A DNA stretch of 64,000 nt from Luminiphilus sp. Its GTDB lineage: Bacteria; Pseudomonadota; Gammaproteobacteria; Pseudomonadales; Halieaceae. Of this stretch, positions 1 to 64,000 are shown one piece after another (the stretch's first letter is position 1; every line of letters starts with the position of its first letter). The stretch is from assembly GCA_016779445.1 (NCBI GenBank), contig JADHNP010000002.1:22493-86492 (forward strand), read 5' to 3'. A program made the position numbers and the translations under genes. The notes under the pieces were generated by a model that was not told the origin of the DNA, made no database searches, and was given only the letters and a program-made list of their open reading frames with translations.

Positions 1-206
1 TCTGGTCTGGCCGCACACTGCGCCCTCAGGCTGGAAGCTACTGCAAACGGCCGGCCGCCGGGGATCATCAAATAACAAGCACGATGCCTCTGGTGACAAA
101 TGCACACAGGCTACACCCGCGGGCTTACCATGCGGCATACCCCAGAACGGTATCGAAATAGAAGGCGCTATGCAGCAGGCACCGCAATTCAGACGACACT
201 GCACGC

Positions 207-2732
207 CTAACGCCCGGGTCCAAATGGCCGGAAGATCAAAATCAACTTGGGCAGTAATAACAGTGCGCCGGCTACCGCAGCGATCATTGCCACCACGGTC
301 AGAACGCCAAAATACAAGCTGGGAGTAAAGTTTGAAAGGGTCAACATGGCGAACCCCACGACGACGGTCAACGTCGTGTAATACATCGCGCGCCCAATAC
401 TGCCATGGCTACGGAACATCGCAGCTTGATAATCTTGATCAATCGCCACCTCGTCTCTGAATCGGTGCAGATAGTGGATACAGTCATCCACCCCAATACC
501 CACCACAATCGCCGCAATAGTGATGGTCATAATATCGAGAGGAATGCCCGTCAATCCCATCAACCCGAGCACCAAGCCTGCGGCAAGAATATTGGGCGCC
601 AGCGCCAACAACGCGATTGAGAGAGAACGAAAGAGCGCCCAAAACATTAGACCAATGGCAGTAAATACCGCACCGAGCGTCATGATCTGCGACTGAAATA
701 GGCTTTGCAGCACGTTGTTATACAAAACCAGCAAAGAAGTGAATCGAACCCGGCTTGCCTCCAGTCCCGTCTCAGTGAGAATCTGCTCGCGCAACTCACG
801 CAGGTAGGCATCACGCCGCAAAGATTCACTCGTTTCCATGACTCTCACGCTAATCCGCGCTTCCTGATTTTCGGGAGAGTAAAAGGGACTGATCAACGCG
901 CGGTTGACGTCACCGGGCAAGCTATTTTCGATCAATGCGAGCTCAACCCCCCCCAATTGCCCACCATATAGGCCATCCATCACCTCAAAAGCGGTAGATA
1001 GGGAGAGGACTTTGCCCGACTCTTCCCTTGCCTCGATCATAGCGTGAACATCGTCGATCAGTTTTCGCCCAGGCACGGTAAACCAGTAACCGGCGGAGGC
1101 CGTGTCTTCGCTGTCAAAACTAAAGTCGATACCGAAACCATCATCCATAAATGCGTCATCGTCATCCCAGCCGCCATCCGTCTCTGCGTGTGAGGCGGCA
1201 CTGGCTTCGGCCTCGGGTTCTTGAGGGGCCAGTAAAATTACATCAAGGGGAATGGTGCCTCCGAGTCGGGCGTCGAGTAATTCCATGCCTTGATAGATTT
1301 CTGTGTGCTCCTTAAAGTAATCGATGAACCGGTTTTCGACTTGAAGCGCGCGAATGCCCGCAATAGAGATCGCCGCGAGCAGGAATGTAACAACCACGAC
1401 CACAGTGCCATGACCCTGCACCACATCAGCAAATCGTTGCGTCAGTGATGAATCCGGACCGGGAGTACCCGCCAGCGCTTTGTCGGGAATCACCACCATC
1501 AGAGCAGGAACGAGGATAAACGCTGTGCAGAACCCCAACACAATGCCGGTCGTCATCATCCATCCAAAATCGATCACGGGTTGCAAACCAGCCACCACCA
1601 AAGAGGCAAAAGCGACAATCGTAGTCATAGCCGTATAGAGACAAGGGACCAACATTAATCGGGCAGCGTCCACCGCCAGTGAAATGCGCGTCGCGGCCGG
1701 TTGCAGCCGGTGCAGTTCCCGGTAGCGAACCACCAAGTGAATAGAGAGCGACAATGTCACAATGAGTAAAACGGCGACTGAGTTGGAAGAGATGACCGTC
1801 ATACGCCAGTCGGTGCCGGCGAGCACCCCCAACAAAAAACTCGCCGTCGCAGTACAGGTAATGAGCGGTATGACCACCCACTTGAAGTGTCTAAAGATGA
1901 GCGCCAACACAAGCGCCATAACCGACAAAATGGCGGTGCCGAAGGTGACCAGGTCCGAGCGGACAAATGCCATCATGTCGGCAGCAATCATGGGGACACC
2001 ACCCACAAAAATGCGTGCATAGGGTCTGAATCGCTCGGCAACGCCCCGTACAGCTTTCACCATGCGATCCCGCTCACTTGCCAGCTTGGCCAGTGCTTGA
2101 TCGTATGCCGCCTCTGTCTGCGCCAACTTCAGCCGCTCAGGCTCAGTAATTTCTCCTCGCAGTGCCATCGCGCGCAAAGATTCCCGCACTTCAAGCAGCG
2201 CCGCTGCTTCTTCATCCCCCGCTATCACGACCTGCACCGCAGTCAGATCGCCTTCATCACTGACCAACAGGTTGCGGTACACGGGACTCGTCGTCAGCTC
2301 TTTCAGTGCCAACTCGCGATCCACTCCGCTATCGCGAAGTGTGGGCATACTGTCAGCACGAGCGAGATCCGTGAGCGTCAGGGGCGGGCTCTCCAACAAG
2401 GGCACATCCAGCAACGTCGTCACCTCAGCAACGCCCTCGATGCGCCTCAGTTCGTCTACCATGGCGGCCAGCGGCTCGAGAGAATCAGGAGACAGAAGCC
2501 GTGCATCCGGCTCCCAGGTCAGAACCAAAAACTCGCTACCCTGATATTTAGCGGATGATTCCCTGAAATAAGCCAAATCGGGGTCACCCTGCAAAAGCAG
2601 TGAGTCCGAGGAGGCGTCCAGTCTAAGGTTGGGCAGTTGCGAGAGAGATAACCCCAGCAATAAGGTGAAAACGCCAATAACTCCCCAAGGCTGCCGGAGT
2701 AGTCGCCTGTAAAAAGCATCAACCATGCTCAC
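207..2732 (-). CDS. RND superfamily (MMPL-type) exporter, 841 aa
   Basis: Two sets of TM segments with large periplasmic loops; motifs such as VGIGVDDCIHYLHRFRDE are typical of RND/MMPL exporters. Confidence 0.85.
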   Translation of the reverse strand: MSMVDAFYRRLLRQPWGVIGVFTLLLGLSLSQLPNLRLDASSDSLLLQGDPDLAYFRESSAKYQGSEFLVLTWEPDARLLSPDSLEPLAAMVDELRRIEGVAEVTTLLDVPLLESPPLTLTDLARADSMPTLRDSGVDRELALKELTTSPVYRNLLVSDEGDLTAVQVVIAGDEEAAALLEVRESLRAMALRGEITEPERLKLAQTEAAYDQALAKLASERDRMVKAVRGVAERFRPYARIFVGGVPMIAADMMAFVRSDLVTFGTAILSVMALVLALIFRHFKWVVIPLITCTATASFLLGVLAGTDWRMTVISSNSVAVLLIVTLSLSIHLVVRYRELHRLQPAATRISLAVDAARLMLVPCLYTAMTTIVAFASLVVAGLQPVIDFGWMMTTGIVLGFCTAFILVPALMVVIPDKALAGTPGPDSSLTQRFADVVQGHGTVVVVVTFLLAAISIAGIRALQVENRFIDYFKEHTEIYQGMELLDARLGGTIPLDVILLAPQEPEAEASAASHAETDGGWDDDDAFMDDGFGIDFSFDSEDTASAGYWFTVPGRKLIDDVHAMIEAREESGKVLSLSTAFEVMDGLYGGQLGGVELALIENSLPGDVNRALISPFYSPENQEARISVRVMETSESLRRDAYLRELREQILTETGLEASRVRFTSLLVLYNNVLQSLFQSQIMTLGAVFTAIGLMFWALFRSLSIALLALAPNILAAGLVLGLMGLTGIPLDIMTITIAAIVVGIGVDDCIHYLHRFRDEVAIDQDYQAAMFRSHGSIGRAMYYTTLTVVVGFAMLTLSNFTPSLYFGVLTVVAMIAAVAGALLLLPKLILIFRPFGPGR

Positions 2733-4123
2733 TGAGAAGACCCCACATCCAACCGCTCACAGAGTCGATCATGTAAACCGTCAAACCCACCATTACTCAT
2801 CACCACAACGCTGTCTCCTGGCTCCACCAAGTGGGCAACAGTCTCAATAATCTGTTCCACATCCGAGAAAACCCGTTGCCCAGCGTGGCTCTCTACAACG
2901 GCTGCTAAGTCCCAGTTTAATTCTGCGGGCTGATACCAAAAAACGTGATCAGCAGCCTCTGCAGATGGCGCAAGCTGATCCCGATGTTGACCCATTCGCA
3001 TCGTATTGGAGCGGGGTTCAACAACCGCAACGAGCTTACCCTTGGGCTCCGCAGCACGTAAGGCGGCAAGCGTAGTCTCTATCGCTGTCGGGTGATGAGC
3101 AAAATCGTCATAAACCGCTATGCCACCCGGCTTGCCCAGCAGCTCCAACCGCCTCTTGATACCGGTGAAATCCGACAGTGCCTCCACGCACTTCTTGAGA
3201 GGCACGCCAATGTGTTGCGCCGCTGATATAGCAGCTGTCGCGTTCCATGCGTTGTGCTCCCCCATCAGTTGCCAGGCCAAGCGGGCTGTCTCGCCATCTG
3301 GAGACCGGATCTCCAACTGATTGGCCTGCGCAGATAGTGAACGCCAGGAACAGCCTTCGGTCGACACGTCCCGGTGGGTTGAAGCCGAATGCTGGGTGAT
3401 CGAATGGACCGGCGTCCACACACCGCGTGCCAACACACGATCAATGGCATCACTTTCGCCCCTGATGATTGCACCCGTTGCCGGGACACACCGGACCAAG
3501 TGGTGAAATTGATTTTCAATAGCCGCAAGATCCGGAAAGATATCTGCATGATCGTACTCCAGATTATTAATAATCAGGGTACTGGGTCGGTAGTGGATAA
3601 ACTTGGAGCGCTTGTCAAAAAAAGCCGAATCGTATTCATCAGCCTCAATAACAAAGTACTTACCTGAACCCAGGCGCGCCGAGACGCCAAAATTCACCGG
3701 CACGCCACCAATCAAAAAACCGGGATCCAATCCAGCAAAATCGAGGATCCACGCAAGCATGCTAGCAGTAGACGTCTTGCCATGAGTACCCGATACCGCC
3801 AACACCCATCGTTGTCTCAAGACATGACGAGCCAGCCACTCGGGCCCAGAGGTATAGTCCAGTCCCGCAGACAACATGGCTTCTACCGCGGCATTGCCGC
3901 GGGAGAGTGCATTGCCAACAACAACGCAATCGGGTGCGGGCTCAAGCTGCGCGGCATCGTAGCCATCGGTAAGCCCAATAGCACTATCGGCAAGCTGCGT
4001 GCTCATGGGCGGATAGATATTTCTGTCAGAGCCCGTCACGGTAAATCCACGGTCTTTGGCAAGCAGTGCCAACCCTCCCATGAAAGTACCGCAAATACCG
4101 AGTATGTGAATGTGATCGGACAA
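2729..4123 (-). CDS. mpl: UDP-N-acetylmuramate:L-alanyl-gamma-D-glutamyl-meso-diaminopimelate ligase
   Basis: HILGICGTFMGGLA N-terminus, SGTHGKTSTASML P-loop, Mur ligase family layout; stop overlaps start of downstream RND gene. Confidence 0.93.
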   Translation of the reverse strand: MSDHIHILGICGTFMGGLALLAKDRGFTVTGSDRNIYPPMSTQLADSAIGLTDGYDAAQLEPAPDCVVVGNALSRGNAAVEAMLSAGLDYTSGPEWLARHVLRQRWVLAVSGTHGKTSTASMLAWILDFAGLDPGFLIGGVPVNFGVSARLGSGKYFVIEADEYDSAFFDKRSKFIHYRPSTLIINNLEYDHADIFPDLAAIENQFHHLVRCVPATGAIIRGESDAIDRVLARGVWTPVHSITQHSASTHRDVSTEGCSWRSLSAQANQLEIRSPDGETARLAWQLMGEHNAWNATAAISAAQHIGVPLKKCVEALSDFTGIKRRLELLGKPGGIAVYDDFAHHPTAIETTLAALRAAEPKGKLVAVVEPRSNTMRMGQHRDQLAPSAEAADHVFWYQPAELNWDLAAVVESHAGQRVFSDVEQIIETVAHLVEPGDSVVVMSNGGFDGLHDRLCERLDVGSSQ

Positions 4124-4225
4124 AAAGACTCCCTCGCGTGTCGGAGATTAGCACGCGCACATTGCCATTGTGTGCAGTGCGGTCTACCGTAACCCGTCCT
4201 AGTTATCTGACCACGGTGCCAGACC

Positions 4226-5488
4226 ATGAGTAAACGCAACCTTTTTTACGCCCAGTCTGGCGGCGTGACTCCAGTAATCAACGCATCAGCTGCCGGCGTG
4301 ATCCAAACAGCAAAGCGGTACCCTGATCAGATTGGCAAAGTACTGGCTGGACAAAACGGGATTTTAGGCGCACTGCAGGAAAACCTTATCGACACTTCAA
4401 AGGAGCGCTCCCGCGCCATTGAGGGACTGATCAGCACTCCGGGGGGTGCGTTTGGTTCCTGCCGCTACAAGCTCCGAAGCCTCTCCGAAAATCGCGCCGA
4501 ATATGAGCGTCTTATTGCCGTATTCGAAGCCCACAATATCGGATATTTCCTTTATAACGGCGGCGGCGACTCGGCAGATACCTGTCTCAAGGTGTCTCAA
4601 ATCAGCGCCAGCATGGGATTTCCCATTCAGGCCATTCATATTCCAAAGACAATCGATAATGACTTGCCACTCACTGACAACTGCCCGGGCTTCGGCTCCG
4701 TTGCCAAATATGTCGCCATATCGACGCGGGAGGCCGCTATGGATGTTGCGTCAATGTGTGCCACCTCTACCAAGGTCTTTATTTTGGAAGTGATGGGTCG
4801 CCACGCCGGGTGGATCGCTGGCGCCAGCGCGCTTGCAGCCAGCGAGCGCGGCGATGCGCCTCATATTATTCTTTTCCCTGAGATCGCGTTTGATCGAGAC
4901 CAGTTTTTAAAGCGGGTAGCGGAGTGCGTTGAACGTTACGGCTACTGCGTGATTGTTGCCTCTGAGGGTGCTAGCACCGCCGATGGAAAATTGTTATCTG
5001 ATCAGGGTGAACGGGACGCTTTTGGTCACGCTCAGCTTGGTGGCCTGGCTCCCCTACTCGCCGAAATGATTAGAGATACGCTCGGCTATAAGTATCACTG
5101 GGCGGTCGCAGACTACTTGCAACGCGCCGCGCGCCATATCGCCAGCCAAACAGATGTCGATCAGGCGTTCGCCCTGGGAAAAGCCGCGGTTCAAGTGGCA
5201 GTGGCCGGTGCAAATGCCGTAATGCCGGCCATCAAACGGACATCAAATCATCCTTACCGCTGGTCTATTGAGCCGGTGCCACTGAGTCGTGTTGCCAACC
5301 GTGAAAAGAAAATGCCGCGGCGGTTCATCACCAGAGATGGTTTTGGCATCACCCCCCAGGCAAGAGCCTATTTTGAGCCACTCATTGCTGGTGAGGCCTA
5401 CCCCCAGTACCAGCGAGGATTGCCGCGTTATACCCGTCTCAAACAGGTGTTGGTTCCGAAGCGATGTCCGTCGTGGCGAAGGCCTTAG
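4226..5488 (+). CDS. 6-phosphofructokinase, probably pyrophosphate-dependent
   Basis: PFK fold motifs; PKTIDNDL (Lys rather than Gly before TIDND) and MGRHAGWIAG are typical of PPi-PFK. Confidence 0.9.
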   Translation: MSKRNLFYAQSGGVTPVINASAAGVIQTAKRYPDQIGKVLAGQNGILGALQENLIDTSKERSRAIEGLISTPGGAFGSCRYKLRSLSENRAEYERLIAVFEAHNIGYFLYNGGGDSADTCLKVSQISASMGFPIQAIHIPKTIDNDLPLTDNCPGFGSVAKYVAISTREAAMDVASMCATSTKVFILEVMGRHAGWIAGASALAASERGDAPHIILFPEIAFDRDQFLKRVAECVERYGYCVIVASEGASTADGKLLSDQGERDAFGHAQLGGLAPLLAEMIRDTLGYKYHWAVADYLQRAARHIASQTDVDQAFALGKAAVQVAVAGANAVMPAIKRTSNHPYRWSIEPVPLSRVANREKKMPRRFITRDGFGITPQARAYFEPLIAGEAYPQYQRGLPRYTRLKQVLVPKRCPSWRRP

Positions 5489-5584
5489 TCGCGCACCCAC
5501 TTCTCCCCAAACTGCATCGCAGTTACTGCATGGTTGAACATGGATCATGCATCATCGCGAGATGCTGAATACGCCTTTAGTCGC

Positions 5585-6292
5585 TCATACCAGCACAAAC
5601 CTTGTGAATAAATCGTCTGCATGAGGCTCCAGTAACGCCAACATGGCCAGTGCCTCATGCCGATTACCCTCAGGATCCGCTTCGCCGCGCCAGAGCGGCC
5701 AACAGAGATCAACGCGCTGTTGTTTTTGAAGCGCTGACGCCACAGGACGGTAACTGATGTGCCACGCTTCGGGTGCGACGCCGCCGTAGTCAGCGTTATA
5801 GGGTTTGTAGAAACCCTCAGCATCATCTGCACTGATTAGCGCATCCAGCCAAAAGGTCATCTCTGCAAAAACACCATCTTGCTCGTACTCGGATGGCTCA
5901 AGCGCAGGCTGATAGTCGACGCACACTGCTGCTGCGTCCCAAATATCCAAATCGGTGCCCCAATGATGCCTCGATGTGCCTGGCAGCGCAGAAAACCGCA
6001 GGATCGCTTCCAGCCACGCTAAATCACTCACGTTTTCACGCAATAGCGGCAGACCCACAACGTCCTTGACAGGGCGAGCGCCAGTCCATTTTTGATTGAT
6101 GATCTCGGTTTGGCGATCGTAGTCTCTAAAAGCCGAAGCGACCCGCAGATCAAACCCGGCAGCGGCTGCCCGTTTGGTCAGTCGATCGAACGCACCCACA
6201 GTGGCCGGCTCCGCCAAAAAGCGTTCTTGCAAGGCAGTGAGATGCCTTGAGTGGATGCCTAACACTACCGAGGCGTCCTCCACAGCGCTCAA
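5585..6292 (-). CDS. M15 family D-alanyl-D-alanine carboxypeptidase-like protein
   Basis: VASAFRDYDRQTEIINQKW, SRHHWGTDLDIWD and EAWHISYRP motifs of VanY/M15 peptidases. Confidence 0.85.
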   Translation of the reverse strand: MSAVEDASVVLGIHSRHLTALQERFLAEPATVGAFDRLTKRAAAAGFDLRVASAFRDYDRQTEIINQKWTGARPVKDVVGLPLLRENVSDLAWLEAILRFSALPGTSRHHWGTDLDIWDAAAVCVDYQPALEPSEYEQDGVFAEMTFWLDALISADDAEGFYKPYNADYGGVAPEAWHISYRPVASALQKQQRVDLCWPLWRGEADPEGNRHEALAMLALLEPHADDLFTRFVLV

Positions 6293-6987
6293 TCCTCCAC
6301 ACCCACCAGACGTTGAGGATAAATGCCACTAGTGGTGATGTCATTGAAAAGCGTATAAATCTCAAGCCCATTTGCAACGGCCCACTCCAGGTGTTGGGCG
6401 TAGGCCGGATCGATATGTTGGGCCGGTGATACAACCCGAATACCGGTGTGCATGACACAAAATATCAGTAGGACTCGGTAACCTTTTTGTCTCGCCGCCA
6501 CCAACTCACATAAGTGCTTGGTTGCTCGAGTGCTGACAGCGTCGGGGAAGGCCCCCTCTCCCTCACCTAAATGCAATGAAACTGCCTTCACCTCAATGAA
6601 AACACCTTGCTTCCAGTCAATGAAAAAGTCAGCTCGTGATCGCGCACCTAATGGTTTTTCGCGACACCAGGGGGCCTCAGTAGGCCATAAAAAGGCAAAA
6701 AAACCATGCTCAATAGCTTCTGCCACTACCCGGTTCGCGAGTGCCGCATGAACACAGACCAAACCCGTGTCCGTTTCTACCAGCTCCCAAGTCCATTTGA
6801 ACTTGCGGTGTTGTGCGTCATGAAACGATAACCAGATCTTGCCCCCGGAGGGCTGGCAGCCCGTCATGGCCCCCGTATTGGGGCAATGGGCGCAAATTAG
6901 GTCACTCGTCGCAGAGAGTCGCACATCGGCGATAAACCGCTTATAACGCTTTATTAGTCGCCCCTCCGCAAGTTCTGGAAAATCCAT
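6289..6987 (-). CDS. sfsA: DNA/RNA nuclease SfsA (sugar fermentation stimulation protein)
   Basis: MDFPELAEGRLIKRYKRFIADV, CAHCPNTGAM, DFFIDWKQGVFIEVKAVSL; ORF opens at 7017 but MDFPEL start preferred. Confidence 0.93.
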   Translation of the reverse strand: MDFPELAEGRLIKRYKRFIADVRLSATSDLICAHCPNTGAMTGCQPSGGKIWLSFHDAQHRKFKWTWELVETDTGLVCVHAALANRVVAEAIEHGFFAFLWPTEAPWCREKPLGARSRADFFIDWKQGVFIEVKAVSLHLGEGEGAFPDAVSTRATKHLCELVAARQKGYRVLLIFCVMHTGIRVVSPAQHIDPAYAQHLEWAVANGLEIYTLFNDITTSGIYPQRLVGVED

Positions 6988-7157
6988 ACCCCTCAACCGT
7001 CTGTGCCAGTGGCGCAAATGATAAAGCTTTAGATCACTGAAGCGTCAACAAACCCAAAATCACCCCTAGCACCAATCGAAGAGATCTGATAGTTTGCGTC
7101 GCCCCGAAAGAGAACTGGCGGTGTATGCCGCGCGACACAAAGAGGGAAATCATCATC

Positions 7158-7931
7158 ATGGCCAGTCGAAAACCCGCCAGTGCCAAGGTCAAAAAAGCAC
7201 CTGCTAAAAAGAAAGCAGTAGCCAAAAAGGCGCCCGCTAAAAAGAAAGCAGTAGCTAAAAAGGCGCCCGCTAAAAAGAAAGCAGTAGCCAAAAAGGCGCC
7301 CGCTAAAAAGAACGCAGTAGCCAAAAAGGCGCCCGCTAAAAAGAACGCAGTAGCCAAAAAGGCGCCCGCTAAAAAGAACGCAGTAGCCAAAAAGGCGCCC
7401 GCTAAAAAACAAACAGCAGTCAAAAAAGTAGCCGCTCACACCGCGAGAAAAGCACCTGCAAAGGCAGCAACCTCAGCCAAAAGAAAGCCAAAATTGGCAC
7501 GGGCGGTTGGTCAGCTGCAAAACTTCGATGATTTCAAGCCCTACAAGCCCGGACGCGGTGAAAGCTACATGAACGATGAACAAATTGAGCACTTCCGCGG
7601 TATCTTGCTCAATTGGCGAGGGGAACTTGTTGACGAAGTCACGCGCACGGTCTCCCACATGAAAGACGAGGCCGCGAACTTCCCTGATCCAGCTGACCGA
7701 GCAACGCAAGAAGAGGAATTCAGCCTCGAACTGCGAACAAGGGACAGAGAGCGAAAACTCATCAAGAAAATAGATTCCACACTTGATCGGCTACAAAGTG
7801 ACGACTACGGCTATTGTGACGCCTGCGGCATCGAGATCGGGGTCCAACGCCTTGAAGCTCGACCCACCGCTACGCTTTGCATCGACTGTAAAACGCTGGC
7901 TGAAATAAAGGAAAGACAGGAACTGGGTTGA
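7158..7931 (+). CDS. dksA: RNA polymerase-binding transcription factor DksA with long Lys/Ala/Pro repeat N-terminal tail
   Basis: C-terminal DksA domain with [10 protein letters not shown]...CIDCK zinc finger; N-terminus (KKAPAKKxAVA)n; ORF opens at 7125, ATG at 7158 preferred. Confidence 0.93.
7191..7421 (+). repeat. 33-bp tandem repeat, about 7 units (KKAPAKK[K/N/Q]AVA)
   Basis: Units read directly: aaaaaggcgcccgctaaaaagaaagcagtagcc and near-identical copies starting at 7191, 7224, 7257, 7290, 7323, 7356, 7389. Confidence 0.97.
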
Positions 7932-7947
7932 ACCGCCTAGGCCCGAT

Positions 7948-8814
7948 GTGAGCTCAACAAGCTACCGGGGTAGGTTTGCTCCTTCGCCGACGGGCCCACT
8001 GCACCTCGGCTCAATGGTGGCGGCGGTGGCGAGCTTTCTGGATGCGCGACAGAACAGAGGGGCTTGGCATCTCCGGATAGACGACATAGATCCCCCACGA
8101 CAAATCAACGGTAGCGTCGAGGGCATACTGTCGACACTTATCCAACATGGCCTGCAGTGGGACGGCCCCGTCGCCTATCAATCACACTCTGCCCCAGCCT
8201 ACGAGCAAGCGCTGCAGCAACTCGAGGATGATGGCTGGCTTTTTAGATGCCTATGCACTCGCACCCATCTCAATGCGTTGGGGGCGTGTGGTCAAAATTG
8301 TCAAGAAATCTCGATAGACAGAGAGGCACCACACAGCCTCCGGGTCAGAGTGAAAGTCGGCGACATGTGCGGCTTTGAGGATGGCTTTCTCGGTTTTCAA
8401 CCGGTTGTGGAAAACGACATACCGGTTGATTTCATTGTCCGGCGGCGCGATGGCCTTTTCGCCTACCAACTTGCGGCTGCTATCGACGATGCCATACCCC
8501 GTCACACTCATGTGGTGCGAGGCGCCGACCTCCTCAAATCGACACATCGACAACGGTGGCTGCATCACATCCTCGGTTTAACCTCTCCGCACTACTCGCA
8601 TGTGCCCGTGATTTACGACGAGAATGGAAATAAGTTAAGCAAACAAACGGGAGCGAAAGCCGTCAGCGCCTCAATACCGGCCAATACTCTCCGGCGCTGT
8701 CTCCAGCACCTGTCACAATCCGCCCCCCCCCCTTCTGCGGTAACCACGAGCGAGATCCTCGATCATGCACTAGATTGCTGGACTGGCACACGCAGCACCT
8801 TACCAGTAACATAA
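7948..8814 (+). CDS. gluQRS: Glutamyl-Q tRNA(Asp) synthetase
   Basis: GRFAPSPTGPLHLGSMVAAVASFLDAR class I synthetase signature, truncated GluRS length; follows dksA. Confidence 0.93.
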   Translation: MSSTSYRGRFAPSPTGPLHLGSMVAAVASFLDARQNRGAWHLRIDDIDPPRQINGSVEGILSTLIQHGLQWDGPVAYQSHSAPAYEQALQQLEDDGWLFRCLCTRTHLNALGACGQNCQEISIDREAPHSLRVRVKVGDMCGFEDGFLGFQPVVENDIPVDFIVRRRDGLFAYQLAAAIDDAIPRHTHVVRGADLLKSTHRQRWLHHILGLTSPHYSHVPVIYDENGNKLSKQTGAKAVSASIPANTLRRCLQHLSQSAPPPSAVTTSEILDHALDCWTGTRSTLPVT

Positions 8815-8822
8815 GGTGTTAC
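8806..8822. promoter_or_regulatory. Inverted repeat GTAACA-N5-TGTTAC upstream of cbrB-like gene; candidate activator binding site
   Basis: Perfect 6-bp arms read directly; half-site recurs downstream of the same gene. Confidence 0.5.
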
Positions 8823-8887
8823 GTTTTCACTCGCCCGGTGACGCCGAGTGGTTACACTGCCGAAAATCAACCAAGGCGGAGAGGGCC

Positions 8888-10237
8888 ATGCAAGTACGCC
8901 TAATTGACTCATGCCAAAAGTTGTTCGAAAAAATTCGGGCGGCAGTGGCTGAACACGATATTGAAGTCGTGCACGACACTCACTTTGATCCGGAAGGACA
9001 AGAATGGCTAGGTCAGCAGTCAGACCTTATCGTCATCGGCGACTATGATGATAGCCAGAATCCCGGCTCAATCCAGAAAGCTTGCTGGCCAACACCGGTG
9101 GTGCGCCTGTCAAATCAGGTGGATACCGCTACTGCACTGGCCGCTGGAAGAGAGGGAGCGCTGGATATCTATGATCGCTCCGCCGCCATAGGAGACGTCA
9201 CTCAGTGGCTCGTGCAACTCTGTGCCGAGAATGCCAAGCTCACGACAGAGCGCGCACAAGGAAGGGAATTCCAAAGCAAACACTGCCCGGCGATGCGGTC
9301 CTTAAAAAACATGGCTCTGCGAGTCGCGCAAACCGACTCTACAGTGCTGATTACCGGTGAAACGGGAACAGGTAAAGAGTTGGCTGCGCGGCAGGTGCAC
9401 ACTGTCAGCGAACGCCGAATGGCGCCATTGATTACAGTCAATTGTGCCGCGATTCCCGATACATTGATCGAATCTGAACTCTTCGGCTACGAAAAGGGCG
9501 CTTTTACGGGCGCGACGAGCAACCATATCGGACTGATTGAGGCTGCTGATGGGGGCACTTTGTTTCTTGATGAGATTGGTGAGCTGCCACTAGCGGCTCA
9601 AGCGAGACTGCTTCGATTCCTACAGGAAGGGGAAATTCGACAAATCGGTTCGGTCGTCACCAAGCGCGTCAATGTGCGTCTCATTTGCGCGACCCATCGG
9701 GATCTTGCCCAATTGGCCGCCAAAAACGATTTTCGCAAAGACCTGTTTTACAGGATCGACGTGCTGCGACTCGATGTCCCGCCTCTGCGAGATCGTGGGG
9801 AAGACATTATAGATATGGCTCAATGGTTCATTGAGCAGTTGGCCGTTAAGCTGGGAGTACCCCCGCGACCGCTTGACCTTCTCAGTCAGCGACTGATTTC
9901 CGGACATCACTGGCCGGGTAATGTCAGAGAACTGCAGAATGTGATTGAAAGGGCATTGGTAATGTCCACCGGTCCCACCCTGCAGATCGATTTACCCAGT
10001 GAAGCAAACGCCGTCGAACCGAGCCTTTCAGAACCACCCGCTTCTCCGTCATCAACAGAGGTCATCGAGTCATCGGACGAGCTCTCTTTGGAAGACTACT
10101 TTCAGCGCTTTGTCCTCGAGCATCAAGAAGCCATGAATGAGACCGAGTTAGCACAAAAACTCGGCATTAGCCGCAAATGCCTGTGGGAGCGTCGACAGCG
10201 CTTTGGCATACCCCGCAGCAAACAAAAATTAGCCTGA
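8888..10237 (+). CDS. cbrB: CbrB-like sigma-54-dependent transcriptional activator with degenerate receiver domain
   Basis: AAA+ domain with GETGTGKE Walker A, GAFTGA loop; C-terminus LSLEDYFQRFVLEHQEAMNETELAQKLGISRKCLWERRQRFGIPR closely resembles Pseudomonas CbrB as remembered; located between gluQRS and pcnB as in Pseudomonas. Confidence 0.85.
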   Translation: MQVRLIDSCQKLFEKIRAAVAEHDIEVVHDTHFDPEGQEWLGQQSDLIVIGDYDDSQNPGSIQKACWPTPVVRLSNQVDTATALAAGREGALDIYDRSAAIGDVTQWLVQLCAENAKLTTERAQGREFQSKHCPAMRSLKNMALRVAQTDSTVLITGETGTGKELAARQVHTVSERRMAPLITVNCAAIPDTLIESELFGYEKGAFTGATSNHIGLIEAADGGTLFLDEIGELPLAAQARLLRFLQEGEIRQIGSVVTKRVNVRLICATHRDLAQLAAKNDFRKDLFYRIDVLRLDVPPLRDRGEDIIDMAQWFIEQLAVKLGVPPRPLDLLSQRLISGHHWPGNVRELQNVIERALVMSTGPTLQIDLPSEANAVEPSLSEPPASPSSTEVIESSDELSLEDYFQRFVLEHQEAMNETELAQKLGISRKCLWERRQRFGIPRSKQKLA

Positions 10238-10250
10238 GCAAGGCAGCCTC

Positions 10251-10292
10251 AGTGCAGATAAGTAACAGCGAAGTGCAAATACGTAACACTGT
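10251..10292 (+). promoter_or_regulatory. Tandem 21-bp direct repeats (agtgcaRatamgtaacaSYGW) = candidate upstream activating sequences
   Basis: agtgcagataagtaacagcga / agtgcaaatacgtaacactgt, exact 21-bp period; about 85-125 bp upstream of the -12 element. Confidence 0.55.
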
Positions 10293-10362
10293 TGCCCACG
10301 ACACTGAGTCAAATTAGGTCAAAAAATGAACAACTACCTGTTTATCGACAATTTTTACAAAG

Positions 10363-10378
10363 TGGCACACAACCTGCT
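10363..10378 (+). promoter_or_regulatory. Candidate sigma-54 promoter TGGCACacaacCTGCT (GG-N10-GC)
   Basis: GG at 10364-10365 and GC at 10376-10377 with 10-nt spacing; adjacent to a sigma-54 activator gene. Confidence 0.65.
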
Positions 10379-10388
10379 GTATTCAAGG

Positions 10389-10494
10389 GAGAGCCAAAAT
10401 AATAAAAAGTGGCCCAATAAAAATAACGATGTCATAACGGACCTGGGTGGGGGAGGAAACTTCCCCATGTTTCGTTGTACCCCCCGCATTTTTT
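10389..10494 (+). ncRNA. Putative CrcZ-like Hfq/Crc-binding small RNA (about 105 nt)
   Basis: Downstream of sigma-54 promoter; contains AAAATAATAAAAA (10396-10408) and AATAAAAATAA (10416-10426) motifs; ends at hairpin plus T6; cbrB-sRNA-pcnB position matches Pseudomonas crcZ. TSS inferred from -12 spacing. Confidence 0.55.
10447..10494 (+). terminator. Possible rho-independent terminator: GTGGGGG...CCCCCGC followed by A T6
   Basis: 7-bp stem (one G.U) between 10447-10453 and 10481-10487, then T6 at 10489-10494. Confidence 0.5.
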
Positions 10495-10587
10495 CAGCAC
10501 TCCCGGACTACTCGCGTGCTCCCTTCGCTATAGCTTTCCGTGGCAGCGTTACCGCGCCCGCTGCCAAATCGTGGGTAAGCCCCTGAT

Positions 10588-11859
10588 GTGCAAACTGCTG
10601 AGCGCCCTACTATGAGGCTTGACCCTACTGCCTTTTCCAAGGGGGCATTGCAGGTTGTCGCGCATCTGCAGCGTTCGGGCTTTGAAGCCTATGTGGTGGG
10701 AGGCGCCATTCGCGATCTATTGTTGGGCAAGCAACCTAAAGATTTTGACATTGCCACTAACGCCACGCCTGAAGAGATCAAGCAATGCTTTCGGAACGCG
10801 CGGATCATTGGCCGGCGCTTTCAAATCGTCCATGTCCGAGCAGGTGGCGAGATAATCGAGGTCACCACCTTCCGAGGACACCATGATGCCGGTCAATCCA
10901 ATAAAACTGCTCAAGCAGCCCAATCTGGGCGACTTTTGCGCGATAACGTATACGGCACCCTTGAAGAAGACTCTTTTCGGCGTGATCTGACCATCAATGC
11001 CCTGTATTACAACACCACCACCCATCAACTCATCGATCTGCTGAACGGTGCTGATGACATCAGCGCACAACTGATCAGAATCATCGGGAAACCATTCGAT
11101 CGCTATACGGAAGATCCCGTTCGCATGCTCAGGGTAGTCCGTTTTGCCGCCCGATTGGGCTTCGATCTGGAAGGCGATACAGAGGCTGCTATTGGCGAAG
11201 CCCGCCATCTACTCGCGGATATCCCGACTGCGAGGCTCTTTGATGAATGGCTGAAGCTCTTCATGAATGGGTTCTCTGAGCCCACCTTTTTGCTTCTGTC
11301 GCACTTCGATTTGTTGTCCCTGCTCATGGGTGACAACGTCAGCATTAGTGAGTCCAAAGAAGGCGCGTACGCGTTGCAGAAAAAAGCCCTCAAAAATACG
11401 GACCAGCGCGTTGCCGACGGGCGTCCAGTCACCCCCGCCTTCCTTTTAGCGGCACTCTACTGGCCCGCTGCAGAGCACCGCAGCGCTGCACTTGCCGCAG
11501 GCGGCGAAGCACCCATTCAAGCCATGCACAGTGCGGGTCAGCAGATTGTTCTGGAAGCCTGCCGCAGACTCACCGTACCGAAACGTTTCTCGCTAGCCAT
11601 GCGGGATATTTGGGATCTTCAGCCGCGGCTAGAGCGTATGCAGCCAAAAAAAGTGCGGGACCTGCTAGCGAACAGATGGTTTAGAGCTGCTTTTGATCTA
11701 CTCCTGCTCAGAGAGCAGACGAGCAACATGTCGACTCACTGCAGCGAGTTCTGGGAGCACAAACAGGCGCAATATCCTGAACTGGTTGGCAGCGCGAGAG
11801 GCAGGTCAGAAAAACCAGCTTCCCGTGGCCGTCGGCGCAGGCGCCCCCCCAATCCATGA
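10588..11859 (+). CDS. pcnB: Poly(A) polymerase I
   Basis: AYVVGGAIRDLLLGKQPKDFDIATNATPEEI nucleotidyltransferase motif and basic C-terminal tail; GTG start at 10588 or ATG at 10612. Confidence 0.94.
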   Translation: MQTAERPTMRLDPTAFSKGALQVVAHLQRSGFEAYVVGGAIRDLLLGKQPKDFDIATNATPEEIKQCFRNARIIGRRFQIVHVRAGGEIIEVTTFRGHHDAGQSNKTAQAAQSGRLLRDNVYGTLEEDSFRRDLTINALYYNTTTHQLIDLLNGADDISAQLIRIIGKPFDRYTEDPVRMLRVVRFAARLGFDLEGDTEAAIGEARHLLADIPTARLFDEWLKLFMNGFSEPTFLLLSHFDLLSLLMGDNVSISESKEGAYALQKKALKNTDQRVADGRPVTPAFLLAALYWPAAEHRSAALAAGGEAPIQAMHSAGQQIVLEACRRLTVPKRFSLAMRDIWDLQPRLERMQPKKVRDLLANRWFRAAFDLLLLREQTSNMSTHCSEFWEHKQAQYPELVGSARGRSEKPASRGRRRRRPPNP

Positions 11860-12350
11860 GTAGCATATTTGTCGGAATTGGCTCTAACATTGAAGAGCCC
11901 ATGGGCCAACTTGCGATCGCTTACCGGTACCTACGTGATCACACTCTCATGCAAACTTTGGCTGCCTCAAGCGTGTATTTATCCTCGCCGCAAGGACCCG
12001 ACGACCAGCCTGATTTTTACAATGCAGTTGTACGAATCCACTCTATAGTTCAGCCCATGGCCCTACTGAAAATACTCCAGGAGATCGAGTCGCAAATGGG
12101 GCGCGTCCGCACACGACGCTGGGGAGAACGGTGTATCGATCTAGACCTTTTGCTCTTTGACGACCTGATAATGCACTCCGATAAATTGGATATCCCCCAT
12201 CCACGAGCTCATGAGCGCCGCTTCGTTCTTGATCCACTCATCGAGTTACTTGGAGAAGCGCATGCTCTACCGGGCAAAGGGCCACTCGGACAACTTAGAT
12301 CACGATGCAGCGAGCAAGCGATTCGCGTATTGTGCGAGTTTCCAGAATGA
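11856..12350 (+). CDS. folK: 2-amino-4-hydroxy-6-hydroxymethyldihydropteridine pyrophosphokinase
   Basis: FVGIGSNIEEP, GPDDQPDFYNAVV, RRWGERCIDLDLLLF. Confidence 0.95.
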   Translation: MSSIFVGIGSNIEEPMGQLAIAYRYLRDHTLMQTLAASSVYLSSPQGPDDQPDFYNAVVRIHSIVQPMALLKILQEIESQMGRVRTRRWGERCIDLDLLLFDDLIMHSDKLDIPHPRAHERRFVLDPLIELLGEAHALPGKGPLGQLRSRCSEQAIRVLCEFPE

Positions 12351-13057
12351 TCGCGGCATCAGGAGAGATAGCTGTGCGCGAGGAAACGCCTTCTAATGGC
12401 TTAACGTTGCGTGGACGAACAGTACCGACCTACATTGCCGTAGAGGGGCCCATCGGCGTGGGGAAAACGACACTCGCGCGTCGCATTGCTGAGACCTTTG
12501 CGCACGAGCTGTTGCTGGAAGAGGCTGAGTTGAACCCCTTTTTGGAGCGTTTTTACCAGAACCGGCAGCAAACCGCGCTGGCGACACAGTTGTTCTTCCT
12601 CTTTCAAAGAGTACAGAAAATCACGGAGCTCAAGCAACGGGATATGTTTGACCAAAATCGCGTCGCTGACTTTGTGTTAGAAAAAGATCCATTATTCGCG
12701 CGAGTGAATCTCGACGCCGACGAGTATGCGCTATACCAGAAAGTCTTTGAGAAGATGCGCGTAGACGCCCCCGTACCTGATCTTGTTATCTATCTACAGG
12801 CTAATCCTGATCGCCTGTTGGAAAGGATCGAGAAACGAGGAATTGATGCGGAACGACTCATCGAGCGGACATACCTTGAGCAACTGAATGAGGTGTACAG
12901 CGAGTTTTTCCTCTACTACGATGCCGCGCCGCTGCTGATCGTTAACGCCAACGATATTGACCTCACTCGGGGTGACAGAGATTATGAACAGCTCATCAAC
13001 TATATGCTGGACATTAAAAAAGGTCGCCACTACTTCAATCCCACTTTTTTTAGCTGA
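12347..13057 (+). CDS. Deoxynucleoside kinase family protein
   Basis: YIAVEGPIGVGKTTLARRIAE P-loop; VADFVLEKDPLFARVNL; start within the folK end (12305 or 12347). Confidence 0.85.
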   Translation: MIAASGEIAVREETPSNGLTLRGRTVPTYIAVEGPIGVGKTTLARRIAETFAHELLLEEAELNPFLERFYQNRQQTALATQLFFLFQRVQKITELKQRDMFDQNRVADFVLEKDPLFARVNLDADEYALYQKVFEKMRVDAPVPDLVIYLQANPDRLLERIEKRGIDAERLIERTYLEQLNEVYSEFFLYYDAAPLLIVNANDIDLTRGDRDYEQLINYMLDIKKGRHYFNPTFFS

Positions 13058-13093
13058 TTTGCACCAGCCAGCGACTGGCCGGGAGTTCGCCCT

Positions 13094-13888
13094 ATGAAAA
13101 AACGCATCACCATCAGCACCCTCGACGCGATGAAAGCATCAGGTGAAAAGTTTGTGATGATTACTGCTTACGATGCGACCTTTGCGAGGCTCGCAAGTGA
13201 GGCCGGTGCAGAAACAATCTTGGTTGGGGACTCTTTGGGTATGGTGTTACAGGGGCATGAGACCACTATCCCCGTATCACTTGATTCAATGGCGTATCAC
13301 ACCGAATGTGTTGCACGAGCGCGTCCTCACTCACTGATCGTTGCAGACTTACCTTTCATGAGCTTCTCCAATTCAGATGATACGCTTCATGCCAGTACCC
13401 GACTCATGCAGGCCGGCGCACAAATGGTCAAGTTAGAGGGCGGTACCTGGCTTAGCGATAGTATTCACCGACTGGTTGAGCGTGGTGTGCCCGTATGCGC
13501 CCACCTTGGGCTGACACCACAATCGGTGAACGTCTTCGGCGGATATAGGGTCCAAGGCCGGACTCCAAAAGAAGCCAAATCGATTTTGGCTGACGCGGTA
13601 GAGATTCAGGACGCGGGTGCGAGCCTGCTGGTTCTGGAGTGTATTCCCGCCGAACTGGCGGCCGATATCTCCTCGAAGCTCGATATACCGGTAATCGGAA
13701 TCGGTGCGGGAGGCGGAACTGATGCTCAGGTACTGGTACTGCATGATATGTTGGGTATGACAGATACGGCGCCCAAATTTGTCCAGAACTTCATGGAAGG
13801 CGCCACATCTATTCAAGCTGCGTTACAAGCATTTGTCAGCGCGGTCAAATCTGGACAATATCCCCGAGAAGAGCATACGTACTCGTAG
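13094..13888 (+). CDS. panB: 3-methyl-2-oxobutanoate hydroxymethyltransferase
   Basis: MITAYDATFARLASEAG, ILVGDSLGMVLQG, GIGAGGGTDAQVLVLHDMLGM. Confidence 0.96.
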   Translation: MKKRITISTLDAMKASGEKFVMITAYDATFARLASEAGAETILVGDSLGMVLQGHETTIPVSLDSMAYHTECVARARPHSLIVADLPFMSFSNSDDTLHASTRLMQAGAQMVKLEGGTWLSDSIHRLVERGVPVCAHLGLTPQSVNVFGGYRVQGRTPKEAKSILADAVEIQDAGASLLVLECIPAELAADISSKLDIPVIGIGAGGGTDAQVLVLHDMLGMTDTAPKFVQNFMEGATSIQAALQAFVSAVKSGQYPREEHTYS

Positions 13889-13897
13889 GCGCCTGCG

Positions 13898-14752
13898 TTG
13901 ATTATCACCGCTGACTCACAGGCATTAAGTGAAAGGCTCCAAGCTCTGAGAGCCCAAAACACCACCGTCGGGTTTGTGCCAACGATGGGGAATCTCCATC
14001 AAGGCCATTTGTCACTGATTCAGCAAGCGAGCAACGCAACTGACATTGTTGTCGTGTCGATCTTCGTTAACCCGATGCAATTTGCGGCGCATGAGGATCT
14101 CGACACGTATCCACGCACGCTTGAGGCGGACTTCTCTGCACTACGGAACGTGAAGGTCGACATAGTTTTCACGCCCAGTGCGTCGGACATCTACCCTCAC
14201 GGAAGCAATAATGAAACTGCTATTCATGTCCCACTGCTGGGAGACGCGCTATGCGGAAAAGACCGCCCGGGGCATTTTGATGGTGTGTGCACTGTTGTTT
14301 ACAAACTTTTTCAACTGGTGAAGCCCGACGTTGCGGTTTTTGGAGAAAAAGATCTGCAACAGCTGCTTATTATCAAAAAAATGACCCGTGACCTGAAATT
14401 ACCCGTTGATGTTCAAAGTGGCGCTACAAAACGAGCTGAGGATGGGCTTGCCCTGAGTTCACGCAACCAATATCTCTCCAAAAACGAGCGGGCACTTGCA
14501 CCGCTGCTATGGCAAACGCTACGGCACAGCGCCGAAAAACTGACAGCGAGCCCTGCTAACGACGCACGCCCCATATTGATAGCTGCACGTAAAACCCTAG
14601 AGCAAGCTGGGTTTTCAGTTGATTATCTCGAATTGCGGGCCATATCGACGCTGTCGGCAGCTCATGACGCAACGCAGGATTGCGCGCTATTTGTCGCGGC
14701 ACGCCTTGGTCAAACTCGTCTGATCGACAACATTCAAATCCTCGCCACCTAG
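13898..14752 (+). CDS. panC: Pantoate--beta-alanine ligase
   Basis: VGFVPTMGNLHQGHLSLI, FGEKDLQQLLIIKKM, GLALSSRNQYLS; start probably TTG/ATT near 13898. Confidence 0.95.
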   Translation: MIITADSQALSERLQALRAQNTTVGFVPTMGNLHQGHLSLIQQASNATDIVVVSIFVNPMQFAAHEDLDTYPRTLEADFSALRNVKVDIVFTPSASDIYPHGSNNETAIHVPLLGDALCGKDRPGHFDGVCTVVYKLFQLVKPDVAVFGEKDLQQLLIIKKMTRDLKLPVDVQSGATKRAEDGLALSSRNQYLSKNERALAPLLWQTLRHSAEKLTASPANDARPILIAARKTLEQAGFSVDYLELRAISTLSAAHDATQDCALFVAARLGQTRLIDNIQILAT

Positions 14753-16473
14753 CGAGGCTCAAGCGAGACGGGCACGCGAATTTCCTCCACCAATTGTTGC
14801 ACTGCGGCAGGCGGAGGCGCGGTCATATAGGTTACGGCCAACGTCACAGCAAAGTTAACCAAGGCACCCACTACGCCAAAAGCGTTGGGCTCAATTCCCA
14901 AAAACCAGTTGGGAGGCATATCACCGAGAAAACCGGTGCCCGGTATGAACATGATGCCTTTGTGCTGGAACACATAGGCCAATGTGACGCCCAATCCCGC
15001 CAGCATGCCAAGAATAGCGCCTTCACGCGTCACCCTTTTGGAAAAAATACCCAGGAAAAGCGCCGGGAAAAGAGAGGATGCCGCCAAGCCAAAGGCTAGC
15101 GCTACCGTCCCCGCTGCAAATCCGGGCGGATTCAATCCGAGATATCCCGCACCCAGCACTGCACCCGCCATAGCAACCCGTGAAGCCATCAGCTCTTGCC
15201 GTTCGGAAATATGAGGCATAAAGGTTCTTTTCAGTAAATCATGTGATATTGCCGATGAGATCGCGAGTAATAGCCCTGCTGCGGTCGAGAGTGCGGCGGC
15301 TAGACCTCCTGCGGCAACCAGCGCGATCACCCAATGAGGTAACTGGGCGATTTCTGGGTTCGCCAGTACAAGAATATCGTTATCTAACATCACGAGTTCA
15401 TTCGTATCTGGGTCAGCCGAATACTGGATGTGGCCATCGCCATTTTTATCATCAATTCCCAAAAGCCCAGTGCGCTCCCAATTCCTAAACCACTCCGGAC
15501 GCTCCTCAATAGCCAGATGCTGATTGGGTTCGGGTTGCAGCGTCTGCATGATATTAAGCCGAGCCATTGCAGCAACTGCGGGCGCGGTAGTGTATAAAAT
15601 CGCAATAAATACCAATGCCCATCCGGCAGATGTTCTCGCCGCGCTTACCGTAGGCACGGTGAAAAAACGGATGATGACGTGAGGTAGCCCGGCGGTTCCG
15701 ATCATTAGTGACGCCGTGAAGGCCGCCATGTTGAGCGTACTGCCCCGCACCGAGGTGGTATATTCCTGAAAGCCAAGATCCAAAAGCGTTTGGTCGAGCT
15801 TTTGCAGTAGATAGGTACCATCGGCGAGCGTAGAGCCCAATCCCAACTGAGGGATCGGCTGACCTGTCAGCTGCAAACTGATAAAAATGGCTGGCACCGT
15901 GTATGCAAAAATCAGCACGCAAAACTGGGCAATCTGGGTGTAGGTAATACCCTTCATACCACCGAGTACAGCGTAAAAAAAGACAATCACCATGCCCGAG
16001 AAGAGACCAGTTTCGTAATCTGTCTCGAGAAAGCGGGAGAAGGCAACTCCGATTCCTTTCATTTGACCTATCACATAGGTTACCGAGCAGATGATAAGGC
16101 AGATAACGGCTACGACACGCGCAGTATCGGAATAGTAGCGATCGCCGATAAATTCAGGCACGGTAAATTTTCCGTACTTTCTCAAATACGGCGCAATGAG
16201 CATGGCGAGGAGGACATAGCCCCCTGTCCAACCCATCAAGAAAACGGACCCTCCATACCCGTTATAGGAGAGCCCAATCAGACCTGCCATCGAAATAAAG
16301 GATGCCGCTGACATCCAATCGGCCGCAGTAGCCATGCCATTGGCGACCGGGTGAATCCCCTTCCCCGCCACATAAAATTCTTGTGTTGTGCCTGCTCTGG
16401 AGCGGATCGCGATCAAAATATAGACTGCGAATGTGGCACCGACCACCCAGTAGGTTGTCTCTGTCAGCGTCAC
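14749..16473 (-). CDS. Sodium:solute symporter (SSS) family, ActP-like
   Basis: AADWMSAASFISMAGLIGLSYNGYGG and other SSS-family TM motifs; partner DUF4212 gene overlaps upstream. Confidence 0.9.
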   Translation of the reverse strand: MTLTETTYWVVGATFAVYILIAIRSRAGTTQEFYVAGKGIHPVANGMATAADWMSAASFISMAGLIGLSYNGYGGSVFLMGWTGGYVLLAMLIAPYLRKYGKFTVPEFIGDRYYSDTARVVAVICLIICSVTYVIGQMKGIGVAFSRFLETDYETGLFSGMVIVFFYAVLGGMKGITYTQIAQFCVLIFAYTVPAIFISLQLTGQPIPQLGLGSTLADGTYLLQKLDQTLLDLGFQEYTTSVRGSTLNMAAFTASLMIGTAGLPHVIIRFFTVPTVSAARTSAGWALVFIAILYTTAPAVAAMARLNIMQTLQPEPNQHLAIEERPEWFRNWERTGLLGIDDKNGDGHIQYSADPDTNELVMLDNDILVLANPEIAQLPHWVIALVAAGGLAAALSTAAGLLLAISSAISHDLLKRTFMPHISERQELMASRVAMAGAVLGAGYLGLNPPGFAAGTVALAFGLAASSLFPALFLGIFSKRVTREGAILGMLAGLGVTLAYVFQHKGIMFIPGTGFLGDMPPNWFLGIEPNAFGVVGALVNFAVTLAVTYMTAPPPAAVQQLVEEIRVPVSLEPR

Positions 16474-16757
16474 TCCCCGGGCTCCTCAAGACCAAGCCGT
16501 TGCTCTAACCTCGCCATGAGCCTAGCGTAAACAAAAATCAATATGATAAAGACATAGATCGCGCCCTGTTGGGCAAACCAGAAGCCCAGCTTGAAACCGC
16601 CCAGCTGAAAATCATTGAGAGGTTCCACCCACAAGACGCCACAACCCAAACTAACCAGAAACCAGACTGTGCCCAAAATAAGCATCCAACGACGATTCTC
16701 TCGCCAGTAGGTTCCGCGAAGCGCTTCGAGATCTTCTGGTTGCATGACAGTCTCCAC
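16470..16757 (-). CDS. DUF4212 domain-containing small membrane protein (symporter partner subunit)
   Basis: Short two-TM protein YWRENRRWMLILGTVWFLVSLGCGVL...FWFAQQGAIYVFIILIFVYARLM directly upstream of SSS symporter. Confidence 0.85.
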   Translation of the reverse strand: METVMQPEDLEALRGTYWRENRRWMLILGTVWFLVSLGCGVLWVEPLNDFQLGGFKLGFWFAQQGAIYVFIILIFVYARLMARLEQRLGLEEPGE

Positions 16758-16948
16758 GTTGTGCTAAGTTGCTGTTGGTTATGATAGACCGCTCACTCAG
16801 GCAGCAACATCACTTTTCACAGAGATCTGCCGCGGCTTAATCCTATTTAGCGAAGATAAGGAGCGCTCTGCTTTGAACAAACAACACAGTTGTTGTCGAA
16901 AACTGTGTCACTTAACATCCGTGTTCTCTCACCCACTGGACGCGACCG

Positions 16949-18871
16949 ATGACAGACCCGGCTAAATACAACGTGCCTGCGAGTTTCAGCGATGCTCACA
17001 TCACACCTGAGCGATATCAGGCCCTCTACCAACAGTCTATGGAGGATCCAGATACATTCTGGTCGGAGCAGGCAACGTTACTCGATTGGCACACGCCATG
17101 GAGTGCTATTTCCGACACGGACATTAGCACTGGAGCGGCTCGCTGGTTTGTCGGAGCGCAACTCAATGTTTCAGTCAATTGTATTGATCGACACCTGCCA
17201 CAACGTGCCAACGACATCGCCCTCATTTGGGAGGGAGATGACCCCAACGAGAGCCAGGCATTTTCCTTTCAGGATCTCAAAAATGAGGTCTGCCGCTTTG
17301 CAAACGTCCTAAAAGCTCAGGGAGTGAGCAAAGGCGATCGCGTTTGTATCTATATGCCCATGATCCCGGAAGCCGCGTTTGCGATGTTGGCCTGTAGTCG
17401 TATTGGCGCCATCCACTCTGTTGTGTTCGGTGGTTTTTCACCGGAAGCACTCAAGGATCGCATCAATGACTCCTCCTGCAGACTGGTTGTCACGGCAGAT
17501 GAAGGTGTACGCGGGGGGAAAACCATACCTCTTAAAGCCAATGTTGATGTCGCCGTGACAGATACGGAGTGTGTCGACAGCGTCATTGTCGTTCGGCGAA
17601 CAGGTGTAGAGATCGATTGGCTGGCACATCGAGATATCTGGTATCACGAGGCCGTCGCGGCCGTCAGTGATGACTGCGAACCAGAATGGATGGACAGCGA
17701 GGATCCATTATTCATCCTCTATACCTCAGGCTCGACGGGAAAACCCAAAGGCGTACTTCACACAACGGGCGGCTATCTTCTCCAAGCCGCCATGTCGATG
17801 AAATACGTCTTTGACTACCGCGAGGGAGAAACTTACTGGTGCACCGCAGACGTGGGCTGGGTGACCGGGCACACTTACATCGTCTACGGGCCGCTGGCAA
17901 TTGGCGCGAAAACTTTGATGTTCGAGGGTGTGCCAACGTACCCTGAGGCAGACCGGTTCTGGGCCATAATCGCGAAGCACCGCGTCAATTTATTCTTCAC
18001 TGCGCCCACCGCCATTCGCGCACTTCATAGTCTCGGAGATACCTGGGTGACGTCTCAGGATCGCAGCTCGTTGCGCATCATTGGATCGGTAGGTGAACCG
18101 ATCAACCCCGAGGCATGGGAGTGGTATCACCGTGTTGTGGGAGAAAGTCGCTGTCCGATTGTCGATACGTGGTGGCAAACTGAAACCGGTGGGGTGATGA
18201 TCACCCCCCTCCCGGGCGCCCATGCGCTGAAACCCGGGTTCGCCAGTTATCCCTTCTTCGGTGTCGAGCCGGCATTGCTCGACGAGAACGGGGCTGAAAT
18301 ACGAGGAGCCGGCGCGGGTTACCTGGTTATCAAACGAAGCTGGCCAGCCCAGATACGCACCGTCTTCGGTGATCATCAACGTATGGTAGACACTTACTTC
18401 ACGACCTACCCCGGCTACTACTTTACTGGTGATGGCGCACTCAGGGACGAAGACGGCTATCTACGCATCACAGGTCGCGTGGACGATGTCTTAAATGTTT
18501 CTGGTCACCGCATGGGGACTGCAGAGGTGGAGAGCGCTCTGGTACTACACGAGGATATCGCCGAGGCAGCAGTCGTTGGGTTCCCGCACGACATTAAAGG
18601 CCAGGGTATCTATGCTTACGTGACGCCGATGAGTGGCGTAGAGGACAATGAGACGCTCCGTACCGAACTGATTGCACTGTGCGTCAAGGAAATCGGTCCC
18701 ATCGCCAAGCCAGACAAGATTCAATGGGCGCCAGGGCTACCCAAAACGCGGTCCGGCAAGATTATGCGTCGTATCTTGCGTAAGATAGCGGAAGACGAGC
18801 TCGACCATCTTGGCGATATCTCAACGCTTGCCGACCCCAGCGTGGTGAGACAACTTATTGACTCCAAGTAA
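16949..18871 (+). CDS. acs: Acetyl-CoA synthetase
   Basis: [45 protein letters not shown]. Confidence 0.96.
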
Positions 18872-18943
18872 GCGATAGGCAGCGTGGTCATTCTTTGAGC
18901 CGGAGCCCACGGTAATCTGCTGCCAGGCGTATGGATGGTTTGA

Positions 18944-20359
18944 ATGAGCAATAAATCACAACCCTCATTCCAGGTCGCCTTTGCCCTGTTTTTGGCCATC
19001 GTGGGTATTATTGCAGTTGGGTCTGCGGTACTCGGGACATCCATCCACGTTCTATTAATAGTAGCCCTCACCTTAACCTGCTACCTATCCTCGCAACTTG
19101 GCTATAGCCTAGAGGAATTGATCGAGTGCATGGCCAGAACTATTGGCCAGTCGATGTCGGCACTGCTCGTATTCATACTTATTGGATGCATAATTGGTGC
19201 CTGGATTCATTCCGGAACCGTTCCTGCATTGATCTTTTATGGACTTGAATTCCTACCGCCAAAATACTTTTTACCGGCTGGGTTGGTAATCTGCAGTATT
19301 GCTTCAGTCGTGACGGGTACATCATGGGGGACCATAGGCACTGTCGGTCTGGCCTTGTTGGGCGTAGGCATTGGTCTTGGGATTCCGCCGGGGCTTGTTG
19401 CAGGAATGATCATTTCAGGCGCATTTTTTGGAGATAAAATGTCGCCTATTTCCGATACTACCAATCTGGCGGCGCTAACAGCCAAGACGACTATTTACAG
19501 TCATATTGGCTCTATGCTCTTCACCACCATCCCCGCGTATATAGTCACTCTCGTGCTATTCACTTTAGTCGGATTAGGCTATTCAGGCGCTGAAAATGTT
19601 GACGCGGCTGAGGTTGCTCTCATTCAGGAAGTGCTTGCAACAGAATTTGACTTAAACCCGATGGTACTGGCGCCCATGGTGGCATTGCTTACCATGATGA
19701 TAGTGAGGGTGCATACGCTACCGGCTATGTTAACCGGTGTAGTCGTGGCGACGATCGTATCGCTGGTTTTTCAAGACGCCAGTTTAGCGTCAGCGCTAAC
19801 GGCAATTAACGAGGGGTATACGAATAAGACAGGGGTTGAGGTTGTAGATGCGCTGATAGTGCGAGGGGGAATCCAAAGTATGATGTACACCTTCTCGTTA
19901 ACCTTTATTGCCCTGTCGCTAGGTGGAGTGCTTGATCAGGTTGGCTATCTTCGGGTAGTCGTCGAGAAAACAATTGAAAAAATCAAGTCTGCGGCCAGCA
20001 TGATTACTTTTGTGCTGTTTTCAACCGCATTTTCGAATGCGGCAACAGGCGACACCTACATTTCTATTATTCTCAACGGCAGCCTCTACGGTGACACATT
20101 TGACAGAACGGGCCTTGATAGAAGCACGCTTAGTCGACTACTGGAGGAAGGTGGAACGATGACTGGTGCGCTGATTCCGTGGACGTCTACAGGGGCTTTT
20201 ATCACTGGCACCCTTGGTGTCTCAACTTTGTCCTATCTACCTTATTGCTTTTTGAACATAATCAATCCAATGCTATCCATTGCGCTGGCGTACATCGGGA
20301 TAATAACCTTCAGGGATGTTTCCAGGATTGTCGCCGCTAAAAGAGCCGATGCATTGTAA
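18944..20359 (+). CDS. nhaC: Na+/H+ antiporter NhaC family
   Basis: FFGDKMSPISDTTNLAA and TGTSWGTIGTVGLAL motifs of NhaC family. Confidence 0.9.
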   Translation: MSNKSQPSFQVAFALFLAIVGIIAVGSAVLGTSIHVLLIVALTLTCYLSSQLGYSLEELIECMARTIGQSMSALLVFILIGCIIGAWIHSGTVPALIFYGLEFLPPKYFLPAGLVICSIASVVTGTSWGTIGTVGLALLGVGIGLGIPPGLVAGMIISGAFFGDKMSPISDTTNLAALTAKTTIYSHIGSMLFTTIPAYIVTLVLFTLVGLGYSGAENVDAAEVALIQEVLATEFDLNPMVLAPMVALLTMMIVRVHTLPAMLTGVVVATIVSLVFQDASLASALTAINEGYTNKTGVEVVDALIVRGGIQSMMYTFSLTFIALSLGGVLDQVGYLRVVVEKTIEKIKSAASMITFVLFSTAFSNAATGDTYISIILNGSLYGDTFDRTGLDRSTLSRLLEEGGTMTGALIPWTSTGAFITGTLGVSTLSYLPYCFLNIINPMLSIALAYIGIITFRDVSRIVAAKRADAL

Positions 20360-20374
20360 GCAGCCTCCGCGTCC

Positions 20375-20402
20375 AAAAAAAACCGCGGCCAGTGCCGCGG
20401 TT
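20375..20402 (-). terminator. Rho-independent terminator downstream of pnp
   Basis: Perfect 9-bp stem AACCGCGGC-CAGT-GCCGCGGTT with A8 on + strand (U tract on minus-strand transcript). Confidence 0.85.
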
Positions 20403-20454
20403 CATTTCTGCTAAGCAAGGCGCCTCACTTTACAGCGCACTGCGAATAGAGCGC

Positions 20455-22605
20455 CTATTCCTGTTCCAGCGATTCCGGTTCAGCTGAGTCATCATGTCCC
20501 TCGGGATCAGCTGGCGCAGTGGCCTCGGCTGCAATCTCTCGCATCGACAGTTTTATCCGACCACGCTGATCGACGTCCAGCACCTTGACCTGCACTTCCT
20601 GACCTTCCGAAAGGTAATCGGACACATTCTCAACACGCTCATCGGCAATCTGTGAGATATGAACCAACCCGTCTTTACCAGGAAGAATGGTTACGAAGGC
20701 GCCGAAATCAACAATTCGCGCGACAGTGCCAGTATAGATCTCTCCCACTTCGGCCTCTGCCGTGATGGCCATAATCATCTCGATAGCGGCGTCTCGGGAA
20801 GCGGCATTTTGACCAAACACCTTCACTGTGCCGTCGTCGTTGATGTCGACGGTCGCACCCGATTCCTCCGTTATCTGGCGAATGGTTGCGCCACCCTTGC
20901 CGATAATGTCGCGAATCTTGTCCTGATCCACTTTTAAGCTGCTCATACTCGGTGCGTTGTCAGAAGTGATCTCGCGGGGTGCGTCAAGCACGGTGTTCAT
21001 CTGCCCAAGAATATGAAGCCTCGCCTCAAGCGCCTGCTCCAACGCGCGCTCCATGATCTCCTCGTTGATGCCCTCGATTTTGATATCCATCTGCAATGCA
21101 GTTACACCCTTGGCAGTACCTGCAACCTTGAAGTCCATATCGCCGAGGTGGTCCTCATCACCTAAAATGTCGGTTAACACAGCAAACTGATTACCGTCTT
21201 TAACAAGACCCATGGCAATACCCGCTACTGGAGCAGACAGTGGTACCCCAGCCGCCATCATTGAAAGCGAGCCGACACAAACTGATGCCATGGAGCTAGA
21301 GCCGTTGGACTCAGTAATCTCTGAGACAACGCGTATGGTGTAAGGAAACTCTTCCTCATCTGGCAACACTGCTGCCAAACCGCGTCTTGCCAGCCGTCCA
21401 TGACCGACTTCACGACGGCTAGTAAAACCGATGCGCCCCGCTTCTCCCACAGAGTAGGGTGGGAAATTATAATGGAGCATAAATGGGTCACGGCGTTCAC
21501 CTTCCAAAGCGTCAATGATCTGCGCGTCCCGGGTGGACCCCAGCGTGACTGCACCAATGGCCTGGGTTTCGCCACGGGTAAAGAGTGCAGAACCGTGCGC
21601 CTTCGACAGAACATCAACTTCGCAGGCAATCGCCCTGACCGTGCGATTATCACGCCCGTCAATGCGCGGTTCGCCCGCCAGAATACGGCTACGAACAATG
21701 TTCTTTTCGAGGGTCTTAAAGATGTCTTTAACGTCGTCTGGGGCTGGGCCATCATCTGTTGCAAGTTGAGCAACGACCTCGTCTTTTACTTGACCGACAC
21801 GCTCATAGCGCGCAGCTTTCTCGGTGATTCGGTAAGCCTCTCCCAATGGCCCGGAGGCGGCAGCCTGCACCGCTGCAACCAATTCTGCATCCGCTTCCGG
21901 AGCCTGCCACTCCCAGCGCGGCTTGCCAGCTTCAGCCACGAGCTCGTTGATTGCATTGATAACTGTTTGCATCTCCTGATGCGCGAACAACACAGCGCCC
22001 AACATTTGATCTTCAGTGAGCTCTTTAGCCTGCGACTCCACCATCAGCACTGCATCTTTCGTACCGGCCACCACCATATCGAGCTGGCTATCTGCCAACG
22101 CCGAATATGTCGGGTTTAAAATGTAGCCACTGGCTTCGGTAAAGCCCACCCGCGCACCCCCTATCGGGCCGTTAAATGGACAACCTGAGATCGCCAGAGC
22201 CGCTGAAGTGCCAATCATCGCTGGGATATCAGGGTCAGTCTCTTTATCAGCTGACATGACTGTGCAAACTACCTGTACCTCATTCATAAATCCGTCTGCA
22301 AAGAGCGGGCGAATAGGTCGATCAATCAAGCGCGATGTCAAAGTCTCTTTTTCACTGGGTCGCGCTTCTCGCTTAAAAAACCCACCCGGAATTTTTCCAA
22401 CCGAATAAGTCTTTTCGATGTAATGCACGCCCAAAGGAAAGAATGCTTGTCCTGGCTTCGCTTTAGGGTCGGCAACGACGGTACACAGCACGCTAGTGCT
22501 TCCCATCGATATCAATACTGATCCGGACGCCTGTCGTGCAATACGGCCGGTTTCCAGCGTGACTTCTTGGTCACCGTACTGGAACGTTTTTTTCACTACA
22601 TTCAC
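20455..22605 (-). CDS. pnp: Polyribonucleotide nucleotidyltransferase (PNPase)
   Basis: Two RNase PH domains, KH ([15 protein letters not shown]) and S1 domains. Confidence 0.97.
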
Positions 22606-22627
22606 TTGTCTTCTCCAAATATGACGA

Positions 22628-22646
22628 GGCCGGCGCTGGGCCGGCC
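22628..22646. other. Stem-loop GGCCGGC-GCTGG-GCCGGCC in rpsO-pnp intergenic space
   Basis: Perfect 7-bp inverted repeat between rpsO stop and pnp start. Confidence 0.7.
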
Positions 22647-22657
22647 CTTTCTGATCC

Positions 22658-22927
22658 TCAGCGGCGCAGACCCAACCGCTTAATCAACTCTGCATAGCGG
22701 GCGGTATCTTTCTGCTTGAGGTAGTCGAGTAACTTTCGACGCTGGTTCACCATACGAATCAGGCCACGTCGAGAGTGGTGGTCCTGAGAATGGTCCTTAA
22801 AGTGGGACTGCAGCTGCTCTATATTTGCCGTGAGCAATGCGACCTGTACTTCCGGAGATCCGGTGTCGCCATCTGACTGCTGGTAATCGGTAACAATTTG
22901 CGCCTTGGTGGCTGCGTCCAACGCCAT
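22658..22927 (-). CDS. rpsO: 30S ribosomal protein S15
   Basis: [51 protein letters not shown]. Confidence 0.98.
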
Positions 22928-23012
22928 GGTGCTTTCTCCAACCTGCTTGTTAAAAGCGAGCCTATCCGTGCAGGTTTACAGACAGGTTCGCAAGTCGGCT
23001 AGTGCCGTAAAT

Positions 23013-23936
23013 TTACTGGGAAAGAAGCCGCACTGGGGCTAATTTTCCGTCTTCTCGAACAAGACCGACGCCGAAGAAACATCCCCCGGCGTCGGCGATG
23101 CGCACCATACCACTCTGGGGGCCATTTGGCACTACCACTGGTTGACCCTTTCGCATGTAAAAAGTTGCGGCTTCAGAGAGCTCAACTCGCGGCAGTTGGG
23201 GCATACAGGCCTCGATCGGCGCGAGTAATGCATCCAGCGCTTGCTCGGAGTTCTGATCCCGCTGTCTCGATAATTGATCCAGCGTCACCGCGGTCGAAAG
23301 ATCGAATGGACCAGACTGACACCGCCTGAGCGCGCTCACATGCGCGGGCACGCCGAGTGCCGCTCCCAGATCTTCTGCAAGTACGCGAATATAAGTGCCC
23401 TTGCTACACACCACAGCAACATCAACGGTCGCTATTTCTCCGGCACGAAATGCGAGTAAATCGAAGCGATGTATGGTCACGGCGCGCGCCTTTCGCTCCA
23501 CCTGCTCTCCAGCTCTGGCAAGCTTATATAGCGGCTTGCCATCCACCTTGAGCGCCGAATACATTGGTGGAACCTGATCGATCTGACCCGTCAACCCTGT
23601 CTGAGCTCGAATGATGGCGTCCCGTGTTATATGCGACGCAGAGGCTTGCCGCAGGGTATTGCCATCCGCATCCGCAGTGTCAGTGCCCACGCCCAATACA
23701 AAAGTGCTGGTGTATTCCTTATCGGCATCCAGTAAAAACTGAGAGAACTTAGTGGCCTCACCAAAACAAAGCGGAAGGACTCCGGTCGCCAAGGGATCTA
23801 AACTGCCGGTATGCCCGGCCTTTGCAGCACCAAACAGTCGCTTGGCGCGCTGCAGAGCTGAATTAGAGGTGATACCTCCGGGCTTGTCGAGTACCAGTAG
23901 CCCGTTTACCTGCCGTCCTTTTCGCCGTCGACCCAT
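23013..23936 (-). CDS. truB: tRNA pseudouridine(55) synthase
   Basis: GLLVLDKPGGITSN, KAGHTGSLDPLATGVLPLCFGEATK. Confidence 0.96.
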   Translation of the reverse strand: MGRRRKGRQVNGLLVLDKPGGITSNSALQRAKRLFGAAKAGHTGSLDPLATGVLPLCFGEATKFSQFLLDADKEYTSTFVLGVGTDTADADGNTLRQASASHITRDAIIRAQTGLTGQIDQVPPMYSALKVDGKPLYKLARAGEQVERKARAVTIHRFDLLAFRAGEIATVDVAVVCSKGTYIRVLAEDLGAALGVPAHVSALRRCQSGPFDLSTAVTLDQLSRQRDQNSEQALDALLAPIEACMPQLPRVELSEAATFYMRKGQPVVVPNGPQSGMVRIADAGGCFFGVGLVREDGKLAPVRLLSQ

Positions 23937-24343
23937 TATTCCGAAGAAAAATCAGATTCCGACGGCGTCGCAGAAGCAAGCTGCTCGTCGACTCGACGCA
24001 CCTCTCTCAACAAGCTCTCCATATCTCGGCCACGACCAACACTCTCATCAAATCGAAAACCCAGCCGTGGAACGGTTCGCATAGACGAACCTTTAGCTAA
24101 TTGGGATCGTAAAAAACCCGATACTTTTTCAAGCACACGGGTCATTTCCGCTCGATGTTCTGGGGAGGCATCCTCCATCAGCGTAAAAAAGACCTTGGCA
24201 TGGGACAAGTCTCGACTGACCTCAACGCCCGTCAGGTTTACTTGCTGGACACGAGGGTCACGGACCGCAGTGTGAAGCAAATGACCCAATTCCTTATGCA
24301 GGAACTGACTGACCCGCTCAGTCCGATCAAACTCCTTACCCAT
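23936..24343 (-). CDS. rbfA: 30S ribosome-binding factor A
   Basis: Start FDRTERVSQFLHKELGHLL, VEVSRDLSHAKVFFT; operon position. Confidence 0.95.
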   Translation of the reverse strand: MGKEFDRTERVSQFLHKELGHLLHTAVRDPRVQQVNLTGVEVSRDLSHAKVFFTLMEDASPEHRAEMTRVLEKVSGFLRSQLAKGSSMRTVPRLGFRFDESVGRGRDMESLLREVRRVDEQLASATPSESDFSSE

Positions 24344-24352
24344 GACCCTGCT

Positions 24353-26974
24353 TCAAAGGCTCCTGGCGATCTCGTTGACTTCAAAGACCTCTATTAAGTC
24401 GCCCGCCTTCACATCGGTATAATTTTTTACCCCGATGCCACACTCCGTGCCACTCCGTACCTCACTGGCATCGTCTTTGAAGCGACGAAGAGACTCGAGC
24501 TCTCCCTCGTAGATCACAACATTATCGCGCAGTACGCGGATAGGCTTCGATCGATGCACGGTACCCTCAGTGACCATGCAACCAGCGATCAAGCCGAACT
24601 TAGGTGACCGGAAGACATCGCGCACCTCCGCAATCCCCACGATCTCCTCGCGCATCTCCGGTGAAAGCATACCCGAGAGTGCCGCGCGCACGTCGTCTAT
24701 CAAGTCGTAAATTACATTGTAATAGCGAATCTCGACGCCCTCGTTCTCAGCCATTGCCCGAGCCTTGGTATCAGCTCGCGCATTAAAACCAATAATGATG
24801 GCCGAACTGGTAATCGCGAGACTGATATCAGTTTCAGAGATTCCGCCTACACCGCCCGAGACAATATTGACCTTAACCTCTTCATTACCCAAGTCTCCCA
24901 ATGCGCCCTGAAGAGCCTCGAAAGAACCTCGAACATCTGCTTTGATGACCAGATTGAGGGTTTCTACTGACCCTGCCGTCATCGTTTCAAACATGTTGTC
25001 GAGTTTGGCGGCTTGCTGACGTGCCAACTTGGAAGAACGCATCTTTTCTTGTCGGAAGTCAGCCACTTCGCGTGCTTTCTTTTCACTCTCCAGCACGACT
25101 ACTGGATCCCCGGCGTCTGGCGTTCCATCCAATCCCAACACCTCCACGGGAATGCTCGGGCCAGCCTCTTTGATCTGCTTACCATTCTCATCGAGCATGG
25201 CTCTGACACGACCATACCGCAGCCCAGCCAAAACAATATCGCCCTGCCTCAAGGTCCCCTGCTGTATCAAGAGCGAAGCGACGGCACCCCGGCCCTTGTC
25301 GAGCCGCGACTCGACAACAATACCGGAAGCGGGGACGTCCACGGGAGCTGTGAGTTCTAGCAGCTCAGATTGTAATAACAACGCATCGAGCAATTCGTCT
25401 ACGCCTTGACCAGTATGAGCCGACACCGGGATAAACTGCGTATCGCCACCCCAATCCTCGGGTATGACATCTTTAGTTGAGAGTTCTGTTTTAACGCGCT
25501 CGGGATCAGCGGCCTCCTTGTCGATCTTATTGACCGCAACAACAATCGGGACGCCGGCCGCGCGAGCGTGTTGAATAGCCTCTTCTGTTTGCGGCATAAC
25601 GCCGTCATCTGCCGCGACCACCAACACCACTATGTCCGTTGACTTGGCTCCCCGTGCCCGCATCGCCGTAAACGCCGCATGACCGGGCGTATCCAGAAAG
25701 GTGATCATCCCCTTGTCTGTCTCAACATGATAGGCGCCAATATGCTGCGTAATCCCACCCGCTTCGCCGCTCGCGACCCGCGACTCTCGGATATAGTCCA
25801 ACAAGGACGTCTTTCCGTGATCAACGTGGCCCATCACAGTGACAACCGGCGCACGCGGCTCCGGAGTGCCCCCCTGACTCGCCAAAGTCTCCTCTAGCTT
25901 CTCCTCGACTTCTTCTGCGCTCTTGAGCACAACGCGGTGACCGAGCTCTTCCACAACCAACGTGGCCGTATCCTGATCCAGTACTTGGTTAATGTTCGCC
26001 ATTACGCCAAGACCCATGAGCTCCTTGATTACCGCGCCGGCTTTGACCGCCATTTGCTGTGCAAGATCGCCTACCGAGATGTTTTCTGGGACATTAACAT
26101 CGTAGATGATTTTCTCTGTAGGTTGAGCAAAGCCATGCTGATTGGGCTCGTCATTGAGCTTTCTTTTTCGTCCACCGCGACGACGTGCGACGCCAGCCTC
26201 AACGGCCTCAAGATCTGTGATCGATAGATTATGTCCGCGCTGCTTGCCTCTCGCCCCGGGTACATTGCCACGCTCAAGGCGTCCTTTGTTAGAGCGTCTA
26301 CGGAGCTCATCGCGAGCGGGTAGCGTGCTCTCTTTTGTCGGTGCAGCATGGAGCCGCTTGGGCTTTCGGTCCGCTTCTTTGGTACCGGGTTGCGCGGAAG
26401 CCTCCTGTGCTTGCCGAGCGGCCTCTTCAGCCCGCGCCTTCACGGCAGCATCCAGCTCAAGCTTTTTAGCCTGCTCTTCTGCCTTACGCCTAGCTGCTGC
26501 GCGCTGCCGCAGCAACTCTGGATTTGATTCATCAACAAGCCCCTCAGCTTCAAGGGGGACCATTTCATCAGAACCCGACTGCGCAGGCGCTGATACCGCG
26601 GGATCCATGTCAACAGGTACTTCGGTCTCTGCAGGGCTCTCGGCCTCTACATCACCATCAGAGCCCGTATCTTCGAGGTCTTCTCGCTTGACATAAGTCC
26701 GCTTTTTTCGCACTTCAACATTGATCGTTCTTTTGCCAGCCCCACCTGCGCGCAAGGTGCTCACAGATTTGCGCTTGAGCGTGATCTTCTTGGGTGCACC
26801 GGCGCTCTCACCATGGCTTTGCTTGAGGTGAGCCAGCAGGGTCTGCTTATCCTCTTCCGACACAGCCTCTTCTGCCGCAGCGTGGGGTAATCCGGCATCT
26901 TTCATCTGCGCTAGCAGCCGATCTACCGACGCCCCGACGGTTTCTGCAAGTTGCTCTACTGTCACTTGTGCCAT
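24353..26974 (-). CDS. infB: Translation initiation factor IF-2
   Basis: [35 protein letters not shown]. Confidence 0.97.
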
Positions 26975-27028
26975 TTCTTTCTCCCTATTCGCTCAGTCGC
27001 TAGAGTGCAATCAACACCTGAAAAAAAC

Positions 27029-28531
27029 TCAGGCTGTTGCCTCCTCTTCCTCAGCGAACCAAGGGGCGCGAGCTGTCATGATGAGCTCTGCCGCGCGTTC
27101 TTCGGTCATATCCTCGATATCAATAAGGTCATCTACTGCCTGCTCTGCAAGGTCTTCCATAGTGACAATGCCTCGACCCGCCAACACAAAGGCAAGTTGC
27201 TTATCCATACCGTCCATGGTCAGTAGATCCTCTGCAGGCTCATTGGCATCCAGTTGCTCTTCCGAGGCGATGGCCAATGTCAGCAACGCATCTTTTGCTC
27301 GCGCCCGAAGCTCGTCGGAGATTTCTTCATCGAACCCCTCGATAGCATTCATTTCCTCCAAAGGTACATAGGCAATTTCCTCGAGGGTGGTAAATCCCTC
27401 CTCGACAAGAACAACTGCAATATCCTCGTCGATATCCAATGCCGTCATGAATTGGTCGATAACTTCGCCGGCCTCGGTTTCCTGCTTTTCTATGGCGTCG
27501 TCGACACTCATAACGTTGATGATCCAACCTGTTAGATCAGAGGCAAGTCGAACATTCTGACCGCCTCTGCCAATTGCCTGCGCCAAGTTGTCTTCTGCAA
27601 CCGCAACTTCCATGGTGGCGTTATCTTCGTCTACCACAATAGACTCCACCTCGGCCGGCGACATCGCGTTAATAACAAGTTGCGCGGGATTGTCATCCCA
27701 CAAGATGATATCGACACGCTCATTATCGAGCTCATTGGATACTGCCTGTACTCTTGAGCCTCGCATCCCCACGCAGGCGCCCACCGGATCAATGCGCTGA
27801 TCTCCGGTTTTGACAGCAATCTTTGCACGCGAGCCAGGGTCCCTGGCGGCCGCCCTAATCTGAATAACCCCTTCGGAAATTTCAGGAACCTCTATTTTAA
27901 AGAGTTCTACCAACATCTCCTGACAGGCGCGGGACAAAATCAGCTGTGGCCCGCGAGACTCGGTATTGATCTCGGTCAGGATGGCTCGGACACGGTCGTT
28001 AATGCGGAACGTCTCTCTACCGACGAGCTCACCGCGGGGTAGCAGACCCTCAGCATTATTACCAAGATCGACAATAATGTTGTCACGCGTGACTTTTTTC
28101 ACGGTGCCCGCTAACAGTTCCCCTACTCGATCTCGATACTCATCAACAATTTGCGCTCGCTCTGCATCACGCACACACTGAACAATGACCTGTTTCGCTG
28201 TCTGCGCAGCAATCCGGCCGAAATCGACATTTTCAACGACTTCCTCGTGGTAATCACCCGGCTGCAACGCAGTATTTACCTCCGCTGCCTCTTCAGTCGT
28301 GAACTGGGTTCCCAACAAAGCCATCTCTGTGTCGGGCATGACAAGCCAACGCCGCTTGGTAACATAGTCCCCGGACTCGCGGTCTATCGAAACCAATATA
28401 TCGGCATCCTCGTCGTAACGCTTGCTTGTCGCAGTGGCCAGTGCCAGCTCGATCGCCTCAAAGATGATGTCCTCTGACACCCCTTTTTCATTCGAGACCG
28501 CCTCAGCGACCATCAGGATTTCTTTGCTCAT
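27029..28531 (-). CDS. nusA: Transcription termination/antitermination factor NusA
   Basis: NusA N-domain, S1, KH and C-terminal repeats; [29 protein letters not shown]. Confidence 0.97.
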
Positions 28532-28598
28532 CGATTCACTCTCTGCCTATTAGCCGAGTCGAATTACTTCGACCTTGTGTTATTTCAGTACCACCGTT

Positions 28599-29075
28599 TC
28601 ATTCTTTGCTCTGCCCAAACTCTAATCTGGGCATGGCCCGCGCCCGATCAACAGATCTAAGCGGTAACGTGTAGGCTTGCTCGTCTATCTGAACGACCAC
28701 CGTATCGTCGTCCGCAGAGAGCAATAAGCCTTTAAATCTGCGCCTGCCCTCCACGGGTAGCCTCAGTCGGATATCCACCATTTCGCCCACATACGGTTCA
28801 TATTGCTCTGGCCGAAACAGTAACCGGTCAATACCGGGAGACGAAACCTCCAGCGTGTACTCCCCACTGATAGGATCCTCAACATCCAAAATACCGCTAA
28901 CCTGATGACTCACCTGAGCACAGTCATCCACGCTGACCCCGGTCTCGGCTTCAATATATATCCGAACCGTTGGTCGTCTCCCGGGAGAGGTCAACTCGAC
29001 ACCCCACAATGAGTATCCCATGTCTTCGACGGTCGGCTGTAAAAGCCGCATCAACTGCGCCTCCTTTCCCGACAT
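28599..29075 (-). CDS. rimP: Ribosome maturation factor RimP
   Basis: VSSPGIDRLLFRPEQYEPYVGEMVDIRLR; ORF opens at 29171 but MSGKEAQLM at 29075 fits family length. Confidence 0.93.
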   Translation of the reverse strand: MSGKEAQLMRLLQPTVEDMGYSLWGVELTSPGRRPTVRIYIEAETGVSVDDCAQVSHQVSGILDVEDPISGEYTLEVSSPGIDRLLFRPEQYEPYVGEMVDIRLRLPVEGRRRFKGLLLSADDDTVVVQIDEQAYTLPLRSVDRARAMPRLEFGQSKE

Positions 29076-29111
29076 GTCCTCCTCCCTCAGGCTATGTATT
29101 CCACACAGCCA

Positions 29112-29134
29112 CAAAAAAGCCCCAAAAGGGGCTT
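29112..29134 (-). terminator. Rho-independent terminator between tRNA-fMet and rimP
   Basis: AAGCCCC-AAAA-GGGGCTT with A-run on + strand upstream, i.e. U-run on minus-strand transcript. Confidence 0.8.
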
Positions 29135-29173
29135 CCGAAGTGACGGTCAGCGAGCAACGAGCTGCCGTCAAAT

Positions 29174-29250
<77 letters not shown>

Positions 29251-29449
29251 TCAATACTCTCTGTGACAGCCCCCTTTTTAGCGTCTGACCATAACTCATA
29301 TGGCTGCCGCAGGCGTCACCGTGGTGCGATCACCACACACTGAGGCGCGAGAGTATAGGAACCGAGGACATCGCCGTCAACCCACACAGAGGAGCTAACA
29401 ATATGACTTTATTTTCGGCAGTGACTGCGAGCGTATTCCTGATTAGTCG

Positions 29450-29953
29450 ATGTTTGAAAAAGACCTTCTGCCAAAGTACTGTGAGCCGCTACACAACATT
29501 GAGCACTGTTCGGTGTCCCGTCGACCCATCATCAAACTAGGTGGCATTCAAACCGCCGCCAAAATAATGGCCCAGATGAATCAGCCGGGGGCAGATACCG
29601 TGCTTCATCAGTTATATCAGCTCGATGAGGATATTGCGGAACAGATCAGTGATCAGATCTTACCCTTTGACAAGCTTGCCAAGGCTGATGCTCGCAGCCT
29701 TCAAATTTTGGTGCGCGAAATCGATTCGTCCGTACTCATCATCGCGCTCAGGGGGTTATCCAAAAACATCCGCGACCCTTTCCTGCAGAGCATGTCCAGC
29801 CGTGCCAGAGAGATGTTCATCGAAGAGATGGAGGAATTAGGCCCCATCAGACGCAGTGATGTGGAGGCTGCGCGAGCAGCCGTTGCCAGATTAGCCAAGC
29901 TGCTGGCAGATGAAGGTCGATTCATGCTGCCCCAAGAGGGATACATTTACTAG
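29450..29953 (+). CDS. FliG middle/C-terminal domain-like protein, orphan
   Basis: ILPFDKLAKADARSLQILVREIDSSVLIIALRGLSKNIRDPFLQSMSSRAREMFIEEMEELGPIRRSDVEAARAAV resembles FliG core motifs; no flagellar genes nearby. Confidence 0.75.
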   Translation: MFEKDLLPKYCEPLHNIEHCSVSRRPIIKLGGIQTAAKIMAQMNQPGADTVLHQLYQLDEDIAEQISDQILPFDKLAKADARSLQILVREIDSSVLIIALRGLSKNIRDPFLQSMSSRAREMFIEEMEELGPIRRSDVEAARAAVARLAKLLADEGRFMLPQEGYIY

Positions 29954-30080
29954 TCGGGATCAGTTGGGCACAGATAAGTTCACGGGGCTCACCTGCCACG
30001 GGAGAGCAGCCCACATCACGCCTTTTGACGCTCACTGAATCTCGCGAGCATACAGGGGGTTTCGGGCTGCCTGCTGTTCT

Positions 30081-31814
30081 CTAAAGCTGTTCCACTGAGT
30101 CGGCCATCCAGTCCATGCGAGCGTCAAGCCAATCGCTCAGATGCGTAACTTCTTCCTCGTAGGTATTGTAGACCACGGGATTTGGCCAAACGTACTCGCC
30201 AATAGTTTGCCAAATCGAATCGTTCTCCGCTTGGGCGAACTGAAGGTCTTCCGCCCATTTTTGGATATTCTGTTTGATCTGGGAGCGTTGTGCGTCAAAA
30301 AAAGCGAAACGCTCTTTGACCCTGGCAGCAAATCGAGGGTCTTCTAACATGCGGCCAATCCAAGTATTCCACCTGACCCACCATCCTTCTGGATAGGTAG
30401 CATCTGCGTAGTCAACATTTCCAAATGCCAAATCAAAGTCCCAGATAGGCCCCATTTTGATTTTATCACCTGGGACCCAATGAAAAAAAATGCTGGAATA
30501 CCACTGAGCATCAACGTTCTTCGCGATCTCGTTGACTAAAAACCAATCAACAAAACTATCGATATCAACATAAGTAGCGTAACCCGACTCTACACTAGTG
30601 AAATCGCTACTGAATAGGACGCGTTCAAATTCATTAATGTGCCGGCTGACTTGGAGATATTGCTCATCACCGTCATCGACGCTGGGCTCCTTGATATTGA
30701 CAAGATAATTCTCTGTCCGGAAAAAGACATCATCAGGATCGATACGATCAGGTTGATCAATCTCCAGCAAAAAGCCGGTATCGCCAATATCGACTCGATT
30801 TGCGCCGTCTTCTACTTTCTCTGTAACGTGATAAACGCCATCGTGCGTTCCATTAAAGACAACCTCTGCAAAGTGGCCGCTGGGTGTCCAGCGCAGCGTG
30901 CTTAGACGGCCCAGCTCAAAGGCCAAGCGGTTTCTGATGAGTGTTTTATCGGAATACTCAGCCAAAAAAAGCCATTTTTTGTCCGAGGGCATGCCAAAGA
31001 GTGTGCGCTTGGATTCCAGTTTGAGCTGATAAGGCTTTTTGGGGTGCAAAGCCCAGGTGCTGTTGCCGCGGCCCCTTATTTTCATTTCCATTTCTTCTAT
31101 GGATTCATGGGAGCGCCACCCATCCAAGCTGAATGTGCCGGCAACGTACTCCTCTTTTGACGTGACTGGCACGTTGGTCGAGAGATAAATAATGGGTAAT
31201 CCCGTGAATCGGACGAGATCGATCTCATAGGTCTTTGAGATCCCTGATTCATTAGAAACGGTATATGACAACACGTTCGTGAAATCCTGAGCATCTTCTC
31301 CAGAGGCTTGTACGACACCCTCAACCGTAACTTCAGCGCCCTGAAAGGTGAAGGAGGGTACCAAGGACTTCACATCTGCGATGCTGGCTAGCCGCGCAGA
31401 GAACTGAGCACCACTAGCATCAAGCTCGAGGTCTGATTCGAGCGCTGAATTATGCTCCGCTCTGAAAGAAAAACTCTCAAGGACAGGGTCAAGCTCTGAA
31501 AATGCGGCCTCCACGGTGCAAGCTGCCGTTATCGCGCTGGTTGTGTAGCTGTTCCCTGACAACGAGCCACCACAAGTGCCGTCCACCCCGCTGACCCGGT
31601 AACCGCTGTCGGGGGTCACTGTAAAGCTTGTGGTGCTTCCCTGGGTAATGGTTTGAGGCGTATTCGGACTTATTTCACCGCCGACACCTGCGCTAGGCGT
31701 CACTGCAAAGCTGAGTGCGGGCGCCTGCGACCCAGAACTCTGCCCCCCGCCTCCGCACGACAATAAGAGAGTAAACGCGGTGGCCAGCATGCCGCGAAAA
31801 AACAGAGAGGTCAT
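30081..31814 (-). CDS. CotH kinase family lipoprotein
   Basis: MTSLFFRGMLATAFTLLLSCGGGG lipobox; KIRGRGNSTWALHPKKPYQLKLESKRTLFGMPSDKKWLFLAEYSDKTLIRNRLAFELG and MGPIWDFDLAFGN motifs of CotH; ORF opens at 31925. Confidence 0.85.
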   Translation of the reverse strand: MTSLFFRGMLATAFTLLLSCGGGGQSSGSQAPALSFAVTPSAGVGGEISPNTPQTITQGSTTSFTVTPDSGYRVSGVDGTCGGSLSGNSYTTSAITAACTVEAAFSELDPVLESFSFRAEHNSALESDLELDASGAQFSARLASIADVKSLVPSFTFQGAEVTVEGVVQASGEDAQDFTNVLSYTVSNESGISKTYEIDLVRFTGLPIIYLSTNVPVTSKEEYVAGTFSLDGWRSHESIEEMEMKIRGRGNSTWALHPKKPYQLKLESKRTLFGMPSDKKWLFLAEYSDKTLIRNRLAFELGRLSTLRWTPSGHFAEVVFNGTHDGVYHVTEKVEDGANRVDIGDTGFLLEIDQPDRIDPDDVFFRTENYLVNIKEPSVDDGDEQYLQVSRHINEFERVLFSSDFTSVESGYATYVDIDSFVDWFLVNEIAKNVDAQWYSSIFFHWVPGDKIKMGPIWDFDLAFGNVDYADATYPEGWWVRWNTWIGRMLEDPRFAARVKERFAFFDAQRSQIKQNIQKWAEDLQFAQAENDSIWQTIGEYVWPNPVVYNTYEEEVTHLSDWLDARMDWMADSVEQL

Positions 31815-32002
31815 TAAGGCATTGTCCTGCTGATTGGATTTCACTTTTACCACGTCCGCGTAACTGTCTGTGCGCAACAAATGTATTCTCGAATACTGAA
31901 CCTGTAGAGGCCCAGCCTGCCGCAAAGGTTATTGAGTTGGATGTGCGAAGTATCAATTCATCGAGGGCGGCCCAAGACTTCCCTGTCCTGGCATCGTTCT
32001 TT

Positions 32003-32088
32003 TGGTGCGGAAGGCGGGACTTGAACCCGCACAGCCAAAGGCCACTACCCCCTCAAGATAGCGTGTCTACCAATTCCACCACTTCCGC
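32003..32088 (-). tRNA. tRNA-Leu (GAG)
   Basis: GCGGAAGTGGTGGAATTGGTAGACACGCTATCTTGAGGGGGTAGTGGCCTTTGGCTGTGCGGGTTCAAGTCCCGCCTTCCGCACCA; long variable arm, GAG anticodon, CCA encoded. Confidence 0.95.
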
Positions 32089-32092
32089 ATAT

Positions 32093-32470
32093 TCACTCAC
32101 CGTCTAACACAGGCGCGTCGTCGGACGCTCCTCCCGTTAGCGGTTCGAACTCTGCTGTAGGCATGTCGCCGTTTTCCATCTGCTCTGCAACAATTTCTGA
32201 ATCCGGAACATCAAACCCGAGGTCGTCTTCACCTGCAGTGCGATTATCGGCGATCACTGCAAGACCGAAACTGCTAGCGAAGAAAATAGCCGACAGCCAA
32301 GCTGTCATTCGCGTCAAGGCATTGCCGCTTCCTGCACTGCCAAACAGCGTCTGGGACGCACCCGCTCCAAATGACGCCCCGATGTCCGACCCTTTACCAC
32401 GCTGCAACAAAATCAGCCCGATCAAAGCGAGTGCCACCAGCAGGTGAACCATGAGTGTGATCTGTTCCAT
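32093..32470 (-). CDS. secG: Preprotein translocase subunit SecG
   Basis: LMVHLLVALALIGLILLQRGKGSDIGASFGAGASQTLFGSAGSGNALTRMTAWLSAIFF. Confidence 0.96.
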   Translation of the reverse strand: MEQITLMVHLLVALALIGLILLQRGKGSDIGASFGAGASQTLFGSAGSGNALTRMTAWLSAIFFASSFGLAVIADNRTAGEDDLGFDVPDSEIVAEQMENGDMPTAEFEPLTGGASDDAPVLDGE

Positions 32471-32621
32471 AGGAACTCCTTTCGTCCTCCCGACAATGAC
32501 GCAACGAACAGCTTCGGGCGCGAGATGATACCGATCAGTCTGGCGAGCCGCAAGCGACTTGCTCCCAGTTTTGAGGGACCGAAGCGGGTGTTGCGGCTAC
32601 GGCAGGCGTCTGCAGGATAAG

Positions 32622-33959
32622 CTAGTGCGCATCACGAATTGTCTGAGCGATGCGTTCAGCGAGCATTAAGTTTTCGCTGCCGTCAGTCCCTTCAATCATG
32701 ACACGGATCAGTGGCTCGGTTCCCGATGGACGCAATACCAGACGTCCGCGACCGGACAAAACCTCTTCTACGCGCCGACTCTCATCGAGCGCGGCAGCAC
32801 ATTCAGCCAGGAGGAAATCGGGTGAGACGGTCACATTCAGGAGTGTTTGCGGATATTTGTGCAAGCCACTTTTCAGCGTAAGGAGGGTTTCACCCGACCG
32901 CACTACAGCCGCCATCACCTGAAGCGCGGCAATAATGCCATCACCTGTCGTGGTTTGCTCCCCACAAATAATATGGCCCGAGGCCTCTCCACCCAACTGC
33001 CACCCCCTCTGCGCCATCTCCTCCAACACAAACCGGTCACCCACTTTAGCTCTGACTAAATCGACCCCTTTCTCCCGCAGTGCTTGCTCGAGACCCAAAT
33101 TGGACATCAGCGTACCCACTACCCCCTCAGGAGCACGATTCTGTCTGACGAGGTCATTAGCAATGATAAAAAGCAATTCGTCCCCGTCTATCACCGTGCC
33201 ATCGGCCGCCACGCACTGCACTCGATCTCCATCACCATCAAATGCAATCCCGGCATCGGCTTGTTCACTCAACACCCTCGCCTGCAACGCGGCAGGAGAG
33301 GTGGAACCGACGCCCTCATTAATATTGTAGCCATCGGGCTCCGCACCAATCGCAATCACCTCCGCACCCAGTTCAGCAAACACCTGCGGCGCTATTTGAT
33401 ACGTCGCACCATGAGCGCAATCAAGCACCAACTTTAGACCGCGGAGGCTTAGCGAATGCGGGAAACTACTTTTGCAAAATTCGATATAACGACCGGATGC
33501 GTCAACCATTCTGTTCGCCTTACCTAACTCGGGTGAAGGCACCGTCTCCATTGGCTGGGAGAGGATTTCCTCAATCTCCTCTTCCACCTCATCAGACAGT
33601 TTTTTTCCATCGGCATTGAAAAACTTTATTCCATTATCGGTATACGGGTTATGGGAAGCGCTGATCACAATACCTGCAGAAGCCTTCTGACTGCGGGTCA
33701 GCATGGCAACGGCAGGTGTCGGCATAGGGCCCAGCAGCAGCACATTCGCGCCCGCGGCCACCAATCCAGCCTCCAGAGCTGACTCAAACATATAGCCGGA
33801 AACTCGAGTATCTTTGCCAATCAACACTTTGGTCGCCCGCTCTTCGCTGGCGAAAACTCGACCTGCTGACCAGCCGAGCTTCAGCATGAAATCTGCCGTC
33901 ACGGGATACTCGCCTACAGCGCCGCGAATACCATCGGTGCCAAAAAATCGCCTACTCAT
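32622..33959 (-). CDS. glmM: Phosphoglucosamine mutase
   Basis: [53 protein letters not shown]. Confidence 0.97.
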
Positions 33960-34816
33960 CTGTCAAAACTCCTGGGTAAGGCTCGCCACATAGCGAGCGC
34001 ATCAACCGTTGCCGCTACGTCGTGCACTCGCAATATGTGCGCACCCCGCTCTACCGCGATCATCGCAAGGCCCACGCTGGCATAAAGCCGTTCTGACGGA
34101 TTACGATCTAGCACAGTGGCAATCATCGACTTACGTGACAACCCGACCAAAAGCGGTCGCTGGCCAAAAGAAACCTCCCCTAGCCGCGCCAGCATCTCAA
34201 AATTCTGACCAGAGGTCTTACCAAAGCCAAATCCCGGATCGAGCACAATACGCTCTTCTTTGATACCCGCCCGAGTACACGCTGTTACGCGCTCCTCGAA
34301 AAAGTGCCGAACGTCAGCGATCACATCAAGATACTCAGGAGATAGTTGCATGGTACTTGGCTCGCCCTGCATGTGCATGACACAAAGAGGTAAACCCGTC
34401 TCTGCAGCCGCCTCGAGGGCACCTGGCCGCCTGAAGGCGCGAATATCATTGAGGAATCCCGCTCCAAGACGCGCGCACTCCGTCATGAGCTTTGGTGTGC
34501 TGGTATCTACGGAGACAATGACTTCGAACCGTTCGACGAGGAGCTCGACCGCCGTCAGTACACGATCCATTTCTTCTGCCTCGGTAACCGCCGCTGCGCC
34601 GGGCCGCGTCGACTCACCACCGACATCCAACATAAGAGCGCCCGCATCCACCATAGCCTGCGCACGACCCAAGAGGGCATCTAGATCAATCTTATTGTCA
34701 TAGTAAAGATCCCCCCCGTCCGAGAAGGAGTCAGGGGTAATATTGAGGATGCCCATGACGCTGGGCAAAGTGAGGTCGAGTGAGCGCGACCCGCATTGAA
34801 GGCGCCTGGTCATCAC
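33956..34816 (-). CDS. folP: Dihydropteroate synthase
   Basis: [44 protein letters not shown]. Confidence 0.96.
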
Positions 34817-34843
34817 TCTGGGCTCTTTGGTTTGCGAGAGTGC

Positions 34844-36751
34844 TCAGTGCTCGGTTGCAGCACCACCTATGGGATTTCCCGTTGGCTCAGGCTCACCGGC
34901 ATCGGGTGGCGCGCCACGGTCATCACCAGACCAACTACTGGGTGGTTTAGGTGGCTGTCCCGCCATAATATCTTCAATCTGCTCGGCATCGATGGTCTCG
35001 TATTGCATGAGCGCGTCCGCCATCATATCCAGCTTGTCACGATTATCTTCAAGCAGTTGGTGCGCTTTGGCGTAACAATCGTCAATGATGCTGCGCACTT
35101 CTCTGTCGATCGCCAACGCCGTCTCATCTGACATGGCTTTGGCAGGCTGCCCGGCACTCCGGCCCAAAAACACCTCTTCGCCACCCTCGTCGTACATTAG
35201 CGGCCCCATTGCCTCGGACAACCCCCACTTTGTCACCATATTACGCGCGACTTCGGTAGCCCGCTGAATATCATTGGACGCACCCGTAGTGATACCGTCC
35301 TTGCCAAGCGTCATTTCCTCGGCAACCCGTCCGCCAAATAAACTGGTGACCTGAGAGATAATATGACGGCGACTATGGCTATAACGGTCTTCCTCAGGAA
35401 GAAACATCGTGACCCCAAGAGCGCGCCCTCTGGGAATGATCGACACTTTGTATACGGGATCGTGCTCGGGCATCAGTCTGCCCACAATGGCGTGGCCCGC
35501 CTCGTGATAAGCGGTATTCCGTTTCTCTGACTCGGACATCACCATGGATCGCCGCTCGGCCCCCATCATGATCTTGTCCTTGGCCAACTCAAACTGATCC
35601 ATATCGACAACGCGCAATCCACCGCGCGCAGCAAAAAGTGCAGCTTCATTTACCAGGTTCGCCAAATCTGCGCCTGAGAAACCGGGGGTGCCCCGCGCGA
35701 TCTTCGAGGAATCGACATCCTCGGATAATGGCACTTTTCTCATATGGACTTTCAGGATTTGGTCTCGCCCACGAATATCGGGCAAGCCCACGACGACCTG
35801 TCGATCAAAACGGCCAGGGCGTAACAAAGCGGGATCCAACACATCTGGGCGGTTTGTCGCCGCGATCACGATGACCCCGTCATTCACTTCAAAACCGTCC
35901 ATTTCGACCAGCAGTTGGTTCAGCGTCTGCTCTCGCTCATCGTGACCACCACCCAAGCCTGCGCCGCGGTGGCGACCGACCGCATCAATCTCATCAATAA
36001 AAATGATGCACGGTGATTGCTTTTTGGCCTGCTCGAACATATCACGCACTCGAGAAGCCCCTACACCTACAAACATCTCGACAAAATCCGATCCGGAAAT
36101 CGAGAAAAACGGCACCTTGGCTTCACCTGCAATGGCCTTGGCCAGCAAGGTTTTACCGGTGCCCGGTTGGCCGACCATGAGAACCCCTCTGGGAATACGG
36201 CCACCCAACTTTTGAAATCGACCTGGATCACGAAGAAACTCGACCAACTCCTGTACGTCTTCCTTCGCCTCTTCCACTCCCGCCACATCAGCAAAAGTAG
36301 TCGTGATCTGATCTTCCCCAAGAAGCTTGGCCTTACTCTTTCCAAAGCTCATCGGGCCGCCTCGTCCACCCGCACCACCTTGCATCTGTCGCATAAAAAA
36401 CATAAACACAGCGATGATCAGCAATATGGGGAAACTTGCGATCAACAATTGGCTCCACACAGACTGTTGCTCGGGCTTTTTCCCCTCAACCGTCACATTG
36501 TGGGACAGAAGGTCATCCATCAGTTTGGGGTCTTCCACCATCGGCCTAACGGTCTCGAAACTGGTTCCGTCCTTCCGCTGTGCGCTGATGGTGAGGCCAT
36601 CCACCACAACCTTGGAGAGGCGATCCGTCTGCACCTCCCGAATAAATTCTGAGTATCCGATCTGTTCTGTAGCGGATCGCAGATTAAAATTATTGAAAAC
36701 CGAGAGTAATACCGCGGCTATCAGCAGCCACAGCAACAGGTTCTTGGCCAT
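34844..36751 (-). CDS. ftsH: ATP-dependent zinc metalloprotease FtsH
   Basis: [23 protein letters not shown] zinc motif; ORF opens at 36784, MAKNLLLW at 36751 preferred. Confidence 0.97.
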
Positions 36752-36954
36752 ATTGTTCACAATAGTTCCTCTCGGTTTCGACACGTGCGCTAAGCTCGGT
36801 CACGTAGTATAGCGGGTAGAGTAAAGACTCTGAACCAGCCTTTCGGTGCCCTTTCACCTCGCGTATCCAGTGAATGGGGGATTTTTGCAACATTTCAAGG
36901 CTATTTTGGCTGAAATTCCCGAATTGCGCCGCCATTACCCCGGTTAAACTGCCC

Positions 36955-37593
36955 TCAGGCTGCCGTTTTGGCTACTTTCAGGCCCGTAGCTACCACATAC
37001 ACTTCCCGCGACCGCGGCCGCGACGCAGAAGGCTTACGTGTAATTACGCGCTCAAAACGTTCGCGGATCTGGCGAAACCATTCCTCGAACCCCTCTCCCT
37101 GAAAAACCTTCGTCAACATGGCACCGCCGGGTGATAACGCACGAAGCGCTAAGTCAGTCGCCAATTCCACCAAATACATAGCTCGCGGCTGGTCGACTGC
37201 CGCCAGGCCGCTCATATTGGGTGACATATCCGATATCACCACATCCAGACGACGTCCCGACAGCGCCTGCATCAGCTGGTCGTACGTTTCCTGCTCCGTA
37301 AAATCACCCTGAATAAACGTCACGTTGGGTAAATGATCCATAGGCAAAATATCACTTGCCAATACGCGTCCCCTGTCGCCCACCAACACTCCTGCCACTT
37401 GAGACCACCCCCCAGGCGCACTGCCAAGATCGAGTACCGACATGCCGGGCTGAATCAACCTGTCCTTCTCGTTGATCTCAATGAGCTTGTAGACGGCACG
37501 CGAGCGATACCCCTCGCGCTGGGCACGTTGCACAAAAGGATCATCATGATGTTCCTTCAACCAGGCGCGACTGGATGATTTTTTTTTGCCCAT
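36955..37593 (-). CDS. rlmE: 23S rRNA (uridine(2552)-2'-O)-methyltransferase
   Basis: [50 protein letters not shown]. Confidence 0.96.
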
Positions 37594-37680
37594 TATTGCC
37601 CCACCTTCACCACAACCCTGCCAGACCCCTTTACACTGGTACTTTCACGAAGTGTACCGCGAGACACCATATGATCGCTT

Positions 37681-37995
37681 ATGAACCCTTCAAGCAGTAA
37701 AGAATTACGTCAACTACGTGCTCTGGCACACGCCTTGCGCCCGGTGGTCACCGTTGCCGGTAATGGACTGTCAGCTTCAGTACTTCAAGAGCTTGACCGC
37801 GCACTTTCAGACCATGAATTGATCAAAGTGAAGGTCTCTGTCGGCGATCGAGTCCAGCGGGAGACGGTTGTCGCAGCACTGTGCGAGGCCAGCGGTGCCC
37901 AACTGGTGCAGCGTATTGGCAACATCGCGACCCTGCTTCGCCGTAACCCGACAGCAGATCCCAAAAAGTCGAATCTGCTTCGAGCGAAACCCTAA
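37681..37995 (+). CDS. yhbY: Ribosome assembly RNA-binding protein YhbY (CRM domain)
   Basis: LRALAHALRPVVTVAGNGLSASVLQELDRALSDHELIKVKV. Confidence 0.92.
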   Translation: MNPSSSKELRQLRALAHALRPVVTVAGNGLSASVLQELDRALSDHELIKVKVSVGDRVQRETVVAALCEASGAQLVQRIGNIATLLRRNPTADPKKSNLLRAKP

Positions 37996-38006
37996 CCTCA
38001 GGCCCT

Positions 38007-38357
38007 ATGGTGATGGCCGAAATTATTCAGTTCCCGACGCGACAACGAGAAGCCTTTGATTTTCTTGATCGCGAACTGGCCGCATTACTCAGAGCAAAAG
38101 GGGCTGACGAGGCGCTGATCGACTTCGCTACCGCGACACTAACTGAAGTTTATGATGAACTCCGGCGCAGTGCCGACCGTCATTTCGAGGTTCGCCTCCC
38201 GCTCGATGTAAGCGAGTTAGCGGCAGACCAGTTGCGGGAAGATATTACCTCAGGAATCGAGAAGTTGAGCCGAGAACAACATGATCTGACGTTAAAGCTG
38301 GCAGCGCGTCTAGTGCTGACGGAACTTCGACTGTTTCAACATGAACGCAAAGACTGA
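38007..38357 (+). CDS. Conserved hypothetical protein, 116 aa
   Basis: Complete ORF between yhbY and feoB with no strong antisense competitor; no family recognised. Confidence 0.65.
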   Translation: MVMAEIIQFPTRQREAFDFLDRELAALLRAKGADEALIDFATATLTEVYDELRRSADRHFEVRLPLDVSELAADQLREDITSGIEKLSREQHDLTLKLAARLVLTELRLFQHERKD

Positions 38358-38360
38358 GCG

Positions 38361-40211
38361 TCATAGCATGGCGGTGATTTGAAAGGTGGCCCAGGCCGCC
38401 AGCCACGCTATGCAAAGGTAAGCCACCACCATCCGGCCAGCCAATCGCCATGAATTTGCCTCTCGCGCCAGAATGGCGACCGTGGAAACGCACTGCAGCG
38501 CAATTGCGAAAAAAACCAGCAGCGCCAAGCCCGAGCCCAGAGGCAGTGCACTCGCCTGAATCTGTTCAACGAGCGGCAGTATGTTGTCTTCGGCGCCTTC
38601 GATGCCCATGATCGTGCCAAGGGTGCCAACAAAGACTTCTCGGGCAAGAAACGCACTAACAATCGCCACACCATATCGCCAGTCGAGACCCAAAGGCTGA
38701 AAAACGGGCTCTATCCACTTGCCAATCGTGCCCAACCATGAGGCGCCAAGGTCCGCACCCTGATTGGGGAAATAACCCAATACCCAAACCACAATCGTCA
38801 CGCTCAAAATCACCAATCCCGCCTTGGTAACAAAATGTTTGGCTCTTTGCAGCGATTTTCGGGCAATGGGCACGAGAGCGGGCATCCGGTAGGCAGGTAA
38901 CTCCATCATAAAAGGCATTTGCGCCTCTCCTGTACTGATGCGATTCACGACCCCGGCCACCAGCAATCCACAAACCATGCCCAAGCCATAGACACAAAAG
39001 AGTGTCAGGCCCTGCCAGCCGACCAAGCCGCCCAAAGCGGTCTCTCTGGGAATAAAAATCGCGATCAATAACGTGTAAACCGGCAAGCGGGCTGAGCAGG
39101 GCATCAGGGGAATAACCAGGTAGGTCAGAAATCGGGCGCGGGGTGACTCGATAGAGCGTGCGGCGTAAATGGCGGGAATAGCACAGGCTACGCCCGACAA
39201 CATGGGAATAAAGCTCTTTCCACTGAGGCCGAAAAATCTCAGCGGCTTGTGACAGATCAGCGCTGCGCGCGCGAGATAGCCGGAGTCCTCAAGTAAACCG
39301 ATGACAAAGGTCAGCACAAATATTTGTGGCACAAACACCAGAAAAGCACCGATTCCACTGAAAATGGCGTCCGCTGTAAAATCACGAAGAATGCCCTGAT
39401 CAAGGAAAGGCAGTATCCAACGGCCCAGCCCGGTTACGACCCTCTCCACGGCATCCATCGCCGGTGCCGACCAGGTGAAAATTGACTGAAACAAGACCAG
39501 CATAATGAGGCTGAAGGCCAAGCCCCCCGACAGTGACCCCAGGAAGAATCGGTCGAGGCGTGATTGTATAAGCAACAATTGGTCAGCGGGCGCGCCGAAC
39601 CGCTCCGCCAGCCGATGCGCCTCCTCATAAAGCGCGCTGTCAGCCGACTCATCGTCCTGGGCCAGTAACATCGGTTCTTCATCGGCCGCCACTGCCATCT
39701 CGTCTAGTGTCGATGAGGCCAGCTGATCCAACACCTCAGCCAGCCCCATGCCTGTTCGCGCCGACACAACCAGCACGGGGGCGCCAATATTTTCTGCAAG
39801 ACCCGGTGCGTCTACCTTGAGAGAATGCCGCGCCAATATATCGCCCATATTGGCCAACACGGTGATCCGCTTGCCGCTTCTCCGGCACTCGCGCACAACC
39901 TGCAAACAGAAAAATAAGCTTTTCTCCAAACGCGTGGCGTCTACCACACAAAGAACGTGCTCCACCTCTGGGTCGCCTAAGGCGTCTGCAAAATGTGCGA
40001 CCGCAATTCGCTCCTCCTCGGAAATGGGTCTCAGCGAGTAAGTGCCGGGAAAATCAACCAGCTCGCGATCGGGCAGTTTCGCTAGCTGTCCAATGGACAG
40101 GTCGACCGTAATGCCAGGATAATTGGCGACACGGTGATTAAGTCCCGTGAGCCGATTGAACAGGGCTGTTTTTCCCGAATTCGGGGTCCCGACAAGGAGC
40201 ACTTTTGACAT
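38361..40211 (-). CDS. feoB: Ferrous iron transporter FeoB
   Basis: VLLVGTPNSGKTALFNRLTGLNHRVANYPGITVD G-domain and FeoB membrane domain; MSKVLL start at 40211. Confidence 0.95.
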   Translation of the reverse strand: MSKVLLVGTPNSGKTALFNRLTGLNHRVANYPGITVDLSIGQLAKLPDRELVDFPGTYSLRPISEEERIAVAHFADALGDPEVEHVLCVVDATRLEKSLFFCLQVVRECRRSGKRITVLANMGDILARHSLKVDAPGLAENIGAPVLVVSARTGMGLAEVLDQLASSTLDEMAVAADEEPMLLAQDDESADSALYEEAHRLAERFGAPADQLLLIQSRLDRFFLGSLSGGLAFSLIMLVLFQSIFTWSAPAMDAVERVVTGLGRWILPFLDQGILRDFTADAIFSGIGAFLVFVPQIFVLTFVIGLLEDSGYLARAALICHKPLRFFGLSGKSFIPMLSGVACAIPAIYAARSIESPRARFLTYLVIPLMPCSARLPVYTLLIAIFIPRETALGGLVGWQGLTLFCVYGLGMVCGLLVAGVVNRISTGEAQMPFMMELPAYRMPALVPIARKSLQRAKHFVTKAGLVILSVTIVVWVLGYFPNQGADLGASWLGTIGKWIEPVFQPLGLDWRYGVAIVSAFLAREVFVGTLGTIMGIEGAEDNILPLVEQIQASALPLGSGLALLVFFAIALQCVSTVAILAREANSWRLAGRMVVAYLCIAWLAAWATFQITAML

Positions 40212-40215
40212 GAGG

Positions 40216-40503
40216 TTACCCTCCCGACAGGCTGACAAGTACTTGAATTGCCAGCTCGCGGTCGAGGGAATAAGTGGCGTTGCTCACGCGGTAAACACGC
40301 GGCGCACCGAATCCAGGTTGATGCTGGCAAGTGATCGTCTCACCCGCATGAAAGCCAAATTCCTGCAGTCGGCCGCGATACCGACCTGAAAGTTCAGGGC
40401 AAAAGCCGACCAACACCCCGGCAGTATGCATCGGCAGTTCCCACAAATTTATCGTTTGGCTTTCAGCGACCACAGGACGTTCCCGCGATAAAACGCGGAT
40501 CAT
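40216..40503 (-). CDS. feoA: Ferrous iron transport protein A (FeoA, SH3-like)
   Basis: Small protein upstream of feoB ending in RVSNATYSLDRELAIQVLVSL. Confidence 0.85.
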   Translation of the reverse strand: MIRVLSRERPVVAESQTINLWELPMHTAGVLVGFCPELSGRYRGRLQEFGFHAGETITCQHQPGFGAPRVYRVSNATYSLDRELAIQVLVSLSGG

Positions 40504-40532
40504 ACGTTCAATGAGAATGATTTTCAGTAAGT

Positions 40533-41009
40533 CTACAGGTGCTCGACGGCGTCTATCTCGTAAACAACATCGCCACCGGGAGCCTTGACGACGACCTCGT
40601 CACCTTCGGCCTTTGCCACCAAGGCACGCGCAATAGGCGAGTTCACGGAAATAAGATTGGCTTTAGCGTCCGCCTCGTCCTCGCCGACAATGCGATACTG
40701 CACTGTCCGATCATTATCAATATCGATCAAGGTTACCGTAGTCCCAAAAATGACTTTGCCGGAAGGGGGGATGGTTGCAACATCAATCACCTGAGCGTGA
40801 GACAGCTTATGCTCGAGCTCCTTGATTCGGCCCTCGGCAAAACTCTGCTGCTCGCGAGCCGCATGATACTCGGCATTTTCTTTGAGATCGCCGTGCTCTC
40901 GCGCCTCTGCAATGGCCTGTGTGATTCGCGGGCGCTCTACCCTTTTAAGCCGCTCTAATTCCTCTCGCAGCGCTCGCTCGCCCTTGACTGTCATGGGGAC
41001 TCGGTTCAT
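40533..41009 (-). CDS. greA: Transcription elongation factor GreA
   Basis: [31 protein letters not shown]. Confidence 0.97.
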
Positions 41010-44000
41010 ACCGCAATGCTCTCATGTAAATCCTGAAGACGACGCACCGTCATGTCTGTCTCCTGCTCCAATGCCATACAAACAGCCTCGGCCGCGGCCA
41101 ATGTGGTGGTGTAGAAAACGCGATGTTGTTCAGCGCTCGCCCTAATTGACGCCGAGTCCATAATGGCACGACGTCCTTCTGTTGTGTTAATGATCATCGC
41201 CGCTTCGTCATTCTTGATCAAATCGACAATGTGGGGCCGCCCCTCAGCTACTTTATTCACCCTTCGGACCGACAGACCCGCATCCTCCAGCGCATTGGCT
41301 GTGCCGCCGGTTGCCGCGAGAGTAAAACCACGCTTTACCAGCCGTTGCGCCACATCTATCGCAGCTGCTTTATCGGCATCGCGCACGCTTATAAGACACA
41401 AACCTGACGTCGGAGGGTCGTCTCCTGCCCCCAACTGCGCGCGAGCAAAAGCCGCTGCAAACGTGTCCCCAGTGCCCATGACCTCACCCGTAGACTTCAT
41501 CTCTGGACCCAAAATAGGATCAGTGCCCGGAAATTTGTTAAACGGTAATACCGCCTCTTTAACACTGTAATAGGGCGGGACAATCTCTCGCGTGACACCC
41601 TGACTGGCGAGACTCTGTCCAGCCATGCAACGAGCTGCCACCTTTGCGAGAGAAACACCCACAGCCTTGGAAACAAATGGCACGGTTCTCGAAGCACGTG
41701 GATTCACCTCGATGACAAAAATCTCTCCGTCTTGCCACGCAAGTTGTACATTCATGAGCCCACATACACCTAACTCTATAGCCATTTTTCTGACAACTTC
41801 TCGCATGGCTTCCTGAACATCAGAAGGCAAACTGTAGGGCGGCAAGGAGCAGGCAGAGTCACCCGAGTGGACGCCAGCCTGTTCAATATGTTGCATGATT
41901 GCACCGATGACCACTTGCTCACCGTCGCTCACAGCATCGATGTCTACCTCGATAGCTGCACTAAGAAAACGATCCAGCAGCACAGGAGAGTCCTCCGATA
42001 CTTTAACGGCATCGTTCATATAACGCAGGAGATCCTCTTTACGGTAAACGATCTCCATAGCGCGGCCACCCAGCACATAAGATGGTCTGACTACTAACGG
42101 ATAGCCGATCTCGTCCGCTGCCGTCACAGCCTGCTCAACACTCCGCACAGTGGTATTTGCCGGCTGACGAAGAGCAAGGCTTTGAATCATTTTCTGGAAC
42201 CGCTCACGATCCTCGGCACGATCAATCTGATCAGGTGTGGTACCAACGATCGGCACGCCCGCGGCCTCTAGTGCACGCGCCAACTTAAGTGGCGTCTGCC
42301 CACCAAATTGCACAATTACGCCAGTGGGTTGCTCCAATGCAACAATCTCCAAAACGTCCTCGAGCGTCACCGGTTCAAAGTAGAGTCGGTCGGACGTGTC
42401 ATAGTCAGTGGATACCGTCTCCGGGTTGCAGTTGACCATGATGGTCTCATAGCCATCCTCGCGCATGGCGAGCACCGCATGCACACAGCAATAGTCAAAC
42501 TCGATGCCTTGACCGATCCGATTAGGCCCGCCGCCCAGAACCAGAATTTTTTTGCGGTCGCTGGGTGACGCCTCACACTCCTCCTCGTAGGTGGAGTACA
42601 TGTAGGCCGTGGATGAAGCGAATTCAGCTGCACAGGTATCCACGCGTTTGTATACGGGCCGAATACCCAGGGACCACCGCCGTTCGCGAATGTCACCTTC
42701 GGACACCGCTAGCAACTCCGAGATGCGTCGATCAGAAAACCCGCGGCGTTTGAGGCCCCACATCAATGCGTGATCGAGGTGTTCCAGCTTCATGCCGTGC
42801 AGTCGCGACTCCCACTGGATGATGTCGGCAATCTGCACCAAAAACCATGGGTCAATTCCCGAGTATCCATAGATCTCTTCGAGTTCAAAGCCTGCTCTGA
42901 CGGCATCAGCGACGTACCAAATACGATCAGCACCCGGGTTAGTCAATCGATCCACCAATTCCGATCGACTGTCCTCATCTGTCACCAGCATCTGGGGCTC
43001 GAACCCGGCTGAACCAACTTCGAGTCCACGCAACGCTTTTTGCAACGACTCCTGAAAGGTCCGGCCAATCGCCATGACCTCCCCCACAGACTTCATCTGC
43101 GTAGTGAGGCGCGGATCCGCTGTCGCAAATTTCTCGAAGGCAAAGCGCGGGATTTTTGTCACCACGTAGTCAAGCGTGGGTTCAAAAGACGCTGGCGTCA
43201 CGCCACCAGTAATGTCGTTCTCCAATTCATCGAGTGTGTACCCTACCGCCAATTTGGCCGCCACTTTCGCAATCGGAAAGCCGGTTGCCTTAGACGCCAA
43301 TGCGGAGGATCGAGAAACACGGGGGTTCATCTCGATGACGACCAAACGACCGGTATCCGGGCACTGCCCAAACTGGACGTTGGAACCGCCGGTCTCAACA
43401 CCTATCTCGCGCAACACCGCGAGAGAGGCATCGCGCATGATTTGGTATTCCTTGTCTGTGAGGGTTTGTGCAGGCGCAACCGTAATGGAGTCACCCGTGT
43501 GAACACCCATTGCGTCGAAATTCTCAATCGAGCATACGATGATGCAGTTGTCATTTTTATCACGAACAACCTCCATCTCGTACTCTTTCCAGCCAATCAA
43601 TGACTCGTCAATCAGCAGCTCGCTGGTCGGCGATAATTCAAGCCCTCGTAAGCAAATGTCTTCGAATTCGTCGCGGTTGTAGGCAATCCCTCCGCCTGAT
43701 CCCCCCATCGTAAAAGAGGGACGGATAATGCAAGGGAAGCCAATCTCCTCGTGCACCCCCCAAGCCTCTTCCATACTGTGCGCCAATCCCGCACGAGGCG
43801 TCTCGAGACCAATACGCCGCATAGCGATATCGAATTTCTCACGATCTTCCGCTTTATCAATCGCCTCTTTGGTTGCACCGATCATTTCGACGTTAAAGCG
43901 CTCCAGCACGCCCTCCGCAGCGAGTTTTAGTGCGCAATTGAGGGCCGTTTGCCCCCCCATAGTTGGCAAAATCGCATCCGGACGCTCGCGCTCTATGATG

Positions 44001-44227
44001 CGCGAAACCGTCTGCCATTCGACGGGTTCTATATAAGTTGCATCAGCCATGGCAGGATCGGTCATGATGGTGGCGGGGTTGGAATTAACCAAAACAACCC
44101 GGTACCCCTCTTCCCTGAGCGCTTTGCAAGCTTGCGCCCCGGAATAGTCGAACTCGCAGGCTTGTCCGATCACAATCGGCCCGGCGCCGATGATCAAGAT
44201 ACTCTCAATGTCTGAGCGTCGTGGCAT
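41006..44227 (-). CDS. carB: Carbamoyl-phosphate synthase large subunit
   Basis: [49 protein letters not shown]; 1073 aa. Confidence 0.98.
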
Positions 44228-44247
44228 GGTTTAGCTCACCTTTTCCA

Positions 44248-45429
44248 TTACGAAGCACGCTCCATGGCCTTGATGAAGGGGTCAAACAGTGAGGCCGCGT
44301 CATGCGGACCCGGGCTGGCTTCTGGGTGCCCCTGAAAACTGTAGGCCGGGACATCTATGCGAGCAATACCTTGTAGCGTGCCATCGAACAGCGAGCGATG
44401 TGTCACCTCCAAGGTGTCGGGCAGCCCTTCCTCAGAGACGGTGAACCCATGATTCTGGCTCGTCACCATCACGGTGCCGGCCATCATATTCTGCACCGGG
44501 TGATTCGCACCATGGTGCCCAAACTTCATCTTCTCAGTCTTGGCTCCGCTGGCTAAAGCAAGAATCTGGTGGCCAAGGCAGATACCAAACAAAGGGATCC
44601 CCTTGGCCATGGCTGCACAGGCCAGATCAATAGCGTAATCGCAGGGTTCTGGGTCACCAGGCCCATTTGAGAGGAAAATACCGTCGGGCTCATGCGCGAG
44701 CACCTCGGTGAGAGTGAACTGGGCAGGCACGACGGTAACGCGACACCCAAGATCCACCAGTATGCGCAAAATATTGCGCTTAACACCGAAATCCAGTGCC
44801 ACAACGTGGAACCGCGAGGCAGATCGAGACTCCCGATCGCCTGCCGCCGACCCCAAACGCCACGTTCCCTCACCCCACTCGTAGGGTGTTTGTGTCGTCA
44901 CCTCTCTTGCGAGATCCAGACCCTTGAGTCCACTGAACGCGCGTGCCTGTCCCAGGGCACTCGCCTCATCCAGCTCAGGTCCAGCCATGATGCAACCATT
45001 CTGCGCACCTTTATCGCGTAGTATGCGCGTCAACCTTCTGGTATCGATATCAGAAATAGCCACAACGCTCTCTGCGGTAAGGTAATCACCTAGGCTCCGC
45101 TCTGATCTAAAACTGGACGCAATCAGTGGCAGATCCCTGATGATAAGGCCAGCTGCCTGAATGGCATCCGACTCTTCATCCGCAGCATTGACGCCCGTGT
45201 TACCGATATGGGGGTAGGTCAACGTCACTATTTGTCGGCAATAGGAGGGGTCTGTCAGGATTTCCTGATACCCCGTCATAGCAGTATTAAAGACCACCTC
45301 GCCCACTGTGCTTCCCACAGCGCCAATAGATCGGCCGCGAAACGTCGCGCCATCTTCCAAAACGAGGACAGCGGAATGAGACAAAGAGACCTCCCAGTCG
45401 TTATCGCCAGAGGGTTGAAACAGGTGCAC
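44248..45429 (-). CDS. carA: Carbamoyl-phosphate synthase small subunit
   Basis: [47 protein letters not shown]; true start probably downstream of 45429. Confidence 0.96.
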
Positions 45430-45620
45430 GGCAAGGCCGGGCTAGGTTCACCCTGTGGTCGCAAATCGCAAACGTAGACGCGTGATGGAGCTGACAATAA
45501 CCCCGCGCGGGCTGGTTCTGCAGTCTACGGTAAAGCGTTTTCCCTGTCTAATATTTAGGTTGCGCCACCCGCTACGGGATGTCGGTTACACTGCGCGCCC
45601 CGCTCAAAAGGAGAAACATC

Positions 45621-46445
45621 ATGTCCAGGGTCGATCATTACTTTTTTGGGAAAAAAGCCGCGATATCGGGAGCGGGAGACGGCATCGGAAGAGCGCTGGC
45701 AGAGCGGCTGAATCGAGCGGGATGCCATGTCTGGTTGTGTGATGTGAACGAAGCCAAATTGGCAGAGACCGTAAATTTATTGGATCGCGAACGTGCGGGC
45801 GTGATCACGCGGGTTGTGGACTGTGGTCATCGCGATGAACTGTTTGCCTGGGCACAATCCGTGGCAGAGGACACCCCAGAAGTTGACGCACTTTTCAACA
45901 ATGCCGGTGTCGGTTATGGCGCGCGGTTTGAAGACTCCACCGAAGACAATTTCAAATGGCTAATCGATATTAATTTTTGGGGAGTCGTGCACGCCACGCG
46001 GGCATTCCTGCCACTGCTGCGGGCATCACAGCACGCACATCTGGTCAATATCTCCTCGATTTTCGGCATGGTCGGCATTCCTACCCAAAGTGCTTATAAC
46101 GCCGCTAAGTTTGCTGTGCGCGGTTTTAGCGAAGCGTTACAAGCGGAATATCTCGACGGTAGCCTGCACGTCAGTTGCGTTCATCCAGGCGGCATTCAAA
46201 CTAACATCGCGCGCGCGGCCCGAGTAAATGGCAACTCGCAACCTGACAGCCCTGAAGAGCGCGACGCACAATTTCGGCGATTAGCCCGCACATCGCCTGA
46301 GCGCGCAGCTGAAATCATCCTCACCGGTACAGCTCGCGCCAAGCGGCGGATTATGGTTGGGTGGGATGCTTGGCTGATCTTGCAACTTACCAAGATTCTG
46401 CCGACGCAATACCACTGGATCACCGCGCGCGCAGCGAATGACTGA
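45621..46445 (+). CDS. SDR family NAD(P)-dependent oxidoreductase
   Basis: GKKAAISGAGDGIGRALAERL, YNAAK active-site motif. Confidence 0.9.
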   Translation: MSRVDHYFFGKKAAISGAGDGIGRALAERLNRAGCHVWLCDVNEAKLAETVNLLDRERAGVITRVVDCGHRDELFAWAQSVAEDTPEVDALFNNAGVGYGARFEDSTEDNFKWLIDINFWGVVHATRAFLPLLRASQHAHLVNISSIFGMVGIPTQSAYNAAKFAVRGFSEALQAEYLDGSLHVSCVHPGGIQTNIARAARVNGNSQPDSPEERDAQFRRLARTSPERAAEIILTGTARAKRRIMVGWDAWLILQLTKILPTQYHWITARAAND

Positions 46446-47673
46446 ACACTCCAAAAATATGACTCCTTCGCTTGTCGGAACCGATCGGCTGACCCGCGAA
46501 CCTTTCTTACTATTGTTTATCGGATTATTTGCAACAGCAGTGGGTCAAGCTTTTGTGTTTGCCATTCTGCCGCCTCTAGGGCGCTCGGTGGGGCTAGATG
46601 AACTCCGCATCACCGCCATTATCTCTACATCTGGACTGGTCTTTACGCTCGTCGCGCCCTTCTGGGGCCGGTTTTCTGATCATATAGGACGAAAGCCGAT
46701 CATTATAATCGGGCTGTTGGGTTACTCCTTTGGGTCCTTGGTTTTTGCCATTTTGTTCAATGCAGCAGCCGAAGGCTGGATTAGCGGCTTAACGCTCTTT
46801 ATTACTGCGCTGGTCATTCGCTCACTACAATCGGCAACAATGTCCGCAACCCACCCCGGCTGCACAGCCTATGCCGCGGACCACACATCCCCACAATTTC
46901 GTGTCAAGACGCTTGCTCGACTCTCAAGTGCCAACAGTATTGGCTTGATCATGGGACCGGTGCTCGCGGGAGCTGTCGCCGGCTGGGGTTTATTAGCGCC
47001 CTTGGTCGTGGCATCTTTTCTCTCAGGACTGGCGGCCTTGATCATTGCCCTGAAACTGTCGCCAGGAGCAGCGCCCCGCGCGGTGAAGACCCCACGACGC
47101 CGCATGGGTTACTTTGACGTAAGAGTCAGAATGTATCTCATTTCAGCGATCGGCGCTTTTAGTGGCTTCGCTATGATTCAGCAAACACTTGCCTTCCGTC
47201 TGCAAGATACCCTCAATTTGTCGGGCATTGAAACCGCTCAGCATACTGGCTGGGCCATGATGGCGTCGGCCGCTAGTACGCTGCTCATGCAGTTCACCGT
47301 GGCGCAACGTTACACAGGCTCCCCCATTCATCTCGTCAGGAGCGGGGCGGCTTTGCTGTTTTGCGGCGCCGTTCTGATCAGCGCTCTGGAAAGCTGGCAA
47401 GCTGTCATGAGCAGCATGGCGCTGATCGGGGCTGGGCTGGGCTTGCTAATGCCCGCAGTGGCAGCGGGCGCCTCGGTCGCGGTTGGTCCAGAGGAACAGG
47501 GAGCTGTGGCCGGACTAGTGAGTGCATGTCCGGCGGCAGGATTTGTCGTGGGCCCCATCAGTGGCGGCTTTCTCTATCAGCACAGCCCTACCGCGGCCGC
47601 ATGGACCGCAGCCACGCTGTTACTCGTGGTATTTATTGCGACGTTGATACGAGACACCAATACGACTACTTGA
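46438..47673 (+). CDS. MFS transporter
   Basis: 12-TM pattern; GRFSDHIGRKPIIIIG loop motif. Confidence 0.9.
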   Translation: MTEHSKNMTPSLVGTDRLTREPFLLLFIGLFATAVGQAFVFAILPPLGRSVGLDELRITAIISTSGLVFTLVAPFWGRFSDHIGRKPIIIIGLLGYSFGSLVFAILFNAAAEGWISGLTLFITALVIRSLQSATMSATHPGCTAYAADHTSPQFRVKTLARLSSANSIGLIMGPVLAGAVAGWGLLAPLVVASFLSGLAALIIALKLSPGAAPRAVKTPRRRMGYFDVRVRMYLISAIGAFSGFAMIQQTLAFRLQDTLNLSGIETAQHTGWAMMASAASTLLMQFTVAQRYTGSPIHLVRSGAALLFCGAVLISALESWQAVMSSMALIGAGLGLLMPAVAAGASVAVGPEEQGAVAGLVSACPAAGFVVGPISGGFLYQHSPTAAAWTAATLLLVVFIATLIRDTNTTT

Positions 47674-47694
47674 ATCCAAAATATCGGTCAATTT

Positions 47695-48153
47695 TCACCC
47701 TGGCGTGAAATGTTTCGCTATCGCCTCTCTGATAGAGCAGGGAATCGCTGCAGAGCGACCTGTGGCGCGGTCAACAAATGCATGCGTGAAAGTCCCGGTC
47801 ACACAGCTGTGCGCTGCTTGCGAGGCAAAGACGCCAACCTCCCACGTGACAGACCTGTCCCCCAACCTGAGAATCTTGAGCCCGAGTGACAGGGTCGCTG
47901 GGTAACTCACAGGACTAAAATAATTTGCGCTGGAGGACACGACGTATCCGACCACATCGTCCGTGGTGGGCGCCAGACCACCCTCCTCGATCAAAAACCG
48001 ATTCACCGCGGAGTCGAAGTAGGCGTAATAAGCGACATTGTTGATGTGTCCGTATATGTCATTATCCGCCCAGCGGGACTCGAGATTATAAAAAACTGCG
48101 TAACCACCTCGATCCGAAGGGCTAGGTCGAGCGCTCACGAGGTTCCAGCCCAA
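47695..48153 (-). CDS. Acyl-CoA thioesterase (4HBT hot-dog family)
   Basis: RWADNDIYGHINNVAYYAYFDSAVNRFL; start may be internal. Confidence 0.85.
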   Translation of the reverse strand: MGWNLVSARPSPSDRGGYAVFYNLESRWADNDIYGHINNVAYYAYFDSAVNRFLIEEGGLAPTTDDVVGYVVSSSANYFSPVSYPATLSLGLKILRLGDRSVTWEVGVFASQAAHSCVTGTFTHAFVDRATGRSAAIPCSIREAIAKHFTPG

Positions 48154-49286
48154 GCTGCCCGGTAAAGCGCCAGCGCGGCGGCCTCATCCACTTCGACCGG
48201 ATTATTGATAAGCAGTCGTTGCTGCTGCATGGCATCGGCCGCAAGCATGGGTAGGTCTTTGGCCGGTACGTTAGCTGCCTCAAGAGTCCCGGGCAGATCG
48301 GCATCGTCAATCAACTGTTCAAACCATTCCACGAAGCCAGGCAAACCCTCAGTGAGTGGTTTTGGCAACAATGTGGCCAACTCCAGATACTGCACCTCTG
48401 ATGCAACTGCATTGAAACGCAATACCGAGGGAAGCATAAGCGCATTACTTAACCCGTGGGGCATATGGTAGTGCCCGCCGAGCGGGTAAGCCAAAGCATG
48501 CACAGCTGCAACCGGAGCGTTCGCAAAGGCTTGCCCTGCCAAAGTGGCCCCAAGCAGCATCGCCTCTCGAGCTTGCAGATCGGTCGGATGTGATAATACC
48601 CGTCGCTGATTGCCAGCCAACAGCTTGAGTGCTTGGCGAGACAGCATGTCGGAAATCGGATTTTTTTTGATTTTGGATGTATAAGCTTCGATAGCGTGAA
48701 CCATCGCATCGATTCCCGTCATCGCTGTAACGTGGGGGGGTAATCCGACCGTTAGCTCGGCATCGAGAATGGCCACATCGGGTAGCAAGGCTGTGGCGCT
48801 GATTCCTGCCTTGGTAGTCTCTCCGGTCGTAATCACCGCAACAGGTGTCACCTCTGAGCCGGTGCCGGCGGTAGTGGGAATGAGCACCAGCGGTAGGCGC
48901 CCACCCGTCACTTTATCCACCCCATACAGCTCAGGGAGCACCTGAGTACCATTCGCCAATACCGCTATGGCCTTGGCAACATCCATAGAGCTGCCACCGC
49001 CCAAACCAATGACGCCATCGCACTGCTCAGCCTGAAGCTGCTCCAGCGCCGCCAACACGACCGATTCCGACGGATCAGCCGTGACCTCGGTATACACACT
49101 CACCGATTCGCAGATCGCCCGGGTGCTTTCCTGCAAAGGGCCCACCAAGCCCGTGGCCATCAAACCCGGGTCGGTGACGATCAGTGGCCTTTTTATAGCC
49201 AGCTCTGCGCACACAGCACCGATCTTTCGAGAAATACCGGGGCCAACCCGCAAAGAGGTGACGGTATTGAAGCGGTACTCAGACAT
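48135..49286 (-). CDS. Iron-containing alcohol dehydrogenase
   Basis: GLGGGSSMDVAKAIAVLA, IPTTAGTGSEVTPVAVIT, HALAYPLGGHYHMPHGLSNA. Confidence 0.92.
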   Translation of the reverse strand: MSEYRFNTVTSLRVGPGISRKIGAVCAELAIKRPLIVTDPGLMATGLVGPLQESTRAICESVSVYTEVTADPSESVVLAALEQLQAEQCDGVIGLGGGSSMDVAKAIAVLANGTQVLPELYGVDKVTGGRLPLVLIPTTAGTGSEVTPVAVITTGETTKAGISATALLPDVAILDAELTVGLPPHVTAMTGIDAMVHAIEAYTSKIKKNPISDMLSRQALKLLAGNQRRVLSHPTDLQAREAMLLGATLAGQAFANAPVAAVHALAYPLGGHYHMPHGLSNALMLPSVLRFNAVASEVQYLELATLLPKPLTEGLPGFVEWFEQLIDDADLPGTLEAANVPAKDLPMLAADAMQQQRLLINNPVEVDEAAALALYRAAWAGTS

Positions 49287-49287
49287 A

Positions 49288-50265
49288 TTAAAAAGTCAGG
49301 ATGACCTTGCCCTTGGCACGACGCTCCATCATAGCGGCATAGGCTGCTTCGTATTCCTCGACTGGGAACAAATCAGTAATAACCGGCTTTAACTTGCCTT
49401 CTTCAAACCACTGCCATACGGTCTTGATATTGGCTTGGTGTAACTCTGGTTCTTCCATGGTGAAGCGACCCCAGAACACACCCACCAGCGCACACCCCTT
49501 TAGCAAGGTGAGATTCAAAGGAATACTCGGGATCGGGCCAGAAGCGAAACCGATCACCAGATACCGGCCATTCCAACCCATGGAACGAACAGCCGGCTCA
49601 CTGAAGTCGCCCCCTACAGGGTCATACACAACGTCTACGCCACGCCCGCCCGTCAGTTCCTTGACACGATCCTTGAGGGAATCTGTGCTGTAATTAATCG
49701 TGTGGTCTGCCCCCAGTTGCGTGCATAGATCCAGCTTTTCATCAGTACTTGCCGCCGCGATGACGGTGGCACCAAGGGCTTTGCCCAGTTCGACCGCAGT
49801 GCTCCCGACCCCGCCAGCGGCACCAAGCACCAGCAGTGTTTCGCCGGGTTGGATATTCGCCCGCTGAACCAGTGCATGATAAGAGGTTAGGTAGGTAATC
49901 GAGACGCCCGCCGCCGCCTCGAAAGACAGCGCGACTGGCTTCGGTAGCACAGCCATCTCGTGCGCGACAACCTCTCCGCAGAAACCACCTGAGCCGCCAC
50001 TGTGAATCACCTCATCACCGACTTTCCAGCGTGTGACCGCCGAGCCGACCTCTTCGATCACACCCGCGCACTCTCCACCCGGGATGAATGGTAAGTCAGG
50101 CTGGAGCTGATACTTGCCCTGGATGATCAGTACATCAGGAAAATTCAGACCCGCCGCCTTGATGTGAATCCTGACGTCGTTGTCACCCGTTTCGGGCGCA
50201 GGCCAATCGGCCACCAGATCGAGACGATCCGGCAGACCATGCTCACGACAAACCAGTGCCTTCAT
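49288..50265 (-). CDS. NADPH:quinone oxidoreductase family (MDR) protein
   Basis: MKALVCREHGLPDRLDLV, LLVLGAAGGVGSTAVELGKALGATVIAAAST. Confidence 0.9.
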   Translation of the reverse strand: MKALVCREHGLPDRLDLVADWPAPETGDNDVRIHIKAAGLNFPDVLIIQGKYQLQPDLPFIPGGECAGVIEEVGSAVTRWKVGDEVIHSGGSGGFCGEVVAHEMAVLPKPVALSFEAAAGVSITYLTSYHALVQRANIQPGETLLVLGAAGGVGSTAVELGKALGATVIAAASTDEKLDLCTQLGADHTINYSTDSLKDRVKELTGGRGVDVVYDPVGGDFSEPAVRSMGWNGRYLVIGFASGPIPSIPLNLTLLKGCALVGVFWGRFTMEEPELHQANIKTVWQWFEEGKLKPVITDLFPVEEYEAAYAAMMERRAKGKVILTF

Positions 50266-50266
50266 A

Positions 50267-51445
50267 TCAAAAGACCTCAAATAAGCCCGCAGCGCCCATG
50301 CCGCCGCCGACACACATTGTCACGACAACATACTTCGCGCCACGTCGCTTACCTTCTATCAAGGCATGCCCCAGTAACCTAGAGCCGCTCATACCGTAAG
50401 GATGACCCACCGCAATCGCGCCACCATTAACATTGAGCTTGTCATTGTCGATACCAAGCTGGTCGCGGCAGTACATAACCTGAACCGCGAAGGCCTCATT
50501 GAGCTCCCACAGACCAATATCATCCACTGACAGTCCGTGTTGCTTCAGTAATTTTGGCACGGCGAAGACGGGACCAATACCCATCTCGTCCGGTTCACAA
50601 CCTGCAACCGCGACGCCCCGATACGCGCCCAGCGGGGTCAAACCCAGCTGTGCTGCAGTCGCCGCTTCCATGACTACTTGCGCTGAGGCGCCGTCAGACA
50701 ACTGCGAAGCGTTACCCGCGGTAATGGTGCCGCCCTCAATCACAGTCCTCAGCCCCTGAATACCCTCGAGAGTCGACGGGCGAACGCCCTCGTCGGTGCT
50801 TACCGTCGTTTCCGCAGTGGATTGCTCACCCGTCTCTTTGTTATAGACAATACGCTCGCAAGTCACGGGCACCAGCTCGTCATCAAACTTGCCAGCTTCA
50901 TAAGCTGCGGCAGTGCGCTGCTGCGATTGCAGCCCGTATTCATCCATCGCATCGCGAGTGATGCCATAGCGGGCCGCCACCGTCTCTGCGGTCTGCAGCA
51001 TGGGCATGTAAATATCTTTGTGCATGGCCAGCAACTGTTCATCAGCCGCCCGGTGGAGGTTCATATGCTCGTTCTGAACCAGTGAGATAGAGTCGACACC
51101 GCCCCCTATTACCACCTCCATGCCGTCGTGAAGGACCTGTTTGGCAGCGATCGCCACCGCCATCATTCCTGAGGAGCACTGACGATCAACCGTCATGCCT
51201 GAGACGGAGACGGGCAAGCCTGCTCTGAGCGCCGCGGTTCTGCCAATATTGCGGCCCGAACTTCCTTGGGTCAGCGCGCAACCCATGATGCAATCTTCGA
51301 TCCGCTCGGGCTCAATGCCCGCACGCGACACCGCGGCGCTAATGGCATGTCCCGCCAGCGTGGGCGATGACAGATTGTTAAAGCCACCTCGGTATGCCTT
51401 GCCGATGGGGGTGCGTGCGGTTGAAACAATTACTGCCTCTCTCAT
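50267..51445 (-). CDS. Acetyl-CoA C-acyltransferase (thiolase)
   Basis: [64 protein letters not shown]. Confidence 0.94.
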
Positions 51446-51564
51446 ATCTGTGTCCTTTCTAACGATTTGAATTTGGTTTACTGCTTGTCTGGGTGAGGGA
51501 TGTTGGCCGGGCGGCACACGCAAATACTCGAAAATATACCAACCGCCAATGCAGTGTCCTGCCG

Positions 51565-52482
51565 TTAGTTGGGATCGATACCTAACCCTTCCATGGCCTG
51601 ACCCACCATTTTGATACTCTGCTCAAAGCCGGCCTGCAGGGCCCGCTCGCCGCCGTCTGAAATTTGCGCCCAATTTGCCGCAATCCCCTCTGGGGTCTGA
51701 TCCGATTTGGGCAACCACATCCCTTCGGTCTCGACAATTTTTGCCACGGCAAACGCACCCGCACCTGCCGCCAATATTGTCCGCGTGGGGGCATCCTCTG
51801 ACACGAGGAACAAAACGGCAGGGGTAACAGTATCCGGAGTCATCATTGCGAAAGCTTTCTCATCTATAAGCCCTTCCGTCATTCGAGTTCCGGCAGTCGG
51901 CGCGAGCGCGTTGATCTTGACGTTATATTTAGCGCCCTCTTGCGCCAGCGTGTTCATCATGCCGACCACGCCCATTTTGGCAGCACCATAATTAGTCTGG
52001 CCGAAGTTACCGTACAGCCCACTGGAGGATGACGTCACGACAATACGGCCATACTCCTGACCTTTCATAATTTCCCAGCAAGCCTTGGTGCAATGCATCG
52101 TGCCCATCAGGTGGACCTCAGTAACCAGCCGGAAATCTTCTACTGTGCCTTTTGAAAAACTCTTGTCGCGCAGAATCCCTGCGTTGTTGACCAGGATGTC
52201 AATGCGGCCCCAGCACGCCATGGTCTGGGCCACCATGTCTTCAACCTGAGCCAAGTCGGCGACATTCGCACCGTGCGCCATCGCTTCGCCACCCAGCGCT
52301 TCTATCTCGGCGACCACCGCCCTCGACGCTTCAGAATTAGCACCCTCTCCAGAAACAGAACCACCTAGGTCGTTAACCACAACTTTGGCTCCCCGCTTCG
52401 CCAACTCAATGGCATGGCACCGACCGAGGCCACCACCCGCTCCGGTCACAATTGCGACTTTCCCGTCGTACCGTATCGTCAT
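51565..52482 (-). CDS. SDR family protein, multifunctional-enzyme-type 3-hydroxyacyl-CoA dehydrogenase-like
   Basis: [41 protein letters not shown]. Confidence 0.9.
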
Positions 52483-52500
52483 AGCGTTACTCCCGATCTA

Positions 52501-52965
52501 TTAACCAATAATGGACATGCCAAGCCATTCAGCATAAACCGCCGGTGTATCGACACCTTCAATCTCAACGGTCACAGCCTGCTTGACCAAAAAACGATTA
52601 GCATCCTTGCGGTCCACCGAAAGAATCTCGGTGTGTGCGCGAACGCGTTTGCCGGCGCGAACCGGATGCAGAAAACGGACCTTATCCAGGCCGTAGTTGA
52701 CCCCCATAACAATACCCTCAGGGTAGACGCCGTTTTCCGCGCAGAGCTTGGTCAACAGCGACAAGGTCAAGAATCCGTGTGCGATGGTGCCACCAAACGG
52801 CGTCTGTGCAGCGGCTGCCTCGTCGATATGAATAAACTGGTGGTCCTCAGTGCAATCAGCAAAAGTGTTGATCCGCTCCTGGTCAATCTCAAACCAGCCT
52901 CCCGGCGGTAATGTTGTGCCGGCTTGATTTTCCATCTCCTCAGGTTTGACCATTGTCAGCGCCAT
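52501..52965 (-). CDS. MaoC family dehydratase
   Basis: INTFADCTEDHQFIHIDEAAAAQTPFGGTIAHGFLTLSLL. Confidence 0.92.
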   Translation of the reverse strand: MALTMVKPEEMENQAGTTLPPGGWFEIDQERINTFADCTEDHQFIHIDEAAAAQTPFGGTIAHGFLTLSLLTKLCAENGVYPEGIVMGVNYGLDKVRFLHPVRAGKRVRAHTEILSVDRKDANRFLVKQAVTVEIEGVDTPAVYAEWLGMSIIG

Positions 52966-53072
52966 CGGTGTCTTCTCCCTTACTCTTCTCTATCAGTTTA
53001 TGTTGTCATGCTTTACGGCTGGCTCTATTAAACGTCCCCGCGTTACTCAACGTAGACCTCATCTCACGGGCA

Positions 53073-54326
53073 TTATCCGTCACGGAAAGTCGCGGCCAAG
53101 CCACTCGTTTCTGCCAGGTACTGTTTAATTTCATTGCGCCCGACCACCATTCGATGAACCGCATCGGGACCGTCAGCCAGACGCAAGGTGCGCTGGCCAG
53201 ACCACATCTCGGCAAGCGGCGTATCCTGCGATACACCAATGCCGCCATGCATTTGGATCGCATCATCGATCACTTTCAAGGCCATATTGGGCACCACAGT
53301 CTTGATCATAGAGATCCAGATTCTTGCCTCCTTGGGCGAGGTGTGGTCCATCATCCATGCTGTTTTGAGCGTCAGCAGCCGCGCTTGCTCAATGTTCATT
53401 CTCGCGTCGGCGATAATGTCGATGTTCCCCCCCAGCTTATAGAGCGGACGACCAAACGCCTCGCGCTCGGTAGCGCGCTCACACAGCAACTGCAAAGCCT
53501 TTTCAGCCGAACCGATTGACCGCATGCAATGGTGGATGCGGCCGGGGCCTAAACGGCCCTGGGAGATCTCAAAACCTCGACCCGGACCCAGAATGATGTT
53601 GTCTTTGGGTACCCGCACATTATCGAGTTTTACCCGCATATGGCCATGGGGCGCATCAAGCATGTTGAACACTTTAAGGGGCCTAACCATGTTTACCCCG
53701 GGGGTATCCAAAGGCACTAGAATCTGTGATTGCTGAAGATGTTTGGGCGCCTCGGGGTCAGTCTTGACCATGCAAATCATGACCTTACAGCGCGGGTCAC
53801 CCGCGCCTGACGTCCAATGCTTTTCTCCGTTAATCACCCACTCCGCCCCCTCAAGCTGCGCAGAGGTACAAATATTGGTGGCATCGGATGATGCCACCGC
53901 AGGCTCTGTCATACCGAAACAAGAGCGAATCTCTCCTGCCAGCAGTGGCTCAAGCCATTGTTGCTTCTGGGCTTCGCTTCCATACTTGTGCAGCACTTCC
54001 ATGTTGCCTGTGTCGGGTGCAGAGCAATTGAAAATCTCCGCGGCGAGTCGCGACTTACCCATCTCTTCAGCAAGGTAGGCGTACTCGACTGTATTTAATC
54101 CGGACCCTTTCTCACCGGTGAGAAAAAAATTCCACAAGCCCGCTTCTCGTGCGTGGGTCTTTAACTCATTGAGGATTTGATACTGGCGATCGGTCAAATC
54201 AAAGGGGTCTCCCACTTCAATTTCCGAGATATATTCGCCTTCGACCGGAAGAATGTGTGCGCTGATAAAAGCCCTGACCTGTTCAAGTACCGGCGCTAAT
54301 TTTTCCGAAATCCCTAAATCCATCAC
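53073..54326 (-). CDS. Acyl-CoA dehydrogenase
   Basis: CFGMTEPAVASSDATNICTSAQLEGAEWVINGEKHWTSGA; IQMHGGIGVSQDTPLAEMW. Confidence 0.94.
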   Translation of the reverse strand: MMDLGISEKLAPVLEQVRAFISAHILPVEGEYISEIEVGDPFDLTDRQYQILNELKTHAREAGLWNFFLTGEKGSGLNTVEYAYLAEEMGKSRLAAEIFNCSAPDTGNMEVLHKYGSEAQKQQWLEPLLAGEIRSCFGMTEPAVASSDATNICTSAQLEGAEWVINGEKHWTSGAGDPRCKVMICMVKTDPEAPKHLQQSQILVPLDTPGVNMVRPLKVFNMLDAPHGHMRVKLDNVRVPKDNIILGPGRGFEISQGRLGPGRIHHCMRSIGSAEKALQLLCERATEREAFGRPLYKLGGNIDIIADARMNIEQARLLTLKTAWMMDHTSPKEARIWISMIKTVVPNMALKVIDDAIQMHGGIGVSQDTPLAEMWSGQRTLRLADGPDAVHRMVVGRNEIKQYLAETSGLAATFRDG

Positions 54327-54383
54327 TCACTCCTTAATCAACCCTTACTCATTCTCAGGGTGCTGCCGGGCAGCCTCTCTATT

Positions 54384-54402
54384 ATGGCATATTATATGCC
54401 AT
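54384..54402. promoter_or_regulatory. 19-bp palindrome ATGGCATA-TTA-TATGCCAT, candidate operator of the beta-oxidation cluster
   Basis: Perfect 8-bp arms, 58-76 bp upstream of the acyl-CoA dehydrogenase start; minus strand contains TATAAT inside it. Confidence 0.6.
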
Positions 54403-54615
54403 TAAACCCGTGGGCGGCTGCAACTACCCACGGAATTACCCCTTGATGTGAGCACCGAAGACCTTAGCTTACGCTGGTATACGCGACAAGGAGAATGGCA
54501 AACAACCGCTGCCTTAAGTGCTGTAAAGCCCTATGAGAGGGTCTTTTATTTCCCGATATTGCCCAGCAGATTTCTGGCAAAGCGTGGCTGCGTCGTCCCG
54601 CGTCAACCGGGCCGG

Positions 54616-55113
54616 TTATAACGGCACTGGCAACATCAGGGATTCCTTGACCTGCTCCATCACTACATAACTGGTCGACTCCTGAACACTAGGTAAGGTC
54701 AGCAACGTTTCGCCCAACAATACGCGATAAGCATTCATATCAGCCACTCGAGCCTTGAGCAGGTAATCAAAATTACCCGACACCAAATAGCACTCCTGCA
54801 CCTCGGGCAAATCCATAGCGCACTCGGTAAATTCTTCAAAAATATCCTGTGACGTGCGATTCAGGCGAATCTGCACGAACACCACCAACCCGCGATCCAA
54901 TGCACTGGGATCCAAAACGGCCTGATAGTGTTGAATGACGCCATCTCGCTCTAGCCGCCGAACACGTTCCTTGCAGGGCGTCGTGCTCAAGCCGACCCTT
55001 CGCGCAAGCTCCGCGAATGGAATGCGCGCATCCTGCTGCAACACGCGCACTATATTCCGATCGATCCGGTCCAGCTGATATGACTGACTACCCATTCCCC
55101 AATCCGCCAGCAA
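54616..55113 (-). CDS. Lrp/AsnC family transcriptional regulator
   Basis: LDRIDRNIVRVLQQDARIPFAELARRVGLSTTPCKERVRRLERDGVI. Confidence 0.93.
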   Translation of the reverse strand: MLADWGMGSQSYQLDRIDRNIVRVLQQDARIPFAELARRVGLSTTPCKERVRRLERDGVIQHYQAVLDPSALDRGLVVFVQIRLNRTSQDIFEEFTECAMDLPEVQECYLVSGNFDYLLKARVADMNAYRVLLGETLLTLPSVQESTSYVVMEQVKESLMLPVPL

Positions 55114-55149
55114 TGACGCTCCAAAAGCTATTACCGCTTTAAAATATGA

Positions 55150-55235
55150 CCTTTTTTTTACCTAAATTATAGCTATTTCAACTATTTTTATTAATTTTTA
55201 TTATTTTTTCAGCTTAAATTAAAAATTTAATTAGT
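55150..55235. promoter_or_regulatory. AT-rich divergent control region between lrp-like gene and ald, with TTAAATT-AAA-AATTTAA palindrome (55214-55230)
   Basis: Nearly all A/T in a moderately GC-rich window; perfect 7-bp arms; flanked by divergent regulator/target genes. Confidence 0.6.
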
Positions 55236-55314
55236 GCTTTCAGCCTTTGCGGGAAATAACAGTCATCACAGACTACACAGACTTATAGTGGCTACCGGTT
55301 TTGGAGATCACGAC

Positions 55315-56454
55315 ATGCTGATTGGTGTACCCAAGGAAATCAAAGCACAAGAGTTTCGAGTCGGTATGACACCGGCGGGCGTTCGTGAGTTAGTCGCAGC
55401 GGGTCATCGCGTGCTGGTTGAGACGGGTTGCGGCGACGCTATTGGGCTCTCTGATGAAAGTTACCGAGCCGCTGGCGCAGGGACAGCGGACACCGGCGAG
55501 CAAGTCTTCGCCGAGGCAGAAATGATCGTTAAGGTTAAAGAACCCCAGGCACACGAATGCAGACAGTTGCGGCCCGGACAAATTTTGTTTACCTATCTGC
55601 ATCTGGCTGCAGATCCTGAGCAAGCGTCGCTGTTGCTCGACTCTGGTGCAACGTGTATCGCCTACGAGACCATCACCTCGCCCCAGGGCGGTCTGCCACT
55701 GCTAGCCCCTATGAGCCTCATCGCAGGCAGGCTGTCGGTTCAGGCGGGAGCACACCACTTGGAGATACATCAAGGAGGAAATGGCACGCTACTCAGTGGC
55801 GTGCCCGGGGTCCAACCGGGAAAAGTATTGGTGCTAGGCGGCGGTGTCGTAGGCAGCAGCGCGATCCGCGTGGCGCTGGGCATGGGTGCAGAGGTGACAG
55901 TGCTGGATCGCTCGATCACTCGCCTTGAGCAACTGGACGAGCAGTACGCAGGTCGATTGCGCACGATTTACTCCACGGCGGCGGCCATCGACGAATGCGC
56001 TCAGGAATCTGATCTGATCATTGGCGCGGTGCTGATTCCCGGCGCCTCTGCCCCCAAGCTCATCAGCCGGAGCCAGCTCACCCGATTCAAACCCGGCACC
56101 GTTATGGTGGATGTCGCCATCGATCAGGGCGGCTGCTTTGAAACATCAAAACCAACCACTCACGCCCAACCCACCTACCAGGTCGCTAACGTGGTGCACT
56201 ACTGTGTTGCAAACATGCCCGGCGCAGTTGCGAAAACGGCCACTATGGCGCTTACGAATGCCACCCTGCCCTACATCATGCAACTGGCACAGGGCGATGT
56301 CGCATCAGCTCTCCAGGCCGACGTGCATTTTGGCGCTGGCCTCAATGTGTATGATGGACAGCTAACGCATGCGGCCGTGGCGACTGCACTGGGGGAATCA
56401 TACGTGCCCGTAATCGAGGCCCTCAACACGCCCATGCAACTCAAAACCGCCTGA
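55315..56454 (+). CDS. ald: Alanine dehydrogenase
   Basis: [62 protein letters not shown] opens at 55234. Confidence 0.95.
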
Positions 56455-56585
56455 CAACTCAGAACGGAGCGGAACAACCGCATGACAAACAATCGCGTGA
56501 ACATTCAATCCGCCTGTGACTTCTGGCTGGCGGTGATTTGTTGCACACTCACACCCAATTACCGCTATCGCAAGGCCATACACTG

Positions 56586-57932
56586 ATGCATCAGGTCGAT
56601 CCCGCTATCGAAGCCTTATCAAAATCGATTTTGTCATACGCTATGGACCGATTGCGTATGGACCCCCCCACCATCGATCATCCGTTGCCACAGACAACGT
56701 TGGAGAAACTGGCGGGGCAGACGATCACGGAAACGGGTCTCGGGGGTGAGGAGGCGCTGCACTTGTTTATCGAAACATTGGCACCTGCCTGCATTTCCGA
56801 GGACCACCCGCGCTATCTGGCTTTTGTGCCCACCGCGCCCTCAGAGGTCTCAACGCTGTTTGATCTCGTGGTCGGCGCATCCAATATTTGCGCCAGCAGC
56901 TGGCTAGAAGGTGCTGGTGCTATCTACGCCGAGAATCAGGCGCTCAGGTGGATTGCAGATATTGCGGGCTTGCCCGCCGAGGCCGGCGGCGTATTTGTCA
57001 GTGGTGGCACAGCAGGCAACCTGTCGGCACTGGTGGCCGCTCGCCATGATTGGCGGCAACGCTCACCCGACCATGCCCGACAAAGAGGCCTCATCATCTC
57101 ATCGCGGGGTGCGCACGCCTCGGTTGATCAGGCAGCGCAGGTGATGGACGCCGATCTCATTCAATCTGGGGGACATCAATTAACCGGCGCGGACGTGATA
57201 AGCACTATTGCGGACCTCAACGCGGCAGACCGATCAAGGCTATTCGCGGTGGCCTGCACAGCGGGCACCACCAACCTTGGCGTCATCGACGATATGCAAG
57301 GTATTAGCGATGTCTGCAAGAAAGAGAGCGTCTGGTTTCATGTGGATGGCGCTTATGGCGGTGCGGCGCTGGCTGCGCCATCGACCCGGGCACTTTTTAA
57401 CGGCATAGAAGGAGCAGACAGCTTTATTGTCGACCCTCATAAATGGCTTTTTGCGCCCTTTGACTGCTGCGCTCTGATTTATGCGGATCCCGGCAAGGCG
57501 CGCACAGCGCATCGACAACATGGTGATTATCTCGAGGTGTTTTACGACGGCACCTGGAACCCCAGCGATTATGCGCATCACTTGTCGCGCCGGGCACGTG
57601 GACTACCCTTCTGGTTCAGCCTTGCCGTTCATGGTACTCAGGCTTACGCCGACGCAGTCGAAAAAACCCTCGATTGTGCCCGCGAGGCCGCCGCTATGAT
57701 CGACGCTCACCCTCGTCTGGAAATGGTGACCGAGCAAAGACTCTCCATTTGCGTGTTCAGGCGACTGGGCTGGTCACCTGAGGACTATAAAAGCTGGAGT
57801 GACGCGCTCTTGGAACGCGGTGATGGCCTGGTGACCCCTACCAAGCATGAGGGTGAAACCGTTCTCCGATTCTGCATTGTGAATCCGCGTACGACTCGAG
57901 ATGATATTCAGCTCATCCTCGATTCTCTCTGA
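56586..57932 (+). CDS. Pyridoxal-dependent (aromatic-L-amino-acid/glutamate-type) decarboxylase
   Basis: FVSGGTAGNLSALVAARHDW, DSFIVDPHKWLFAPFDCCAL PLP-lysine motif. Confidence 0.88.
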   Translation: MHQVDPAIEALSKSILSYAMDRLRMDPPTIDHPLPQTTLEKLAGQTITETGLGGEEALHLFIETLAPACISEDHPRYLAFVPTAPSEVSTLFDLVVGASNICASSWLEGAGAIYAENQALRWIADIAGLPAEAGGVFVSGGTAGNLSALVAARHDWRQRSPDHARQRGLIISSRGAHASVDQAAQVMDADLIQSGGHQLTGADVISTIADLNAADRSRLFAVACTAGTTNLGVIDDMQGISDVCKKESVWFHVDGAYGGAALAAPSTRALFNGIEGADSFIVDPHKWLFAPFDCCALIYADPGKARTAHRQHGDYLEVFYDGTWNPSDYAHHLSRRARGLPFWFSLAVHGTQAYADAVEKTLDCAREAAAMIDAHPRLEMVTEQRLSICVFRRLGWSPEDYKSWSDALLERGDGLVTPTKHEGETVLRFCIVNPRTTRDDIQLILDSL

Positions 57933-58155
57933 CGGCGCGCCAATCCAGACTATTAGTCACGCGTCATCTCGCTCTGGGCACCCTTAATCGCTCAATAGCG
58001 CTTCCTAGGGAGCGAGGCAACGCAGCTTGCTGCTCGATGCGCGGCTACTTCGATGAACATTTTTATTTGAGCTCGGCGGTTGTGCTGGCGCGTTTTTGTG
58101 ATAAGACAGTAGTGGGGCGGCGCGACACCGGGCCGCCAAAAACCAGGAGGAAAAA

Positions 58156-58968
58156 ATGAAACAAGCCATTCTTACACTACTCATTTTTACGTTGACCGCT
58201 TGCGGCAATGACCAATCTCCAGACCCAGCGCCCACCGCGCCAGCAGCGGCATCGGATACTGCGGCCAGCGAAGGGCCTCAAGTGCCTGCGATTGTCGAGT
58301 TTGTATGGCATCAAAAGGCAGACGGGTTCACTGACGACGCGCTGTGGTCCCATGCCGACTATTGGTCCAATGTAGCGGGAGAAGCGGACTGGGGGCTAAT
58401 GGTCGCCGCCGTTATGACGCCTCGGATAGAAACCGAAAACTTCGATTTCCTCTGGGTTATGGCGTGGCCATCTCAGGAAGCGCGCAACAATGCGTGGGCA
58501 GACTGGGGAGCAAACCATGAACCCGCGTGGCTGGAATTAACGCAAAACACTTTTACTTACTCTGCCGAGCATGCCTATGGCTTTGCACCGGCTCCCGGGC
58601 GACAGGCTACCGCCCCCAACACCAGCGGCAGCAGCGTCGTGGAGTTCCTCTTTTGTGGATATAACGAGGGCAAGGGAGAGGCGGACCGTCAGGCATTTGA
58701 GGCCCTGCACGCGGCCTATATGGATGCCTATGAGGCCGAGGTCGGCGCGACAAGCTACTGGTGGACGGCGATGACACCGCTGTTTGAGCTGCCGAACCAA
58801 AACACACCCGACTACATGTGGACCAACTTCTGGGCAACTGATGCGGAGCGCGAAGCAGGATACGCGGCTTATGCTGACGCACCCCATGCTGCCAAAGCGC
58901 TTGAAGATGCGACTTGCCAGGAGCCGGCGGTGTTTGATTCGCGGGTGATTTACACTCCGCAAACCTGA
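58156..58968 (+). CDS. Hypothetical lipoprotein, probably two-repeat
   Basis: MKQAILTLLIFTLTACGND lipobox; two similar Trp-rich halves; good RBS aggaggaaa upstream. Confidence 0.75.
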   Translation: MKQAILTLLIFTLTACGNDQSPDPAPTAPAAASDTAASEGPQVPAIVEFVWHQKADGFTDDALWSHADYWSNVAGEADWGLMVAAVMTPRIETENFDFLWVMAWPSQEARNNAWADWGANHEPAWLELTQNTFTYSAEHAYGFAPAPGRQATAPNTSGSSVVEFLFCGYNEGKGEADRQAFEALHAAYMDAYEAEVGATSYWWTAMTPLFELPNQNTPDYMWTNFWATDAEREAGYAAYADAPHAAKALEDATCQEPAVFDSRVIYTPQT

Positions 58969-58981
58969 ACAAGGCAGTGAC

Positions 58982-59005
58982 TGCCCGGCTTCATGCCGGG
59001 CATTT
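58982..59005 (+). terminator. Possible terminator hairpin TGCCCGGC-TTCAT-GCCGGGCA
   Basis: 8-bp perfect stem just after the lipoprotein gene; weak T tract. Confidence 0.5.
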
Positions 59006-59140
59006 CCAGATCACTCAGCCCTCTCTACCCTAGCGCGGTAAGTTTCGATTCTGCCAGAGCATTGCTCGGTGGTAATCATGTGCTCTGTGGGATGGCTGCT
59101 CGAGCGGAACCACGATAAGGACAAGAATGAGGATCGCTAG

Positions 59141-60112
59141 ATGTCAGACGCTTTTTTATGCGGGTACACGCTAAACGGGGACGGCTCGGGCACCCCGGTA
59201 GAGGAGGACGGGTTGCGCCGTTTGGGCGCTGAAACACCCCCTGTATGGATCCATCTAAGTGCCCACGCGCCCGCCGCAATCCAGTGGCTCGAAGACGATG
59301 CCTCCCTTCCCGATGACACATTGATCCAAGCACTGCTCGCAGAAGACACCCGTCCGCGTCTGCTCAGCAGGGACGGCGGTGTCCTATTGATTCTGCGCGG
59401 GGTCAACCTTAATCAAAACGCCGAACCAGAGGACATGGTGTCTATTCGCATCTGGGCGGAGCCGCAGCGACTTATTTCGGTGCAGCTGCGAGATCTGCGC
59501 GGCGTTGCCGAAATGCGGCAGCACCTCGAATCGGGATCGGGACCGATTGATATTGGCGATTTGATCGCCACCTTTGTAGAAGGGTCGATCGCGCGAATGT
59601 CTCCCGTCATGAGGGACTTGGCAGACAGTATCGATGAGATGGAAGACCGTACTCTGTCAGCACAGTTGCATGGACTCAGGGAGGAAATCGTCTCTATGCG
59701 CCGAAAAACGGTTATTTTCAATCGATTTCTGGCGCCTCAGCAAGACATCGTGCAACGACTGAGCCAGACTGAGCTCGCACCACTCGATCCAAACCAGCGC
59801 AGTCGCCTGCTGGAAGCACACAATGACATTGCAAGGTTTGTTGAGGACCTGCAAGCGCTGAGAGAACGCTCTCACGCCGTGCAAGACGAGATCGCCAACA
59901 TGCTCTCCGAGAGACTCAACCGCAATACCTACGTATTCTCCATCATCGCGGCCGTATTTATACCCCTGAGTTTCCTCACCGGTTTATTGGGTATCAACGT
60001 ACCGGGGATTCCTGGCGCCGATGATCCCAGAGCGTTTCTTATTTTCTGTGGCATTCTAGTTGCAGTAGTGTTGGCACAGATCGCAGTATTTAAAAAATTG
60101 CATTGGTTTTAA
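59141..60112 (+). CDS. zntB: Zinc transporter ZntB / CorA-family metal transporter
   Basis: CorA layout with two C-terminal TM helices and GIN motif (LTGLLGINVPGIPG). Confidence 0.88.
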   Translation: MSDAFLCGYTLNGDGSGTPVEEDGLRRLGAETPPVWIHLSAHAPAAIQWLEDDASLPDDTLIQALLAEDTRPRLLSRDGGVLLILRGVNLNQNAEPEDMVSIRIWAEPQRLISVQLRDLRGVAEMRQHLESGSGPIDIGDLIATFVEGSIARMSPVMRDLADSIDEMEDRTLSAQLHGLREEIVSMRRKTVIFNRFLAPQQDIVQRLSQTELAPLDPNQRSRLLEAHNDIARFVEDLQALRERSHAVQDEIANMLSERLNRNTYVFSIIAAVFIPLSFLTGLLGINVPGIPGADDPRAFLIFCGILVAVVLAQIAVFKKLHWF

Positions 60113-60241
60113 CTGGGGAGCTAAGAAGTTACTACGAGCAACTTCAATCTTAAAAAGTGTTGCCCCCCCTGATCCGGAAGCGGTAGCTGGCAGCGATGAC
60201 CCCTTCCTCACACCGCTCACTCGCAGTAAAGGAGCAATGAC

Positions 60242-61783
60242 ATGACTCGAATCATCCTTGCCGCCGTCGTCGCGCTTTCCCTGGTGCTGGGCATAACACT
60301 ATTCACTCCCTGGCTGATGGGGGTGGGACGTGGGACTGAAACAGCGTCTACGATAAAGGCCGACTACCCTCTGACTTTTCCTGACGATTTTGCCTGGGGA
60401 GTGGCCGTTGCAGCACAACATGTGGAGCACCAACAGCCCAGCGATTGGACTGCCTTTGAAAAGCGAGTGATCGCAGAGGGCAAAACGGGAACGGGAGATC
60501 AACCCGGACAAGCCAAGCCCGGCCACATTCGCGATCTAGATCTCGTTTCCGAGGAAGTACGACGCAAAAAAGTCGACTTCGACTCTCGCTACGAAGAGGA
60601 CTTTGAGCAACTGGCAGCGCTAGGGCTGAACAGTTATCGATTTAGCCTTTCCTGGGCTCGCTTATTTCCACGCCCGAATATGACCGAACCGGACGCGGCT
60701 GGCGTGGCTTTTTATCGCGATGTCATCGCTGCCGCCAAATCCCATGGCCTGACACCTCACGTATCCCTGTTTCATTTCTCTACGCCCGAGTGGTTCTGGG
60801 AGGATCAAGACGGTCAACGTGGCTGGGAACGTGCCGACGCACTCACCCACTGGAACCGCTACGTCAGCGCCGTCTCGAGACTGTTCGGAGCTGACATTGA
60901 CTTTTGGTGCACCCTGAACGAACCCATGGTGTATGTGCTGTGGGGTTATATCGAGGGCGTTTTTCCACCACTGGAGCAGCGTGCCGCTCCTGTGGATGCT
61001 GCACCAGTCATTACACAGCTGCTGAGAGCCCATGCCGATGCCTATCAAATTCTGCACAAGGATGCGGCATCTCGGGGGCAATCCATATCAGTTGGGTTAA
61101 CCCAGCACACACGGGCCTTCGAGCCCTGGCGTAACTGGCACCCCGTCGATCGGCTCACAGCGGGCTTTGTACAGCAGGCTTTTATTTGGGATGTGCTGGA
61201 CGCGATCGAGACCGGGACTTACACGATGACCGACACGGCATACTCGGCAACCATTGATGGGTTGGCCGGCACTCAGGATTACGTTGGCATTAATTACTAC
61301 GGGCGGTTTTATGTACAGATGGACATCGACGCGATGGCAGCAGGCCCGGTCACCCATACCCACGACCCCAACGACCCCGAGGAACTCACCAGTGATTTAG
61401 GGTGGGCGCTCTACCCTATTGGCTTCAGCACTGTTCTCAACGAAGCTTGGCAACGCTACGGTAAACCCATCCAGATTTTAGAAAACGGCATCGCGGATGC
61501 CAGTACAAATGACACATTGCGCCAGACTTTTTTGGTCAGCCACCTTCGCGAGGTGTGGTATGCCATGAACGTGCTAGGCATTGATATCGACGGCTACTTC
61601 CACTGGTCCCACCTCGACAACTTCGAGTGGGCTGAGGGGTTCGGTCCCCGCTTCGGCTTGTTCGCAGTAGACTATGAAAACGAGTTCTCCCGCACCGCGC
61701 GCCCCAGCGCGGCGGTTTATGCCGACATCATCCGATCGGGCATCAGTGAAGCCACCTGGCAGCAGACCCGAGGACCTTTTTAA
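60242..61783 (+). CDS. Glycoside hydrolase family 1 protein with N-terminal membrane anchor/signal sequence
   Basis: FPDDFAWGVAVAAQHVEH, WCTLNEPMVYV acid/base, ILENGIAD nucleophile; MTRIILAAVVALSLVLGITLFTPWLM hydrophobic N-terminus. Confidence 0.88.
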   Translation: MTRIILAAVVALSLVLGITLFTPWLMGVGRGTETASTIKADYPLTFPDDFAWGVAVAAQHVEHQQPSDWTAFEKRVIAEGKTGTGDQPGQAKPGHIRDLDLVSEEVRRKKVDFDSRYEEDFEQLAALGLNSYRFSLSWARLFPRPNMTEPDAAGVAFYRDVIAAAKSHGLTPHVSLFHFSTPEWFWEDQDGQRGWERADALTHWNRYVSAVSRLFGADIDFWCTLNEPMVYVLWGYIEGVFPPLEQRAAPVDAAPVITQLLRAHADAYQILHKDAASRGQSISVGLTQHTRAFEPWRNWHPVDRLTAGFVQQAFIWDVLDAIETGTYTMTDTAYSATIDGLAGTQDYVGINYYGRFYVQMDIDAMAAGPVTHTHDPNDPEELTSDLGWALYPIGFSTVLNEAWQRYGKPIQILENGIADASTNDTLRQTFLVSHLREVWYAMNVLGIDIDGYFHWSHLDNFEWAEGFGPRFGLFAVDYENEFSRTARPSAAVYADIIRSGISEATWQQTRGPF

Positions 61784-61870
61784 ATTATTGTTTGGCGCCG
61801 GCAGGCTGGACACGCGCCAGTCGCTGTGATCATACTGTCGCGCCATAAATCGACAAAAGCTGTAGCAGTG

Positions 61871-63448
61871 ATGCGCCTTTGCCGTCTGGGTCTAGCCCTT
61901 CCCATCCTCATTCTTTTCGGTTGCACAAGCGCGGTGAAAGCGCCCTTTACAATGCCTCAAGCTGAGTGGGCGCTACCTGCGGCTGCCGACGGCGTTCTCG
62001 CTCAGGTCGAAACAGACGTGGCAGCGCGAGCACAGCCAACAAGCAATCAGACTGGCAATTCAAACGAAGGCATTTCGGGTTTTAAGCTGCTCAATAGTGG
62101 TGAGGATGCTCTCAAATGGCGGCTAGCACTGATCGACTCCGCGACGCAAAGCATCGACACGCAGTACTACCTCTATCACAGCGATAGTACCGGCTTACTC
62201 TTCACGAGCCGATTGCTGGAGGCTGCTGATCGCGGGGTTAAAGTACGCATTATTATCGATGATATGGGCACTTTGGCGGTCAGCCCGTCGCAGGCAAAGC
62301 TTCGTGACAGCATGGGCGCATTAATGATCGCCCATCCCAACATCTCACTGCGCTTATTCAACAGCAGCGGCAATCGCAGCCTGCTCGGGCGTGGTTGGAA
62401 TTTTACCACTGATTTTGAGCAACTTAATCACCGCATGCACAACAAATCCCTCACGGCTGATAATCACGCAACCATAGTGGGCGGTCGTAATATCGGCGAC
62501 GAGTACATAGGGCTCAATACGCATTTTAATTTTCGCGATATCGACGTTCTGGGCTTTGGCCCCGTGGCGAGGCAGACATCATCTGTTTTCGACGCATTCT
62601 GGAATAGCGGCTGGGTCATTACTGCCGACCCTTCCACTCAAACAAAGGCAGAGGGCGTTTATACGACCCAACGCCTTGCACTGGAGCGGGAACTCAGTCA
62701 ATCAAAGGCTCTCGAGGGATTTTCACTGGTGGCGAGAAGCTGGGAGTCTGAATTCGATGCGCTGACGCCTTCACTCCACCTTGGCCCGAGCGAAGTCTTG
62801 ACGGATAGACCCGGTTCGAACGGCATCAGCAATGAAGTCTATGACTGGGTGACGCAAAATCTGCCGAAGGTACAAACAGAACTCTTGATCACTAACGCGT
62901 ACCTCATTCCGGAGACTCAGGGCGTCGCGGTTCTTGACGATCTAGTGGCGGCTGGTGCTGAAGTGACAATTCATACTAATTCGTTGTCATCACATGATGT
63001 CCCCGCGGTGAACAGCCATTACAAGGTTTGGCGAAAACCCATTCTGGAGTCTGGCGTATCCCTATTCGAGGCGAGGTACGACGCATCGATCAAAACATCG
63101 ATAGTCGATACCAAACCCATCAGTGCACGCTACATGGGACTGCACTCTAAATCGTTGGTAATGGATCGGCGCTTTGCCGTGATCGGCTCTGCCAACCTCG
63201 ATCCGCGCTCGGCCTTTTTGAATTCGGAGATGATTGCGATCATTGACAGCAAAAGCCTTGCCGAAGAACTGGCACAAGCTATTCTTCTCGACACGTCTGC
63301 CGCGAACAGCTGGGAAGTGAGCCTGAACGAGAAGAATAAAATCATTTGGAGCAACGACGTCGAATCTGTCAGTCGGCAGCCCGTCCGGAACGGCTGGCAA
63401 AGATTTCAGGATCTGTTCTTTATGCTTTTTCCCAAGCGCCTTTATTAA
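61871..63448 (+). CDS. Phospholipase D family lipoprotein (cardiolipin synthase C-like)
   Basis: Two HKD motifs HNKSLTAD and HSKSLVMD; lipobox LILFGC; ORF opens at 61826. Confidence 0.88.
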   Translation: MRLCRLGLALPILILFGCTSAVKAPFTMPQAEWALPAAADGVLAQVETDVAARAQPTSNQTGNSNEGISGFKLLNSGEDALKWRLALIDSATQSIDTQYYLYHSDSTGLLFTSRLLEAADRGVKVRIIIDDMGTLAVSPSQAKLRDSMGALMIAHPNISLRLFNSSGNRSLLGRGWNFTTDFEQLNHRMHNKSLTADNHATIVGGRNIGDEYIGLNTHFNFRDIDVLGFGPVARQTSSVFDAFWNSGWVITADPSTQTKAEGVYTTQRLALERELSQSKALEGFSLVARSWESEFDALTPSLHLGPSEVLTDRPGSNGISNEVYDWVTQNLPKVQTELLITNAYLIPETQGVAVLDDLVAAGAEVTIHTNSLSSHDVPAVNSHYKVWRKPILESGVSLFEARYDASIKTSIVDTKPISARYMGLHSKSLVMDRRFAVIGSANLDPRSAFLNSEMIAIIDSKSLAEELAQAILLDTSAANSWEVSLNEKNKIIWSNDVESVSRQPVRNGWQRFQDLFFMLFPKRLY

Positions 63449-63530
63449 CACAGCGTAGTACGGATCGCCAAAGCGCACCGCACGCGAGCGCTCGCAGAAC
63501 CTCTCGATCGACCTGGAGAAAAAAGCATTG

Positions 63531-63559
63531 TTGACTGTTTTTCACGGCGGCGTTACCTT
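63531..63559 (+). promoter_or_regulatory. Candidate sigma-70 promoter TTGACT-N17-TACCTT
   Basis: Good -35 and 17-bp spacing upstream of E1 alpha gene. Confidence 0.35.
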
Positions 63560-63677
63560 GCCATGGCGCTCGCGGACAGTCGTAAGGAGCCCGCACCTAC
63601 CTCTAAGTCCGTATTCGGCTCGCATGTCAGCCAGCTTGGAGTGAGCCACCAAAATAAAACGTCCAAGGAGACCGACC

Positions 63678-64000
63678 GTGTCTATCCCAAAGGAAACACT
63701 TCTGCATTCATATCGTTCCATGAAAACGATCCGCGAATTCGAAGAACGCGTCCATGCGGAAATCATGAATGGCCAAATTCCCGGCTTTACCCACTTATAT
63801 ACGGGTCAGGAAGCCAACGCGGTTGCCGTGTGTGCTCACCTCGATGAGAGCGATACGATTATTAGTACGCATCGTGGTCATGGTCATTGTATTGCCAAGG
63901 GCGCCGACGTCTCCGGCATGATGAAAGAGCTATTTGGATCCTCTGAAGGCCTTTGCAAGGGCAAAGGCGGTTCGATGCACGTGGCAGACATCGACAAAGG
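63678..64000 (+). CDS. Pyruvate/acetoin dehydrogenase E1 component alpha subunit (5' part, truncated by window edge)
   Basis: GTG start after AAGGAG; translation SIPKETLLHSYRSMKTIREFEERVHAEIMNGQIPGFTHLYTGQEANAVAVCAHLDESDTIISTHRGHGHCIAKGADVSGMMKELFG. Confidence 0.9.
   Translation, partial: MSIPKETLLHSYRSMKTIREFEERVHAEIMNGQIPGFTHLYTGQEANAVAVCAHLDESDTIISTHRGHGHCIAKGADVSGMMKELFGSSEGLCKGKGGSMHVADIDK

Follow-up and report, generated by a model that had tools for sequence, protein, structure and literature searches.

The question raised by this locus was whether the 350-bp gap between a cbrB-like gene and pcnB in Luminiphilus sp. (Halieaceae) holds a relative of CrcZ, the Pseudomonas 'decoy' RNA used in choosing between food sources. 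Reviews describe the CbrAB-CrcZ system as confined to Pseudomonas and Azotobacter (PMC8871633, PMC6296734), and a literature search, with most subscription journals outside its reach, found no earlier report of loci such as those described here. An earlier note on this DNA had proposed that the gap encodes a CbrB-driven RNA of about 105 nt belonging to the CrcZ class. We analysed the gap within a window of 64,000 nucleotides (contig JADHNP010000002.1) and in related genomes; positions given below are those of the window, and all features lie on its forward strand.

The gap follows the cbrB-like gene for a sigma-54 activator (8816-10237, likely start ATG 8888) and is bounded downstream by pcnB (10588-11859, likely start ATG 10614). 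Further upstream, at 7125-7931, the window encodes a DksA with a long Lys/Ala-rich, histone H1-like N-terminal repeat tail, whose match to the Pfam family HC2 was below its cut-off.

Conservation was determined with BLASTN, using positions 10205-10640 as the query against 59 related genomes. Matches were obtained in the genome of origin and in 30 congeners with 70-92% identity, and mostly only about 10390-10476 aligned. Column identity in the 31 aligned gaps was about 0.9 within 10393-10472, and 0.5 or less past 10483. The conserved block starts where a transcript start 12 nt past the GC of the -12 element would fall, in agreement with the start near 10389 that had been predicted. From the limits of the block the RNA is therefore placed at 10389 to about 10477, giving a length of 89 nt instead of about 105 nt. 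The T6 run at 10489-10494, where the RNA had been thought to end, was unconserved in the congeners; the conserved terminator is the hairpin GGGGGAG-GAAA-CTTCCCC at 10449-10466, with a U-rich tail that runs to about 10477. Judged from this conservation and from the covariance model described below, 10389-10477 is a conserved non-coding RNA gene, with transcription as the predicted outcome.

Two putative A-rich Hfq/Crc motifs are found within the RNA. The first, AAAATAATAAAAA (10396-10408), is predicted to form a loop on a 3-bp GCC/GGC stem in which 10393-10395 pair with 10411-10413, and the second, AATAAAAATAA (10416-10426), is predicted to be single-stranded. Together they carry copies of AANAANAA at 10398, 10401, 10416 and 10419. 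Immediately 5' of the terminator lies a nearly invariant segment, GGACCUGGGU (10439-10448), which occurs in similar form in Spongiibacter, Dasania and other families. Other invariant or nearly invariant parts of the RNA were AGAG, AATAANAA, GGCC, the second A-rich tract, ACGGACCTGG, GGGGAAG and CTTCCCC. Base-pair support was weak: double compensatory changes were absent from the ten base pairs examined, so that one-sided G-U changes are the sole support for the GCC/GGC stem.

The RNA lies directly 5' of pcnB and in the same orientation, and could for this reason act in cis on pcnB, as a leader or attenuator, instead of being a free small RNA. However, it is closed by the conserved terminator some 137 nt short of the likely pcnB ATG, the sequence past the terminator is unconserved, and the distance from the RNA to pcnB varies freely among relatives. 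In Pseudomonas, moreover, an independent small RNA occupies the corresponding position between cbrB and pcnB, which also counts against a leader, and we regard this explanation as very unlikely. A small protein gene was likewise considered, as an open frame of 86 codons from ATG 10326 crosses the RNA region, and in most members of the window's own subclade no stop interrupts it across the RNA core. Stops or frameshifts break this frame in the other subclades, and its start codon lies 5' of the promoter and is unconserved even within the window's subclade. The frame was rejected as a gene, and coding function in this region is hardly credible.

Upstream of the conserved non-coding RNA we found a sigma-54 -24/-12 promoter, TGGCAC-N5-CTGCT (TGGCACacaacCTGCT), with GG-N10-GC spacing at 10363-10378, and two GTAACA sites. 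The R1-like site (10262-10267) has a conserved position near -101 relative to the -24 element, and the R2-like site (10283-10288) follows it at 21 bp. Both elements had been pointed out before, as two GTAACA-containing direct repeats and a GG-N10-GC element at 10363-10378, and the latter is conserved across congeners. TGGCAY-N5-NTGC was present in 31/31 genus gaps, at a nearly constant distance to the terminator. R1 and R2 subsites, as GTAAC(A), were also present in all 31, 21-23 bp apart; relative to the -24 element they lie near -101 and -80, with one case at -112 and -90. In P. putida the CbrB subsites are TGTTAC (F1) and GTAACA (R1, R2) with 20-25 bp between centres, and GTAACA is a mutationally tested CbrB subsite (PMC6296734). 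Spacing and position of GTAACA in the genus agree with these rules, and CrcZ's combination of a sigma-54 promoter with CbrB subsites upstream, spaced by 20-25 bp, is found here with R1 and R2 as the subsites. The canonical F1 subsite TGTTAC was absent from the genus gaps; it was present in loci L005, L006, L110 and f23.

In 3000 dinucleotide shuffles of the 350-bp gap, the sigma-54 site arose by chance with P = 0.004, and a pair of GTAACA or four copies of AANAANAA each with P = 0.010. Conservation tests these elements more strongly, and in the 31-gap alignment the GTAACA and -24/-12 sites stand out as conserved upstream of the RNA. The order of two GTAAC(A), sigma-54 promoter, two A-rich tracts and terminator was common to the congeners. 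The alignment of related gaps, which the earlier note had put forward as a check, thus bore out its promoter, its A-rich motifs and the presence of a terminator, the position of the last being corrected as described above.

Next we compared the RNA with known families. At the gathering threshold, Rfam gave nothing in the whole window except two tRNAs. Among 4227 Rfam families, CrcZ (RF01675) scored best on the RNA stretch, with 14.6 bits and an E-value of 0.07 at model positions 256-380 of 398. This is far below the gathering cut-off of 95 bits, so by Rfam's own threshold the RNA is not a CrcZ; a search of its own genome with RF01675 gave no match. An STnc470 match in the gap (E 4) was put down to chance. 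Higher scores were obtained in relatives, with 23.8 bits (E 3e-4, model 276-379) in the congener G016 and E-values of 1e-5 to 7e-4, mostly at about 271-380, in other Halieaceae. In the reverse direction, a covariance model (R1) built from 31 congener RNAs matched a Pseudomonas-type CrcZ 3' end with an E-value of 0.0014, and other such ends more weakly. The RNA is probably homologous to the 3' third of CrcZ, judging from a similarity that is weak but reciprocal and whose score alone is no proof. Much of the weight of homology is carried by synteny and promoter architecture. As in CrcZ, the RNA is located between cbrB and pcnB and contains more than one ARN/AANAANAA tract, both of its two being conserved in the genus.

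The R1 model found one locus in 53/58 genomes of the genus and matched 128/141 Halieaceae genomes, covering 25/28 genera. Wherever both were mapped, the locus adjoined cbrB. We also surveyed other families of the order, with one genome each, for a sigma-54 site 3' of cbrB that was preceded by GTAAC/GTTAC and followed by at least two AANAANAA. Such CbrB-linked CrcZ-like loci were found in 14/20 sampled families, as compared to 0.025 predicted by shuffles; one of the 14 (f23) gave more than 300 bits with Rfam CrcZ and was taken as Pseudomonadaceae. Rfam CrcZ itself matched 58/296 genomes of the order, most of them below the curated cut-off. Synteny, CbrB subsites, a sigma-54 promoter, A-rich motifs and a weak but reciprocal covariance similarity support the earlier suggestion of a CrcZ-class RNA outside the pseudomonads. 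In Dasania (L006 7311-8307) the space from cbrB to pcnB was occupied by two complete CrcZ-like units in tandem, both equipped with CbrB sites, a sigma-54 promoter and a terminator of their own.

The activator encoded upstream has a degenerate receiver-like N-terminus, an intact AAA+ core (GETGTGKE, GAFTGA) and a C-terminal HTH. By its sigma-54 activator core with GAFTGA, its HTH and its orthologous position it belongs with CbrB, and the receiver with phosphoacceptor Asp52, paired with CbrA, is missing. The acceptor Asp is replaced by Gly and the conserved Lys by Arg, and the receiver domain gave no Pfam match in the window CbrB even at E 10; with HHalign the N-terminus of the window's clade was still related to receivers (probability 96). 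In other Halieaceae and relatives, CbrB carries a complete receiver domain (Pfam E about 1e-22 to 1e-26) in which Asp52, Thr and Lys are all present. Within the window's genus, 29/29 proteins examined differed from the canonical receiver, in three ways. The window's clade (n=11) has Asp to Gly together with Lys to Arg; a second clade (n=8; L092-L099) has Asp to Glu with the other receiver residues retained, and may be a natural phosphomimic; a third group (n=10) retains Asp and has the switch Thr changed to Ala. GETGTGKE and GAFTGA were retained in the genus, and the AAA+ core was present in every member examined.

CbrA is a transporter-kinase of about 1000 residues, and matches to it were found in genomes from 25/28 Halieaceae genera. 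Other Halieaceae have the full protein (SSS transporter and kinase) together with a canonical CbrB receiver. A CbrA search gave no match in any genome of the window's genus, including two single-contig genomes, and in the window as in the genus gluQ directly precedes cbrB, with cbrA missing between them. With cbrA gone and a receiver that no longer appears open to phosphorylation, CbrB is probably CbrA-independent here. P. putida CbrB reportedly depends little on phosphorylation, which makes loss of the kinase plausible without loss of function (PMC6296734). The description of the RNA as CbrB-driven thus needs the qualifier that CbrB lacks both CbrA and a phosphorylatable receiver in this organism. 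In one other Halieaceae genus, g29 (G240, G343, G344, G345), the kinase part of CbrA was observed alone (query residues about 636-993), in open frames about 394-404 codons long, as though the part for the transporter had disappeared.

Loss of cbrA, a receiver degenerating in several different ways and only two remaining A-rich tracts could also indicate a decaying CrcZ remnant, a relic under weak constraint. Against this, the RNA is retained in most genomes of the genus (53/58, as given above), the CbrB sites, promoter and AAA+ core are retained in all members examined, and no part of the gap is better conserved than the RNA core. Decay is accordingly a poor explanation of the locus, and we hold it to be very improbable.

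The earlier note had named absence of rpoN and hfq from the genome as grounds for dropping its proposal; both are present. Hfq is encoded in the order miaA-hfq-hflX (neighbours named from their sequences) with SIYLVNGIKL intact, and RpoN is encoded in the genome as well. With P. aeruginosa Crc as the query (identical to PDB 4jg3), two related proteins were detected, one with and one without ExoIII catalytic motifs. The non-catalytic protein (G000 C109) has QDTH, GGWELM and SHHAP, and its catalytic paralogue (C92) has QEIK, ADWNT and SDHAP. Judged by these sequence motifs, the ExoIII-like protein without catalytic residues is the Crc candidate.

A possible regulon was searched for in 1.6 Mb of one complete congener genome (G006), with 1300 genes called by a simple script and starts that are approximate. 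AANAANAANAA occurred within -30 to +15 of 16 gene starts, in comparison to 7.3 +/- 2.7 for 60 permuted patterns, none of which (0/60) reached 16. There was no excess of AANAANAANAA at -60 to -30 or inside genes of this genome. About 10/16 of these genes look catabolic as compared to 3-4/16 of controls with equally A-rich starts (Fisher P 0.01-0.04), the categories having been assigned by the author, unblinded. By Pfam the 16 include two AMP-binding enzymes (acyl-CoA synthetases), acyl-CoA dehydrogenase, KshA, BKACE, enoyl-CoA hydratase, short-chain dehydrogenase, TauD, amidohydrolase, cyclase and others. The enrichment speaks for Hfq/Crc-type control in the genus, and not specifically for this RNA as a decoy. 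Within the window itself AANAANAA was seen at gene starts in two weak cases only, which are uninformative.

The same gene set bears on whether the RNA acts by base pairing, with GGACCUGGGU as the seed for target mRNAs and the A-rich tracts merely loading it on Hfq. Near-invariance of GGACCUGGGU in the genus and its similarity across families are more than a plain terminator foot needs. However, 7-9-mers complementary to GGACCUGGGU showed no enrichment near gene starts (1300 genes, one congener), the A-rich tracts are as conserved as GGACCUGGGU, and it is the number of tracts, not the seed, that varies among families. We consider a base-pairing RNA unlikely, though less so than the other alternatives. 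The nearly invariant GGACCUGGGU counts against a pure A-rich decoy, as such a role leaves it unexplained.

Our preferred reading, to which we give a probability of about 0.78, is that the locus encodes a minimal CrcZ-type Hfq/Crc decoy of about 89 nt that would be switched by CbrB and would now be independent of CbrA. The CbrB homologue encoded just upstream would bind the two GTAACA sites and switch on the sigma-54-dependent RNA. Its two ARN-repeat (AANAANAA) tracts would, jointly with Crc, engage Hfq at its distal face, and the RNA could then act as a decoy that frees the A-rich ribosome-binding sites of catabolic mRNAs. The RNA would be a minimal relative of the Pseudomonas CrcZ 3' module, and the output of CbrB may be set by its expression, by another ligand or by constitutive activity. 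What the sequences show is conservation, anatomy, synteny, genes for RpoN, Hfq and a Crc-like protein, the loss of cbrA and the change in the receiver; transcription, CbrB activation, Hfq/Crc binding, decoy action and CbrA-independence are inferred. We also lean, if only slightly, towards a wider reading, in which a two-component switch became a one-component switch, with a genus-wide two-tract CrcZ decoy, a kinase-less CbrB and three receiver fates, and in which the CbrB-CrcZ pair would be ancestral within the order instead of exclusive to the pseudomonads.

New here are the reduced size of the RNA, its order-wide relatives against the published exclusivity, and the uncoupling from CbrA in the genus. 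The loci suggest that the CbrAB-CrcZ switch is much older and order-wide, reaching into marine heterotrophs, and that it can operate in the absence of its sensor. With so short an RNA, the minimum number of A-rich tracts in a working Hfq/Crc decoy could be tested directly, and the three receiver variants are natural tests of CbrB working without phosphorylation.

The closest known system is Pseudomonas CrcZ, grouped with CrcY and CrcX. The RNA resembles it in its position between cbrB and pcnB, GTAACA subsites, sigma-54 promoter, A-rich ARN repeats, 3' hairpin terminator and covariance similarity to the last third. It differs in length, about 89 nt as compared to 407 nt, with the 5' two thirds missing, and in its terminator foot (GACCUGGGUGGGG); the genus also lacks the F1 subsite and CbrA. 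The two A-rich tracts compare with six in P. aeruginosa CrcZ (PMC4063720), and titration capacity per molecule would therefore be low. In comparison to CbrA/CbrB of Pseudomonas and Azotobacter, the AAA+ core, HTH and gene neighbourhood of CbrB are alike in the window's genus, whereas CbrA is missing and the receiver is unphosphorylatable or altered. Hfq/Crc repression through A-rich operators of the amiE type has a putative parallel here in hfq, a non-catalytic Crc-like gene and the enrichment of AANAANAANAA at mostly catabolic gene starts in a congener.
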